Source of the DNA: an uncultured Pelagibacteraceae bacterium
Lineage (GTDB): Bacteria > Pseudomonadota > Alphaproteobacteria > Pelagibacterales > Pelagibacteraceae
Assembly: GCA_902625125.1 (NCBI GenBank)
Contig: CACOAB010000005.1
Location: 1-59,446 of the forward strand
Length of the DNA stretch: 59,446 nucleotides
Direction of reading: 5' to 3'
In this document: positions 1-59,446 of the stretch, one piece after another
Numbering within the stretch: position 1 is the first letter of the stretch
How the letters are laid out: the number at the start of each line of letters is the position of its first letter
Position numbers and translations under genes: made by a program
Notes under the pieces: generated by a model
Database searches by the model: none
Seen by the model: only the letters and a program-made list of their open reading frames with translations
What the model was told of the DNA's origin: nothing

Positions 1-353
1 TTTTTGTCTAAATTTTTGTCTTCTTTATAATTGAAATTTTCTAAGGAAATTTTATCTTTTTCCTCAAAAGAAAAATCTGAAGATACAAGTCTTCCATTAC
101 TCAATGCGATAAAATTATGTTGAAACTCATCAATTAATTTAAAATTTTTTTCTTTTGGTGATAAATCATCATTTACAATATTATTAAAATTATTACTTAA
201 AATCGAATTAAGGTCGGAAAATTTCCAGTCTTCGTCTCTTTTATCAGGGAAGCCAGTTTGATAGAAGAGATCTAAATTTTTCTTTCTTAAATTTATTTCC
301 TCTGTAGAAAGATCTTTAATCTTTTCAATTTTAAAATTGTAATATTGCTTCAT
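1..353 (-). CDS. sufD: Fe-S cluster assembly protein SufD, N-terminal part (cut by window edge)
   Basis: About 117 N-terminal residues, starting at the ATG at 353 (MKQYYNFKIEKIKDL...) and open through the left edge. The segment GFPDKRDEDWKFSDL matches the conserved N-terminal Trp-Lys motif of SufD, where most homologues read G-x-P-x-x-R-x-E-x-W-K-x-T-x-L. SufD pairs with SufB and SufC in the SufBC2D scaffold that builds Fe-S clusters in the cytoplasm. The start codon directly follows the sufC stop codon with no gap, so the gene is the fourth in the iscR-sufB-sufC-sufD transcript. The beta-helix core lies outside the window and was not examined. Confidence 0.85.
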   Translation of the reverse strand, partial: MKQYYNFKIEKIKDLSTEEINLRKKNLDLFYQTGFPDKRDEDWKFSDLNSILSNNFNNIVNDDLSPKEKNFKLIDEFQHNFIALSNGRLVSSDFSFEEKDKISLENFNYKEDKNLDK

Positions 354-1088
354 TTAAATTAAATTTGAATAACCTGTTTTTTCTAACTGAACCCCTAAAT
401 CTGCATTTCCAGTTTTTACTATTTTTCCATTATTTAAAACATGCACAAAATCAGGCTTTATGTAGTCTAGAAGTCTTTGATAGTGAGTTATTATTAAAAA
501 AGCATTTTCTTTATTTTTATAAGAATTCACACCATCAGCTACAATTCTTAATGCATCTATATCTAATCCAGAGTCCGTCTCATCTAAAATTGATAATTTA
601 GGTTTAAGAAGTTTCATTTGTAAAATCTCATTTTTCTTTTTTTCGCCTCCAGAAAAACCTACATTTAACTGACGAGATAAAAACTTTTCATTTATCCCAA
701 GCTCCAAAGATTTTTCTTTAATTAATTTCAAAAATGTCAAAGTATCTAATTCCTTCTCACCTTTGGCTTTTCTCACCGAGTTTAAAGAAGTTCTTAAAAA
801 AGTATTTGTGCTTACACCAGGTATTTCCAAGGGATACTGGAATGCTAAGAAAATACCTTTTTGCGCTCTTTCTTCAGTGGAAAGTTCACTTAATCTCTCC
901 CCATTATATTTTATATCTCCTTTGATCTCATAACCAGTTTTGCCTGATAACACATTCGCTAATGTGCTTTTTCCTGAACCATTAGGACCCATAATCGCGT
1001 GCACTTCACCTGGTTTTATATCTAAATTTAAACCTTTTAGGATATGTTTGTTATCAATTGTTGCCTCCAAATTTTTAATATTTAACAT
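354..1088 (-). CDS. sufC: Fe-S cluster assembly ATPase SufC
   Basis: This 244-residue ABC ATPase has a Walker A motif (GPNGSGKST, residues 34-42), an ABC signature (FSGGEKKK, about 145-152), Walker B (ILDE, about 167-170) and an H-loop (IITH, about 200). FSGGEKKKNEI and DETDSGLD are characteristic of SufC rather than of importer ATPases. SufC powers conformational changes of the SufB-SufD scaffold. The ATG overlaps the sufB stop codon by one base (TAATG), which implies translational coupling. The length is close to the family norm of about 250. Confidence 0.97.
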   Translation of the reverse strand: MLNIKNLEATIDNKHILKGLNLDIKPGEVHAIMGPNGSGKSTLANVLSGKTGYEIKGDIKYNGERLSELSTEERAQKGIFLAFQYPLEIPGVSTNTFLRTSLNSVRKAKGEKELDTLTFLKLIKEKSLELGINEKFLSRQLNVGFSGGEKKKNEILQMKLLKPKLSILDETDSGLDIDALRIVADGVNSYKNKENAFLIITHYQRLLDYIKPDFVHVLNNGKIVKTGNADLGVQLEKTGYSNLI

Positions 1089-2524
1089 TATCCGACGCTT
1101 CCTTCTAAACTGATTGCAACAAGTTTTTGAGCTTCAACAGCAAATTCCATAGGTAATTGCTGCAGAACCTCTTTACAAAATCCGTTTACAATTAAACTTA
1201 CTGCTTCTTCTTGATCTAATCCTCTTTGATTACAATAATAAAGTTGCTCCTCATTTATTTTAGTTGTAGTTGCCTCGTGTTCTATTGTCGAAGTTGCATT
1301 ATTATTTTTTATATACGGAATAGTATGAGCTCCACATTTGTTACCCATCAAAAGTGAGTCGCATTGAGTATAATTTCTTGAGTTTATTGCTTTATTTTTA
1401 ATTTCAACAAGACCTCGATACATATTATCTGCGTTACCTGCTGAAATTCCTTTTGATATAATTTTACTTTTTGTATTTTTACCTAAATGGATCATCTTTG
1501 TGCCTGTATCAGCTTTTTGAAAATTATTTGTAATCGCTATAGAGTAAAATTCTCCGACTGAATTATCTCCTTGTAAAATACAGCTTGGGTATTTCCATGT
1601 GATTGCTGACCCTGTTTCAACTTGTGTCCAAGAAATTTTGGAATTTTTTCCTCTACAAGCTCCTCTTTTTGTAACAAAATTGTATATTCCCCCAACTCCT
1701 TTTTCGTCACCTGGATACCAATTTTGAACAGTTGAATATTTTATTTCTGCATCGTCTAAAGCTATTAATTCCACATTTGCTGCATGAAGTTGATTTTCAT
1801 CTCTCATCGGCGCTGTACATCCCTCTAGATAACTCACGTAGCTTCCTTTATCTGCGATGATTAAAGTTCTTTCAAATTGACCAGTCTCAGACGCATTAAT
1901 TCTAAAATAAGTTGATAGTTCCATCGGACACTTTGTATTAGGTGGAATGTAAACAAAAGATCCATCTGTAAACACAGCTGAATTTAAAGTAGCAAAATAA
2001 TGATCACTAAGTGGGATTACTGAACCAAGATATTTTTTTACTAAATCTGGATGTTTTTGAATTGCTTCTGAAATTGAACAAAAAATTATACCTTTTTTTG
2101 TTAATTCACCTTTGAAAGTTGTTGCGACAGAAACTGAGTCAAAAACTGCATCAACCGCAATACCATTTAATCTTTTTTGTTCATCTAAAGGTATTCCAAG
2201 TTTCTTATAAGTTTCTAAAATTTTTGGATCTATTTCGTTTAAACTCTTAGGTTTTTCCGAAGCACTTTTTGGTGCAGAATAATAATATAAATCTTGATAA
2301 TTTATTTTAGGATATTTTGGCTTCTGCCAGTTTGGCTCTTTTATAACCTTTAATCTATTAAAAGCTTTTAATCTCCAATCAAGCATCCATTTTGGCTCTT
2401 TCTTAATGTGGGAGATAAAGCGAATAGTTTCTTCGCTAAGACCCTTGGGAGATCTTACGTTCTCGACATCAGTTGTAAAACCGTATTTATAATCTTTATT
2501 ATTTTTTATATCTTCAGTTTTCAT
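1088..2524 (-). CDS. sufB: Fe-S cluster assembly scaffold SufB
   Basis: This 478-residue protein is normal length for SufB. It carries the conserved beta-helix segment [14 protein letters not shown] near residues 389-402, followed by the EHEATTTKI and [10 protein letters not shown] blocks of the C-terminal region that contacts SufC. SufB is the main scaffold subunit on which nascent Fe-S clusters are assembled. The start overlaps the iscR stop codon as ATGA. Many alphaproteobacteria have a cysteine desulfurase gene between iscR and sufB. Here there is none, so the sulfur donor must be encoded beyond the left edge or elsewhere. Confidence 0.97.
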
Positions 2525-2946
2525 TTATTTAAATTTTGATTATTTTTTACTAAGTCTTGTAATTTTACTTTTTCAAAGAAATCATTTATATGCTGATCAA
2601 GTTGGTCCCATAAATTGTGTGTGATGCATTTTGATAACTTATTATTACATCCTTTTTTTGACTCTTTCTTACAGTTAAGCATTTTTATTTCTTCATCTAC
2701 TGCTGAAATTATATTTGAAATTTTTATTTCTTCAGGTGACACCTCTAAAATGTAACCTCCTTTTGCTCCTCTAACACTTTTTACTAAATTTTTATTTTTT
2801 AACTTAATGAATATTTGTTCTAAGTAAGCTAATGAAATATTTTGCCTTAAAGCTATATCGGTAAGACTTATTGGACCTTTATTTTTAAATAAGGCCAAGT
2901 CTGCCATAGCCATAACCGCGTATCTTCCTTTAGATGTTAATTTCAT
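2521..2946 (-). CDS. iscR: Rrf2-family Fe-S-sensing repressor IscR
   Basis: This 141-residue Rrf2-family regulator begins [14 protein letters not shown], typical of IscR, with an N-terminal winged helix. It has the three cysteines and one histidine that ligate the [2Fe-2S] cluster: C92, C100, C107 and H110 (C-x7-C-x6-C-x2-H; E. coli IscR uses C92, C98, C104 and H107). The slightly longer spacings still allow cluster binding. It heads the suf operon and presumably autoregulates it through the palindrome at 2979-3003. RirA is an alternative Rrf2 type in alphaproteobacteria, but the cluster spacing and the type of operator favour IscR. Confidence 0.93.
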
Positions 2947-2978
2947 AATTTTACGTTGTATTACAGTATTTTTAATTT

Positions 2979-3003
2979 AATTCCTACTATTTTAGTATGA
3001 ATT
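2979..3003. promoter_or_regulatory. Putative IscR operator (type 1-like palindrome)
   Basis: This 25-base inverted repeat has arms AATTCCTACT and AGTATGAATT around ATTTT, with 9 of 10 arm positions paired. The centre ACTATTTTAGT fits the core of the E. coli type 1 IscR motif (ACT-R-W-W-W-Y-AGT). It lies 33 bases upstream of iscR. A candidate -10 for the minus strand (TGTAAT) is at 2965-2960, which would put the palindrome over the -35 region. The match is by eye. Confidence 0.6.
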
Positions 3004-3078
3004 AAAAAAAAATATTTGCCGCGGAAAAACGTGTTATAAAACATTACTTTTTTTTAAAAATAATAATCATTATCAAAA

Positions 3079-3735
3079 ATGAAACCTAAAAGTTTAGAAA
3101 TTTTTATACCGGGGCCAGCTGGAAGACTTGAAGCAAAATATTATAAAAACCCAAAATTTGGATCTCCTGTAGCAATTGTTTTGCATCCTCACCCGCAATA
3201 TGGTGGAACTATGAATAATAGAATAGTTCAGCTTATGTATAATATTTTTCTGGAAAATGGTTTTTCAGTAATAAAAGTAAACTTTAGAGGTGTTGGAAAA
3301 AGCGATGGAGTTTTTGACAATGGACAAGGTGAATTATCTGATGCTGCTGCAGCACTAGATTGGATAGAAAGACAAAATTTAGATTACAGTCAGTGTTGGG
3401 TATCTGGTTTTTCTTTTGGATCATTAATTTGTATGCAATTAATTATGAGAAGGCCTGAAGTAAATAATTTTATTGCTGTGTCTCCACAACCTAACGTATA
3501 TGACTTTTCTTTTTTAGCACCATGTCCAACATCTGGCCAAGTTATTTATAGTGAAAATGATGAACTGGTAACTAAAGAAAGTATTGATGAATTGGATAAT
3601 AGGATTAAAAGTCAAAAAGGTGTAGAAGTTATTTTTTCAAAAATAAAAAATTCAAACCATTTTTTTAAAAATAAAGAAAAAGAATTAATTTTAGAAATTG
3701 AAAAATATTTGAAAGAAAAAACAGCTTTAATTTAA
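3079..3735 (+). CDS. Alpha/beta hydrolase (dienelactone hydrolase-like)
   Basis: This 218-residue single-domain alpha/beta hydrolase carries the oxyanion-region motif HPHPQYGGTMNN (36-47), the strand-turn segment VNFRGVGKSDG (67-77) and the nucleophile elbow G-F-S-F-G (Ser112). A later Asp (SENDE, about 160) and His (SNHFF, about 193) complete a plausible Ser-Asp-His triad. Homologues of this short alphaproteobacterial family often lie next to iscR/suf genes. The substrate is unknown. It is divergent from iscR and overlaps the stop codon of the convergent anmK by 4 bases. The start has no Shine-Dalgarno sequence. Confidence 0.85.
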   Translation: MKPKSLEIFIPGPAGRLEAKYYKNPKFGSPVAIVLHPHPQYGGTMNNRIVQLMYNIFLENGFSVIKVNFRGVGKSDGVFDNGQGELSDAAAALDWIERQNLDYSQCWVSGFSFGSLICMQLIMRRPEVNNFIAVSPQPNVYDFSFLAPCPTSGQVIYSENDELVTKESIDELDNRIKSQKGVEVIFSKIKNSNHFFKNKEKELILEIEKYLKEKTALI

Positions 3736-4850
3736 TTCTTAATAGACTCCCCACCTACGCTTGGAATTGTACATCCAGTGGTGCTTGGAAATGATATTGG
3801 TAATTTTAAAATTGATCTAATTGCTAAAAAAGCAAATGCTTGTGACTCTATGAAGTCTCCGTCAATTTTGAGTTCGTCTAAATCTTTTAATTTTACATGA
3901 GTAAACAAATTTTGTTTAATCTTTTCGACTAAAACTTTATTTTTTCTGCCCCCTCCACATAATAACACATTTCTTATTCTCTCTTTGGAGTCTTTAATGG
4001 CTAGAGAAAGTTGTTCTCCAATTATTCTTGCTGTAAAATCTGTGAGTGTTGCAACACCATCTTCGAGACTTAACCCTCTTGCGAATGATATATCAAAATC
4101 ATTTGTATCAAATGATAGTTTTTTTTTATTATTTCTATTTGTATATAACTCTTGAGCTTGCTCAAAAATAATCTCATTCTTTGATCCAATTGTAGCTAAT
4201 TCACCATCAACATCAAATTTTTTATCAGAGTTGTTCCTTACCCAATTATCAATTAAACAGTTTCCTGGCCCAATATCTTTGCTTAATAAATCCCAATTAT
4301 TATCTTTGCTTTTAATAATAGTGATATTTGAAATTCCACCAATATTAAGAAAACATACTGGCAACGATATTTTACTTTGTTTCGCAACTAATTGATGAAA
4401 AATGGGAGTTAAAGGTGCTCCTTGGCCACCGTTTAAAATATCATTTTCTCTAAAATTAAAAACTATATCTTTATTTGTTAATTGGTTTAATAAATTTCCA
4501 TTACCTAATTGTCTTGAAATTTTTTCTTTTGGGTTGTGATAAATAGTTTGGCCGTGAAAGCCAACAATTGTATTATCACTTAAATTTAATTGTTTAATTA
4601 TTTGGGCATGAAAAATTGTAATTTTTCTCTCTAAATTTTCTATCTCTTTTTTAAATGTCGTTAAATGTTCAATTTTATGAATTTTTTCTTTTAAGGTGTG
4701 AATATCTTTATAAACCCTCGTGTCATACTCAAAAAACTTATTTTTAATAGATTCGTAAAAGTCTACTCCATTAGAGGAAATTATAGATGCATCGACCCCA
4801 TCTCCAGAGGTCCCACTCATTAATCCTAAAGAGATCCATTTTTTTTGCAT
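3732..4850 (-). CDS. anmK: Anhydro-N-acetylmuramic acid kinase
   Basis: This 372-residue member of the ASKHA kinase fold has the AnmK phosphate-binding motif GLMSGTSGDGVDAS (9-22), the central blocks VCFLNIGGISN and DIGPGNCLIDN, and the C-terminal LLCGGGRKNK. AnmK phosphorylates 1,6-anhydroMurNAc, made by lytic transglycosylases, to MurNAc-6-phosphate for cell-wall recycling. Its presence implies that the cell makes and turns over murein. It is divergent from tyrS, a common alphaproteobacterial arrangement, and convergent with the hydrolase. Confidence 0.95.
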   Translation of the reverse strand: MQKKWISLGLMSGTSGDGVDASIISSNGVDFYESIKNKFFEYDTRVYKDIHTLKEKIHKIEHLTTFKKEIENLERKITIFHAQIIKQLNLSDNTIVGFHGQTIYHNPKEKISRQLGNGNLLNQLTNKDIVFNFRENDILNGGQGAPLTPIFHQLVAKQSKISLPVCFLNIGGISNITIIKSKDNNWDLLSKDIGPGNCLIDNWVRNNSDKKFDVDGELATIGSKNEIIFEQAQELYTNRNNKKKLSFDTNDFDISFARGLSLEDGVATLTDFTARIIGEQLSLAIKDSKERIRNVLLCGGGRKNKVLVEKIKQNLFTHVKLKDLDELKIDGDFIESQAFAFLAIRSILKLPISFPSTTGCTIPSVGGESIKN

Positions 4851-4877
4851 ATTTTTATTTATTTATAACAATTTTTG

Positions 4878-4883
4878 TATAAT
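4878..4883 (+). promoter_or_regulatory. Candidate -10 element for tyrS
   Basis: A perfect TATAAT lies 22 bases upstream of the tyrS ATG in the 55-base divergent gap. No convincing -35 is visible at 16-18 bases spacing. The predicted leader would be only about 15 bases, with no Shine-Dalgarno sequence. Confidence 0.45.
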
Positions 4884-4905
4884 AGTTGGTTAAGTAAATA
4901 GCACT

Positions 4906-6144
4906 ATGAAAATTACTTTTTTGCAAGAGATGAAAGAAAGAGGTTATCTTAATCAATGCACTGATTTGGGTAAACTTAGCGAAATTTCTAATAAAAAATC
5001 AATATCTGGATATATAGGCTTTGATTGTACTGCAAGCAGCCTACATGTTGGTAGTTTACTTCAAATAATGATTTTAAGACTAATGCAAAAACATGGACAT
5101 AGGCCCATAGTTCTATTAGGCGGCGGAACCACATTAATAGGCGATCCCTCAGGAAAAGACGCAACACGAAAAATATTAAATCAAGATAAGATTAAAAAGA
5201 ATATTAAAACCATAAAAAAAGTTTTCAATAAAATTTTAATTACCTCTGATAAAAAAACTAAACCAATATTTGTGGATAATGCATCCTGGTTAACCAAACT
5301 AAATTATATTCAATTTCTTAGGGACATTGGTAGTCATTTTACAATAAATAAAATGCTAACATTCGATAGTGTAAAACTAAGATTAGATAGAGAACAATCA
5401 TTAAGCTATATGGAATTTAATTATATGATTCTACAAGCTTATGATTTTTATCAATTGTTTAAAAATAAAAATTGTATCCTACAAATTGGTGGTTCAGATC
5501 AATGGGGGAATATTGTTAGTGGAGTAGATCTAATTAGAAGAATATTGCACAAAGAAGCTTATGGCTTAACCTCTCCTTTAATTACTTTAGCCTCAGGATC
5601 AAAAATGGGTAAGACCGAAAAGGGAGCAATTTGGTTAAATGAAGATGAATTGTCCTCATATGATTATTGGCAGTTTTGGAGAAACACCGATGACAGAGAT
5701 GTAAAAAGATTTTTAAATTTTTTTACTGAAATAGAAACTTATGAAATTGAAAAAATTTTCAATAAAGAAAAAAATATAAATAAATTAAAAATATTATTGG
5801 CTAATGAAGCCACAAAAATAATGCATGGAGAAAAAGCATCAAAAAAAGCAGAACAAACTGCAACGGAAACCTTCGAAAAAGGAGGTATCGGATCAGATTT
5901 ACCTGAAATTAAATTATACTTAAGCGAAGTTGAAAAAGGTGTAAATTTTTTAGAATTTATTGCGAATAACAAAATTTTACCCTCAAAGAGCGAGGCAAGA
6001 AGAGCGATTGCTAATAAAGGATTAAAAATTGATGATAATGTAATCGAGGATGAAAATAAAATTCTTAAATTAAAAGATTTTAAAAATAAAATTTTAAAAC
6101 TTTCTTATGGGAAAAAAAAACACTATTTAGTTAAGGTTATTTAG
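4906..6144 (+). CDS. tyrS: Tyrosyl-tRNA synthetase
   Basis: This 412-residue class I synthetase has the HIGH-like motif HVGS (47-50) after the substrate-binding GFDCTASSL. The tyrosine-site segment YDFYQLF and QIGGSDQWGN follow, with the KMSKS equivalent KMGKT at about 232-236. An S4 RNA-binding domain covers about residues 345-412. The enzyme charges tRNA-Tyr. The 3' end overlaps the convergent AsmA-like gene by 8 bases. Confidence 0.97.
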   Translation: MKITFLQEMKERGYLNQCTDLGKLSEISNKKSISGYIGFDCTASSLHVGSLLQIMILRLMQKHGHRPIVLLGGGTTLIGDPSGKDATRKILNQDKIKKNIKTIKKVFNKILITSDKKTKPIFVDNASWLTKLNYIQFLRDIGSHFTINKMLTFDSVKLRLDREQSLSYMEFNYMILQAYDFYQLFKNKNCILQIGGSDQWGNIVSGVDLIRRILHKEAYGLTSPLITLASGSKMGKTEKGAIWLNEDELSSYDYWQFWRNTDDRDVKRFLNFFTEIETYEIEKIFNKEKNINKLKILLANEATKIMHGEKASKKAEQTATETFEKGGIGSDLPEIKLYLSEVEKGVNFLEFIANNKILPSKSEARRAIANKGLKIDDNVIEDENKILKLKDFKNKILKLSYGKKKHYLVKVI

Positions 6145-8308
6145 TATCTTTTTTTTTATCTATAATCTTCTGGATAAATCTTGGTGTCAGAGTTCTAATT
6201 GGATTAATTGTTGTTTTTATTTTACCTTTTGGACCCTTCATTTTAAAACTAATGCCAAATAGACCCTCTCCTACTTCTTTTGGGATAATTATATCTCCTA
6301 AGACTGGAATTTTTGAAATCATTTTATTTAATGTTTTTGCTGGAACTAAAGTTCCTCTTAAACTGGTAAGGCCATTTTTGTCTTTATAACCCTCCATAAT
6401 AACTGACATACTTGGACCTAAAGCCAAAATTTCATTTAGTCTTAATAAATCTTTATTTTTTTCCATATTTATTTCCAAAATATCAAAAGTTAATCCTTCT
6501 CCTTCAGCTAAATCTGCTAAGCCACCTAAATCAGCTAAAGATAATAACTTCACAACCCCGGGAGCGTTTACAACTTTAAAATTTTCAATTTTAAGAATTG
6601 AAGTGGATGATGAATTCTCAATAATAGAAGAGAACAATAATTTTCCTCCAGATAGACCGTCAAAAAAACTATACTCCGTCAATAAAGGTTGCGGTAAATC
6701 AGAATAGATTTCCAAAAACTTTTTATCGTTGCTCTTATCTTTTTTCATGGAAATATCTAAAAAATTATTACCCCCAAATTCGCCTTTGGAGGTTATTTTT
6801 ATGAATTTACCTTTTTCGATTTTACCAATCAGTTTGAAGTTTTTTAGATTTTCTGAAACCGGAATGTTTACATTTTTAAAATCTATTTCAATATTGCTGC
6901 TTAATTTTTCTAGTATATTTTCTTTACTTTGATTGTTAAAAAATTTAGCTAGATTAGTTGCATCAAATTTGTTTCCCTTTATTAAAATCTTACTTTTATT
7001 TTCAATAAAAAAATCATTTTCTTTAGTTTGGACAGATATTTTTTTAAAAGATGAGAGCTTATTTTTTTTTATGATTAAACTATTTATTTTAATTAAATTC
7101 TTACCTTCTAAGTATTTTAAGGTTTTTATATCTATATCATTATTTTTTTTTTCAATATTAATAGACAAATTGCCAATTGTTTTATTTGATTTTTGATAAT
7201 TTAAGAAATCTAGATTTAGACTATTATTAAAATCTATATTGAGTTCTACATTCTGTAAATTTTTGTTTGTATCATTTTTAAAATCTATCTTAAAAAAATC
7301 TAAGTTATTAAATGAGTATTTTCCCGCAGCTTTAAAATCAATTGTTTTTGGAGATAAATTTGACTTTATTTCTAAATCTGAAAAATAAATTTTTTTAATT
7401 TCCTCTGTAACATACTGATTAATCATTGGACGGGATAATTCTAGCTTATTTTTTTGAATTTTACCTTTAACACTGTAATTATAGTCTTTTATTTTATATG
7501 TATTATCTAAAATAATAAAAAAATTATTATTTAAATTAGCCTCTATTGCTTTAATATTATTGAGATAAGTATAATCTTTGAAAAATTTAAGATTTCTATT
7601 AAAAAATTCTTCTTTGAGATCCAGTTTTGATATAAAATTTGATTTTAATGTTATTCCATTATCTAAATTAATTTTTATATCTCCATCAGAGATCCTTATA
7701 TCATCAAGATCTCCAAATATATTTTTCAATAAAATATCGTTTTTATCTGCAAAAAAACTTAAATTAGTATTTATTAAATTGAAATTAGAAAAAAGCTCTG
7801 CCTTTAAATCTTTTACTTCACCTTTAGCTATAAAATTGTCTATAGAATTATCTTCATTCAAAAAAATATCAATTTCCGAAATTAACTTTCCCTCTTTTAT
7901 TCTATTACTCAATAAATTTTTAAAATTAGAAGGTTTAATGATCGATAATAATTTATTTAAATTTGAGACATCTATTTCTTTAAGTACAAAGCTTGTTTTT
8001 TTAATTTTAGGATTAGATTTAAACAGAGACTTGAAATCAATATAAGCCTTTACATTTTGTAAAGGAATTATTACACCTCTATAGCTTATTTTTGGTTTCT
8101 TTGTTTCTATAAATAAATTTAATTTTTTAGGATCTAGTTTAAATTTAATTTTATCTAATTTAATTTCTATATTTTTTTTTTGTGAAATTTTATCTGTAAT
8201 TAATTTATTAAACCTACTAGTTTCAATCCCTATTGTTGAGAGAATGATGATGGAAATTGTAAATAGAAAAAGTATAATTAAGACTAAATTTGTAATAACT
8301 TTTTTCAT
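6137..8308 (-). CDS. AsmA-like (YhdP/TamB-superfamily) envelope protein
   Basis: This 723-residue protein has one N-terminal membrane anchor (about residues 7-28), then a long, low-complexity, beta-strand-rich region typical of AsmA/YhdP/TamB bridges. The C-terminal block around LRGTLVPAKTLNKMISKIPVLG and GLFGISFKMKGP matches the AsmA-like C-terminal domain. Related proteins carry phospholipid between inner and outer membranes, so a role in outer-membrane lipid homeostasis is inferred. The gene starts one base into the prfB stop region (shared position 8308), so it is probably cotranscribed behind mrcA and prfB. Confidence 0.8.
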   Translation of the reverse strand: MKKVITNLVLIILFLFTISIIILSTIGIETSRFNKLITDKISQKKNIEIKLDKIKFKLDPKKLNLFIETKKPKISYRGVIIPLQNVKAYIDFKSLFKSNPKIKKTSFVLKEIDVSNLNKLLSIIKPSNFKNLLSNRIKEGKLISEIDIFLNEDNSIDNFIAKGEVKDLKAELFSNFNLINTNLSFFADKNDILLKNIFGDLDDIRISDGDIKINLDNGITLKSNFISKLDLKEEFFNRNLKFFKDYTYLNNIKAIEANLNNNFFIILDNTYKIKDYNYSVKGKIQKNKLELSRPMINQYVTEEIKKIYFSDLEIKSNLSPKTIDFKAAGKYSFNNLDFFKIDFKNDTNKNLQNVELNIDFNNSLNLDFLNYQKSNKTIGNLSINIEKKNNDIDIKTLKYLEGKNLIKINSLIIKKNKLSSFKKISVQTKENDFFIENKSKILIKGNKFDATNLAKFFNNQSKENILEKLSSNIEIDFKNVNIPVSENLKNFKLIGKIEKGKFIKITSKGEFGGNNFLDISMKKDKSNDKKFLEIYSDLPQPLLTEYSFFDGLSGGKLLFSSIIENSSSTSILKIENFKVVNAPGVVKLLSLADLGGLADLAEGEGLTFDILEINMEKNKDLLRLNEILALGPSMSVIMEGYKDKNGLTSLRGTLVPAKTLNKMISKIPVLGDIIIPKEVGEGLFGISFKMKGPKGKIKTTINPIRTLTPRFIQKIIDKKKDTK

Positions 8309-9397
8309 TACTTATTTTTAATACCCTCCTCGATAAACTCATCAATATTCCCATCTAAAATGCTAGTTGGGTTGGTGCTTTCTGTTTTGTTTCTCAAATC
8401 TTTTACAAGTTGGTATGGCTGCAGAACATATGATCTAATTTGATGACCCCACCCAATATCTGTTTTAGAACTCATCTCTTTTTGATTCTCTTCTTCTTTT
8501 TGTTGAATTTTATGTTCGTATAATCTTGCTTTTAACATTTTAAAGCAGGTTTCTTTATTCTTATGTTGAGATCTTTCATTTTGACACTGTACAACAATTT
8601 TAGTTGGTAAGTGCGTTATCCTAACTGCGCTGTCGGTAGTATTTACATGTTGTCCACCAGCACCACTTGATCTATAGGTATCTATTCTTAAATCTTTTTC
8701 ATCAATTGTTATACTAATATCGTCTTCCACAGCAGGATAAACCCATACGCTAGCAAAACTTGTGTGTCTTCTTGCTCCACTATCAAATGGAGAGATTCGA
8801 ACTAACCTATGAACTCCAGACTCTGATTTCATTAACCCATATAAATAATCACCCTGTACCTTGATTGTAGAAGATTTTATACCTGCCTCTTCACCCTTGT
8901 GTTCACTGATAATTGTATATTTGAAATTTTTTTTATCAAACCACTTCATATACATTCTACGAAGCATATCTGCCCAATCTTGGCTTTCAGTACCGCCCGC
9001 CCCTGCATGAATTTCTAAATAAATGTCATAATCATCATTTTCACCTGATAAAAAGCAGTTTATTTCACTTTTTTTAATTTCTGACAAAATTTTTTGTATC
9101 TTTTTAATACAGTCATTAATAGTTTCTTCGTCTTTCTCTTGAGAAGCTAGTGCATGTAAATCTTTAATATTGTTTAATTCAATAAAAAAAATTTGATAAG
9201 TATTAAAAATATCTTCGAATATTTTTTTTTGTTTGACTGTTTTTTTTACTAAGTCTCTATCTTTCCAGAAATTTTCTTTAAGTGAAATTTGTTCTAATTC
9301 TTGAATTCTTTTTTCAATATTTTCTCTATCAAAGATACCCCCTAATATTATTCAAGGATTTTTCAGTAGCGGCTAGTATTGCTTCAAAGTTTTCCAT
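8308..9397 (-). CDS. prfB: Peptide chain release factor 2, made by programmed +1 frameshift
   Basis: The first frame runs from the ATG at 9397 for 22 codons (MENFEAILAATEKSLNN..., ending at Leu), then meets TGA at 9331-9329. A +1 shift at CTT-TGA resumes at GAT (9330) and gives another 340 residues, 362 in all, matching the usual RF2 length of about 365. The second part contains SPF (stop-codon recognition) and the GGQ peptidyl-hydrolysis motif in SSGAGGQHVNTTDSAVR. A call starting at the internal MSEIKK (9087) would lose about 100 residues. RF2 ends translation at UGA and UAA. The ATG overlaps the mrcA stop codon by one base. Confidence 0.95.
9328..9343 (-). promoter_or_regulatory. prfB programmed frameshift site
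   Basis: On the minus strand the site reads AGGGGGTATCTTTGAT. It has an internal Shine-Dalgarno-like AGGGGG (9343-9338), the slippery CTT (9334-9332) and the in-frame stop TGA (9331-9329). The order and 3-base spacing are the same as in E. coli prfB. When RF2 is scarce the ribosome pauses at UGA and slips +1, so RF2 regulates its own synthesis. Confidence 0.95.
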
Positions 9398-11760
9398 TAG
9401 TAAAACTGTCTAAACTTAATTATTTTATCACGGCCATTGGTTGTGATTAAGTTATTATTTTCAATATTGTTAATATCTTTTAATTTTAAAGCTTCAATAA
9501 TTGAATTTTTTTCTCCAGGCGCTGCTTTGACACCAGTGTCATAATTTAGTGATGTCAAATATATATTTTCAGGAATTTTGAATTCTTCAAAATCTTCTTT
9601 AAAAAGAGTTTTTTCAACAAAATCTTTAAAAATAGGTAATGCCGCTTTTGATCCCGTTTCGAATTTGCCTAAAGTTTTAGGATTATCATATCCGATGTAG
9701 ACACCAATTACTAAATTAGAAGAAAATCCAATGAACCAAGCATCATAATTATCATTTGTTGTGCCTGTTTTTCCAGCTAAAGGTACTTTTAAGGATCTTA
9801 GTTTTTTAGCAGTCCCTCTTTGAACTGTTCCTTGTAAAATTGAAGTCATTTGGTAAGCTGTTTCCTCACTAATAACTTTTTCACTTGTGCTTTCTATAGA
9901 CGGAAGTTTAATATTTTCATTGATAAATTTATCACAACCTAAACAAGTTTTTCCTTTTTTTTGAAAAATTGTTTTTCCTCTTCTATCTTGTATTCTCGAA
10001 ATCAACTTTGGTTCTACCTTTTTTCCTCCATTTACAAAGGGTGCGTATGCAGATGTTAAATTAAGTAGAGTGGTTTCGGCTGCTCCTAAAGAAACTGATA
10101 AAAGTTCTGGTATTTCATTATAAATATTCAATTTTTTTGATAAGTTTAAGATTTCTTCTAAACCTAGCATTTTAGCAATTCTAACAGTCATTAAATTTCT
10201 TGAATATTCAATCCCTTTTCTTAAAGTTGATGGACCATAAAATTTCTTTCCATAGTTTTCGGGTTTCCAGTTTTTCAGTCCGACTCCTTGGCTTTCTACA
10301 AACGGTGCATCTAAAATAATAGAATTTGGAGCAAAACCTTTTTCCAAAGCTGCAGCATAAACTATTGGTTTAAAAGCAGACCCTGGTTGCCTTTTAGCTT
10401 GAGTGACCCTATTAAATTCACTTTTTTTAAAATTAAAACCACCAACTAACGCTAATATATCTCCGGTAAATGGATCTAAAATAACAATACCACCATTAAC
10501 TTTTGGATACTGCTTTAGTAACCAAGAATTATTTTCTTTTTTTACAAAAATAATATCCCCTGTTTTAAAAATATCTTTAATTAATTTATTTTTAGGAATA
10601 GTCCACTTAATATTATTCAATAATAAAATTCCCGAATTTTTTTTCTTTTTTTTTTTATTCAGTATGGCAAATTCAATTTTATTATCGTCTAATGATATAA
10701 CTTCTGCTAGTTTCCAATTTAAAGTTGGGTCTAACTTAAACTGCGCGACTTTTTTTTCCCAATTCTTATTGTTGACTTTATTTGTGATTGCGCCTCTCCA
10801 TCCGTGTCTACGATCATACTCTTGAATTCCTTGTCTTAAAGATTTTAAGGCCTGGATCTGATAATTTATATTTAGTGGTGTGCTTATACTTAATCCCTGG
10901 GAATAAAGTTTCTCAAATCCATAAATATTTTTAACAGTTTTTCTTACTTCCTCGGTATAAGAATTTGCCTCATTTACTATTTCTATTTTTCTCTTGTTAA
11001 GAGTCAACTCAGAATTTTTAAAAATTTTTAATTGTTTTTTAGTAATAAAATTATTTTCCTCTAAATTTTGTAATACTAAATTTCTTCTAAACTTTGCAAC
11101 TTCAGGGTATTTATATGGATTATATTTGCTAGGTGCTTTTGGTAAAGCAGCTAATAAGGCGGCATCTGTGTAGGTTAATTCTTTTATCGATTTATTAAAA
11201 TATTCTAGACTAGCTGCAGCTATTCCATAAGTGCCTTGACCTAGATAAATTTGATTTAAGTATAGTTCCAAAATTCTTTCTTTTGTATAAGCTCTTTCTA
11301 TTCGAAATGCTAAGATCGCTTCTTTAACTTTTCTTTTTAATGATACTTCATTTGTAAGTAAAAAATTTTTTGCAACTTGTTGTGTAATAGTAGAAGCACC
11401 CTCTAATCTTTTTTTTTGTGTAATATTCTTAATATTTTTCAAAAATGCTCTTATTATTCCTTTTGCATCTATTCCTGGATGGCTGAAAAAATTTTTATCT
11501 TCTGCAGAAAGAAAAGCTTGCACCACTTTTTCCGGTACAGATTCATACGGTATAAAAAGCCTTTTTTCTATGGCGTATTCTGCAATTAATTTGCTATTTT
11601 CAGAATAAACTCTACTTGATATCGGTGGTTGATAATTTGATAATTTTTTGTAATCGGGCAATCCTATAGAAAAATACCAAAGAGTTGAAAATATGAAAAA
11701 AACAACAATTACTAGAAATGCTAATATAAATTTGATCGAAAAATTGATAAGATTTAACAT
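9397..11760 (-). CDS. mrcA: Penicillin-binding protein 1A (bifunctional murein synthase)
   Basis: This 787-residue class A PBP has an N-terminal membrane anchor (about 8-30) and a GT51 glycosyltransferase domain with catalytic Glu87 in SAEDKNFFSHPG and the motif STITQQVAKNF. An OB-like insert follows, then a transpeptidase domain with SxxK at S461-A-F-K464, SRN after GIEYSRNLM, and KTGTT near 663-667. It polymerises and cross-links peptidoglycan in the periplasm. In many alphaproteobacteria an N-acetylmuramoyl-L-alanine amidase gene lies between rne and mrcA. Here the two are directly divergent. Confidence 0.97.
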   Translation of the reverse strand: MLNLINFSIKFILAFLVIVVFFIFSTLWYFSIGLPDYKKLSNYQPPISSRVYSENSKLIAEYAIEKRLFIPYESVPEKVVQAFLSAEDKNFFSHPGIDAKGIIRAFLKNIKNITQKKRLEGASTITQQVAKNFLLTNEVSLKRKVKEAILAFRIERAYTKERILELYLNQIYLGQGTYGIAAASLEYFNKSIKELTYTDAALLAALPKAPSKYNPYKYPEVAKFRRNLVLQNLEENNFITKKQLKIFKNSELTLNKRKIEIVNEANSYTEEVRKTVKNIYGFEKLYSQGLSISTPLNINYQIQALKSLRQGIQEYDRRHGWRGAITNKVNNKNWEKKVAQFKLDPTLNWKLAEVISLDDNKIEFAILNKKKKKKNSGILLLNNIKWTIPKNKLIKDIFKTGDIIFVKKENNSWLLKQYPKVNGGIVILDPFTGDILALVGGFNFKKSEFNRVTQAKRQPGSAFKPIVYAAALEKGFAPNSIILDAPFVESQGVGLKNWKPENYGKKFYGPSTLRKGIEYSRNLMTVRIAKMLGLEEILNLSKKLNIYNEIPELLSVSLGAAETTLLNLTSAYAPFVNGGKKVEPKLISRIQDRRGKTIFQKKGKTCLGCDKFINENIKLPSIESTSEKVISEETAYQMTSILQGTVQRGTAKKLRSLKVPLAGKTGTTNDNYDAWFIGFSSNLVIGVYIGYDNPKTLGKFETGSKAALPIFKDFVEKTLFKEDFEEFKIPENIYLTSLNYDTGVKAAPGEKNSIIEALKLKDINNIENNNLITTNGRDKIIKFRQFY

Positions 11761-11904
11761 TTTGTATTTATTTATAATAAATCTGACTATCTTGAGGCAT
11801 GTTTGAATTAAAATCCTGTAATTATATCTAAAATTGTATAAAATATAACTTATGACATTATTTAATATATCAAATTACAAAAATTTTAAAGGAATTCTCA
11901 AAAA

Positions 11905-13725
11905 ATGGAAAAAAACTTATATATCGATGCATCGCATCCAAATGAAACTCGTATTGTTCTTAAATCAAATAATTCAATTGAGGAGTATGAGTATGAAGAC
12001 AAAAATAATTTAAATTTTAAAAATAATATTTACCTTGCTACAGTAAGTAGAGTTGAACCGTCTTTGCAAGCTGCATTTATAAATTTTGGAAGAGAACGTC
12101 ACGGTTTTTTAGCTTTTAACGATATTCAGTCAGACTATTATCAGTTACCTTCAGAGGATAAAGAAAAAATAAGAATAGCTGAAGAAAAAATTCGTGAAGA
12201 ATTAAAAGATAAAACAATCGAAGTAAACCAGGATAATTTACAATCGGATGATAACTCGAATACAAAAGATGAAAAAAATATTAGTACTGAAAATCATGCT
12301 GAAAAGGAAAATAAAAAAGAGTATCGTGAAAAAGTAAAATCTTCATTTGGTATAAAAAGATATAAAATTCAAGAAGTTATTAAACCTGGTCAAGTAATCT
12401 TGATACAAGTAATTAAAGAAGAAAGAGGACAAAAAGGTGCTGCACTAACTACATTCATTTCTTTAGCTGGTAAATATATGGTATTAATGCCAAATACACC
12501 AAAAGGTGGAGGCATATCTAGAAAAATTTTCAACTCTTCTGATCGTCAAAAAATAAGAAATATTCTTAATGATATAGAAATACCCAATAGTATGGGTGTA
12601 ATTGTAAGAACAGCAGGAGCAAATAAAACAAAAAATGAAATTGAAAAAGATTTTCAAAATACTTTGAAAACTTGGGAAGAGATTAAGGAAAAAGCTTTAA
12701 ATTCTAACGCACCGTCTTTAGTTTATGAAGAGGGAGATATAATAAAAAGATCTTTAAGAGATGCGTATGATAACGATACAAAAAATGTTTATATCGAAGG
12801 AAACGAAGCTTATCAAAAGGCAAAAAAATTTATGAAAGAGCTAATGCCTAAAAATGTGAAAAACGTAAAAAAATATCGAGGTAAAATTCCTCTTTTTTTT
12901 GATGCTAATATTGAGAAGGAGTTAAACAATATTTATGAACCCACAGTAAAACTTAAATCTGGTGGATACTTGGTAATCAATCCAACAGAAGCATTAGTTT
13001 CAATAGATATAAACTCAGGTCAATCTACAAAACAAATAAACATAGAAAAAACAGCTTTAAATACTAATCTTGAAGCTGCCGAAGAAATAGCTCGTCAAAT
13101 AAAATTAAGAGATTTATCTGGTCTAATTGTAATTGATTTTATTGATATGATGAATTTTTATAACAGACGTATTGTTGAAAAAAAAATGAGAGAGAGCATC
13201 AGGAAAGACAGGGCTAGAATACAAACTGGTAGAATTAGTAGTTTTGGTTTGCTTGAAATGACAAGACAAAGATTGCGTGAAGGTTCAATTAAGTGGGAAA
13301 CACAACTATCACTTTCATCTTTTTCTCAAAAAATTCTAAAAAAAATTCAACACTTGGCTTTTACTGATAAAGTAAAGATTATAAACTCTTATGTTCCAGA
13401 AAAAGTAAAAGTATATATAGAGAAAAATTTACTTGAGGAGTTGAAATATTTTCAAAAAAAATACTCATTTGAAGTTAAAATACTATCAAATGATAAGTTT
13501 ATAGTTCCTGAATATAAAATTGATCTATTAAATAAATCGAAAAAAGTGATCAACACTATCGAAAACATAAATCCGATTATCGAAATTAAAAGTAATAAAG
13601 GAATTAAGATTAAAGAAAAAAAAGAAAAAAATAAAATTACTACTAAAGAAAAAACTAAAAAAACAAAATCAATAAAAAGAAAAGCAAGGACTCTTTGGGT
13701 AAGAAAAAAAAGAAAAGTTAAATAA
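11905..13725 (+). CDS. rne: Ribonuclease E/G catalytic protein lacking the zinc-link
   Basis: This 606-residue RNase E/G has an S1 domain interrupted at about residues 85-150 by a charged insert, as in other alphaproteobacteria. The 5'-sensor residues are present (VIVRTAGA), and so are the catalytic carboxylates (D368 in DINSG; D411/D414 in DFIDM). After [10 protein letters not shown] (about 452) the chain goes straight to [12 protein letters not shown]. The Cys-Pro-x-Cys-x-Gly-x-Gly zinc-link that normally joins the tetramer is absent. The C-terminal scaffold is reduced to a short Lys-rich tail. It is the main mRNA-processing nuclease. An SD-like AAGGAA lies 10 bases upstream of the ATG. Confidence 0.92.
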
Positions 13726-14491
13726 GTCCTCTTATTGGTGAGCTTGCTGAAGCAAAATAATTTTTATTCATTCTTCCAGCTAGAAAAGAACTTCTTCCAG
13801 AAATAACTGCATCTTTGAAAGCTTTAGCCATCAAAATTGGTTTTTTGGCATTGGCTATGGCACTATTTATTAATACACCATCACAACCTAATTCCATTGC
13901 TATCGTAGCATCTGAAGCAGTTCCAATGCCTGCATCAACTATTACTGGTACTTTAGATTGCTTAATTATTAAAGATATGTTCACTTTATTTTGAATTCCA
14001 AGACCGGAACCAATAGGAGATGCTAAAGGCATAATTGCAGAAGCTCCGTTATCTTCTAATTTTTTTGCTAACAATGGGTCATCTGTACAATAAACCATGA
14101 CTTTAAATCCCTCTTTGGTTAAGATCTTGGTAGATTTAATAGTTTCAATCATGTTTGGGTAAAGAGTTTTTTTATCACCTAAAACTTCTAATTTAACTAG
14201 TTTCCAGCCTCCCATTTCTCTTGCTAGTCTTAAAGTTCTTAAGGCATCATCAGAATTAAAACAACCGGCAGTATTAGGTAAAAAAGTTATTTTTTTTGGG
14301 TTTATGTAATCTGTTAATATTGGTTTTTTTTTATCTAAAATATTTACTCTTCTAACAGCTACCGTCACCATATCAGCACCTGAGGCTTTAACAGCTTTAG
14401 CCGTTTCCAAAAAGTTTTTATATTTACCTGTTCCAACTATAAGTCTAGAATTAAGAGTTTTTCCTGCAACTTTAAAAATATCTTTTTTCAA
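13718..14491 (-). CDS. thiG: Thiazole synthase ThiG
   Basis: ThiG makes the thiazole phosphate of thiamine from deoxyxylulose phosphate, a glycine/tyrosine-derived imine and ThiS thiocarboxylate. Recognisable blocks are [27 protein letters not shown] (Schiff-base lysine region), [10 protein letters not shown] and [14 protein letters not shown] chose the TTG at 14491, which gives 257 residues starting [11 protein letters not shown]. It follows GGAGG by 8 bases and leaves a 1-base gap after thiS. An in-frame TTG at 14506 would extend 5 residues into thiS with no ribosome site. The 3' end overlaps rne by 8 bases. Confidence 0.93.
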
Positions 14492-14492
14492 T

Positions 14493-14696
14493 TTATCCAC
14501 CTCCAATAAATGTAACGACTTCTACTTTATCATTATTTTTTAAAAGTTTTTTTTTATAATTTACTTTAGGAATTATTATTCCATTATGCTCGATCGCAAC
14601 TTTTTTATTAGATAGTTTGTACTTTTTTAAAAGATCAAATATTGAATACTTTGGTTTGATAACTACTTTTTTTCCATTTAATTGTATTTTTGCCAT
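14493..14696 (-). CDS. thiS: Sulfur carrier protein ThiS
   Basis: This ubiquitin-like sulfur carrier has 67 residues from the ATG at 14696 ([10 protein letters not shown]). The longer reading from 14711 adds MNNLI, which is not seen in the family. It ends in FIGGG, and the C-terminal Gly-Gly is thiocarboxylated by ThiF. The last codons (GGA GGT GGA TAA) also hold the thiG ribosome binding site. It is divergent from aroQ with only 28 bases between start codons. No TPP riboswitch fits in that space. Confidence 0.9.
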
Positions 14697-14724
14697 AATT
14701 AAGTTATTCAATACTTAGAAATTT

Positions 14725-15162
14725 ATGGATAAAATTATAATTGTTAATGGACCAAACCTCAACCTTTTAGGTGAAAGAGAAAAAAATCAATACGGAAGTT
14801 TCACCTTAAAAGATATTGAAAAAAAATGTAAGGATTATGCAGAAAAAAATAATATCAATCTTACTTTGTTCCAATCAAATATTGAGGGAGAATTAGTCAA
14901 TCAAATTCAAAATTCTAGAGAAAATCAAGATGGATTAATTCTCAACGCTGGAGGTTATACTCATACCTCAGTAGCAATACACGATGCTTTGAAAATACTA
15001 AAAATTCCAATAATTGAATTGCATATAAGTAATATTTATAATAGAGAGGAATTTAGGCACAAATCCCTAATAAGTAAAGTTGCTAAAGGAGTAATTTGTG
15101 GTTTTGGTGCAGATGGATATATAATGTCATTAAAAGCAATGAAAAATTTTTTAGATAAATGA
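14725..15162 (+). CDS. aroQ: Type II 3-dehydroquinate dehydratase
   Basis: This 145-residue protein is the standard size for the type II enzyme of the shikimate pathway. It has NGPNLNLLGERE with the flexible-lid region (Tyr24 in KNQYGS), QSNIEGELVNQI, LNAGGYTHTSVAIHDAL and the catalytic His in ELHISNIYNREEFRHKS. It heads the aroQ-accB-accC operon that is conserved in alphaproteobacteria. The start has no Shine-Dalgarno sequence. Confidence 0.97.
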   Translation: MDKIIIVNGPNLNLLGEREKNQYGSFTLKDIEKKCKDYAEKNNINLTLFQSNIEGELVNQIQNSRENQDGLILNAGGYTHTSVAIHDALKILKIPIIELHISNIYNREEFRHKSLISKVAKGVICGFGADGYIMSLKAMKNFLDK

Positions 15163-15584
15163 AAATAGATAAAAAACTTATAAAAGAACTAGTAGACCAC
15201 TTAAAAGAATTTGAGCTTACCGAATTAGAGTATCAAGATGGTCAAAAAAAGATAAAAGTTTCAAAAGCATCAAAAGGTATAGATCAAATAAAAACAAGCG
15301 CTGTTGTATCCCCAAATAAAACAGTGCTTAAATCATCTGATGACATTGATGGCATCAGAGTAAAGTCACCAATTATTGGTACAGCTTACTTAGCTCCAGA
15401 GCCAGGCGCTAAAAAATTTGTAGAAGTTGGTGATAAAATTAAAAAAGGACAAACAGTGATGATTGTTGAAGCTATGAAAACAATGAATCATGTTCCTTCT
15501 ACCGCGGATGGTGAAGTAAAAAAAATCTTAATTGAAGATGGACAACCTGTGGAGTTTGGTCAAACTTTAATTCTTCTTAAATAA
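15159..15584 (+). CDS. accB: Biotin carboxyl carrier protein of acetyl-CoA carboxylase
   Basis: This 141-residue BCCP has a C-terminal biotinyl domain (about 66-141), with biotin attached at Lys107 in the canonical E-A-M-K-T-M-N. A short linker replaces the Ala/Pro-rich one of E. coli. It carries CO2 from AccC to the carboxyltransferase in fatty acid synthesis. The start overlaps the aroQ stop codon by 4 bases (ATGA). Confidence 0.97.
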   Translation: MKIDKKLIKELVDHLKEFELTELEYQDGQKKIKVSKASKGIDQIKTSAVVSPNKTVLKSSDDIDGIRVKSPIIGTAYLAPEPGAKKFVEVGDKIKKGQTVMIVEAMKTMNHVPSTADGEVKKILIEDGQPVEFGQTLILLK

Positions 15585-15592
15585 ATAATTTA

Positions 15593-16930
15593 ATGTTCAA
15601 AAAAGTACTTATCGCTAATAGAGGTGAAATAGCTGTAAGAGTTATTAGAGCCTGCAAAGAATGGGGAATTAAAACTGTAGCTGTTCATTCTAATGTAGAC
15701 GCCGAAGCTATGCATGTTAGACTTGCAGATGAAAGTGTTTGTATTGGTTCTCACCAACCCCAAAATAGTTATCTTAATATTTCATCAATTATGTCAGCTG
15801 TTGACTTAACAGGTGCAGAAGCAATTCATCCTGGTTATGGTTTTTTGTCGGAAAATGCAAAATTTTCTGAGATTGTAAATAAACATGGAATTAAATTTAT
15901 AGGTCCAAGCGGAGATATAATTTCAAAAATGGGTGATAAAATTGAAGCTAAACGAATTGCTAAAAAATATGGTTTACCAATAATTGAAGGTTCTGAGGGA
16001 GGGGTAAAATCTCTGTCTGAAGCTAAATCGATATGTAAAGAAATTGGGTACCCTGTTTTAATTAAAGCTGCAGGTGGAGGTGGTGGTAAAGGAATGAAAA
16101 TAGTGGAAGAGGAAAGTAAACTAGAAAATTTATTTTTAACAGCCAAATCAGAGGCGTTAAAATTTTTCAATAATGATGAATTATATATAGAGAAATATTT
16201 TAAAAATCCTCGACACATTGAAGTTCAAATTATGTCTGGAAAAAATAAAACTGTACATTTAGGTGAAAGAGATTGTTCGGTTCAAAGAAGACATCAAAAA
16301 TTAATTGAGGAAACACCAAGCCCCGTTCTCACAGATGCACAAAGGAAAGATCTTTTGGAAAAAACAGTAAAAATGGTAGAACAAATTAATTACGAAGGTG
16401 CTGGCACAGTTGAATTTATATACGAAAATGGAAAATTTTATTTTTTAGAAATGAATACGAGAGTGCAAGTAGAACATCCCGTTACAGAAGTTCAGACCGG
16501 TATTGATATTGTTAAAGAACAACTTTGGATAGCTTTTACTGGTGATACTGCTTTAAAACAAAATGATATTAACCCACGAGGGCATACGATTGAATGTAGA
16601 ATTAATGCTGAAAATCCTGCTTTAGATTTTCAACCCAGTCCAGGAACGATAAGTGTTTGTCATCAACCTTCTGGATTTAGAACAAGAGTTGATGGTGCTA
16701 TTTTTCAGGGGTGCAAAATAACCCCTTACTACGACAGTTTAATTGCAAAAGTAATATGTAAAGGAAGAAATAGAACTGAAGCTATACAAAGAACTTTAAG
16801 ATCTTTAGATGAATTTGTCCTAGAGGGTATAACCACAACAATAGATTTACATAAAAAGATACTGAATCATAAAAAATTTATTGACTCCACTTTTGATACA
16901 AATTGGCTTGGTAAAGAAAAATTTTTTTAA
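15593..16930 (+). CDS. accC: Biotin carboxylase subunit of acetyl-CoA carboxylase
   Basis: This 445-residue ATP-grasp enzyme has FKKVLIANRGEIAVRVIRA, the Gly-rich ATP loop AAGGGGGKGMK, catalytic-site segments ERDCSVQRRHQKL and EMNTRVQVEHPVTE, and the C-terminal KVICKGRNR. It carboxylates the biotin of AccB at the expense of ATP. It lies 8 bases behind accB, so the two are cotranscribed. The stop codon overlaps that of the convergent DUF2155 gene by 4 bases. Confidence 0.97.
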   Translation: MFKKVLIANRGEIAVRVIRACKEWGIKTVAVHSNVDAEAMHVRLADESVCIGSHQPQNSYLNISSIMSAVDLTGAEAIHPGYGFLSENAKFSEIVNKHGIKFIGPSGDIISKMGDKIEAKRIAKKYGLPIIEGSEGGVKSLSEAKSICKEIGYPVLIKAAGGGGGKGMKIVEEESKLENLFLTAKSEALKFFNNDELYIEKYFKNPRHIEVQIMSGKNKTVHLGERDCSVQRRHQKLIEETPSPVLTDAQRKDLLEKTVKMVEQINYEGAGTVEFIYENGKFYFLEMNTRVQVEHPVTEVQTGIDIVKEQLWIAFTGDTALKQNDINPRGHTIECRINAENPALDFQPSPGTISVCHQPSGFRTRVDGAIFQGCKITPYYDSLIAKVICKGRNRTEAIQRTLRSLDEFVLEGITTTIDLHKKILNHKKFIDSTFDTNWLGKEKFF

Positions 16931-17433
16931 GCTGTATTGCAATTTAGTAATTGTAAATCATATATTGCGTGATCAAAAGGTGTTAAACTTGGATCTGATG
17001 CAAATGTCCATCCATTAAATATAAATACTTTCTCATTTTCATTTTTAGTCGAATCTTTTACCTGCATATATGCAACACTATCAGTTTTATTATTAACTTT
17101 TACTTTACCACATTTTAATATCTTTATTTCTAGCGGTCCAAACTTTTTAATTTCATTCAAATTAATTACGAGTTTTGAGGATTTAGCTGTAATTTTATCT
17201 AACCCAATCAATATAGCTTGAGAAGATTTTAAACTTGAATTTTTTTTCTTCTCTTTTAAATTTTGGCTCGTTGTTGTACTTATGTTTTCTTCATCTAGCT
17301 CTTCAAAACTTGGTTTAATTTTCTCTACATTAATTAATGGTGAAGATGTAATTTTGTCTTCGGAATGAGAAAAGTTTATAAATAAAAACAGATAAAAAAT
17401 TATTAGGAAGTAAACTTTATTTCCAAGTCTCAT
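16927..17433 (-). CDS. DUF2155 periplasmic protein
   Basis: This is a secreted protein of about 168 residues. Its N-terminal hydrophobic stretch VYFLIIFYLFLFINFSHS is a probable signal peptide. The C-terminal part (LGPLEIKILKCGK..., AYMQVKD, FIFNGWTFASDPSLTPFDHAIYDLQLLNC) matches DUF2155, a family found next to NDUFA12 genes in alphaproteobacteria and of unknown function. Two cysteines, one in the KILKCGK block and one near the C-terminus, could form a disulfide. I start it at the ATG at 17433. A GTG at 17451 would add 6 residues. Both starts overlap the end of the upstream NDUFA12 gene. Confidence 0.8.
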   Translation of the reverse strand: MRLGNKVYFLIIFYLFLFINFSHSEDKITSSPLINVEKIKPSFEELDEENISTTTSQNLKEKKKNSSLKSSQAILIGLDKITAKSSKLVINLNEIKKFGPLEIKILKCGKVKVNNKTDSVAYMQVKDSTKNENEKVFIFNGWTFASDPSLTPFDHAIYDLQLLNCNTA

Positions 17434-17767
17434 ATTTTTTCTTAATTTCACCTTTGCGAATTTTAATTGGTTTATAACTGTTACTTGTGCCAGTTTGATT
17501 CTCTAAATGTTTTTTTTGCCAAGAATATTTATGATCTTTCTTATCAGGTATCTTATCAATTGTATGATGCATCCATAAGTACCATTCGGTGGTTATTTTT
17601 GTCGCTTCTATATTTTTTGCGTATATTACCCATCTTTCATTTTTCTTATTCTGATAATATTTATTTCCATAGTCATCAGTTCCTACATGTTTTCCAAAAA
17701 ACAAAGTTTTTAAAAAAGTTCCAAAAGTTTGTTTGTTCCACCAAGTAAAAAATATTTTTAAACCCAT
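17417..17767 (-). CDS. NDUFA12-family (B17.2-like) complex I accessory subunit
   Basis: This 116-residue protein runs from the ATG at 17767 ([17 protein letters not shown]), a typical start for the family. An upstream start at 17791 adds 8 unmatched residues. The G-x-D-x-x-G-N-x-Y-Y block ([11 protein letters not shown]) and ERWVIYA followed by W-x-x-W-M-H-H are diagnostic of NDUFA12/B17.2. Alphaproteobacterial complex I carries this subunit, as mitochondria do. The catalytic nuo genes are not in the window. It overlaps the downstream DUF2155 gene. Confidence 0.9.
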
Positions 17768-17794
17768 ATTCGTAATTTTAAATCCACACAATTT

Positions 17795-17834
17795 TTAATT
17801 GTATTAATAATTGTTAGACACCTTATACAATTAA
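17795..17834. repeat. 10-base inverted repeat upstream of the NrdJ C-terminal-like gene
   Basis: TTAATTGTAT (17795-17804) and ATACAATTAA (17825-17834) are exact inverted copies separated by 20 bases in the 99-base divergent gap. It could be an operator or flank a promoter, since TATACAAT resembles a -10. In sequence this AT-rich a chance match is possible. Confidence 0.35.
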
Positions 17835-17866
17835 TATATATCTTAATAAAGAGATTCCATTATTTT

Positions 17867-18685
17867 ATGAAAAAATACATTGTTGAAACTTACTATACCT
17901 GCACATTTAAAACAGTCCATACATTGGAAAATTTGGATGATGCAGAATTATCAAAGATTGATCAAAGAAATGACGGTGAAGTCGAAGTCATAGATGTAAA
18001 ACTGAATAATCGAAAAACAAAAAAAATTGGTGGTAAAAAAGATGAAAAAATTGAAAATATCAAATTAAGCAAAGGCTTGCCTAAAAATATTCCTAATCCA
18101 CTAAAAAATATAAAAGATGATAAAAAAGAACCTGCAATAAATTTAAAGAATAAAGGCAATGCAAGATTTAAAATGCCAGATAGACGTAAAGGTTATATTC
18201 AAAAGGCACAAATTGGTGATCATAAAGTGTATTTGCATACAGGTGAATACGATGATGGAAAAATAGGAGAAATTTTCATAGATACAAACAAAGAAGGTGA
18301 ACTTGTCAAAGCCATGATGAATAACTTCGCAATAGCTATTTCATTAGGATTGCAGTATGGAGTTCCTTTAGAAGAGTATGTTGATGCATTTATTGATACT
18401 AAATTTGAGCCATCAGGTAACGTTATTGGAAACGATAGAATTTTAAGCGCCTCATCAATCCTAGATTATGTCTTTAGAGAACTAGCAATTTCTTACTTAG
18501 GTAAAGAAGAATTAGCTCATACACCGTCCATCGCTAGCACAAAAAATATAACCACTTCAGAAGGAGATGATAAATTTTTAAAAATTGTTAAAAATATTAC
18601 TTCAAAAGGTTTTGTAAGAAGCAACTATGAAGAGAAGCTGGTTGATCTTTCTGATGTTAGAATAAATCTAAAAACTAAAAACTAA
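17867..18685 (+). CDS. Free-standing TSCPD-domain protein related to the C-terminus of class II ribonucleotide reductase
   Basis: This protein has 272 residues. The block from about 98 to 218 ([81 protein letters not shown]) closely resembles the C-terminal domain of vitamin B12-dependent reductase NrdJ. The catalytic 10-stranded barrel is missing, and the only cysteine is C12, so it cannot be a reductase alone. The N-terminus ([28 protein letters not shown]) looks like a separate small domain. The function is unknown. A regulatory or structural role with another reductase is possible. The stop codon overlaps aspS by 4 bases. Confidence 0.8.
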
Positions 18686-20469
18686 TTTTTTTTTAAGTCT
18701 TTTTTTATACTAAGCTCTTTTAGTTGTTTTTCATTAACTTCTGAAGGAGCTTGCATCATCAAATCTTGAGCATTTTGATTCATGGGAAATAAAGTTACTT
18801 CCCTTATATTTTCTTTACCAGCGAGCAACATAACAATTCTATCAATTCCAGGCGCTATACCACCATGAGGTGGAGCTCCATAACTAAAAGCATTAATCAT
18901 CCCGCTAAATTTTTCGTTTACATCTTCTTTTGTGTAACCTGCTACTGAAAACAATTTATACATTAATTCTGGAATATAGTTTCTAATCGCGCCAGAAGAT
19001 AATTCTACTCCATTACAAACAATATCATATTGATAAGCTTTAATATCTAATGGCTTATCAAAATCGATTTCTTTTAAATTTCCCTGAGGCATTGAAAAAG
19101 GATTGTGGCTAAAAATAATTTTTTTTGAGTTTTCATCGTATTCATACATCGGATAATCAACGATCCAACAAAATGCAAAATAATCTTTATTTATTATATC
19201 TAAATCTTTAGCAATTTTATCTCTAGCTTGTGAAAGAATTTTTACAATTTCTTTTTCTTTACCACACGCTAAAAAAATACTATCACCAATTTTAGCATTA
19301 CAATTTTTCATAATTTCTTTAATAGAGTCTTCGCTGAAAAATTTTCCAATAGGACCCTTCGCTGTTATTTCTTTATCTTGCTCGATAGTAAAATATGCTA
19401 ACCCTGATGCACCCTGATCTTTTGCCCATTTGTCAATATTATCGAAAAAACTTCTAGGTTTATCTTTTGTTTGTTTTGTCACAATAGCTCTGACAAGCGA
19501 TCCATCTTTAACCATTTTTTTAAATATATCAAATTTCACATCATCCCTCTTAAAAATATCTGAAATGTCCTGAATTATAAGTGGGTTTCTTAAGTCTGGC
19601 TTATCAGTTCCAAATTTTTTCATTGCATCATAAAAGGAAATTCGTGGAAACTTTTCATTCAATATTTTTTTTGATGAAAAATTCTTAAATAAATTAAGCA
19701 TAAGTTTTTCGACTACTTGAAATACATCTTCTTGTTCTACAAATGACATCTCTAAATCTAACTGATAAAATTCACCTGGACTTCTATCTGCTCTTGCATC
19801 TTCATCTCTAAAACAAGGGGCAATTTGAAAATATTTATCAAAACCTGAAACCATTATTAATTGTTTAAATTGTTGAGGTGCTTGAGGAAGTGCATAAAAT
19901 TTTCCGGGATTTAACCTGCTTGGAACTAGAAAGTCTCTAGCACCTTCCGGGCTTGAAGAAGTTAAAATTGGAGTTTGATACTCTAAAAACCCAAGTTTAA
20001 TCATTTCTGACCTGATAAAAGAAATCACTTTTGATCTTAAAATTATGTTTTTGTGCATTTCATCTCTTCTTAAATCTAAAAATCTATATTTTAATCTGAT
20101 TTCTTCTGGATAATCTTGTTCGCCAAAAACTGGCATTGGGAGTTCTTTGGCATCTGATAAAACTTCTACAGAATCAATTGAAATTTCTATTTTGCCGGTT
20201 GTTAAATCTAAATTCTCGGTACCACTTGATCGTTTTACTACTTTGCCACTAATTTTAAGAACTGTTTCAGGTTTTGATTTTTCTAAAATTGGAAAAAAAT
20301 CATTATTATTTTCTATGACACACTGTGTCATTCCATAATGATCTCTTAAATCTATAAATAATAAATTTCCGTGATCTCTTTTTCTATGCAACCAACCTGA
20401 GAGATGAACCTTTTGGTTAATTTCCTTTTCGCTAAGTTCTGAGCAGTTGTGACTTCTGTATTTATTCAT
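18682..20469 (-). CDS. aspS: Aspartyl-tRNA synthetase (bacterial type)
   Basis: This 595-residue class IIb synthetase has an N-terminal OB-fold anticodon domain (1-110), motif 2 with [19 protein letters not shown], a bacterial GAD insertion domain (about 290-420), and motif 3 [16 protein letters not shown]. Its size and the GAD domain show the bacterial rather than archaeal type. Such enzymes may be non-discriminating where asparaginyl-tRNA synthetase is absent, which cannot be judged here. The start overlaps the hdaA stop codon as ATGA. Confidence 0.97.
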
Positions 20470-21122
20470 TGATTTAATACTTTTTTTATTAGATTAATAT
20501 TAATAGATTTACCAGTAGATAAAGATATTTCATCTACTTCTTTAAGAAATTTAAACAATTTTTCGTATGATCTATCTACATTATTTATGATGAAATCTGA
20601 TATTTTAGGATTAATACTTATTTGCTTCTCGGATAATGTCTTTGAAATGATTACTTTCAATAAATCATCAGTTGGAAGCTCAATTCCAAAAAACAAAAAA
20701 CTGTTTACTCTAGATTTAAGATCTTCTAAATCAAATTTCATACTTTTTAATGATGAAATTGAGTTTATCAGAATATAGTTTTCAAGCTGTTTAGACTGAT
20801 TTAAAATTGTGTAAAATAATTTTTCATCAATATTGTTATCAAAATTATCAATGATTAAACAATCATAGAGATCTAATTTGTCAATTACTTTGTTATCAAT
20901 TATTTTTGCATCAAGTATCTTTGTCTTGTTTATTTTTTTTTCCAAAATTTTTGCTAAATGGGTCTTTCCAGAACCAGAGGTGCCAAATATATTTAACCAT
21001 TTGCCTGGCCAATTAGGCCAGCTCTCAATTAATTTATAAGCAGAAAAATTATTGCTAGATACAAAAAAATCTTGCTCATAATATTTTTTTGCAAATGGAA
21101 ATTTAAATATAAGTTGATCCAT
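20466..21122 (-). CDS. hdaA: DnaA-related regulatory ATPase HdaA
   Basis: This 218-residue AAA+ protein resembles DnaA domain III without the DNA-binding domain. It has Walker A GTSGSGKTHLAK (about 49-60), Walker B CLIIDNFD, and sensor-like LKSRV. The N-terminal MDQLIFKFPF fits the short QL-type motif by which Hda binds the DNA polymerase clamp. Hda stimulates ATP hydrolysis by DnaA after initiation. It lies one base downstream of the DUF2066 gene, a common alphaproteobacterial order. Confidence 0.85.
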   Translation of the reverse strand: MDQLIFKFPFAKKYYEQDFFVSSNNFSAYKLIESWPNWPGKWLNIFGTSGSGKTHLAKILEKKINKTKILDAKIIDNKVIDKLDLYDCLIIDNFDNNIDEKLFYTILNQSKQLENYILINSISSLKSMKFDLEDLKSRVNSFLFFGIELPTDDLLKVIISKTLSEKQISINPKISDFIINNVDRSYEKLFKFLKEVDEISLSTGKSININLIKKVLNQ

Positions 21123-21123
21123 T

Positions 21124-22170
21124 TTATAAAGTATTAATCACCCATTGATCGTTAATCAATTTCAAATTTATATTTTCCCTTCTTAATTGATTGATTGTTT
21201 TATCTAATTTACCCAAATATTTTATTCTTAATTTCATAAATTCATTGTTAAATTCCTGAACAAATATATTTTCAATCGTATCAATATTTTTCATCCTTAA
21301 ATTTAATTCAACTAAATTACTTTTTTTGTTCAAATTTAACTTAACATTTAAAAAAGATGGAGTTCTTATATCAATCAAATTTTCCGCTTTGACAAGATTT
21401 ACTAATTCTTTTTTTAAATCAACGACAATTTTTTCATCAAATTCTTTTAGGAGTTGTTTTTGTTTTTTTAAAATTAAATTTTTAGAAATGTTTTTTCCTT
21501 GTATTCTTGATTTAATATATGCTCTTTTGCTCTCTTTACCGCTATCTTGGATTAAAATTATTGCTAAATTGTTCTTTGAATATTCTTGAAATATTTCATT
21601 GAGTTTCAAATTTATTAGATCTGTTTTATTCTCATTAATTAATTTTATGATTTCTATATTTTCTAATGGAAGAATAAATTCAATCAAGTCATCTTTTGTG
21701 TGTTTGTTCCAATTTTCATAATACTGGTTATTGCTAAAAACGTATATTTCATTTTCCTTTGTTAAAATCGGCAACACATAAAGTTCTTTATCAGTAATTC
21801 TAGAATAGAGGATTCCTCTTTGGTAGAATAAATCGTGAATTTTATCTTTATCAAAAGTAACACTAAAATTTACTTGCTCATCTTTTTTCTCTTCGTCAGG
21901 TATATTTGAAATTTGATAGTAGGTAACTAACTTCTTGATTGAAGAAAAATTTAAATTTGAGAGCTTTTTAACATCCTCCTCTAACAAAATTTTTGCAATT
22001 AGTTGATTAAATCCTTTTTTAATAGCTTGATTAGCTAGTTGATTATTCGTGGTTTTATCTTTTTTTTCTAGCCTAATATTATTAACATTAAATAAGTTAT
22101 TCTCAGATAAAAGAGTTTCGGTTTTTAAAAAAACAATTAAAATAATAAATATTAGTTTATACATTTTCAT
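21124..22170 (-). CDS. DUF2066 secreted protein
   Basis: This protein has 348 residues from MKMYKLIFIILIVF. A start at 22185 would add MIINF. The hydrophobic N-terminus, ending near LLSEN, is a probable signal peptide. The body has the NQLANQAIKKGFNQLIAKIL block and an alternating strand/helix pattern typical of DUF2066, a family found beside hdaA and purM in alpha- and gammaproteobacteria. The function is unknown and no catalytic motif is visible. It is divergent from purM with only about 22 bases between starts, so both promoters must sit in or against coding sequence. Confidence 0.75.
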   Translation of the reverse strand: MKMYKLIFIILIVFLKTETLLSENNLFNVNNIRLEKKDKTTNNQLANQAIKKGFNQLIAKILLEEDVKKLSNLNFSSIKKLVTYYQISNIPDEEKKDEQVNFSVTFDKDKIHDLFYQRGILYSRITDKELYVLPILTKENEIYVFSNNQYYENWNKHTKDDLIEFILPLENIEIIKLINENKTDLINLKLNEIFQEYSKNNLAIILIQDSGKESKRAYIKSRIQGKNISKNLILKKQKQLLKEFDEKIVVDLKKELVNLVKAENLIDIRTPSFLNVKLNLNKKSNLVELNLRMKNIDTIENIFVQEFNNEFMKLRIKYLGKLDKTINQLRRENINLKLINDQWVINTL

Positions 22171-22192
22171 AAAATTAATTATCAATTTATAA

Positions 22193-23221
22193 ATGAAAAA
22201 AATTGAAAATAGCTATAAAAAAAGTGGTGTTAACATTTTGTTAGCAAACAAATTGGTTAAACATATATCCAAAATATCAAAAAAAAATGACAAAAAAAAG
22301 AATACAACCAAAAAATCAGATACAATCGGTGGATTTGGTTCTTTATTTGATATCAGCAATTTAAAGATTAAGGATCCGGTAATAGTTTCCTGCACTGATG
22401 GTGTTGGGACTAAAATTGAACTTGCAAATAAATTTAAGAAATTTGATTCAATCGGTATAGATTTAGTGGCGATGTGTGTTAATGATTTAATTGTTCAAGG
22501 TGCAAAACCATTATTTTTTTTAGATTATATAGCTGTAGGAAAATTAAATTTGAATAAAGTCAAAAAAATTTTGAGAGGTATTTTTAATGGATGTAAAATT
22601 TCTGATTGCAAACTAATTGGTGGAGAGACTGCAGAAATGCCAGGTGTCTACTCTAAAGATAAATTTGATTTGGCAGGATTCAGTGTAGGTATAGTCTCAA
22701 AAAAAAAAATATTAGATAAACGAAATGTAAAAAAAAATGACATTATTTTGGCTATTCCTTCAAACGGTATACACTCAAATGGATATTCACTTGTCAGAAA
22801 AATTTTAAAAAAAAACAAAGTTCCAAATAATTTAAAAAAAGAACTTTTAAAACCTACAAAAATTTATTCAAAGGAAATTTTGAAATTAGCAGATAATAAT
22901 TTAATTAATGCTGCTGCACACATTACTGGTGGTGGTCTGATTGAAAATTTATTAAGATCTATTCCAAAAAACTTTACTTTAAATATTGATCTTTCAAAAA
23001 TCAAAACGACTAAAGTTTTTAAATGGCTTAAAAGTCAAAACATTTCAGATCAAGAAATGTTACAAACTTTTAATTGTGGTGTTGGATTTTGTTTAGTTGT
23101 ATCAAAAAAAAATATTACTAAAATTAAAAGTATTTTTAATAAAAAATTTATGCCTTATGAAATTGGCTTTATTTCTAATGATGCGAAAAAAGTAAAAATT
23201 ATAAAATCTTTAAGATGGTAA
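22193..23221 (+). CDS. purM: Phosphoribosylformylglycinamidine cyclo-ligase (AIR synthetase)
   Basis: This 342-residue member of the PurM/PurL ATP-binding family has SYKKSGVNI, GGFGSLFDI, SCTDGVGTK, GIDLVAMCVNDLIVQGAKPLFFLDY, LIGGETAEMPG and the ITGGGLIENLLR block. It closes the imidazole ring to form AIR in purine synthesis. The C-terminus is somewhat short but complete. purN follows with a 7-base overlap. Confidence 0.97.
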   Translation: MKKIENSYKKSGVNILLANKLVKHISKISKKNDKKKNTTKKSDTIGGFGSLFDISNLKIKDPVIVSCTDGVGTKIELANKFKKFDSIGIDLVAMCVNDLIVQGAKPLFFLDYIAVGKLNLNKVKKILRGIFNGCKISDCKLIGGETAEMPGVYSKDKFDLAGFSVGIVSKKKILDKRNVKKNDIILAIPSNGIHSNGYSLVRKILKKNKVPNNLKKELLKPTKIYSKEILKLADNNLINAAAHITGGGLIENLLRSIPKNFTLNIDLSKIKTTKVFKWLKSQNISDQEMLQTFNCGVGFCLVVSKKNITKIKSIFNKKFMPYEIGFISNDAKKVKIIKSLRW

Positions 23222-23775
23222 AAAAGAATACATGTATTTTTATTTCAGGAAATGGTTCTAATCTTAAAAATTTAATTTTATCTTCTAGATCAAGCAATTT
23301 CCCTATAAAAGTAAGTTTGGTGATATGTAATAATATTAATGCGAATGGAATAATATATGCCAAAAAATACAACATACCTTACATTTTTGTTAATACAAAA
23401 TTTAAAAATCATGAAAACAAGATATTTTACTATCTTAAAAAATATAAAATTTCTTTTATTTGTCTTGCTGGCTATATGAAAATTGTTTCAAAAAAACTAA
23501 TAAAAAAATACCAAAGAAAAATAATTAATGTTCATCCCTCTCTTCTGCCAAAATTTAAAGGTCTAAATACTTTTGCTAGAATGTTAAAAAATAAAGAAAT
23601 TAAAGCTGGATGTACTGTACATTATGTGAGTGAAAAATTAGATAGTGGAATAGCAATTGTTCAAAAAAAATTTTTTATCGATAAAGAAGATGATGAAAAA
23701 GTTCTTAAAAATAAAACTCAAAAATTGGAATATTTAGCTTTTCCTGAGGCAATTATCAAAGTCTTTAGAGCTTAG
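23215..23775 (+). CDS. purN: Phosphoribosylglycinamide formyltransferase
   Basis: This 186-residue formyltransferase has the signature ISGNGSNLKNL, VICNN, the folate-site segment FICLAGYMKIVS, and catalytic NVHPSLLPKFKGLNTF with its His (Asn and Asp partners in the same region). GCTVHYVSEKLDSGIAIVQ closes the site. It formylates GAR. The start overlaps the end of purM, and the stop codon overlaps that of the convergent ndk by 4 bases. Confidence 0.97.
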   Translation: MVKKNTCIFISGNGSNLKNLILSSRSSNFPIKVSLVICNNINANGIIYAKKYNIPYIFVNTKFKNHENKIFYYLKKYKISFICLAGYMKIVSKKLIKKYQRKIINVHPSLLPKFKGLNTFARMLKNKEIKAGCTVHYVSEKLDSGIAIVQKKFFIDKEDDEKVLKNKTQKLEYLAFPEAIIKVFRA

Positions 23776-24182
23776 TTTTTAAAAAAAAATTCTATCTCTT
23801 TTTTTGCGTTATCTACCGAGTCTGAACCATGTACTGAATTTTTATCTATTGAAATTCCATACAACTTTCTTATTGTGTTTTCATCGGCCTCTTTAGGATT
23901 GGTAGCACCCATTAATTTTCTATTAAATAAAACTGCATTTTCACCTTCTAAAACCATAGCCACGATTGGACCTGATGATAAATATGCGCATAAATCATTA
24001 TAAAAAGGTTTAGATTGATGAACTTTATAAAACTCTGATGCTTCGTCTTTAGAAATTTGTATTTTTTTAATTTCTTTAATTTTTAAATTATTTTTAATAA
24101 AAATGTTTTTAATTTCATCAACTAAGTTTCTTTCAACTGCGTCTGGTTTAATGATGGATAAAGTTTGCTCAATTTTGCTCAT
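23772..24182 (-). CDS. ndk: Nucleoside diphosphate kinase
   Basis: This 136-residue protein is standard length. It has QTLSIIKPDAVERN at the N-terminus and the phospho-acceptor His118 in SVHGSDS. The enzyme equalises NTP and dNTP pools. The start overlaps the end of pepA by 14 bases. In several alphaproteobacteria holC (DNA polymerase III chi) lies between pepA and ndk. It is not there in this window. Confidence 0.97.
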   Translation of the reverse strand: MSKIEQTLSIIKPDAVERNLVDEIKNIFIKNNLKIKEIKKIQISKDEASEFYKVHQSKPFYNDLCAYLSSGPIVAMVLEGENAVLFNRKLMGATNPKEADENTIRKLYGISIDKNSVHGSDSVDNAKKEIEFFFKN

Positions 24183-25632
24183 AGTTTTCTTCGATAAGTT
24201 GATTTAACAGTCTAACCCCAAACCCTGTTGCTCCACCTGAATTAAGTGCTCCCCCATATTTAGAAAAAGCCATTCCTGCTATATCTAAATGAGCCCACGG
24301 TGTTTTATTTAAAATAAATCTTTGTAAAAATTGAGCAGCTGTAGTTGATCCTGCTCCACCTACATAATTTATGTTTTGCATATCAGCGTTTTTAGAATTC
24401 ATAAGTTTATCATAATTTTTATGTAGAGGCATTCTCCACAGTTTTTCCTCAACTTTCTCCCCTGCATTTAAAATTTGATTTGATAAATTATCATCATTAG
24501 AAAATAGTCCCGCGTATTCGGAGCCCAAACAAACTATTATGGCGCCTGTTAAAGTAGCTAGATCAACTATAAATTTTGGTTTAAATTTTTTTTCTGTAAA
24601 ACTTAAAGCATCTGCTAAAACTAATCTTCCCTCTGCATCTGTGTTCAAAACTTCGATTGTTTTACCGCTGTAAGATTTGACTATATCTCCCGGTCTTTGA
24701 GCTACTCCACTAACCATATTTTCTACAAGCCCAACAACACCAATGGCATTAACTTTTGCCTTCCTAAGAGCCAGGCTTTTCATTAAACCTACAACAGCTG
24801 CTGATCCTGCCATATCATACGTCATATCCTCCATAAACCTTGCAGGCTTTAGAGAGTAACCACCAGTGTCAAAGGTTACACCTTTCCCAACAAATGCTAA
24901 AGGTTTAGAATTATTTTTTGCACCTTTCCATTCCATTGTAACAAGATAAGAACCTCTTATGCTTCCCATGCCAACTCCAAGTAATGCGTTCATTCCAAGT
25001 TTTTTTAATTTTTTTTTGTCATAAATATTAACTTTTAAACCCTCTCTTTTTAACACATTTAATCTTTTAACATATTCATCCGGATGAAGAATGTTCCCAG
25101 GTTCAGATACTAGATCTCTAGCGTAAAAGGTTCCCTCTTCTAAAGCTTTAAATTTCAATTGAGTTTTTGTAGAGGGTTTATTTTTATTCCCACTTACATT
25201 TACAGAGATAATTCTAGATTCTTTTTTTGTTTTATATTTTTTAAATTCGTAAGATTTTAATTTTAACCCATGAACGAAATGACTAATAAAGTTTTTATGG
25301 CTGCTAGAGATGCTATCAGAATTTAACAAATACTCTGCATTTTTTCCTTGATTAACCTGCCCATAAAATTCTGCTCCTAAACTTTCTATATCTGAAGTTT
25401 TTAAATTTTTTTTAATTGATATTAAAATTATCTTTTTTTTTGAGTTTACCTCAAAAACTAAAATTTTTTTTTTTAAGTCACTGGTTTTTAAAATATCAAC
25501 TATGTATGTAAGCTCAGAATTAGATAGATATTTTTTTAAACTTTTAATTTCAAATTTTTCATTAGAGAATAACACTAAATTTGATGAGGATTTATTTGAT
25601 GTTTTATTTGAAAAGTTAATTTTTATAGACAT
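24169..25632 (-). CDS. pepA: Leucyl aminopeptidase (M17 family)
   Basis: This protein has 487 residues. The N-terminal domain (about 1-165) is weakly conserved. The catalytic domain has the metal- and substrate-binding GKGVTFDTGGYSLKPA, DMAGSAAVVG, and the M17 signature NTDAEGRLVLADAL. It removes N-terminal amino acids from peptides, and some PepA proteins also bind DNA. It is divergent from lptF. Confidence 0.96.
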   Translation of the reverse strand: MSIKINFSNKTSNKSSSNLVLFSNEKFEIKSLKKYLSNSELTYIVDILKTSDLKKKILVFEVNSKKKIILISIKKNLKTSDIESLGAEFYGQVNQGKNAEYLLNSDSISSSHKNFISHFVHGLKLKSYEFKKYKTKKESRIISVNVSGNKNKPSTKTQLKFKALEEGTFYARDLVSEPGNILHPDEYVKRLNVLKREGLKVNIYDKKKLKKLGMNALLGVGMGSIRGSYLVTMEWKGAKNNSKPLAFVGKGVTFDTGGYSLKPARFMEDMTYDMAGSAAVVGLMKSLALRKAKVNAIGVVGLVENMVSGVAQRPGDIVKSYSGKTIEVLNTDAEGRLVLADALSFTEKKFKPKFIVDLATLTGAIIVCLGSEYAGLFSNDDNLSNQILNAGEKVEEKLWRMPLHKNYDKLMNSKNADMQNINYVGGAGSTTAAQFLQRFILNKTPWAHLDIAGMAFSKYGGALNSGGATGFGVRLLNQLIEENYEQN

Positions 25633-25763
25633 AATTTTAATGTTTCATATTGGGTTGACAGCTATATATGATCAAAAAACTAAGATTTCAACGATAAATT
25701 TATCACAATTAAACCTTTAATTGAATTTAGCTTAAAGATGAATTAATTATACATTAAATTCAT

Positions 25764-26891
25764 ATGCTTCAAAACAAAATTTATCAGAACTATTTATTAG
25801 AAATTTTAAAAACCTTTTTTGTCATTTTGCTTGGTCTTTCGCTAGTTGCGCTTACGGTAAGAGCAGTAAGTTTTTTAGAATTAATTGTAGACAGTGGGTA
25901 TTTGCTTAGTACTTATTTTAAGTACTCAATTCTAAATATCTTAGGAATTATTCCAAAGTTTATTCCTTTATCTTTTTTACTTGCTTTAACTATATTTGTT
26001 ATCAAACATAAACAAGACAGTGAATTTATAATTTTGTGGACATCTGGAATTAAAAAAATAGATTTGGTTAATTCATTATTTTTATTTTCTTTTCTAATTC
26101 TTTTAATCCATTTAATTACCTCAACTCTTATTACACCATTAGCTTTAAATAAATCGAGAAATATAATTAGTGACAATCAAATAAGTTCTATTCTACCAAC
26201 TGTAAGAACTCAACAATTTAGTGATTCGTTCACTAGTTTTACTTTCTTCGTAGAAAAAAAGGATGGGAATAATGTACAGAATATTTTTTTACATGATAAG
26301 GGAAATATTTTAAAAAATTTGTCTCCAAATGTTTCGGACACTCAAAGCATATCAATTATAGCCTCAAAGGGTACTGTAGAGAACAATAGAATAGTTCTGT
26401 TTGATGGACAAATAATATCTGAGAAAAAAGAAAATTTCAAAGATGATGTAATAAAATTTGAACAATTAAATGTTAATCTCAGTAATTTAAATACTAGAAC
26501 AATAAAAAAACCAAAGATACAGGAAACTTCAACTTTAAAATTAATCAATTGTTTTATTGGTCAAGACTCAAATAAAGATTTTTGTAATAAATCATTTATT
26601 GAAGAATTAGGACCTACATTAAATAGAAGAATAATATTACCATTTTACATTCCTGTAATAACATTAGTTTGTTGTTTACTATTAATCAAAACTGAAAAAA
26701 AATATTTAAATAGTTTTAACATTTTTCTTTATTCTTTTTGTATATTACTTTTCGCAGAATTAGCAGTAAGATTTACTTCAATAAATTTCTTCATGCAAAT
26801 ATTGTTTATCACGCTACCAATTATTTTGACAATGATAGTGTATAGTTTCATCCTATTTAAATTTTCGAATGAGTATAAAATGAATGAATAA
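25764..26891 (+). CDS. lptF: LPS export ABC transporter permease LptF
   Basis: This 375-residue protein has the LptF/LptG layout. It has two or three N-terminal membrane segments (about 15-35, 55-80, 100-120), a periplasmic beta-jellyroll (about 130-260), and three C-terminal segments (about 275-370). YLLEILKTFF at the start and the conserved FIPLSFLLAL are typical. With LptG and the ATPase LptB (not in the window) it extracts LPS from the inner membrane. It opens an operon running to ksgA. Confidence 0.93.
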   Translation: MLQNKIYQNYLLEILKTFFVILLGLSLVALTVRAVSFLELIVDSGYLLSTYFKYSILNILGIIPKFIPLSFLLALTIFVIKHKQDSEFIILWTSGIKKIDLVNSLFLFSFLILLIHLITSTLITPLALNKSRNIISDNQISSILPTVRTQQFSDSFTSFTFFVEKKDGNNVQNIFLHDKGNILKNLSPNVSDTQSISIIASKGTVENNRIVLFDGQIISEKKENFKDDVIKFEQLNVNLSNLNTRTIKKPKIQETSTLKLINCFIGQDSNKDFCNKSFIEELGPTLNRRIILPFYIPVITLVCCLLLIKTEKKYLNSFNIFLYSFCILLFAELAVRFTSINFFMQILFITLPIILTMIVYSFILFKFSNEYKMNE

Positions 26892-27972
26892 GATAATTTT
26901 AAATTATATCATTAAAAATTTTTTAAAATCATTTTTTATAATTATGATTGTCTTTTTTTGTTTTGGAATTATCCTAAACCTCTTTGAAGAAATAGAATTT
27001 TTTAAAAGTCTAAATGTAAACTTTTTTACTCCATTAGTTTTAACGAGCATGATAGTACCAGGAATAATAATTCAGTCCCTGCCTTTTATAATTTTTATTT
27101 CTAGTATGTGGTTTATGTTGAAAATAAGAAATAATAAAGATTTGTTAATTCTTAAAGTCTATGGTTATTCAAATTTAAAAATTTTTTTTATTTTAGCCAC
27201 CACTTCCTTTATCCTTGGATGGTTGGTATTAGTTTTGGTGAGTCCTATTACATCTTCACTGACCAAATTTTATGAAAAAACAAAATCAAACTATTCAAAA
27301 GAAACAAATCATTTAATAAGTTTTAATAAAAATGGAATTTGGATAAAAGAGTCATTGAATAACAGTCAAAGAATAATTTCTGCTCACAAATTAAATAATT
27401 ACGATTTAATAAATGTAACTATATTTCATTTGGATAGCGAATATCAGTTAATAGAAAAAATTAGTTCCGAAAGAGTAAATATTAAAGACTTTGATTGGGA
27501 AATTGATCAGGCACGAGTATTTAAATTTGAAGATAATATTTTTAAATCTAAAGAAATAACTAATTTAAAAATAAAATCAGTTTATAATTATGACAAAATA
27601 ACAAATTTATTTAAAAATTTTGAAACAATTTCATTTTTAGACCTAACTTTAAGATACAATAAGTTAATTTCTAATGGTTATAATGGCTTATTTCTAAAGC
27701 AAACTCTAAACACACATTTAAGTCTTCCTTTTCTGTTGCTTCTTATGACCGGTATTGCTGCGATATTAACGATGCATACTTTGAAAGACTCTAATAATTT
27801 GACATACATAATTCTTGGACTAATTGTAGTTGTTGTTGTTTTTTATTTCAAAGATTTATCTTTAGCTCTTGGAAAAACCGCTAGAATATCAATGACGCTG
27901 TCTATCTGGGCACCTGTTATAATTTTAAGTTTTTTTTCTTTTATAGGAATATTGCAAATTAATGAAAAATAA
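26884..27972 (+). CDS. lptG: LPS export ABC transporter permease LptG
   Basis: This 362-residue partner of LptF has the same six-helix plus periplasmic-domain layout. It has IIKNFLKSFFIIMIVF at the start, LPFIIFISSMWFM in the second helix region, and THLSLPFLLLLMTGIAAIL near 290. The ATG lies 8 bases before the end of lptF, so translation is coupled. It ends 11 bases inside lptD. Confidence 0.92.
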   Translation: MNKIILNYIIKNFLKSFFIIMIVFFCFGIILNLFEEIEFFKSLNVNFFTPLVLTSMIVPGIIIQSLPFIIFISSMWFMLKIRNNKDLLILKVYGYSNLKIFFILATTSFILGWLVLVLVSPITSSLTKFYEKTKSNYSKETNHLISFNKNGIWIKESLNNSQRIISAHKLNNYDLINVTIFHLDSEYQLIEKISSERVNIKDFDWEIDQARVFKFEDNIFKSKEITNLKIKSVYNYDKITNLFKNFETISFLDLTLRYNKLISNGYNGLFLKQTLNTHLSLPFLLLLMTGIAAILTMHTLKDSNNLTYIILGLIVVVVVFYFKDLSLALGKTARISMTLSIWAPVIILSFFSFIGILQINEK

Positions 27973-30364
27973 AATAGTTATAATTTTCTTATTCAAACTA
28001 ATTTTTTTTCCTGCCTTTGCAGAAAATTTAAAAATTGAGTCAAAAAAAATTTCAATTGATAAAAATAAGGAAGTAACAATTTTTGAAGATCAAGTCGTAG
28101 CAATTACAGAAGATAACAACAAAATTCAAAGTAATTTTGCTGAGCTAAATAGAAAATCAAAAAACCTAATTTTAAAAGATAACGTGAAATTGGAAGATAG
28201 TAAGCAAAATTTTATTGAGTCTAATTATGCAGAATATAACGAAATTTCTAGAATTTTTAAAAGTAAAGGCGAGACTAAAATTACAACTTCAGAAAATTAT
28301 CTAATTAATGGTAGCGATATAATTTTTGATAATAAAAATAAAGAAATTAGTTCAAACAATGCTGCAATATTGATTGACTCTTCGAATAATAAAATTTACT
28401 TAGAAAATTTTAGATACAACTCTTCTACTAACATATTTAAATCTATAGGTTACATAAAAATTGATGACCATCTTGATAATTCATATGAGTTTTCACAGAT
28501 TTACATAGATACGAAGAAAAAAGAGATTGTTGGTACGGACATTAAAGCATTTTTAAATCAAGAAAGTTTTAAGCTAAATGAAAAAAATAAACCACGTATT
28601 TTTTCTAATGCTATAAAAATAAAAAATAACGGAAAAAGCGTTTTTCAAAAAAGTAATTTTACGCTTTGTGACTATAGAGAGAATGACAAGTGTCCTCCGT
28701 GGGAAATAAGGTCAACCAAAATGATGCATGATAATAAGAAAAAAACAATTTATTATAACAATGCATTAATCAAGGTTTACGATATACCAATATTTTATTT
28801 TCCTAAAATATCTCACCCTGACCCAACTGTAGATCGTAGATCAGGTTTTTTGCCGCCTTCTTACTCAGATACTAAAAACCTGGGTGAAGGTATAAGCCTT
28901 CCTTATTTTTTTAATTTAGGACCTGATAAAAATTTTACTCTCACAAACAGATTATATTTGAAAGAAAATCCCTTATTTATTGGAGAGTATCATCAAGCCT
29001 TCAAAAATTCATTTTTAATGGCTGACTTTGGATATACTCAAGGATACAAAAAAACTACTGTTAAAAAAAAAGGTGGAGAAAAATCTCATTTTTTTTCAAA
29101 ATTTAGTAAAGAGTTTGTAGGGAAAAATAATTCAAAAAATTTAGTTGAAGTAAACCTTCAAGAAGTTTCAAATGACAAGTATTTGAAATTGTACAAAATC
29201 AAGTCTAATCTTGTAGACTTTAATTCTAGTACATTGGATAATTCTATAAGTTTCACCAGAGAGAATGAGGATAGCTACTTTGGGTTAAATGCAAGTGTAT
29301 ATGAGTCTATAAGTGAGGATTATAATGATAAATATGAATACATTTTTCCTGAGATCGCTTTTGATAAAAACTTATTTAGTGATAATAAATTTGGCGTTTT
29401 AGATTATCAAACCAATATCAAATTTCATAATTATGATACTAATAAAACAAATAAATTTTTGGTTAATGATTTTAATTGGAATTATAAAGATCTAATTTCA
29501 CCTTTTGGAATTAATAATAAAATCACAGGTCATTTTAGAAATATAAATTACGAAAGTAAAAACGTTGATATATATAAAGATGATCCAACTAGTGAACTTT
29601 TCGGTGCTATTGGACTAACTTCTTCAATAAGTCTACAAAAAAATGTTAATCAAGCTAATCACTTTTTAACTCCAAAAATTCTTTTTAGGTATGCTCCGGG
29701 AAGCATGAGGCAGGAAACGTCGGGCTCAAGACTGGAGCCTTTAACCGCTTTTTCAATGGATAGACTTGATAATACATATAACTTTGAAACTGGATTAAAT
29801 ACTGCAGTAGGTCTTGATTATTCGATCAGTAAAAATGACCTTAAAAAATTTGATTTTTCTATCGCACAAATTATTAACTCTGAAGAAAATAAAAAGATGT
29901 CTGATATATCAAGTTTAAATGAAAAATTGTCAGACTTAGTAGGAACTATGTCCCTAGGTAATGATAAAGCAAAATTAACATATAATTTCAATATTGATCA
30001 AAACTATAAGGAGTTTAACTATAATGAATTAACAACTTCTTATGACTTTGACTCTTTTCAAATAAATTTAAATTATCTTAAAGAACAGAAGCATTTAGGA
30101 GATCAGGAGTATTTAAAAACAAAATTAGATATATTTAAAAATGATAGTAATCAGCTATCGTTTGAAAATAAAAGAGACTTAATTACTAATTCATCCGAGT
30201 TTTATAATTTAAGCTATGAATATATTAATGATTGTTTAAGAGCTGGATTGGTATATCGTAGAGAATTTTACAATGACTCTGAGATTGAACCAGAAAATTC
30301 TTTAATGTTTAAAATCACTCTTTCGCCATTCGGTGACGTATTTTCACCTTCATTTAGAAATTAA
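27962..30364 (+). CDS. lptD: LPS assembly protein LptD (outer-membrane translocon)
   Basis: This protein has 800 residues. A signal peptide (FLFKLIFFPAFAEN) precedes an OstA/LptA-like jellyroll (about 22-200), then a C-terminal 26-strand barrel region. The conserved junction FTLCDYRENDKCPPWEIR with YDIPIFYFPKISHPDP and RRSGFLPP is diagnostic. Cysteines in that junction and one near 755 could form the disulfides LptD needs. Its presence with lptF and lptG shows that the cell exports LPS. surA, encoding its chaperone, follows directly. Confidence 0.94.
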   Translation: MKNKIVIIFLFKLIFFPAFAENLKIESKKISIDKNKEVTIFEDQVVAITEDNNKIQSNFAELNRKSKNLILKDNVKLEDSKQNFIESNYAEYNEISRIFKSKGETKITTSENYLINGSDIIFDNKNKEISSNNAAILIDSSNNKIYLENFRYNSSTNIFKSIGYIKIDDHLDNSYEFSQIYIDTKKKEIVGTDIKAFLNQESFKLNEKNKPRIFSNAIKIKNNGKSVFQKSNFTLCDYRENDKCPPWEIRSTKMMHDNKKKTIYYNNALIKVYDIPIFYFPKISHPDPTVDRRSGFLPPSYSDTKNLGEGISLPYFFNLGPDKNFTLTNRLYLKENPLFIGEYHQAFKNSFLMADFGYTQGYKKTTVKKKGGEKSHFFSKFSKEFVGKNNSKNLVEVNLQEVSNDKYLKLYKIKSNLVDFNSSTLDNSISFTRENEDSYFGLNASVYESISEDYNDKYEYIFPEIAFDKNLFSDNKFGVLDYQTNIKFHNYDTNKTNKFLVNDFNWNYKDLISPFGINNKITGHFRNINYESKNVDIYKDDPTSELFGAIGLTSSISLQKNVNQANHFLTPKILFRYAPGSMRQETSGSRLEPLTAFSMDRLDNTYNFETGLNTAVGLDYSISKNDLKKFDFSIAQIINSEENKKMSDISSLNEKLSDLVGTMSLGNDKAKLTYNFNIDQNYKEFNYNELTTSYDFDSFQINLNYLKEQKHLGDQEYLKTKLDIFKNDSNQLSFENKRDLITNSSEFYNLSYEYINDCLRAGLVYRREFYNDSEIEPENSLMFKITLSPFGDVFSPSFRN

Positions 30365-31284
30365 TGATTAGAGTTTTTGTAATAATTTTACTTTTTTTTA
30401 GTTTTTTCAATATTAGTTATGGTCAAGTTCAAACAAAAATTGTCTTAAAAATTGACAACAAAATTGTTACAAATTTTGAAGTGAAAAATAAAATTTTAAC
30501 TGAATTATTATTATCAAATTTAGAAATAAATCAAAAAAATATAGATAATTTTAAGGCACAGGCTGTTAACTCCTTAATTGATTTGAAACTAAAAGAAATA
30601 GAATTAGAGAGATTTAGTGCAAATTTTAAAGACACTGATATCAATAATTATTTAAAGTTAATCACTAAAAAAAATATTAATGAACTTAAGAGTATTTTTT
30701 TTAAAAATAATTTAGATTTTAATTTATTTTTAAATGAAGTTAAAACTGAATTAAAATGGCGACAATTTATTTACAATACTTATAGCTCTAGATTAGATAT
30801 AAATTTAGATAACATCGACAAAGAATTAGAAACATTTTTAAAAACAGAGGGTTTGAAAGTTGAATTCAAATTATCAGAAATTGAACTTTTAATTGAAAAT
30901 GTCAATAATTACCAAACTAAGCTATCAGAAATAAAAAAAATTATAGAAGATATCGGCTTTGAAAATGCGGCTTTAAAATTTAGTACTTCTGGAACAAAGT
31001 TGAATAGCGGAAATTTAGGTTGGATTAGAGCAAACGCTTTATCAAAAGAAATCTATAATAATTTAAAAAATCTAAAAAAAGGAGATATCAGCGAGCCTAT
31101 TATAAAAGGAAATACTCTAACACTTTTTAAATTAGTAGACAAAAGAAAGTTGGTATCCAATGATATAGACAAAGATATAGTAAGAAAAAATTTAATCGAA
31201 TTGAAAAAAGTTGAATTATTTGGACTATACTCTAACAGTCATTTATCGAAACTAAAGAATACTAGCTTGATTGAATATAAATAA
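30364..31284 (+). CDS. surA: Periplasmic chaperone / peptidyl-prolyl isomerase SurA
   Basis: This 306-residue protein has a signal peptide (VFVIILLFFSFFNISYG), an N-terminal chaperone domain (about 25-165, with IDNKIVTNFEVKNK), and one parvulin domain (about 165-270) containing NSGNLGWIRANALSKEIY and GDISEPI. E. coli SurA has two parvulin domains. One is usual for alphaproteobacterial homologues. It escorts outer-membrane proteins such as LptD. The start overlaps the lptD stop codon (TAATG). Confidence 0.9.
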   Translation: MIRVFVIILLFFSFFNISYGQVQTKIVLKIDNKIVTNFEVKNKILTELLLSNLEINQKNIDNFKAQAVNSLIDLKLKEIELERFSANFKDTDINNYLKLITKKNINELKSIFFKNNLDFNLFLNEVKTELKWRQFIYNTYSSRLDINLDNIDKELETFLKTEGLKVEFKLSEIELLIENVNNYQTKLSEIKKIIEDIGFENAALKFSTSGTKLNSGNLGWIRANALSKEIYNNLKNLKKGDISEPIIKGNTLTLFKLVDKRKLVSNDIDKDIVRKNLIELKKVELFGLYSNSHLSKLKNTSLIEYK

Positions 31285-32234
31285 TGAAAAAAATTTTAAT
31301 TATCACAGGCGACCCTAATAGTATTAATTCTGAGATAATTTTTAAAGCTTGGAAAAAGATAAGTAAATCGTTAAGAAAAAGAATATTTTTCATCTCAAAT
31401 ATAGAATTAATAAAAAAACAATTCAAAATTTTAAAATATAAGGTTGATATTAAAAAAGTCTCTAGCCTTAAAGAAGCCAGCGATAAATTTAAAATTTTAA
31501 ATGTAAATTTAAAATTCAATAATCCTTTTAATGTATCAACAAAAAATTCTTCAAAATATCTATTAGCCTCTTTTGATTTGGCTCATAGAATCGCACTATC
31601 GAACAAAGTATCTGGCATTATTAATTGTCCTATAGATAAAAAACTTTTAAATAAAAAAAATTACGGTGTAACCGAACTGTTGGCTTCTAAATGTAAAATC
31701 AATAATAATTCAGAAGTAATGCTAATTAGAAATAAGAAATTATCTGTTTCTCCAATAACAACACACATAGATATAAAAAATGTTTCAAAAAATATAAACA
31801 CTAATTTAATTGTAAAAAAAGTACAAACAATTCACTCCTGGTATTTAAAAAAGAATAAAAAAAAAGTGAAAATAGCTATATTGGGTTTAAATCCTCATAA
31901 TGGTGAGTTGAAAAAAGGAAGTGAAGAAAATGAAACTATATTACCAGCTATACTTAAATTAAAAAAAATCGGAATTAATATTAAGGGTCCATTTGTTGCA
32001 GATACTATTTTTATAAAAGACTTTAAAAATTTCGATGTAATTGTTGGCATGTATCATGATCAAGTTTTAGCTCCTTTTAAATCTATATTTAAATTTGATG
32101 CAATTAATATTACGTTAGGTTTGAAATATATTAGAGTTTCACCAGATCATGGAGTAGCTATAGACCTTGTAAAAAAAGGTAAAGCTAACAGTAAGAGTTT
32201 TTATGAGTGTATAAATTTTATTAAAAATTTTTAA
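31284..32234 (+). CDS. pdxA: 4-hydroxythreonine-4-phosphate dehydrogenase
   Basis: This 316-residue PdxA has the metal-binding histidines in TTHIDIKNV, YHDQVLAPFK and SPDHGVAID, plus NCPIDKK and GLNPHNGE. The N-terminal motif is degenerate (ITGDPNSINSEI, where most have GDPAGIGPE), but the catalytic set is intact. It acts in DXP-dependent pyridoxal phosphate synthesis. The start overlaps the surA stop codon by one base. Confidence 0.93.
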   Translation: MKKILIITGDPNSINSEIIFKAWKKISKSLRKRIFFISNIELIKKQFKILKYKVDIKKVSSLKEASDKFKILNVNLKFNNPFNVSTKNSSKYLLASFDLAHRIALSNKVSGIINCPIDKKLLNKKNYGVTELLASKCKINNNSEVMLIRNKKLSVSPITTHIDIKNVSKNINTNLIVKKVQTIHSWYLKKNKKKVKIAILGLNPHNGELKKGSEENETILPAILKLKKIGINIKGPFVADTIFIKDFKNFDVIVGMYHDQVLAPFKSIFKFDAINITLGLKYIRVSPDHGVAIDLVKKGKANSKSFYECINFIKNF

Positions 32235-32235
32235 A

Positions 32236-33021
32236 ATGCAATCCGCAAAAAAATCTTTAGGTCAAAATTTTTTAATAGATAAAAATATAATAAATAAAAT
32301 TTTAAATTTACTTATATTGAAAGATAAAAATATTATTGAAATCGGTCCTGGCAAAGGGGCTTTAACAGATGAAATTCTTAAAAGAAAACCTTCAAAACTT
32401 ACTTTAATAGAAAAAGATGATAATCTTTGTAAATCTTTGAAAGATAAATACAGAGGCAACAATATTTTAAAAATTTACAATAACGATATTCTAAAGTTTC
32501 CCTTAGAAAAAATAATAAAAAAAGAAACCATAATTCTAGGCAATCTGCCTTACAACATTTCATCTCAAATTCTTGTTCAAATTTTGAGATTTAAAAAATG
32601 GCCGCCGAAATTTTCAGACTTAATTTTTATGTTTCAAAAAGAATTAGGCAAAAAGGTTGTTAGTTTATACCCGTCAAAAGGGTATGGAAGATTATCAATT
32701 CTATCTAATCTTAAATTAAAAGTAGACCAAAGTTTTTTAGTATCTCCAAATAGTTTTTCACCTAAACCTAAAGTAACTTCAATGATAATTCATTTTAAAC
32801 CAAAACTAAAAAAGATATATAAGATTAATAATCTAAAAACTCTAGAAAAAATTACTAATATACTTTTTTCAAATAAAAGGAAAATGATTAACAAAAGTAT
32901 AAAAAAAATTTTAAATTATAAAGAAATAAAAAAAATTAAAAATCTAAATTTATCATCTCGACCTAGTGAAATAAAACCAGAGGTGTATTATAGAATAGCT
33001 GAAATTTTTGAGTCTAAATAG
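32236..33021 (+). CDS. ksgA: 16S rRNA dimethyladenosine transferase KsgA
   Basis: This 261-residue protein has AKKSLGQNFLID at the start, the SAM-binding motif IIEIGPGKGALT, and the catalytic motif IV NLPYNISS. It dimethylates two adjacent adenosines near the 3' end of 16S rRNA. It is the last gene of the lptF-ksgA run, and the stop codon overlaps that of the convergent gmk by 8 bases. Confidence 0.96.
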   Translation: MQSAKKSLGQNFLIDKNIINKILNLLILKDKNIIEIGPGKGALTDEILKRKPSKLTLIEKDDNLCKSLKDKYRGNNILKIYNNDILKFPLEKIIKKETIILGNLPYNISSQILVQILRFKKWPPKFSDLIFMFQKELGKKVVSLYPSKGYGRLSILSNLKLKVDQSFLVSPNSFSPKPKVTSMIIHFKPKLKKIYKINNLKTLEKITNILFSNKRKMINKSIKKILNYKEIKKIKNLNLSSRPSEIKPEVYYRIAEIFESK

Positions 33022-33595
33022 AAAGTAGATTTTTATTATATTCAATAATACTTTCAATTTGTTTAAAACAAACCTCTAGATTTTCATTTATTATTATATA
33101 ATCGTAATCTTTCCAGTGCTTTACATCCTCGTCAAATGAATTAAATCTTTTATCTATTTCGGCTGTTGTATTTTGATCCCTTTTCAATAATCTTTTTTTT
33201 AATTCTCTTTTATTTGAAGTAATCAAAAAAATCTTTATAAGTTTTAATTTTTTAAATTTTGATAATTGCTTAGTTCCTTGCCAGTCTATATCAAATAGTA
33301 TGTCATTTTTTTTTATAATCTCATCAACGTTTGCTTTTAGTGTTCCATAGTAATTTTCAAATATATTCGCATATTCATAAAATTTCTTAGTTTTAATTAG
33401 TTCTTCAAATTTTTCTTTAGACGTAAAATGATAATCCACTCCATCGACTTCATTCGATCGTGGAGGTCTGGTAGTATGAGATACTGAAATCTTAAATGAT
33501 TGATATTTTTGTTGAATTTTTTTTGTAAGAGTAGTTTTTCCAACCCCAGAAGGTGAAGATAATATAACTAAGATATTTTCCTCAACCTTAGTCAT
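33014..33595 (-). CDS. gmk: Guanylate kinase
   Basis: This 193-residue kinase has the P-loop SSPSGVGKTTLTKK, the GMP-binding SVSHTTRPPRSNEVDGVDYHF, and DIDWQGTKQL. It phosphorylates GMP to GDP. It lies 19 bases downstream of acpP. In many alphaproteobacteria fabF, mltG and a YicC-like gene lie between acpP and gmk, and here they are absent. Confidence 0.96.
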   Translation of the reverse strand: MTKVEENILVILSSPSGVGKTTLTKKIQQKYQSFKISVSHTTRPPRSNEVDGVDYHFTSKEKFEELIKTKKFYEYANIFENYYGTLKANVDEIIKKNDILFDIDWQGTKQLSKFKKLKLIKIFLITSNKRELKKRLLKRDQNTTAEIDKRFNSFDEDVKHWKDYDYIIINENLEVCFKQIESIIEYNKNLLSI

Positions 33596-33614
33596 TTATA
33601 AATTCTTTCTAATT

Positions 33615-33854
33615 TTAGCTAGCTTTGCTTTCAATAAATTTAATTGCATCGCCTACAGTCAAAATTTTCTCCGCATCACTATCTGATATTTCAGAACCAA
33701 ATTCTTCTTCAAAGGCCATTACCAATTCTACAGTATCCAAACTATCTGCACCAAGATCATCTATGAAACTTGCTTCCTCAGTAACTTTTTCTTCTTCGAT
33801 ACCTAAGTGATCTGCAACAATCTTTTTTATTTTATTTTTAACATCTTCTGACAT
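33615..33854 (-). CDS. acpP: Acyl carrier protein
   Basis: This 79-residue protein carries phosphopantetheine at Ser38 in the classic [20 protein letters not shown]. It is acidic and helical as expected. An SD-like AAAGGA lies 5 bases upstream of the ATG, unlike most starts in the window and consistent with high expression. It is cotranscribed with fabD and fabG upstream. Confidence 0.98.
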
Positions 33855-33903
33855 GAAATCCTTTCGTAAGTTTAATTTCTTAATAGATTATTAAAAAGAA
33901 TTG

Positions 33904-34635
33904 TCAAGCCATATACATTCCACCATTAACATGTATGGTTTCACCATTTATATATTTTGCCATATCAGAGGCCAAAAAAGCTACACAATTTGAAACATCT
34001 TCTCCAGTGCCAAGATTCCCCGATGGTATTCTGCTAATTAGAGTTTTTTTAAAATCTTCATTAATTTTATCTGTCATTTCAGTTTGAATAAACCCGGGAG
34101 AAACACAATTAATATTAATGTTTTTTTTCGCATACTCTATAGCTAAACTTTTTGAAAATGCAATAATTCCAGCTTTTGATGCAGCGTAGTTAGCCTGTCC
34201 TAAATTACCTGTATGACCGACGATAGAGGTAATATTAATTATCTTACCATATTTTTGCTTTAACATTTTTTTTATAGCAAATTTACACATTAAAAAGGTT
34301 GATGTTAGATTTATATCTAATACTTTTTTCCAATTTTCATTAGTTAACCTAATTGAAAGATTGTCTAAAGTTATACCAGCATTATTTACAACTATATCTA
34401 AACCTCCTAAATTTTTATTCACCTTTTCAATAAATTCTTCTATATTGTCATGTTCGTTAAGCTTGAATTTTTCAACTATTAAGTTTGGATATTTTTTTTT
34501 AAGATTTTGTAATTTTTCTTCATTAGTTCCTGTTGCAATAATTTTTGAACCAAAACTATTAAATTTCTCAACCAGACTTCCGCCTATCCCTCCGGTAGCT
34601 CCTGTAATTAATACTTTTTTATTATTTAATTGCAT
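33904..34635 (-). CDS. fabG: 3-oxoacyl-ACP reductase FabG
   Basis: This 243-residue short-chain dehydrogenase has the cofactor motif TGATGGIGG (11-19), NNAG, catalytic Ser/Tyr/Lys in ITSIVGHTGNLGQANYAASKAG, and the typical C-terminal VNGGMYMA. It reduces beta-ketoacyl-ACP with NADPH in fatty acid elongation. The start overlaps fabD by 14 bases. Confidence 0.96.
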   Translation of the reverse strand: MQLNNKKVLITGATGGIGGSLVEKFNSFGSKIIATGTNEEKLQNLKKKYPNLIVEKFKLNEHDNIEEFIEKVNKNLGGLDIVVNNAGITLDNLSIRLTNENWKKVLDINLTSTFLMCKFAIKKMLKQKYGKIINITSIVGHTGNLGQANYAASKAGIIAFSKSLAIEYAKKNININCVSPGFIQTEMTDKINEDFKKTLISRIPSGNLGTGEDVSNCVAFLASDMAKYINGETIHVNGGMYMA

Positions 34636-35560
34636 CTTTTAAATTTTTAATATCAGCTATTGAATTAATTGAAAAGGTTTTTGCGCCAGAAATTGTTCTT
34701 TTAACCATGCCTGACAAAACCTTACCCGGGCCAATTTCTATAAAATTTTTAACTCCATTTTTAGACATATTTAACATACTTTCCCGCCAATTAACTGTTG
34801 AGTAAATTTGCCTAATTAATAATTTTTTAATTTCATTTGGTTCTTTTTCTATTCCGGCAGTTACATTGTTTACTATTTTAATTTTAGGAGCTGAAAAAGT
34901 TGTTTGGTTTATTTTATTTTCCATATTTTCTGATGCAACTTTCATTAACGAACAGTGAAAAGGTGCGCTAACTTTTAATGGGATAGATTTAATTTTTTTT
35001 AATTTTAGTTCTTTTTGAAATAAATTAACACTTACGCAATCACCGCTTATTATAATTTGTCCTTCAGCATTGTCATTGGCTACTTCACAAACACCGTCTT
35101 TAAAATCTATTTTACTTAGCAAATCTTTAATTTCATTAGTTTTTAGCCCTAGAACTGCAATCATGCTTCCTTTTCCAATTGGAACTGCGTTTTGCATTGC
35201 TTTTCCTCTTTCGTGTAACAAATATAGCGAGTCTTTAAAAGTTAAGGATTCGGAACAAACTAAAGCACTATATTCTCCTAGAGAATGCCCAGCAAAATAT
35301 TGAATTTTGTTCAAATCAAAATTGAATTCATTAGTTAAAACTTTAAAAATTGAGTAGCTCACAGTCAAAATTGCTGGTTGAGTGTTTTGAGTTAACATTA
35401 AATCACTTTCTGGACCTTCAAGTATAATTTTTGAGAGCGGGTATCCAAGTTTTTCATCTGCTTCTTTAAATAAATTTTTCACTAAGTTAAAATTTTGATA
35501 AAATTCGGTTCCCATGCCTACTAATTGCGAACCTTGACCTGGGAATAATAAAGCAGTCAT
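34622..35560 (-). CDS. fabD: Malonyl-CoA:ACP transacylase FabD
   Basis: This 312-residue protein has LFPGQGSQ at the N-terminus, the active-site elbow G-H-S-L-G-E, KVSAPFHCSLM with the catalytic His, and the C-terminal IEIGPGKVLSG. It loads malonyl groups onto AcpP. It is the first gene of the fabD-fabG-acpP-gmk transcript and divergent from rpsF. Confidence 0.96.
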   Translation of the reverse strand: MTALLFPGQGSQLVGMGTEFYQNFNLVKNLFKEADEKLGYPLSKIILEGPESDLMLTQNTQPAILTVSYSIFKVLTNEFNFDLNKIQYFAGHSLGEYSALVCSESLTFKDSLYLLHERGKAMQNAVPIGKGSMIAVLGLKTNEIKDLLSKIDFKDGVCEVANDNAEGQIIISGDCVSVNLFQKELKLKKIKSIPLKVSAPFHCSLMKVASENMENKINQTTFSAPKIKIVNNVTAGIEKEPNEIKKLLIRQIYSTVNWRESMLNMSKNGVKNFIEIGPGKVLSGMVKRTISGAKTFSINSIADIKNLKDAIK

Positions 35561-35591
35561 AATTTACAAGTTTATTTGATTATTATTAGTA

Positions 35592-35619
35592 TTGCTATAA
35601 ATATTAATTATAGTATAAA
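35592..35619 (+). promoter_or_regulatory. Candidate sigma70-type promoter for rpsF-rpsR-rplI
   Basis: TTGCTA at 35592-35597 and TATAAA at 35614-35619 are 16 bases apart. Initiation near 35626 would leave a leader of about 37 bases before the rpsF ATG at 35663. The same spacing and -10 hexamer recur upstream of icd. Confidence 0.45.
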
Positions 35620-35662
35620 ACCTTTTTTACAAACAATTAACAAGACAATATTTACTGAAAAT

Positions 35663-35992
35663 ATGAATTTTTACGAAAATACAATTATAGTTAGGCAAGA
35701 TTTAGCAGCGAAAGATTTAAAAAATTTAAAAGATAAATATAATAAAATAATAGACGATACTTCTGGAAAGGTTTTAAAAATTGAAGAATGGGGTCTCTTA
35801 AATTTTGTTTCAAAAATTAAAAATTACAACAAGGGACACTATATTCATTTTAAATTTGAAGGTAATAAAGATACTGTAAATGAAATTAACAGGAAAATTA
35901 AGGTGGACAGATCTATAATCAGATTTTTGACAGTTAAATTGAAAAAATTAGACTTAGAAAAAGAGTTTTTTAAAAAAGATAAAAGTGAATAA
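35663..35992 (+). CDS. rpsF: 30S ribosomal protein S6
   Basis: This is 109 residues from MNFYENTIIVRQDL, the usual S6 start. An in-frame ATG at 35576 would add 29 unrelated hydrophobic residues and is rejected. EEWGLLNFVSKIKNYNKGHY and a basic/acidic C-terminal tail are typical. S6 binds S18 in the platform of the small subunit, and rpsR follows 12 bases downstream. Confidence 0.95.
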   Translation: MNFYENTIIVRQDLAAKDLKNLKDKYNKIIDDTSGKVLKIEEWGLLNFVSKIKNYNKGHYIHFKFEGNKDTVNEINRKIKVDRSIIRFLTVKLKKLDLEKEFFKKDKSE

Positions 35993-36004
35993 TAAAGATT
36001 TTGA

Positions 36005-36277
36005 ATGAAAAGAAATAATAAAAAATTTCAAAAAAAGAAAACCAATTCATTAAATAAGCTTAGTTTATTTCAGAAAAATGATTCAAAATTTTCTAAAAAT
36101 TGTCCTCTTTCAATTAAAAACGCTCCAGTGATTGATTACAAAAATATATCGCTTTTGAAGAAATACATCTCAGAAAATAGAAAATTGATATCTTCAAAAA
36201 TAACCTCAGTGTCTCAAAACAAACAAAGGAAGCTTTCGAGAGAAATCAAGAAAGCAAAAATTTTAGGGCTATTATAA
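36005..36277 (+). CDS. rpsR: 30S ribosomal protein S18
   Basis: This 90-residue protein has the S18 core from about residue 40: IDYKNISLLKKYISENRKLISSKITSVSQNKQRKLSREIKKAKILGLL. The lysine-rich extension of about 35 residues carries a Cys (NCPLSIKN), as in other S18 proteins. The stop codon overlaps the rplI start (TAATG). Confidence 0.95.
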   Translation: MKRNNKKFQKKKTNSLNKLSLFQKNDSKFSKNCPLSIKNAPVIDYKNISLLKKYISENRKLISSKITSVSQNKQRKLSREIKKAKILGLL

Positions 36278-36732
36278 TGGAAATTATATTGTTGGAAAAT
36301 ATTATCAATTTAGGAAATATCGGAGACAAAGTAACTGTAAAAAATGGATTTGGTAGAAATTTTTTACTCAAGCAAGGCAAAGCTCTTAGATATAGTAAAG
36401 AAAATCAGGAAATAGTTGACAAAAAAAAATCTGAACTAAATAAAAAAAATTTAGAGGTAAAAAGTAAATTTAAAGAAATAGCAAAATTAATTGCTAATAA
36501 GACTTATATTTTTAATAGAGAGAGTAAGGAAAATGGTGAATTGTATGGATCAATTAAACCTAAAGAAATATCTAATCTAATTAAGGAGAAGTCTCAAACT
36601 GAAGTCAGCCCTTCGCAAATTATTTTAAAAGATGAGTTGAACAAAATCGGCACTTTCAAAATAGATATTAACTTTCATACAGAAGTAAAAACAAATATTC
36701 TTATTAAAATAGACAAAATAGAGTCTAAATAA
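36277..36732 (+). CDS. rplI: 50S ribosomal protein L9
   Basis: This 151-residue protein has the N-terminal L9 signature (MEIILLENIINLGNIGDKV and VKNGFGRNFLLKQGKA), a long connecting helix, and the C-terminal RNA-binding domain with GELYGSIKPKEI. The length matches the family. The downstream gap of 74 bases leads into dnaB. Confidence 0.96.
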   Translation: MEIILLENIINLGNIGDKVTVKNGFGRNFLLKQGKALRYSKENQEIVDKKKSELNKKNLEVKSKFKEIAKLIANKTYIFNRESKENGELYGSIKPKEISNLIKEKSQTEVSPSQIILKDELNKIGTFKIDINFHTEVKTNILIKIDKIESK

Positions 36733-36806
36733 CTTCTCCACAGAACAAAAAAAATGGTGTGTAACTTTTTCCTTTAAAACAAGTTCGTTTATTTTAATAT
36801 TAGTTA

Positions 36807-38234
36807 ATGGAAGAAATAAAGCCAATCGGTAATAAATTTCAAAGTAAACAACCGTCAAACCTAGAAGCTGAGCAAGCTTTATTGGGTTCTATATTGGTAA
36901 ATAATGACATAATTGATGAAATTTCTACAATAATAAATCCTGATATATTTTATGATCCCGCTCATATCAAAATTTACGAAGTTATTGAAAGTTTGAATAA
37001 TAAAGGAATGATTGCAAATCCTATAACTTTAAAAAACTTTTTTGAAAAAGATAATATGCTTAACGAAGTTGGTGGAACTGAGTATCTTGTTAAGCTGACA
37101 CGATTTTCTGGCTCGATTAAACAAGCAATCGATTATGCAAAGATAATTCACGAAATGTATTTAAGAAGAGAATTGGTCATGGTTTCTGATAAATTATCTG
37201 CTGATACTATTAATGCTAGTAATGATGAAAAAAATGCGGAAAAAATAATTGAAGAAACTGAGAAATCGCTTTACGATTTAGCGGAAAGAGGAACTTTTTC
37301 TCAATCTTATTTAAAATTCAATAAAGCTTTAGACGAGACAATTAAAATGGCAACTCTAGCTATGCAGAGTGATCAAGGTATAGTTGGTGTTCCCACAGGC
37401 CTCTCAGATTTAGATGAAAAGTTAGGTGGATTGCATAAATCAGATTTAGTTATATTAGCTGGCAGACCTTCTATGGGTAAAACTGCTCTAGCTACCAACA
37501 TTGCGTTCCATGCTTCTCAAAATATGTTAACCCGTGAAGAAAAATCATCGGTAGCTTTTTTTTCTTTGGAAATGTCATCTGAACAATTATCAACTAGGAT
37601 CTTATCTGAACAAGCTAGGATAAAATCTGATGATATAAGAAGAGGAAAAGTTACTGAAGAGGAAATAAATAGATATATAGAAACTTCTAGAAATATTTAT
37701 AACTTACCTTTATTCATAGATGAAACCCCAGCAATAACTATTGCAGCTTTAAGTAATAGAGCAAGAAGAATAAAAAGATTGCACGGTTTAGGTTTGATTG
37801 TTGTTGATTATATTCAGCTTATGAGATCTAGCTCAAACAAAAATGAAGGCAGAGTTCAGGAAATTTCCGAAATTACTCAAGGTCTCAAAGCCTTAGCTAA
37901 AGAGCTTTCAGTTCCTGTACTAGCCCTATCTCAACTATCAAGGGCTGTTGAACAAAGAGATGATAAACTACCTCAGTTGGCAGACTTAAGAGAGTCAGGA
38001 TCGATTGAACAAGATGCAGATGTGGTCATGTTTGTTTACAGAGAGGCTTATTATTTAGAGAGAAAACAACCTAAATTAGGGTCTATAGAACATGCTGAAT
38101 GGCAATCAAAAATGAACGATGTAAATGGACTTGCAGATATTATTTTAGGCAAACAAAGGCATGGTCCAACTGGTACAGTAAAAGTTGAGTTTGAAGGAAT
38201 TTATACTAAATTCAAAGATTTAAGCAAAAATTAA
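36807..38234 (+). CDS. dnaB: Replicative DNA helicase DnaB
   Basis: This 475-residue helicase has an N-terminal primase-interaction domain (NLEAEQALLGSIL, about 18-30) and a RecA-like motor with Walker A AGRPSMGKTALA (about 218-229). It also has FFSLEMSSEQL, Walker B LIVVDYIQLM and LSQLSRAVEQR. There is no intein. It unwinds DNA at the fork. In many alphaproteobacteria alr and radA follow; here a transporter gene does. Confidence 0.97.
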   Translation: MEEIKPIGNKFQSKQPSNLEAEQALLGSILVNNDIIDEISTIINPDIFYDPAHIKIYEVIESLNNKGMIANPITLKNFFEKDNMLNEVGGTEYLVKLTRFSGSIKQAIDYAKIIHEMYLRRELVMVSDKLSADTINASNDEKNAEKIIEETEKSLYDLAERGTFSQSYLKFNKALDETIKMATLAMQSDQGIVGVPTGLSDLDEKLGGLHKSDLVILAGRPSMGKTALATNIAFHASQNMLTREEKSSVAFFSLEMSSEQLSTRILSEQARIKSDDIRRGKVTEEEINRYIETSRNIYNLPLFIDETPAITIAALSNRARRIKRLHGLGLIVVDYIQLMRSSSNKNEGRVQEISEITQGLKALAKELSVPVLALSQLSRAVEQRDDKLPQLADLRESGSIEQDADVVMFVYREAYYLERKQPKLGSIEHAEWQSKMNDVNGLADIILGKQRHGPTGTVKVEFEGIYTKFKDLSKN

Positions 38235-38287
38235 CTATAGTTTTTTCTTTTGTTATAAAAAAATTAAGATATATCTCAAATATCATC

Positions 38288-40768
38288 ATGATAGCTGATA
38301 TTTATAAAAAATTAATTATAGACTTCTCCAAATTAACGCTCATTTTTATATTAATTTTAATATCATTTTCTCTATATCATTCAAAAAATTTTAATTTAGA
38401 TGCCTCATCCGATGCTTTGCTTCTTGAGGGAGACCCAGATTTAAAATATTTGAGAGAAGTTAATCAAACTTATGGCACAAAAGACTTTTTAGTACTAACG
38501 TACACTCCAGTATCAAGTTTTGCTGAAAAGGAAACTATTTTAAATCTTCAATTATTAAAATCTAAAATTGAAAATCTTACCTGGGTAGATAGCGTTATTA
38601 CAGTTATTGATGTTCCTCTGCTTAAAAGCACTGATGAAAATCTTATGGAAAGATTAAAAAATTATAAAACTTTAGCTTATCCAGAAATAGACAGAAAAAG
38701 GGGATTTGATGAAATAGTAAATAGTCCAATTTATAAAGATTATGTCATAAGTAAAGATGGGAAAACTTCAGGAATAGTCATTTATCTTAAAAAAGACAAA
38801 AGGTTAGCCGAATATATAAAGATTAAAGATAAATATTATAATCAGTCATTAGAAGCTGGGCTGTCCAGAGAAGAAAAGGATAATTTTAAAGAATTTATAA
38901 AAGAGTACGAAAATTATAAAAATCTTTACAATATTAGAAACCGTCAAAATATTAATGAGATAAGAGATGTCATTAATAGATATGGAGATAATGCCAAAAT
39001 TCATTTGGGTGGCATTCCTATGATAGCCAATGATATGATGACCTACATAAAGAGTGATATTTTAGTCTTTGGTATTGGTGTTTTTATTTTCATTATCGCA
39101 ACACTTTGGTTCATTTTTAAAAATATCAAGTGGGTAATGATTCCGCTTTTAGGATGCGGAACTTCGGTAATTATCATGATTGGACTACTTGGATTGATTG
39201 GTTGGAAGGTAACGGTTATCTCCTCAAATTTTATTGCCTTAATGCTCATACTCAATATGGCGATGAATATACACTTAACTGTTAGATTTTTACAATTAAA
39301 AAAGGAATTTCCAAATTTAAAAAAAGACACCGCTGTATTTGAAGCTAGTAAAAAAATGATGCTTCCTATCATTTATACTGTGCTTACTACGATATGTGCA
39401 TTTTTATCACTTATTTTTAGTGGAATAAAACCAATAATAGATTTCGGTTGGATGATGACTTTAGGTTTAATTGTTTCTTTTATTGTAACATTTCTGTTAC
39501 TTCCTTCATTGTTAAGTTTGTTTTCAGCTGAAAATGAAATTAATATCAAAGATACAGAGAAATCTATAATCACATCTGCGCTAGGTTCTTTTACAAAAGA
39601 AAATAATATATTAATTTTTGGTTCAACCATTATTATAATTTTGTTTAGTATAATTGGAATATTTAAGCTTGAAGTTGAGAATAGTTTTATAAATTATTTT
39701 GATAAAGATACAGAAATATATAAGGGAATGAAAAAAATTGACGATGAGTTAGGTGGAACAACTCCACTAAATATAATTCTAAAATTTCCAACAAAACAAA
39801 GCGAAAATATAAAAGAAAATGATGAGTTTGATGAATGGGAGGAAGAGAACGACGCTTCTGAAGATAAAGCTAAATATTGGTTTACTAGAGATAAAATGAA
39901 TAAAATTATTAAAGTTCATGATTATTTAGACTCGTTACCAGAAATCGGAAAAGTTCTTTCTTTTGGATCAATTTTAAGAGTTGCAGAAGATTTAAATAAC
40001 AAAAAATTACAAAGTTTGGAAATAGCTGTATTGTATAGTAAAATTCCTGACACAATAAAAAATGAGATAGTCGTTCCTTATATCTCTGTTGAAAAAGATG
40101 AAGCTAGAATAAGTGTAAGAATTAAAGACTCTTTAGAAAATTTGAGACGAAACGATCTGATAAATAAAATTAATAATGAGTTAAATACTAAACTTGGCTT
40201 TGAAAAAGATGAGTATAAATTGTCAGGTGTTTTAATCTTATTTAATAATTTGCTGCAAAGCTTATTTAAATCCCAAATACTTACTTTGGGAATAGTTATG
40301 ATTGGAATTTTTGCAATGTTTTTTATTTTATTTAGAAATATTGTTCTCTCTTGTATAGGAGTGGTTCCTAACTTCATTGCTGCTTTTTTTATTTTAGGAA
40401 TTATTGGTCTTTTAGAAATACCATTAGATATGATGACTATTACTATTGCAGCTATCACAATTGGTATAGCAGTGGATAATAGCATACATTATATTTACAG
40501 ATTTAAAGAGGAATTTAGTAAAATTAATAATTATAATAAGACTTTAGATAGATGCCATAGTACTGTTGGAGTGGCTATATTAAATACTTCTATTACAATC
40601 GTGTTTGGTTTTTCAATACTTATTTTATCAAATTTTATTCCAACAATTTATTTTGGTGTATTTACTGGATTAGCAATGTTGTTAGCAATGATTTCTGTTT
40701 TGACTTTATTGCCAAAATTAATACTTACTCTTCAGCCATTTGGAAAAGAAATTGATAATCTAGGATGA
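38288..40768 (+). CDS. MMPL/RND-family membrane transporter
   Basis: This 826-residue protein has the 12-helix RND layout: TM1 about 15-32, a first periplasmic loop to about 250, and TM2-6 about 255-415. TM7 is at about 437-458, and a second loop to about 655 carries an acidic stretch (NDEFDEWEEENDASED). TM8-12 follow at about 660-815. SSDALLLEGDPDLKYLREVNQTYGTKDFLVL and AITIGIAVDNSIHYIYRFKEE (TM10, with Asp) mark the MMPL/Patched-like exporter family, some of which move lipids. The substrate is unknown, and there is no partner membrane-fusion protein beside it. The 3' end overlaps cvpA by 4 bases. Confidence 0.85.
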   Translation: MIADIYKKLIIDFSKLTLIFILILISFSLYHSKNFNLDASSDALLLEGDPDLKYLREVNQTYGTKDFLVLTYTPVSSFAEKETILNLQLLKSKIENLTWVDSVITVIDVPLLKSTDENLMERLKNYKTLAYPEIDRKRGFDEIVNSPIYKDYVISKDGKTSGIVIYLKKDKRLAEYIKIKDKYYNQSLEAGLSREEKDNFKEFIKEYENYKNLYNIRNRQNINEIRDVINRYGDNAKIHLGGIPMIANDMMTYIKSDILVFGIGVFIFIIATLWFIFKNIKWVMIPLLGCGTSVIIMIGLLGLIGWKVTVISSNFIALMLILNMAMNIHLTVRFLQLKKEFPNLKKDTAVFEASKKMMLPIIYTVLTTICAFLSLIFSGIKPIIDFGWMMTLGLIVSFIVTFLLLPSLLSLFSAENEINIKDTEKSIITSALGSFTKENNILIFGSTIIIILFSIIGIFKLEVENSFINYFDKDTEIYKGMKKIDDELGGTTPLNIILKFPTKQSENIKENDEFDEWEEENDASEDKAKYWFTRDKMNKIIKVHDYLDSLPEIGKVLSFGSILRVAEDLNNKKLQSLEIAVLYSKIPDTIKNEIVVPYISVEKDEARISVRIKDSLENLRRNDLINKINNELNTKLGFEKDEYKLSGVLILFNNLLQSLFKSQILTLGIVMIGIFAMFFILFRNIVLSCIGVVPNFIAAFFILGIIGLLEIPLDMMTITIAAITIGIAVDNSIHYIYRFKEEFSKINNYNKTLDRCHSTVGVAILNTSITIVFGFSILILSNFIPTIYFGVFTGLAMLLAMISVLTLLPKLILTLQPFGKEIDNLG

Positions 40769-41313
40769 TTACTGATTTATTTAATAGTCTAATCAATAAC
40801 ATTAATTATTTTGATATTTTTTTCTTCATAATTTTAATTTATTGTGTAATCCAGTGTTATTTAAGAGGATTTTCTTTAAGTCTTATTTCATTTATGAAAT
40901 GGATTTTATCCACAATTATAACAATTTTTCTTGTGCCTAAATTCCAGCCAATCGTAGGGGAATATGTTGAGTCTGAATTTATTAACAACATTGGATTAGG
41001 AATAGCTGTATTTATAGTTACTCTTTTTATAATAATACTACTTGGAAAATCACTTGGCAGAGCTGTGACTTGGACAGGTGTTGGATCAATAGATAAAAGC
41101 TTTGGATTCTTATTTGGTTTTTTTAAAGGGTACATAGTGTCAGTATGTTTATTTTCTATTTTTAATTGGTTTTATCCTTATCAAAATTGGGGTATATCAG
41201 CAGAGGATGCGTTATCATTTAATTTAATTAACAAAGGTAGTAAAATATTGATAGAGGAATTTCCTTCTAACGAAGATTTTATTGATACAAAAGAAAAAAT
41301 TGAAAAAATTTAA
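40765..41313 (+). CDS. cvpA: CvpA family membrane protein
   Basis: This 182-residue protein has four predicted membrane segments (about 17-35, 40-55, 72-92, 115-135) and the family blocks YLRGFSLSLISFMKW and VGSIDKSFGFLFGFFKGY. CvpA precedes purF in E. coli and in many alphaproteobacteria. Its biochemical role is unsettled, with links to envelope integrity. The start overlaps the transporter gene (ATGA), and the end overlaps purF. Confidence 0.9.
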   Translation: MITDLFNSLINNINYFDIFFFIILIYCVIQCYLRGFSLSLISFMKWILSTIITIFLVPKFQPIVGEYVESEFINNIGLGIAVFIVTLFIIILLGKSLGRAVTWTGVGSIDKSFGFLFGFFKGYIVSVCLFSIFNWFYPYQNWGISAEDALSFNLINKGSKILIEEFPSNEDFIDTKEKIEKI

Positions 41314-42751
41314 TTTAGATAAATTGAGAGAGGAATGTGGTATTTTTGGAATATCAAATCATGGTGATGCATCTGCTTTAGTTGCTTTAGGATTACACGC
41401 CTTGCAACATAGAGGACAAGAAGGATGTGGAATCGTTTCATTTGATGGAAAAAATTATCATTCTGAGAAGCGACAAGGACTTGTGGGAGATCATTTTACA
41501 AATCTTGAGGTATTAAATAATCTTCCAGGTAATTTTGCTATTGGACATACACGCTATTCTACAACTGGTGAAACATCTCTAAGAAACATTCAACCTTTTT
41601 TTGCTGACCTACATATGGGTGGGTTAAGTGTAGCACATAATGGAAATCTAACTAACGCATTAATATTAAGAGAAAATTTGGTTAAAGAGGGTGCTATTTT
41701 TAGAACTACAAGTGATACAGAAACAATTGTTCAGCTTATTGCTAAATCAAAAAGAGAGAAATTTACGGATAAATTAATTGATGCTCTTTTTCAAATTCAA
41801 GGTGGTTATGCTTTAGTGATGATGACAAATAAAAAACTTGTTGGTGTGCGTGATCCTTTCGGAATAAGACCTTTAGTTGTTGGTAAATTAAAAAATTCTT
41901 ATATTTTTGCTTCAGAAACTTGTGCATTGGACATTGTAGGTGCAACTTTTGTTAGAGAAGTAGAAAATGGTGAAATAGTGATAATTGAAAATGAGAAACT
42001 TAAGTCTATTAAACCTTTTCCTAAACAAAAACAAAGACCTTGTGTTTTTGAATATATATATTTTGCTAGGCCGGATAGCCTAATTAAAAATAAATGCGCT
42101 TATGAATATAGAAAAAAATTAGGCGCACAATTGGCAAAAGAAACAGACATAGAGGCAGATTTAGTAATTCCTGTGCCCGATTCAGGTGTGCCGGCTGCAC
42201 TAGGTTATGCCGAAGAAGCTAAAAAAAAGTTTGAGTTAGGATTAATTAGAAATCATTACGTGGGAAGAACATTTATAGAGCCAACTCAGCATATAAGAAG
42301 TTTAGGCGTAAAACTTAAATTAAGTTCAACAAGAACAATTGTTAAAAATAAAAAAATCATATTAATTGATGACTCATTGGTAAGAGGTACTACTTGTCAT
42401 AAAATTGTAACAATGCTTTATGAAAGTGGAGCAAACGAAGTTCATGTAAGAATAGCTTGTCCAGAAATAAAATTTCCTGATTTCTATGGGGTAGATATGC
42501 CCACAAAGAAAGAGCTGCTAGCTCACGAAAAAAGTAATAAAGAAATGTGCGAACATATAAAAGCAAAGAGTTTGAGGTTTTTAAGTTTAGAAGGTCTTTA
42601 TAGTGCACTAGCTAACGAAAAAAGAAATTCCACTTACCCTCAGTTTAGTGACCATTATTTTACAGGCGAATATCCAATAAAACCCCACGATAATTTAATC
42701 GGGGCTAGAATAAAACAACTTTCTCTACTAAGCGGAAAATCAAATAATTAG
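41282..42751 (+). CDS. purF: Amidophosphoribosyltransferase
   Basis: This protein is about 489 residues. The mature N-terminal nucleophile Cys (C19 here, E-E-C-G-I-F-G) heads a glutaminase domain (to about 250, HALQHRGQEG, HNGNLTN). The PRPP-binding motif is IILIDDSLVRGTT. It makes phosphoribosylamine, the first step of purine synthesis. There is no ATG near the start. The open frame begins with TTG at 41282, inside cvpA, and TTG codons at 41300 and 41324 are alternatives. The short propeptide would be removed in any case. Confidence 0.96.
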   Translation: MIQKKKLKKFNLDKLREECGIFGISNHGDASALVALGLHALQHRGQEGCGIVSFDGKNYHSEKRQGLVGDHFTNLEVLNNLPGNFAIGHTRYSTTGETSLRNIQPFFADLHMGGLSVAHNGNLTNALILRENLVKEGAIFRTTSDTETIVQLIAKSKREKFTDKLIDALFQIQGGYALVMMTNKKLVGVRDPFGIRPLVVGKLKNSYIFASETCALDIVGATFVREVENGEIVIIENEKLKSIKPFPKQKQRPCVFEYIYFARPDSLIKNKCAYEYRKKLGAQLAKETDIEADLVIPVPDSGVPAALGYAEEAKKKFELGLIRNHYVGRTFIEPTQHIRSLGVKLKLSSTRTIVKNKKIILIDDSLVRGTTCHKIVTMLYESGANEVHVRIACPEIKFPDFYGVDMPTKKELLAHEKSNKEMCEHIKAKSLRFLSLEGLYSALANEKRNSTYPQFSDHYFTGEYPIKPHDNLIGARIKQLSLLSGKSNN

Positions 42752-44064
42752 TTTAATATAATTAATTTATTTTTATTGTTTATGAATAACAATGATTTGT
42801 CGATAAAAATTGGATTTGAATTTAGATTTGATTTTATATTAAACACTTCTTCTATTTCACTATTAAAATTAATTTTCACTATATAATGATCCTCAAGAAA
42901 AAAGTAAATACTATTATTTACTATTTTTAAATTTTTAATCTTACTTGAAATTTTTCTAAGTTTTGAATTTGATCTAAATTTTTTTTTTAAATCAAATGAA
43001 TATATAACTTTTTTTTCCTTCAAAGAAAAAGCGATGAATAAATCATTAGCATTGACTAAAAATAAATGATCTTTAAATAATAAAGGAGTTATGTTGGAAC
43101 CAAAATTTTTTTTAAATACTATTACGCCTCTTAACTTATCAATAATATAAAATTGATCATTTGTTAAAATAAATATATTTTTTTCAGAAATTAAAATTTG
43201 GTTGCTATAAAAAATATTACTTGGATTTTCTTTTATTCTTTTATTCAAATTTATAAACCAATCGACGTTCATTTTTTCATTAAAGGAATAAAGAGAACCG
43301 TATGAATTTAAAAAATAAAATCTTTTTTCTTCCGCAGTTATAATATTTCTAAAATTATTATTAAAATTTACTTGCTCGGTAGGTATTTTTTTAACTTGCT
43401 TACCAGTATTTTGATCTAAGATTAATAAATTATTATTTTGATCTGAAATAATAATATTTTTTTTATAAATTTTTATATTAGATCTATATGGAATTTTATG
43501 TCTATGAGCCCACATAACTTTGTTTTTGTTGTAATTATAGGCGTATATAAATCCAATATTATCAGCTACATAAATTATATTATCTTTAATTAATAAATTT
43601 AGATTTTTGTTAATTGATTTATACGTTTTTTTATAAAAGTTAAATTTTCTAAGAATTTTTTCTTCTTCAACTGAATAAACTACAATATTTCCTTTATTGT
43701 CACTAAATATTAAATTATTATTATCAAAAAATATGTTTTCTTGAATTTTATTTTTTGAAAGTTTTTTGCTTTTTAAGAATTGGAAATTTAATTCTTGGTA
43801 ATCAAAATTTACACTGTTTATTTCGTCCAAAGAATGGTCATTTAATTGACTAAATATTTTAGGCTTAGAAAATAGTTTTAAATTTTGACCTGAGTCTATA
43901 ATTTGATTGAAAATTTTTTGCTCGTTATTTAAATCAACAAATCCCTCAAAAATTTTGCTCTTTTTATCTGCTGATTGACTTTTGTCTTTCCATATACCTG
44001 AATTTTTATCAAATGAACAATTTTGCAGGAGAATTAAAATTAGAGAGATAAAGAGTAATTTCAT
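42748..44064 (-). CDS. bamB: BamB-like outer-membrane lipoprotein (PQQ-type beta-propeller)
   Basis: This protein has 438 residues. The N-terminus MKLLFISLILILLQNC is a lipoprotein signal with lipidated Cys16. The rest consists of repeated strands (DNIGFIYAYNYNKNKVMW, LLILDQNTGKQV) typical of the eight-bladed propeller of BamB. BamB supports outer-membrane protein insertion by BamA. The upstream YfgM-like gene is the usual neighbour. der (engA), which commonly follows in alphaproteobacteria, is not here. Confidence 0.8.
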   Translation of the reverse strand: MKLLFISLILILLQNCSFDKNSGIWKDKSQSADKKSKIFEGFVDLNNEQKIFNQIIDSGQNLKLFSKPKIFSQLNDHSLDEINSVNFDYQELNFQFLKSKKLSKNKIQENIFFDNNNLIFSDNKGNIVVYSVEEEKILRKFNFYKKTYKSINKNLNLLIKDNIIYVADNIGFIYAYNYNKNKVMWAHRHKIPYRSNIKIYKKNIIISDQNNNLLILDQNTGKQVKKIPTEQVNFNNNFRNIITAEEKRFYFLNSYGSLYSFNEKMNVDWFINLNKRIKENPSNIFYSNQILISEKNIFILTNDQFYIIDKLRGVIVFKKNFGSNITPLLFKDHLFLVNANDLFIAFSLKEKKVIYSFDLKKKFRSNSKLRKISSKIKNLKIVNNSIYFFLEDHYIVKINFNSEIEEVFNIKSNLNSNPIFIDKSLLFINNKNKLIILN

Positions 44065-44075
44065 CTATTAAAAAA

Positions 44076-44582
44076 TTATTTATCAATTACTTCTTTTGCC
44101 AAAAAGGCAAATTTAGAACCTTCATTAATTAATCTTTTTAATAATTTTTGTCCATCTTCTGTTTTTTTTATTCTAATTAAATATAGAGCTTTTTTTAATG
44201 TCAATAAATCTTTTTGATCTTGAGATTTAATTATCGATTGAACAATTGAGAAATAATTCAAAATTTTTTCCTCACTTGAAATTAAATTTTTTTCTATAAT
44301 TGTATTTAAGGATAATGTTGAATAAAATTTATTTTTACTTAAGATTATTTCTTCAAAAATTTTTTTAGCATTGTCTTTATCGTTTGTCGATAAATGGACT
44401 CCCGCTTCAATAAATTTTTCTGCTATAGAATTATTTTTATTATTTTGATATTGTATAAAAAGTAATGATAAAATAATACTTAAAGCTAAGATTGTTGTAA
44501 CAACATAAGCTTTTATTTTATTTTCTTTTATTATTAGAATTAATTTATCTAAAAGATTAATATTATTTTCGTTTTGATCCAT
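44076..44582 (-). CDS. YfgM-like membrane-anchored TPR protein
   Basis: This 168-residue protein has a short cytoplasmic N-terminus, one membrane segment (AYVVTTILALSIILSLLFI, about 25-43) and a helical periplasmic region with TPR-like pairs. The layout and its position before bamB match YfgM / DUF2133-type proteins, which bind the Sec translocon and periplasmic chaperones in E. coli. Sequence conservation is low, so the family call rests partly on context. The start overlaps panB by 20 bases. Confidence 0.65.
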   Translation of the reverse strand: MDQNENNINLLDKLILIIKENKIKAYVVTTILALSIILSLLFIQYQNNKNNSIAEKFIEAGVHLSTNDKDNAKKIFEEIILSKNKFYSTLSLNTIIEKNLISSEEKILNYFSIVQSIIKSQDQKDLLTLKKALYLIRIKKTEDGQKLLKRLINEGSKFAFLAKEVIDK

Positions 44583-45354
44583 TTAAATAGTTTTTTGATG
44601 ATGGAAATTTACCTAACTTTACATCCTTACTATATTCTTTTACAGCTTTTTCAATTATTCTATCCAATCTTACATATTTCTTTACAAATTTAGGGTAAAA
44701 ACCGCTTAGCCCAAGCATATCATCAGTGACTAAAATTTGCCCATCACAATTATCTGAAGAACCTATACCTATCGTTGGTATTTTTAAATTTTTGGTAATC
44801 ACATTTGCAGCGTTTGGAGATAAGCATTCAAGGACGATTGCAAATGCTCCTGCGTTTTCTATTAGTTGCGCTTCTCTATAAAGTTTTTTTATTTGAGAAT
44901 TGGTTTGTCCTTCAACCTTAAATTTTTTTTTAAATTGTGGTGTGAATCCTATATGACCCATTATTGGAATATTTTTTTCTACTAGAACTTTAATTATTTT
45001 ATAATTTTTTTTATTACTCTCTAATTTTATCGCGTCACAACCAGTGCTTTTAATTACTAATCTAGCATTTTTTTCTGCAGTCTTAACATCTCCATAAGTG
45101 CCTTTAGGCATATCAACTACTAGTAATGATCTTTTTACTCCCTGTCTAACGCTCGCTGAGTGTTCTATTATTTTTTTTAGACTAATTTTATGAGTATTTT
45201 TTTGTGCATAAAGTACGTTAGCCACAGAGTCACCTACTAAAATAATATCACAATAATTGTCTAAAATTTTTGCTATATTTTTTGAGTAAGCAGTAAGACT
45301 TATTATCTTTGATTTATTTTTTTTTTGTAAAATATTTTTAATTTTTTTATTCAT
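44563..45354 (-). CDS. panB: 3-methyl-2-oxobutanoate hydroxymethyltransferase
   Basis: This 263-residue barrel enzyme has the Mg-binding GDSVAN (the family has G-D-S), DMPKGTYG, AIKLES, MGHIGFTPQ, the catalytic Glu in IVLECLSPN, and GIGSSDNCDGQILVTDDMLGL. It makes ketopantoate on the way to pantothenate. panC is not adjacent. The start abuts the guaA stop codon (one-base overlap). Confidence 0.93.
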   Translation of the reverse strand: MNKKIKNILQKKNKSKIISLTAYSKNIAKILDNYCDIILVGDSVANVLYAQKNTHKISLKKIIEHSASVRQGVKRSLLVVDMPKGTYGDVKTAEKNARLVIKSTGCDAIKLESNKKNYKIIKVLVEKNIPIMGHIGFTPQFKKKFKVEGQTNSQIKKLYREAQLIENAGAFAIVLECLSPNAANVITKNLKIPTIGIGSSDNCDGQILVTDDMLGLSGFYPKFVKKYVRLDRIIEKAVKEYSKDVKLGKFPSSKNYLNGSKRK

Positions 45355-46919
45355 TATTCTAATTCTATTGTGCTTGGTGGCTTAGAAGTTATATCATATA
45401 CTACTCGATTAATTCCTTTAACATTATTAATAATTTTATTAGAAATACTATCTAAAAAATTTTTAGGTAAATTAAAATAGTCTGCCGTCATACCATCCTC
45501 TGAAGTGACGGCTCTGAGTAAACAAATATTTTCGTAGGTTCTTATATCACCCATTACACCAACAGTTTTAATTGGAAGAAGAGCAGCATACGCTTGCCAA
45601 ATCTTATTATAAAGATTTTTTTTTATTAGCTCGTTTATGAAAATATTATCAGCTTCTTGTAAAATCTTTACTCTCTCTGCTGTGATATTTCCAACAATTC
45701 TAATCGCTAATCCTGGACCTGGAAATGGATGCTTGTAGTTTATGCTTTTTACTAAACCCAAAGATTTGCCTAAAATTCTTACCTCATCTTTAAAGAAATC
45801 CTTCAATGGCTCAACTAATTTTAAATTCATTTTTTTTGGTAAACCACCAACATTATGATGAGATTTTATTTTAGAAGTTTTACTACCAGTTGAAGATTTG
45901 CTCTCTATAATATCTGGATAGAGTGTTCCTTGAGCTAAAAATTTTACATTTTTATGTTTTTTTGACTCTTTTTCAAACACTTTTATAAATAAGTTTCCAA
46001 TAATTTTTCTTTTTTTTTCAGGATTGGAAACGTTTTTCAATTTTCTTAAAAAAAATTTTGATGAATTAATCAATTTTACATTAAGATTATATCTTTTTTT
46101 AAATATATGATAGGTGTGCTTAAATTCATTTTTTCTCATCAGTCCTGTATCTACCATTATACAAATTAAATTTCTTCGTATAGCTTTGTTCACTAATAAG
46201 GCTACGACGCTACTGTCAACACCTCCTGATAATGCACAAATTACTCTATCTTTTTTAACTATATTTCTAATTTGTTTAATTATAATCTTTTTTTGTGACG
46301 TGACGCTCCATTTGTATTTTATATTACAAATAGAAAATAAAAAATTCGCAAATAATTGCTTCCCATTATCAGTATGTGTTACTTCAGGATGAAATTGAAC
46401 ACCATAAATTTTTTTTTTAGTATTTTCAATTATAGCGAATTTAGAATCTTTTGTGGATGCGATAACTTTAAAATTCTTTGGTAATTTTATCACAGCATCT
46501 TCATGACTCATCCAAACTGACTTTTTTGAGTCCAAAAAATTCTTTATTAAAATTGAGGATTTTTTTCTAAATAAAAGAGCTCTTCCAAATTCTCTTCTTT
46601 TATTTGATGATTTTATTTGTCCTCCAAAAATCTTAGCTATTAATTGTAAACCGTAACAAATTCCCATTATTGGGATTTTTTTTTCAAAAATTTCTTTGGG
46701 AACACTTTGAAACTTTTTTGTAGTAACAGTCGATGGTCCTCCAGACAAGATTAAACCTTTTATATCATTATATCTTTTTAATTTTTTAAGTTCATTTGGA
46801 GTTATTATCTCAGAATATACTCCTAGATCTCGTATTCGTCTTGCAATTAATTTTGTAACTTGGGACCCAAAATCTATGATTAAAATTTTTTCTTTGATTT
46901 TATCTTTATGAAATTGCAT
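45354..46919 (-). CDS. guaA: GMP synthase (glutamine-hydrolysing)
   Basis: This 521-residue protein has a class I amidotransferase domain (1-205; nucleophile Cys in MGICYGLQ, His-Glu in VQFHPEVTH). The ATP pyrophosphatase loop is [10 protein letters not shown]. The C-terminal dimer domain ends in [13 protein letters not shown]. It aminates XMP to GMP, the step after GuaB. A small TPR gene separates it from guaB. Confidence 0.97.
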
Positions 46920-47342
46920 TTATTTTTTAGATAAATTTTCAATTTCAATTTTTAATTGATCACTTTTATTACAGAAGTTATTACACACTAATTTTAATTT
47001 TGTATTTAACTCCTTACTTTTTTTATAGTCTGAATTAGACAATTTTAGTTTTGCAAGGTAATAGATAGCTTCCTCATTTTTGGGATTAAGCAACATTACC
47101 GTATTTAAATTTTGTTCTTCTAATTTTTTTTTATCTTGTTTATTAAAAATTTTTGATAAATATAAATACGATAGTTCGCTCTTTGGATTGAAAACTATAT
47201 CTTGTTCAAATTTGAATTTTGCATCTTCAAATTTATTTTGAGCGAATAAATCAAGTCCTTCTTGGAAATGTTTTGACTTCGCAAGTAAAAGAGTCGGAAA
47301 GGAAAATATAATTAATAAAGTTGTAAAAAATTTTTTTATCAT
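46920..47342 (-). CDS. Secreted TPR-repeat protein between guaB and guaA
   Basis: This 140-residue protein has a signal peptide (FFTTLLIIFSFPTLLLAKS) and two to three TPR-like helical hairpins: FQEGLDLFAQNKFEDAKFKFEQDIVFNPKSE, SYLYLSKIF and AIYYLAKLKLSNSDYKKSKE. It is probably a periplasmic protein-interaction module, and its partner is unknown. It lies tightly between guaB and guaA, overlapping the guaB end by 4 bases, so expression follows GMP synthesis genes. I find no functional link to purines. Confidence 0.75.
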   Translation of the reverse strand: MIKKFFTTLLIIFSFPTLLLAKSKHFQEGLDLFAQNKFEDAKFKFEQDIVFNPKSELSYLYLSKIFNKQDKKKLEEQNLNTVMLLNPKNEEAIYYLAKLKLSNSDYKKSKELNTKLKLVCNNFCNKSDQLKIEIENLSKK

Positions 47343-48418
47343 AACTTATAGTTTGTTGTTTTTTGTGTCATTTCTACACTATGAACCATACTTTCATAGA
47401 AACCTGCTTTTGTAATTTTAATAAATTTTGCTTTACTATTTATTTCATCTAAATTTTTAGCTCCAATATATCCCATAGATGATCTCAATCCACCTTGTAG
47501 TTGATATATTATTTTTGATACTTTTCCCTTATATTCTACTCGTCCTTCGACTCCCTCTGGAACAAATTTTGATTTATCTTTAAAATTTTTTTGAAAGTAT
47601 CTACTAGCAGAACCTGCTGACATAGCCCCTATCGATCCCATTCCTCTGTAATGCTTATAAATTTTACCCTTAACTTTAAATTTCTTACCTGGACTTTCAT
47701 CCGTCCCAGCAAATATTGATCCCATCATAATTGCATCTGCTCCAGCTGCCAATGCTTTTGCAATATCTCCTGAAAATTTTATACCTCCATCAGAGATAAT
47801 CTTAATTTTTTTTTTGTTTAAAGATTTTTTCACATCCATAATTGCTGAAATTTGTGGAACTCCTATTCCTGCAACCATTCTTGTTGTGCAAATAGATCCA
47901 GGCCCAATACCGACTTTAATAATATCGGCACCTGAATTGTAGAGTTTTTTTGCCGCTTCACCAGTAGCTATATTTCCCACACAGACAGGAATATTATTAG
48001 TGATTTTTTTTATTTTAGATAAAATTTTCAAGACTTTTTCGCTATGACCGTGTGCTGTATCTATTACAATTAAATCAACGCCACATGAAACTAATGATCT
48101 TACTCTCTCTAAATCTTCTTTATTGGTCCCAACCGCTGCACCTACATACAATTTTTTTATTTTTACTTTTTTAATCTCATTAGACTGTCTTTTTATATCT
48201 AAATTTCGATGAATAATTCCCATTCCTCCAGCTCTAGCTATAGCTATAGCCATTTTTGACTCGGTAACTGTATCCATAGCTGAAGTTAAAAAAGGAACCT
48301 TAAGGGAAATTTTTCTTGTTAATTGTAAAAAAATATTAGTTTTCGATGGTAATACACTTGAATATCTTGGTAGCAAAAGGACGTCGTCAAAGGTAAGTGC
48401 TTCTTTAATTGTATCCAT
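47339..48418 (-). CDS. guaB: IMP dehydrogenase lacking the CBS (Bateman) domains
   Basis: This protein has 359 residues, where IMPDH usually has about 485-490. The barrel is complete: ALTFDDVLLLPRYS, SAMDTVTE, catalytic Cys177 in GPGSICTTR, DGGIKFSGDIAKALAAGA, flap RYFQ with EGVEGRVEYKG, and QGGLRSSMGYIGA. The CBS pair normally inserted after IHRNLDI is missing, and the chain goes from about residue 86 (EIKKVK) directly to KLYVGAAVG. The RYF flap and EGVEGR show IMPDH rather than GMP reductase. It oxidises IMP to XMP and is in one operon with guaA. Confidence 0.95.
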   Translation of the reverse strand: MDTIKEALTFDDVLLLPRYSSVLPSKTNIFLQLTRKISLKVPFLTSAMDTVTESKMAIAIARAGGMGIIHRNLDIKRQSNEIKKVKIKKLYVGAAVGTNKEDLERVRSLVSCGVDLIVIDTAHGHSEKVLKILSKIKKITNNIPVCVGNIATGEAAKKLYNSGADIIKVGIGPGSICTTRMVAGIGVPQISAIMDVKKSLNKKKIKIISDGGIKFSGDIAKALAAGADAIMMGSIFAGTDESPGKKFKVKGKIYKHYRGMGSIGAMSAGSASRYFQKNFKDKSKFVPEGVEGRVEYKGKVSKIIYQLQGGLRSSMGYIGAKNLDEINSKAKFIKITKAGFYESMVHSVEMTQKTTNYKL

Positions 48419-48444
48419 ATAAACTTATATACAATTAATAAAAT

Positions 48445-49071
48445 TTATAAAGTCTTTAAAATTTCGCAATGTAAATAAGTTTCTTTGGACTCTTTTCTGC
48501 TGGACTCTGGTTTGAAAAAGTTTACTTTTTTATATAAGGATTTAGCCATATTTTTTACTTCTATAAAGTCCTCACCCATGAAGAGTTTCGAAACTAATAC
48601 ACCTTTTGGTTTAAGTATATCTTTTGAAAAATTAATCAGATTTGCGCATAGTTGATTTGTTCTAATTGAATCTAATGATTTATTGCCTGTTGTGTCTGCC
48701 GCCATGTCGGAAACAATTACGTCTAAATTATTGTCAAAATATCTTTTAATAACATATTTAGTGTCTTCCTCCATAATATTACCTTTTAAGAATTTTATAT
48801 TTTTTAGAGGTTCCATATCTTTGATATCAACTGACATAATTTTTCCTGTTTTAATTATTTTAGCTGCGACTTGAGCCCAGCCACCGGGGGAAGATCCTAC
48901 ATCAAGTAAATTAGTATTACTTTTGATAAACTGATATTTTTTATTTAATTCAATTAATTTAAAGGACGCCCTTGACCTATAGCCTAGTGTTTTTGATCTT
49001 TTAAAAAATTGATCTCTATGTTGCTTAATCTTCCAAGAATTGCTTTTTTTTATTCTTTTTGATTTTTTCAT
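48445..49071 (-). CDS. rlmE: 23S rRNA 2'-O-methyltransferase RlmE (FtsJ)
   Basis: This 208-residue methyltransferase has YRSRASFKLIELN with the first catalytic Lys, the SAM motif LLDVGSSPGGWAQVA, VSDMAADTTGN with the catalytic Asp, and SKLFMGEDF with the second Lys. It methylates a uridine of the 23S A-loop. The basic N-terminal tail (KKSKRIKKSNSWKIKQHRDQF) fits RNA binding. The start overlaps the pssA stop codon. Confidence 0.94.
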   Translation of the reverse strand: MKKSKRIKKSNSWKIKQHRDQFFKRSKTLGYRSRASFKLIELNKKYQFIKSNTNLLDVGSSPGGWAQVAAKIIKTGKIMSVDIKDMEPLKNIKFLKGNIMEEDTKYVIKRYFDNNLDVIVSDMAADTTGNKSLDSIRTNQLCANLINFSKDILKPKGVLVSKLFMGEDFIEVKNMAKSLYKKVNFFKPESSRKESKETYLHCEILKTL

Positions 49072-49862
49072 TATAAAATATCTTCATGGCTGTCATCAGA
49101 TATTTTTTTTAATTCTTTTTTATTTTTTTTGTTAAACAGAATAATGCTAAAAGGTATCGATAATAAATAAATTAATCCAAAAACTAGTAATGTTTCGAGA
49201 GTGTAGAATAATAAAGCTATAAAAACTATTCCTATTCCTAATAATAAAAACACCGTTGTTTTTGGTGAAATTGATATTTTCTTTAAAGCCAACGTAGGAA
49301 TTTTGCTAACTAAAAGCACAGCAATTAATACTGTTAAGTAAGGTGTGAATTTTTTTATATCCAAACCAATATCTAAATTTGTTAATTCATATATTAACGG
49401 CATTAAAATTAATAATCCTCCGGCAGGTGACGGTATTCCCTCAAAAAAATTATTTTTCCATTCTTGTGCTTCTTCAATTTTTGTTAAATTAAATCTAGCC
49501 AATCTAAGAACGCAGCAAACAGAATAAATTAATGTTATAGCCCAACCTAATTTACCATAGTTATTTAACTCCCAAAAGTATAAGATGAAAACTGGAGCTA
49601 TGCCAAAACTCACAAAATCAGTAAGTGAGTCTAATTCTTTACCAAATTCTGAAGTTCCTTTTATCAATCTTGCTATCCTTCCATCTAAAGCATCCAAGAT
49701 AGCAGCAAATAAAATTAAAGTTACAGCCAGGCTAAAATTTCCATCAATTGAAAACTTAATTGAACTTATTCCTAAACAAACTCCACCTAATGTCAAAATA
49801 TTAGGCAGTAAATACCTTGTTTTTTTTGAGGAAACTAATTTAAATTTTTTATTCTCTTCCAT
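49071..49862 (-). CDS. pssA: CDP-diacylglycerol-serine O-phosphatidyltransferase
   Basis: This 263-residue integral membrane CDP-alcohol phosphotransferase has the family motif D-x2-D-G-x2-A-R-x8-G-x3-D-x3-D in DALDGRIARLIKGTSEFGKELDSLTD, and about eight hydrophobic segments. It makes phosphatidylserine. It overlaps psd by one base, so phosphatidylethanolamine synthesis is encoded as a pair. Confidence 0.95.
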   Translation of the reverse strand: MEENKKFKLVSSKKTRYLLPNILTLGGVCLGISSIKFSIDGNFSLAVTLILFAAILDALDGRIARLIKGTSEFGKELDSLTDFVSFGIAPVFILYFWELNNYGKLGWAITLIYSVCCVLRLARFNLTKIEEAQEWKNNFFEGIPSPAGGLLILMPLIYELTNLDIGLDIKKFTPYLTVLIAVLLVSKIPTLALKKISISPKTTVFLLLGIGIVFIALLFYTLETLLVFGLIYLLSIPFSIILFNKKNKKELKKISDDSHEDIL

Positions 49863-50509
49863 TACTCAGAGGCTAATAAGCTTTCTCCTGCTACTACGTT
49901 TTGACCGAGTTTAGCTAAAATTTTTTTATTTTTAAAATATATATCCACCCTGCTTCCAAATCTTATCATTCCTATTCTATCACCCTGTTTTAATTCTTGG
50001 CCTTGCTCTACCTCACAAACAATTCGTCTGGCTATTAAACCAGCTATCTGGACAATAATAATTTCTTCTCCATTGCTTAAACTTATCTTATAATAATTTC
50101 TTTCATTTTCTTCACTCGCTTTATCTAAAGAAGCATTTAAAAATTTTCCTGGCTTATAAAAAATTTCAGTTACTTTTCCAGATGACGGCGTACGATTTAC
50201 ATGGCAATTAAATACATTCATAAATACACTTATTCTTGTAAAAGATGTATTTTCTAGCCTTAACTCTTCTGGTCCTGATTTCTCAGAAATATCCGTGATA
50301 AGGCCATCTGCAGGGCTAACTAAATAAGAGTCATTATTGATAGAATATCTTGCTGGGTCTCTGAAAAAATAATAAACCCAAATTGTAATGACAAGAAACA
50401 AGCTACCAAGAAATTTTGAGAAAAATAAAAGGATAAAAGTTACCAAAATAGAAATAGCTAAAAATTTATACCCTTCTTTATGTATTTTTGGAAAAATCGA
50501 ATTAAACAT
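49862..50509 (-). CDS. psd: Phosphatidylserine decarboxylase (short type)
   Basis: This 215-residue proenzyme has membrane segments at about 15-48, FFRDPAR, VSPADG, FMNVFNCHVNRTPSSGKV, and the self-cleavage site R-F-G-S-R, where Ser186 becomes the pyruvoyl group. It is the short archaeal/alphaproteobacterial type. It converts phosphatidylserine to phosphatidylethanolamine and starts the long minus-strand run down to bamB. Confidence 0.95.
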   Translation of the reverse strand: MFNSIFPKIHKEGYKFLAISILVTFILLFFSKFLGSLFLVITIWVYYFFRDPARYSINNDSYLVSPADGLITDISEKSGPEELRLENTSFTRISVFMNVFNCHVNRTPSSGKVTEIFYKPGKFLNASLDKASEENERNYYKISLSNGEEIIIVQIAGLIARRIVCEVEQGQELKQGDRIGMIRFGSRVDIYFKNKKILAKLGQNVVAGESLLASE

Positions 50510-50519
50510 AATTTATAGT

Positions 50520-50547
50520 TTGATAATTTTTTCTTAATATGTATAAA
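50520..50547 (+). promoter_or_regulatory. Candidate sigma70-type promoter for icd
   Basis: TTGATA (50520-50525) and TATAAA (50542-50547) are 16 bases apart, 26 bases before the icd ATG, implying a leader under 25 bases with no Shine-Dalgarno sequence. It lies in the 64-base divergent gap between psd and icd. Confidence 0.5.
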
Positions 50548-50573
50548 AATCACAGTTAATCAATCTATATTTT

Positions 50574-51788
50574 ATGGCAAAAATTAAAGTTAAAAATCCA
50601 GTAGTTGAGCTAGATGGTGATGAAATGACCAGAATTATCTGGTCATTTATTAAAGAAAAGTTGATCAAACCCTACTTAGAGATAGATCTGAAATATTACG
50701 ATTTAGGTATGGAAAGCAGGGATAAAACTGACGATCAAATTACTATAGACGCAGCTAATGCAATCAAGAAATATGGTGTTGGTGTTAAATGTGCAACAAT
50801 TACACCAGATGAAGCACGAGTTAAAGAATTTAAACTTAAAAAAATGTGGAGATCGCCAAATGGCACAATTCGAAACATATTAGGTGGTACAGTTTTTAGA
50901 GAGCCAATTATTTGTAAAAATGTTCCAAAATTAGTTCCTGGATGGACCAAGCCAATTGTGATTGGAAGGCATGCTTATGGAGATCAATACCGAGCTACCG
51001 ACTTTTTAATTCCAGGAGAAGGAAAAATGGAAATTAAATGGATTTCAAAAGACGGTAAGGATAAAAAAGAATTTGAGGTATTTAATTTTTCTGGACCAGG
51101 TACAGCTTTAGCTATGTATAATTTAGATGACTCTATAAAAAATTTCGCAAGAGCCTGTATGAATTACGGCCTTGGTAGAAAATGGCCAGTTTATTTATCC
51201 ACAAAAAATACAATTTTAAAAGCTTACGACGGTCGTTTCAAAGATTTGTTTCAAGAAATTTTTGACAAAGAATTTAAAAGTAAATTTGAAGCAGCTAAAA
51301 TTACTTATGAACATAGATTAATTGATGACATGGTAGCTTGCGCAATGAAGTGGAATGGTGGTTATGTATGGGCCTGTAAAAACTATGACGGAGACGTACA
51401 GTCTGATACCGTGGCTCAAGGATTCGGTTCTTTAGGCTTGATGACAAGCGTATTAATGACTCCTGATGGAAAAACAGTAGAGTCAGAGGCTGCTCACGGA
51501 ACAGTGACACGACATTATAGAATGCATCAACAAGGTAAAGAAACCTCTACTAACCCAATAGCGTCAATATTTGCTTGGACCAGAGGGTTATCCCATAGAG
51601 GGAAATTGGATGGTAATGACGAACTTATAAAGTTTGCCACTTCTTTAGAAAAAGTTTGTGTAGAAACGGTTGAAAGTGGATCTATGACAAAAGATCTTGC
51701 AATCTTAATTGATAAATCATCTAAATATTTAACTACCAATGAATTTTTAGAAGCTATTGATGGAAATTTAAAGAAAAAACTTAACTAA
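50574..51788 (+). CDS. icd: NADP-dependent isocitrate dehydrogenase (eukaryote-like type)
   Basis: This 404-residue enzyme is of the homodimeric type shared by alphaproteobacteria and eukaryotes. It has [59 protein letters not shown], and the metal/cofactor region [20 protein letters not shown] with [10 protein letters not shown]. It oxidises isocitrate to 2-oxoglutarate in the TCA cycle. The 3' end overlaps the convergent alaS by 8 bases. Confidence 0.97.
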
Positions 51789-54456
51789 TTTTTTTAGATA
51801 TTTCCTTTAGAGCGTCCTCAATTTTATTTTTGTCTACACCTCCTGCTTGAGCAAAATCTTTTCTTCCACCACCTCCCTTACCTCCTAAAATTGCTGCAGC
51901 TGATTTAACTAAATCAACAGCATCATATTTTGATGTTAAATCTTGAGAAATTCCTACAGCCAAACCAACCTTATCTTCAAATGTAGAAACACTAATTATA
52001 ATTCCCGATTTAATATCTTTTTTTCCTTCATCAATAATTCCTCTAAGTTCTTTAGGAGGAAAATCTTTTAAAATTTGTTCTCGAATTAATATATTCCCAA
52101 TTTTTTTATCCTTGATTATATTTTTACTTTTATCTTTCTTAATGCCTTCAATTTTTACTTTATTAAGCTGTTTATTCAAATTTTTTAAATTTTCAAGCAA
52201 ATCTAAATCTTCTTTATATTCAGGTTCAATTTGCGATTTTTGAAGTTCTTTTTTTATTAATTCTATTTCTTTTCTAAGATTTGACTCTTTCTGAGACTTA
52301 ACTTCACTTATTGTTTTTTCATATTCTTCTAATTGTTTATCCCTTAATGCTTCAATCCTTCTAACTCCTGATGAAATAGATGATTGACTTATTACTTTGA
52401 ACTTACCAACTTCTTTAGTATTTTTAACATGAGTCCCTCCACATAGTTCTGTTGAGAAGAACCCATTATTTTCCTTACCCATGAAAACCACTCTTACTTC
52501 CTCTCCATACTTTTCCCCAAATAATGCAAGAGCACCCATATTAACTGCCTCCTTTGGGGTCATTATTCTTGTTTGAACGTCTGTAGATCCAGTTACTACA
52601 TCATTAACTATATTGTTTATTTTAGTCATTTCCTCTTTTTCAATTGGTTTATTATGACTAAAATCAAATCTTAACCTTTCAGGAGAGACCAATGATCCTT
52701 TTTGTGTCACGTGTTTTCCCAAGGTTCTTCTCAACGACTCATGCAATAAATGAGTGGCTGAATGATTAGCTTTCGAATTATTTCTTTTTAAAACATCTAT
52801 TTCTAAGTTAACGCTTTGCCCAATTGAAATTGAACCTGTTTCAACTTTTCCGTAATGGACAAATAAATCACCCATTTTTTTTTGAGTATCGTTAACTTTA
52901 ATTTTACAATTAGAACTAAAAATAATACCCTGATCACCTACTTGACCACCAGACTCTCCATAAAATGGAGTTTGATTTGTTATGACTTCTATTTCATCTC
53001 CTTTACTAGCAGAGTCTACAAATTTACCTTTTTTTGAAATTTTAATTATTACACCTTCAGCTTTATCAAATTCATAACCCAAAAATTCAGTGGGGCTAAG
53101 TTCCTCTCTAATTTTAAACCACCTTTCCTCAACAGACTTATCTCCAGATCCTTTCCAATTTGCTCTTGCTAAAGTTTTGCTTTTTTCCATCTCCTTCTCA
53201 AAACCAATACTGTCTACTTTAATATCTTTACCTCTTAGGATGTCAGCAGTAAGGTCAAGGGGAAACCCATAAGTATCATATAATTTAAAAGCTTCTATAC
53301 CTGGAAGAGTTTTATTTTGAACTTTATTTAAATTTTCATCGAGTATTTTCATGCCGCGCTCTAAAAGAGAAGAAAATTTCTCTTCTTCATTTTTAAGAGT
53401 TTCAACTATCAACTCTCTACCATTTGCTAATTCTGGATAACTGTTATGCATCTCGTTTAATAAAACTTCAAAAAGTTTATAAAAAACAGGATTTTTGCTA
53501 CCTAAAGAATGAGCGTGTCTCATCCCTCTTCTCATAATTCTTCTTAAAACATATCCGCGTCCTTCATTTGAAGGTAATATTCCTTCAGCAATTAAAAAAC
53601 TACTTGCTCTTAAGTGATCGGCAATAACTCTGTGGCTTGCTATTGTTTTACTATCGATTGAAGTCTTTGTTATATCAGATGAAGCAGCCATTATTTTTTG
53701 AAAATGATCGATTTTATAGTTGTCGTGAGTACCTTGTAAAACTGCTGTCATTCTCTCAAGACCCATGCCTGTATCAACTGAGGGTTTTGGCAGATCAATT
53801 CTTTTTGCTTTTGATATTTGTTCGTACTGCATAAATACAAGGTTCCAAATTTCTATAAATCTATCACCATCTTCATCAGGGCTTCCGGGTTGACCACCTT
53901 TCAACTTATCTCCATGATCATAAAAAATTTCAGAACAAGGACCACAGGGTCCTGTGTCCCCCATTGACCAAAAATTATCAGATGTCGAAATTTTTATTAT
54001 TTTACTTTCATTTAACCCCGCAATTTTCTTCCAAAGATTGAATGCATCATCATCTTCATGAAAAACAGTTACTAATAATTTTTCTTTCGGTAACCCAAAG
54101 TCTTTAGTCAATAAATTCCAAGCATGATGAATAGCTTGTTCTTTAAAATAATCTCCAAAAGAAAAATTTCCCAACATTTCAAAAAAGGTGTGGTGTCTTG
54201 GTGTGTATCCTACATTTTCTAAATCATTATGTTTTCCACCAGCCCTTACACATTTTTGAGATGTTGTAGCTGTTTTGTATTCTCTTTTTTCTAAGCCAGT
54301 AAACACATTCTTAAATTGAACCATGCCTGAATTAGTAAACATCAAGGTTGGGTCGTTGTTAGGAACTAGGTTGCTAGACTCTACAATTTTATGATTATTT
54401 TTTTTGAAATAATCTAGGAATTTCTTTCTAACATCTGTAAGTAAAATTTGGCCCAT
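51781..54456 (-). CDS. alaS: Alanyl-tRNA synthetase
   Basis: This 891-residue synthetase has class II catalytic motifs ([43 protein letters not shown]). The editing domain has [13 protein letters not shown] and [10 protein letters not shown] coiled coil (about 715-770) precedes a C-terminal domain with [16 protein letters not shown]. It charges tRNA-Ala and clears Ser and Gly mischarges. In many alphaproteobacteria it lies directly after recA. Here two genes intervene. Confidence 0.98.
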
Positions 54457-54499
54457 ATTTAATTAAATACAGATATTTTAGAACTTGTCTATAAAGAGA

Positions 54500-54856
54500 T
54501 TAATTTGATGCTTTTTTATCGTTATCTACTACTACGCAAATTTCAGATCTTGTTAAAAATCTTTGTCCCGTTCCATTATCTAAAGAAAACATGCCGCCAA
54601 TCCCTTTAACAGCATCGATAGTCAAATCCGTATTTTTCCACTTCTCATATTGATCTTCATTCATATAAAAAGGTGTACCGTCTATATCTCCTAATTTCAC
54701 ATCACTACTTCCAACCTGATACTCTTTAGCAGGAAAGCACATTGGGGCGCTTCCATCGCAACAACCACCTGATTGATGAAATAGTAAATCCTTCCCGTGA
54801 ACTTCCTTAAGTTCACTCAATAATTTTTTAGCAGATAATGTAGCTTTTACTTTCAT
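54500..54856 (-). CDS. DUF779 protein, partner of aldehyde dehydrogenase
   Basis: This is 118 residues from MKVKATLSAKK. An in-frame ATG at 54886 would put the first ten residues inside a perfect hairpin and does not match the family. The block FHQSGGCCDGSAPMCFPA with three cysteines, then GTPFYMNEDQYEKW and GQRFLTRSE, is diagnostic of DUF779. The function is unproven. The family is habitually next to AldB/ExaC-type aldehyde dehydrogenases, so a role in their activity or metal handling is inferred. The Cys-Cys pair suggests metal or redox chemistry. Confidence 0.88.
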   Translation of the reverse strand: MKVKATLSAKKLLSELKEVHGKDLLFHQSGGCCDGSAPMCFPAKEYQVGSSDVKLGDIDGTPFYMNEDQYEKWKNTDLTIDAVKGIGGMFSLDNGTGQRFLTRSEICVVVDNDKKASN

Positions 54857-54861
54857 ATTAT

Positions 54862-54886
54862 ATGGCCCGTGAGACTCACGGGCCAT
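54862..54886 (-). promoter_or_regulatory. Perfect GC-rich hairpin between aldehyde dehydrogenase and DUF779
   Basis: ATGGCCCGTGAG (54862-54873) and CTCACGGGCCAT (54875-54886) are exact inverted copies around one base. It begins 13 bases after the aldehyde dehydrogenase stop codon and ends 5 bases before the DUF779 start codon. There is no T-run on the minus strand after it, so it is an atypical intrinsic terminator. A processing, mRNA-stabilising or attenuating stem is more likely. Confidence 0.7.
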
Positions 54887-54899
54887 TATATTAAATTTT

Positions 54900-56453
54900 T
54901 TAAAAGAAGCCTAATTTTTTCTCACTGTAAGACACGTGTAAATTTTTCACTTGTCTGTAATGATTTAGCATCATTTTGTGAGTTTCTCTTCCAATACCAG
55001 ACTGTTTGTATCCGCCAAATGCAGCATGAGCTGGGTATGCGTGATAGCAGTTTGTCCAAACTCTACCTGCCTGTATACCTCTACCCATTCTGTATGCAAC
55101 GTTACCATCTCTAGTCCAAACTCCTGCTCCTAGTCCGTAAAGAGTATCATTAGCTATTTCTAATGCTTCTTTTTCATCTTTAAACTTAGTAACTGATACT
55201 ACTGGTCCAAAGATTTCCTCTTGGAATATTCGCATATTGTTTTTACCTTCAAAGATAGTTGGTTGGATATAGTTTCCTTTTTCTAATCCGCTATTAATTT
55301 TAGCTGCACTACCACCACATAGAACTTTGGCACCTTCTTTCTTACCTAGATCTAAGTAAGATTTAATTTTTTCCATTTGTTCAAGTGAAGCTTGAGCTCC
55401 AATCATAGTTTCCATTTTTAAAGGATTGTCTTGTTTTACAGCTTTTGTTCTAGCAATGGCTCTCTCCATGAATTTATCATATATAGATTCTTGAATTAAA
55501 GCCCTGCTTGGACAAGTGCATACTTCTCCTTGGTTAAGCGTAAACATAGCAAAACCCTCTAAACATTTGTCAAAGAAGTCGTCATCTTTAGCCAACACAT
55601 CTTCAAAGAAAATGTTTGGTGATTTGCCACCTAATTCTAATGTAATTGGAATTAAGTTTTGAGATGCGTACTGCATAATCAAACGTCCAGTAGTAGTTTC
55701 ACCTGTAAAAGCAATCTTCTTAATTCTTTTTGAAGAAGCTAAAGGTTTACCTGCTTCAAGACCATATCCGCTAACAACATTAACAACACCTGCTGGTAAT
55801 AGATCTCCAATTAGTTCCATTAACAACATGATTGATGCTGGTGTTTGTTCAGCTGGTTTTAATACTACACAGTTTCCTGCTGCCAAAGCTGGAGCAAGTT
55901 TCCATGTTGCCATTAACAACGGAAAGTTCCATGGTATAATCTGACCAACTACACCTAATGGTTCAGGTATGTGGTAAGAATATTCACTATTGCTTATTTC
56001 AGCAACTGAACCTTCCTCTGCTCTTATTACTCCTGCAAAATATCTCCAATGATCAATTACCAAAGGTAAATCTGCAGCCATACATTCTCGAATAGGCTTA
56101 CCATTGTCTAAACATTCTGCTGTTGCTAAAACGTTAAGATTTTTCTCGATAACATCAGCAATTTTTAAGAGAATATTTGATCTCTCTCCAATTGATGTTG
56201 TTCCCCATGCTGGAAATGCTGCGTGAGCTGCGTCAAGAGCAAAATCAACGTCTTTCTCGTTCGATCGTGGCACCTTACAGATAACTTCATTAGTGATAGG
56301 AGAAGTATTGTCAAAATACTTTCCAGATTTAGGTTCTACAAATTTTCCGTTTATGTAGTTTCCATATTTAGCTTTAAATGGAAATTTAACCTTCAAATGA
56401 GAGGTATCTAAAGATGAAGACACTTTCGAGCTTGATGCTTGTTGTGTACTCAT
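54900..56453 (-). CDS. NAD-dependent aldehyde dehydrogenase (AldB/ExaC type)
   Basis: This protein has 517 residues, with an N-terminal tail of about 30. It has the NAD-fold segments [34 protein letters not shown] and FTGETTTGR, catalytic Glu in ELGGKSPN, catalytic Cys in [11 protein letters not shown], and the C-terminal [11 protein letters not shown]. This subtype oxidises acetaldehyde and related short aldehydes, and the exact substrate cannot be read here. It has the strongest ribosome site seen in the window (AGGGGG 5 bases before ATG), suggesting high expression. Perfect hairpins lie downstream of it and upstream beyond its 5' region. Confidence 0.93.
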
Positions 56454-56576
56454 TTTTCCCCCTTTTATTGTAATTGTTAATTAGAACCAATCTGAACTAA
56501 GTTGTCTATTATTAATTTAGTCGCTTTTAACGCGAACTACTAAATGTTGATTTGATCAATTTTAAGTTGTTTTGGG
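56454..56576 (-). promoter_or_regulatory. Leader/promoter region of the aldehyde dehydrogenase gene
   Basis: These 123 bases lie between the recA-distal hairpin and the aldehyde dehydrogenase ATG. Near the start codon is AAAGGGGGAAAAATG. Further up is an imperfect inverted repeat (TAGTCGC at 56518-56524 and GCGAACTA at 56532-56539, one bulged base), which could bind a regulator. I could not place a clear promoter pair. Confidence 0.35.
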
Positions 56577-56602
56577 AAACGGGAAGCTTAAGCTTCCCGT
56601 TT
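56577..56602 (-). terminator. Perfect 26-base palindrome downstream of recA
   Basis: AAACGGGAAGCTT (56577-56589) is followed immediately by its exact inverse AAGCTTCCCGTTT (56590-56602), giving a stem of about 11 pairs with a TTAA loop. It begins 17 bases after the recA stop codon. Only three T residues follow the GC part of the stem, so it is a short-tailed terminator or an mRNA 3'-end stabiliser. Confidence 0.55.
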
Positions 56603-56619
56603 AAATGATGGCTGAGGAA

Positions 56620-57723
56620 TTACTCTCCCTCTTTTTTATCGCTAATTTTTTCGTTTGGAGAAGGATTTCCCTCTAACTCTTTAGTAATCGCAGATGCTTG
56701 ATCTCTTATAATTTTCTCAATTTCTGCAGCTATATTTGGGTTCTTTTGGAGATAGATTTTTGCATTTTCTCTACCTTGTCCAATTTTTTCACCTTTATAT
56801 GCGTACCAAGCTCCAGATTTTTCTACTACTCCGGCTTTGGTACCAAGATCAATTAGTTCTCCTAATTTACTAATGCCTTTTCCATACATTAAATCGAATT
56901 CAACAACTTTAAATGGCGGTGCAACTTTGTTTTTAATTACTTTAACCCTTGTTGAGTTACCAATAATTTGGTCTTTTTCTTTAATTGCACCTATTCTTCT
57001 AATATCCATTCTTACAGAAGAATAAAATTTAAGAGCATTTCCTCCTGATGTTGTTTCTGGATTTCCAAACATTACTCCAATTTTCATCCTTATCTGATTA
57101 ATGAAAATAACCATTGTGTTAGATTTAGATACTGATCCAGTAATTTTTCTTAAAGCTTGACTCATAAGTCTCGATTGTAACCCAACGTGATGGTCACCCA
57201 TTTCTCCCTCTAATTCTGCTTTTGGAGTTAATGCAGCAACTGAGTCTACTACCAATACTGAAATTGATCCCGATTTTATTAATGTATCAGTTATTTCTAA
57301 TGCTTGCTCGCCAGTGTCTGGTTGTGAAATTAAAAGTTCCTCGGTTTTAACGCCAAGTTTTTTGGCATAAACAGGATCCATAGCATGTTCGGCATCCACA
57401 AAAGCACATATTCCACCTGCTTTTTGTGCTTCCGCGACCACTTGCAAGGCTAAAGTTGTTTTTCCTGAAGACTCAGGTCCATAAATTTCAATAATTCTAC
57501 CTTTTGGAAGACCGCCTATTCCTAACGCTAAGTCTAAGCTTAATGAACCAGTTGAAATAGCTTCAACGTCTAAAGCTTGTTGTTGACCAAGTCTCATTAC
57601 GGAGCCTTTACCAAAATTTTGATCTATTTGGCTTATTGCAGCCTCTAAAGATTTGCTCTTCTCTTTCAATTCTTTTTGTTTTTTATCGTCTGATTTTACG
57701 ATTTTTAAGTTATTTTTAGTCAT
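56620..57723 (-). CDS. recA: Recombinase RecA
   Basis: This 367-residue RecA has Walker [10 protein letters not shown] (82-90), VDAEHAMDP, Walker [12 protein letters not shown], loop regions [18 protein letters not shown] and [21 protein letters not shown], and an acidic C-terminus. It drives homologous recombination and SOS signalling. There is a good ribosome site (AAAGGATAAAAAATG). A sequence resembling an alphaproteobacterial SOS box lies in its upstream region. Confidence 0.98.
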
Positions 57724-57763
57724 TTTTTATCCTTTTTTTGTTGTTCGAATCGATAATACAAAT

Positions 57764-57778
57764 GTACACATTTTGTTC
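57764..57778 (-). promoter_or_regulatory. Possible LexA (SOS) box upstream of recA
   Basis: On the plus strand the site reads GTAC-N7-GTTC. The direct repeat GTTC-N7-GTTC is the known alphaproteobacterial SOS box, so 7 of 8 fixed positions match. It lies 41-55 bases before the recA ATG, just upstream of a possible -10 (TATTAT, read on the minus strand near 57758-57753). No lexA gene is in the window. Confidence 0.4.
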
Positions 57779-57814
57779 TTTTTTTCAAGAAATTTTAAAA
57801 AGGCTAAAAATCTG

Positions 57815-59104
57815 CTATTTAATTGAATTAATGGATAAGGTCCCTAATTTTTTAGCTAGTTCAAATTGAGATATAATGAAATCTTTCTCAGATTTAGCAA
57901 AAGTGATTCTAGCATCTAAAAGCAAGCTTCTAGATTGAATTAGTTCAAGAGTAGTTCTGGAGCTGCCAGAGTCGTATTCTAATGTTATACCTTCATTAGC
58001 TATTTCAGCAGCTTTGAGTTGTGCTCTAGTTGCTTCTAAAACGCTTTTATTAGATTGATATTCAGACCAAGCATTTACAATTTCAGTATTCAATCTATTT
58101 TTTGTGTCCTTTAAAATTAACTGTTGTTGCTCTTTTTTGTATGAAGACTTTTTAATTGATGAAATATTTTCACCCCCTTTAATTATTGGCCATGTGATAG
58201 TCGCTTGGACAGATTCTTGGTCAGTCTCATCTATTGTAGAGCTAAAATCTCTGTTTTCTGACCTTGAATAATTTAGTGAAGCAGAGGGAGATAGCCTGGC
58301 TCTTTCAATATTTAATTCTTTAATAGCTATTTCATAATCTAGTTTAGAAATCAAAAGATCAATATTGCTCATGTCAGCTAATTTAAGAGACTCTTCAAGT
58401 GAATTTGGCAGCATTAATATTACTGTATCGTTTAAATTTTGTGCATTAGGTGATTTTTCTCTTGTTACTCTCTCAAAATTTGTCTTGGAAGTAAGTAATT
58501 CAGTCTTAGCCTTTATTAAATTAGCTCTTGCTCCAGCTAAAGATGACTCTGATTGCGCCAAATCAGTTAAAGTTATTTCTCCTTTTTGAAGTCTAGCACT
58601 ATCTGAGTCAACCTGCCTTTCAAATAAGTCAACATTTGATGAATTAAAAACTTCATTTTTGGACTTAAAAATTAAATCAAAATAAGCTGAAGCGGTATCT
58701 AAAATGGTTTGTTGTTTAATATTTTTAAGTGATAAATTTGCTTTTTCTAATTCTAGCTCAGATTTCTTAAAAGTATTTAATCCCTTAAATCCAGTAAAAA
58801 TTTTTTGCTCTACTAAAATTTTTTTAGTCTCTGAATCTAGATTGTTATCAGCTAGACTAGATCCACTTTGATTAGTACGATTTGTGGAGGTAGTACTTTT
58901 TTGATCTCCCGAAAGAGTTATGCTTGGTAAAAACTCACTTCTTGAAATATTTTTACTTTGTTTTGCAGACTCAAAGTTTTTTCTTTCTGCGTTCAATTTC
59001 AAATTATTAGTCAAAGCTTTTTTTAAATAAAACTTTAAATCATCTTTTGCATAGAGATGATTATTAAAAAGTAACAATAAAATTATAAGAGTATATTTTT
59101 TCAT
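57815..59104 (-). CDS. tolC: TolC-family outer-membrane efflux protein
   Basis: This 429-residue protein has a signal peptide (YTLIILLLLFNNHLYA) and two outer-membrane efflux protein repeats, each with long amphipathic helices (ALTNNLKLNAERKNFESAKQ, and DLLISKLDYEIAIKELNIERARL). VEQKIFTGFKGL and GGENISSIKKSSYKKE are typical loop/strand turns. It forms the outer-membrane channel of type I secretion or RND pumps. No inner-membrane partner is beside it. The start overlaps the glycerate kinase stop codon by one base. Confidence 0.92.
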   Translation of the reverse strand: MKKYTLIILLLLFNNHLYAKDDLKFYLKKALTNNLKLNAERKNFESAKQSKNISRSEFLPSITLSGDQKSTTSTNRTNQSGSSLADNNLDSETKKILVEQKIFTGFKGLNTFKKSELELEKANLSLKNIKQQTILDTASAYFDLIFKSKNEVFNSSNVDLFERQVDSDSARLQKGEITLTDLAQSESSLAGARANLIKAKTELLTSKTNFERVTREKSPNAQNLNDTVILMLPNSLEESLKLADMSNIDLLISKLDYEIAIKELNIERARLSPSASLNYSRSENRDFSSTIDETDQESVQATITWPIIKGGENISSIKKSSYKKEQQQLILKDTKNRLNTEIVNAWSEYQSNKSVLEATRAQLKAAEIANEGITLEYDSGSSRTTLELIQSRSLLLDARITFAKSEKDFIISQFELAKKLGTLSINSIK

Positions 59105-59446
59105 TAATTGAATTTAATTGATTTAAGTCTATGCTTGCGATCAATGCTTATTATCGCATCAGCTGATTTAGGTAATATTTCAAGCATATGTTTTGTCAGT
59201 CTTTCATAATACATAATAAACTTATTAATTTCTTTATTGCTCATAATTTTATTTCCTTTTCCTGTAATTCTTAATTTCTTTTCTTGTAAAAGTCTCCATT
59301 TCAAAACATATCTAAAGCTTGGTACTTTTAAAAAAATTAATTTATCAATCAAATTAAAAATTTTTTTGTAATTCTTCTTAATCTCTAAGTTTACTTTTCG
59401 TCTCCAAATTCTTTTTTTATCTTCTTGTTTTTCTAGATCATTTACC
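59104..59446 (-). CDS. D-glycerate 3-kinase-like P-loop kinase, C-terminal part (cut by window edge)
   Basis: This open frame enters from the right edge (VNDLEKQEDKKRIWRRKVN) and runs to a stop codon at 59104, 114 residues in view. A start at the TTG at 59352 would cut the domain and is not a real start. WRLLQEKKLR with FIMYYERLTKHMLEILPKSADAIISIDRKHR matches the C-terminal end of plant/YggC-type glycerate kinases, which make 3-phosphoglycerate from glycerate. The P-loop lies outside the window, so function is inferred from the C-terminus only. Confidence 0.75.
   Translation of the reverse strand, partial: VNDLEKQEDKKRIWRRKVNLEIKKNYKKIFNLIDKLIFLKVPSFRYVLKWRLLQEKKLRITGKGNKIMSNKEINKFIMYYERLTKHMLEILPKSADAIISIDRKHRLKSIKFN

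Follow-up and report, generated by a model that had tools for sequence, protein, structure and literature searches.

The 3′ end of thiS in a SAR11 genome raises the question of whether the codons for the terminal glycines of a sulfur carrier protein also serve as the ribosome binding site of thiG, the gene that follows, and whether this second use is kept by selection. The window analysed here, a stretch of 59,446 nucleotides, is part of a 748,449-base draft genome. One genome hardly suffices to test a claim of a dual-coding Shine–Dalgarno (SD) sequence. At this junction, selection on silent sites for initiation can be viewed directly, because the protein is fixed, only the wobble bases vary, and about 300 junctions with repeated changes can be compared.

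The thiS–thiG junction and the start of thiG

On the minus strand, positions 14507-14493 of the window read ATT GGA GGT GGA TAA, the 3′ end of thiS. The parts of the junction are as follows:

14493..14696, minus strand: thiS, sulfur carrier protein; starts at ATG 14696 and ends Ile-Gly-Gly-Gly-stop
14500..14504, minus strand: GGAGG, made of the third-last glycine codon GGA and the GG of the penultimate glycine codon GGT
14498..14504, minus strand: GGAGGTG, in agreement with the SD consensus over 7 nt; requires GGA at codon -3 and GGT at codon -2
14492..14499, minus strand: spacer TGGATAAA of 8 nt, containing the remaining glycine codon bases and the thiS stop TAA (14495-14493)
13718..14491, minus strand: thiG, thiazole synthase; starts at TTG 14491-14489, one base after the thiS stop

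In profile searches, ThiS scored 68.3 bits against TIGR01683 (curated cut-off 37.45) and also matched PF02597; the protein ends GGG-stop and thus carries the C-terminal Gly-Gly of the family. A longer thiS start is possible at TTG 14711. ThiG is a full-length member of PF05690, with 352.7 bits against a threshold of 23 over profile positions 2-247 of 247. The essential glycines of ThiS are the last two, and the C-terminus is Gly-Gly-Gly. The initial annotation had placed a GGAGG 8 nt before a TTG start of thiG at 14491, and this is borne out on the minus strand (GGAGG 14504-14500, TTG 14491-14489). Its further statement that the glycine codons of thiS double as this motif holds for the third-last codon and the initial GG of the penultimate codon; as GGAGG consists of these bases, the last glycine codon lies outside it.

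An SD sequence was defined as at least 4-5 complementary nucleotides 5-10 nt before the start, a description that GGAGG(TG) with its 8-nt spacer fits. The match was scored against the general SD consensus; the 3′ part of the 16S rRNA of this genome is masked as N. The pair has the short stop-start distance of a translationally coupled pair, with 1 nt from the thiS stop to the thiG start in the window. This distance lies between -1 and +6 in 301/303 scored thiS–thiG junctions, and thiG starts one base after the thiS stop in 63/96 junctions of the host's own genus.

Downstream, thiG converges with an RNase E/G gene, and the 3′ ends of the two overlap by 8 bases (13718-13725). Upstream of thiS, a class II dehydroquinase gene (aroQ) starts divergently. 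Just 28 bases (14697-14724) separate the ATG of thiS (14696) from that of the dehydroquinase gene (14725). Unless transcription is driven from promoters within the adjacent genes, this gap forces either an overlap of promoters and leaders or transcripts with almost no leader.

The initial annotation also took the thiG start to be fixed just after the thiS stop, and warned that a longest-frame or ATG/GTG-only call would begin inside thiS. The warning is right, as TTG 14506 and GTG 14500 are in frame within thiS. The start at TTG 14491 is supported independently of the SD argument, because 89/158 TTG/GTG junctions have no other ATG, GTG or TTG upstream in frame before a stop, and because some relatives from the own genus carry ATG at the position of the window's TTG. 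It is supported rather than fixed, GTG 14500 and TTG 14506 being formally possible starts of thiG in the window. Across SAR11, TTG is the thiG start right after the thiS stop in 133/301 junctions; longest-frame calls can thus err for thiG in this group, which is of use for annotation. At one locus of the genus group g3 (L043; tail GGAGGAGGG), thiG has ACG where its relatives carry ATG or TTG. No usual in-frame start lies within the stretch scanned, and either a non-standard start or a sequencing error is possible.

How unusual the motif is

Since every glycine codon begins with GG, a GGAGG is cheap at this place and takes a single wobble base, that of a GGA at the third-last glycine. GGA makes up 42% of all glycine codons in the own genome (4135/9878) and 35% of internal glycine codons that precede another glycine (256/737). 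With the background already at 35%, the window's single case is weak evidence when taken alone.

It had also been stated that most genes of the window lack an SD sequence, and home-made gene calls agree: AGGAG or GGAGG lies 5-18 nt upstream of 0/52 window genes (thiG being scored from its longer start), and four-base SD cores precede 5/52 genes against 2.3 expected from shuffles. A first, small profile of the own genome, whose 176 ATG genes showed no excess of SD cores over control (12 vs 13), was repeated on more sequence. Among 523 genes called in 590,831 bases, AGGAG or GGAGG precedes 12 genes vs 5 at control distance and four-base cores 57 vs 36, weakly above, though these rates are rough because the gene starts come from a simple home-made caller. 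In the same 590,831 bases, thiS is the only gene called that ends in Gly-Gly.

A general bias toward GGAGG at thiS–thiG junctions, as the initial annotation had expected, was not found. In a first survey of the order, thiS was present in 92/147 genomes and thiG followed directly in 92/92, with no lone thiS among these for contrast. The third-last codon was GGA in 1/11 own-genus junctions, 47/73 of g3 and 4/8 others. The bias apparent in g3 does not extend to the own genus, where GGA stands at 31/96 in the enlarged sample and the site ranks 20 of 22 conserved glycine sites of the same two genes. Over all ATG-start junctions, the third-last codon is GGA in 41/138, near the 35% background. Within g3, the weak-start junctions reach 33/38, first of the 22 conserved glycine sites and with the fewest changes; the ATG-start junctions still show 13/33.

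These figures bear on the reading that the motif has no function, a common GGA happening to stand before a forced GG while termination-reinitiation serves thiG with no part played by SD pairing. The GGA background, the 31/96 of the own genus and the weak SD use in this genome all fit it, as does the nearest relative among those compared (thiG 84% identical in DNA), which has a TTG start without GGAGG. It leaves unexplained the link to the thiG start codon set out below, which recurs in two junction sets and four spacing classes and stands above 98 control sites; an absence of function is therefore regarded as unlikely. With regard to RNA structure, the motif is paired in the fold of the RNA around the junction, which counts against an SD function; a special hairpin over it was considered and rejected, because the fold is no more stable than those of shuffled sequences (z -0.34). 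A search for riboswitches and other known RNAs gave no Rfam match at gathering score within the window.

Tail GGAGG and the thiG start codon

Two sets of junctions were compared. The first comprised 96 junctions of the own genus and 73 of g3 (169, of which 166 were scored). There are 97 own-genus genomes with thiS; G497, G454, G500 and G502 were not taken, nor was a second copy in G514. The second set, for which 23 best-scoring new loci and 20 hand-picked, non-random stretches were read from g3 (thiS found in 208/260 genomes), drew on 171 loci from other genera, more of g3 and named genomes; 8 of these had already been in the first survey, though outside the first test. Four loci without a Gly-Gly-Gly-stop tail (L370, L375, L379, L382) and 29 near-duplicates were dropped, leaving 138 distinct junctions, some of whose named-genome loci may share a species with other loci beyond the near-identity filter. 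A start was assigned in 137 of them, and 135 were scored after two junctions from outside the group were removed. The start class was set by the first ATG, GTG, TTG or CTG at offset -1 or later, and L030, which has two adjacent starts, was left out together with the junctions without a start. The final count covers 301/307 junctions. The two outsiders, L365 (Sphingomonas) and L373 (a Marinimicrobia bin), are absent from this count and still included in the 307-junction trees, the Pagel tests and the spacing-class analysis.

Across SAR11, GGAGG is present in the tail of thiS more often when thiG has a weak start codon than when it has ATG, and the motif thus behaves like a working SD sequence. 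Over all 301 junctions it is found in 132/163 with a weak start (TTG, GTG or CTG) vs 66/138 with ATG, and the 7-nt form GGAGGTG in 54/163 vs 14/138. The first set alone gave 76/102 weak-start vs 24/64 ATG junctions, and the link was present in the own genus (43/64 vs 9/31) as well as in g3 (33/38 vs 15/33). In the second set, tail GGAGG occurred in 57/62 weak-start vs 42/75 ATG junctions (n=137), or 56/61 vs 42/74 once the two outsiders were removed (n=135); the corresponding counts for a third-last GGA were 49/62 vs 22/75 and 48/61 vs 22/74. The contrast was clear in genus groups g6 (10/10 weak vs 8/18 ATG) and g3 (17/19 vs 13/23), had the same direction without significance in the named genomes (19/22 vs 16/26, p 0.10), and was not seen in g2, g4 and g5. 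The link runs in the same direction in four classes of stop-start spacing, with a Mantel-Haenszel odds ratio of 7.5. The motif is not needed for a weak start, since 21/64 weak-start junctions of the own genus are without any GGAGG.

The last glycine codon provides an internal control, because GGAGG cannot be completed there before the stop. GGA at this codon showed no link to start class, either over the 301 junctions (44/163 weak, 46/138 ATG) or in the second set alone (p 0.35).

A GGT followed by G creates an in-frame GTG when thiG lies at +1, and this false start could compete with the TTG. It has to be asked whether GGA is simply what is left over when such starts are avoided. A third-last GGT is indeed rarer with weak starts (35/163 vs 72/138 with ATG). 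The link holds with equal strength in the frames that exclude such a GTG (GGA in 55/77 weak vs 37/113 ATG), and on this ground the explanation fails. Moreover, GGA is also preferred over GGC and GGG together (106:22 weak vs 41:25 ATG, p 0.002), and at +1 a penultimate GGT, which gives the same type of GTG, is not avoided (37/81 weak vs 8/23 ATG). Avoidance of false starts is thus very improbable as the source of the pattern.

Shared descent can produce such a correlation as well, if GGA and a weak start came together by chance in a small number of old clades. In the pooled first set, tail GGAGG had a lower Fisher p than 101/101 control traits, and the third-last GGA alone did not beat all of them. 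When the genera were taken singly, a handful of unrelated wobble sites matched the low Fisher p of the tail trait, a sign that shared descent exerts its influence. In the tree-aware Pagel test on the first set, tail GGAGG came top among 102 traits (LR 17.3), the penultimate GGA fourth (LR 12.0) and the third-last GGA alone 11th (LR 8.1). The tree of the full set held all 307 junctions and was built from ThiS and ThiG alone, without the tail codons. Here, the third-last GGA (LR 21.5, p 0.0003) and tail GGAGG (LR 18.1, p 0.001; both with 4 degrees of freedom) take the top two places among 102 wobble traits. The highest LR is 13.95 among the 98 control wobble sites and 8.6 among the 20 glycine controls. 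The penultimate GGA falls to LR 8.7, and GGA at the last glycine codon gives LR 2.95.

Several observations leave room for a relic of the tree. Large clades of one combination are contained in g3, some control sites reach LR 14, and sign tests on independent pairs found only a few such pairs on supported branches. Many branches of these trees, which come from ThiS and ThiG alone, are weak (8/93 inner branches are starred in the own-genus tree). On the other side, the best tree requires at least 64 changes of the tail motif and at least 45 of the start, counts that weak branches may inflate. The two tail traits exceed 98/98 controls that share the same tree, and the link is present separately inside the own genus, g3 and g6. 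Descent as the whole explanation is accordingly considered improbable, somewhat more so than an absence of function.

Taken together, the comparison of junctions suggests that the GGAGG in the ThiS glycine codons is a selected SD sequence that supports a weak thiG start, a reading given a probability of roughly 0.68. The dual use of the glycine codons is probably real and selected where the thiG start is weak.

Proposed mechanism, relation to known systems and meaning

In the mechanism proposed, thiS and thiG would act as a closely spaced pair, 1 nt from stop to start, in which the choice of third bases in the ThiS glycine codons creates the SD sequence of thiG and leaves the ThiS protein unchanged. 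Under a weak thiG start (TTG, GTG or CTG), lineages that retain the tail GGAGG would be favoured, and under ATG the same wobble bases would remain near background. In the window, GGAGGTG most likely recruits or holds a ribosome at TTG 14491, be it one arriving from the end of thiS or a newly bound one. The steps would comprise pairing with the 16S rRNA, a higher yield of ThiG and coupling to the translation of thiS.

SD motifs within an upstream gene and the compensation of weak starts by SD sequences are of an already known kind. In Huber et al. 2019 (PMC6728339), SD motifs at the 3′ end of the upstream gene are put at “above or around 50%” of overlapping gene pairs in 20/24 prokaryote groups, and their removal from E. 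coli pairs had effects that ranged from none to complete. Models of translational coupling, including termination-reinitiation, are set out in a 2025 review (PMC12548453). The thiS–thiG junction resembles the pairs described by Huber et al. in that the SD is part of the coding sequence of the first gene and closely precedes the start of the second. It differs in that the thiS stop and the thiG start are 1 nt apart instead of overlapping, and in that the motif falls within three glycine codons which are invariant and leave only wobble bases free to vary; coupling of this pair would be a prediction. Belinky, Rogozin and Koonin 2017 (PMC5622118) report that non-AUG starts accompany stronger SD sequences. 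In alphaproteobacteria, however, they saw no significant effect of the start codon on conservation of the SD region, and their data did not settle which of the coupled changes, in start or SD, came first. The junction follows the rule stated there, a weaker start with a stronger SD; as distinct from that work, one junction is here traced through 301 loci of SAR11 and set against synonymous control sites from thiS and thiG themselves. A literature search on SAR11 or Pelagibacter SD sequences and thiS–thiG, at the level of titles and abstract openings and with thiS confusable with “this”, found no report of the junction. This instance and its clean comparison may thus be new.

Outside SAR11, ThiS runs in frame into ThiG without a stop in 20/30 best-scoring loci, whereas SAR11 has two genes. 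In the remaining loci, thiG is near without such a fusion (7/30) or is absent from the locus stretch (3/30). The fusions of these other alphaproteobacteria likewise have the Gly-Gly-Gly of ThiS right before ThiG. In the 20 fused loci among L108-L137, it is internal and followed by a linker and ThiG, and the sequence does not show how a carrier fused in this way would acquire a free C-terminal glycine. Among the genomes listed, both ThiS and ThiG were matched in 92/94 of family f1, and in its sister family f2 ThiS was matched in 0/18, with partial and weak matches to ThiG. These profile matches suggest that the two families differ as a whole in how they make thiazole.

The rates fitted in the Pagel model bear on how motif and start change together. 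Loss of the tail motif proceeds at 0.08 under a weak start vs 0.33 otherwise, and a weak start arises at 0.18 with the motif present vs 0.02 when it is absent. In SAR11, where SD sequences appear sparse, the three glycine codons of ThiS may constitute an evolvable dial for the yield of ThiG, in which weak starts mostly arise on tails that already carry GGAGG and then protect it; the odds for this wider proposal are put at about even. If it is true, the silent third bases of an invariant peptide would be under selection as a ribosome binding site.
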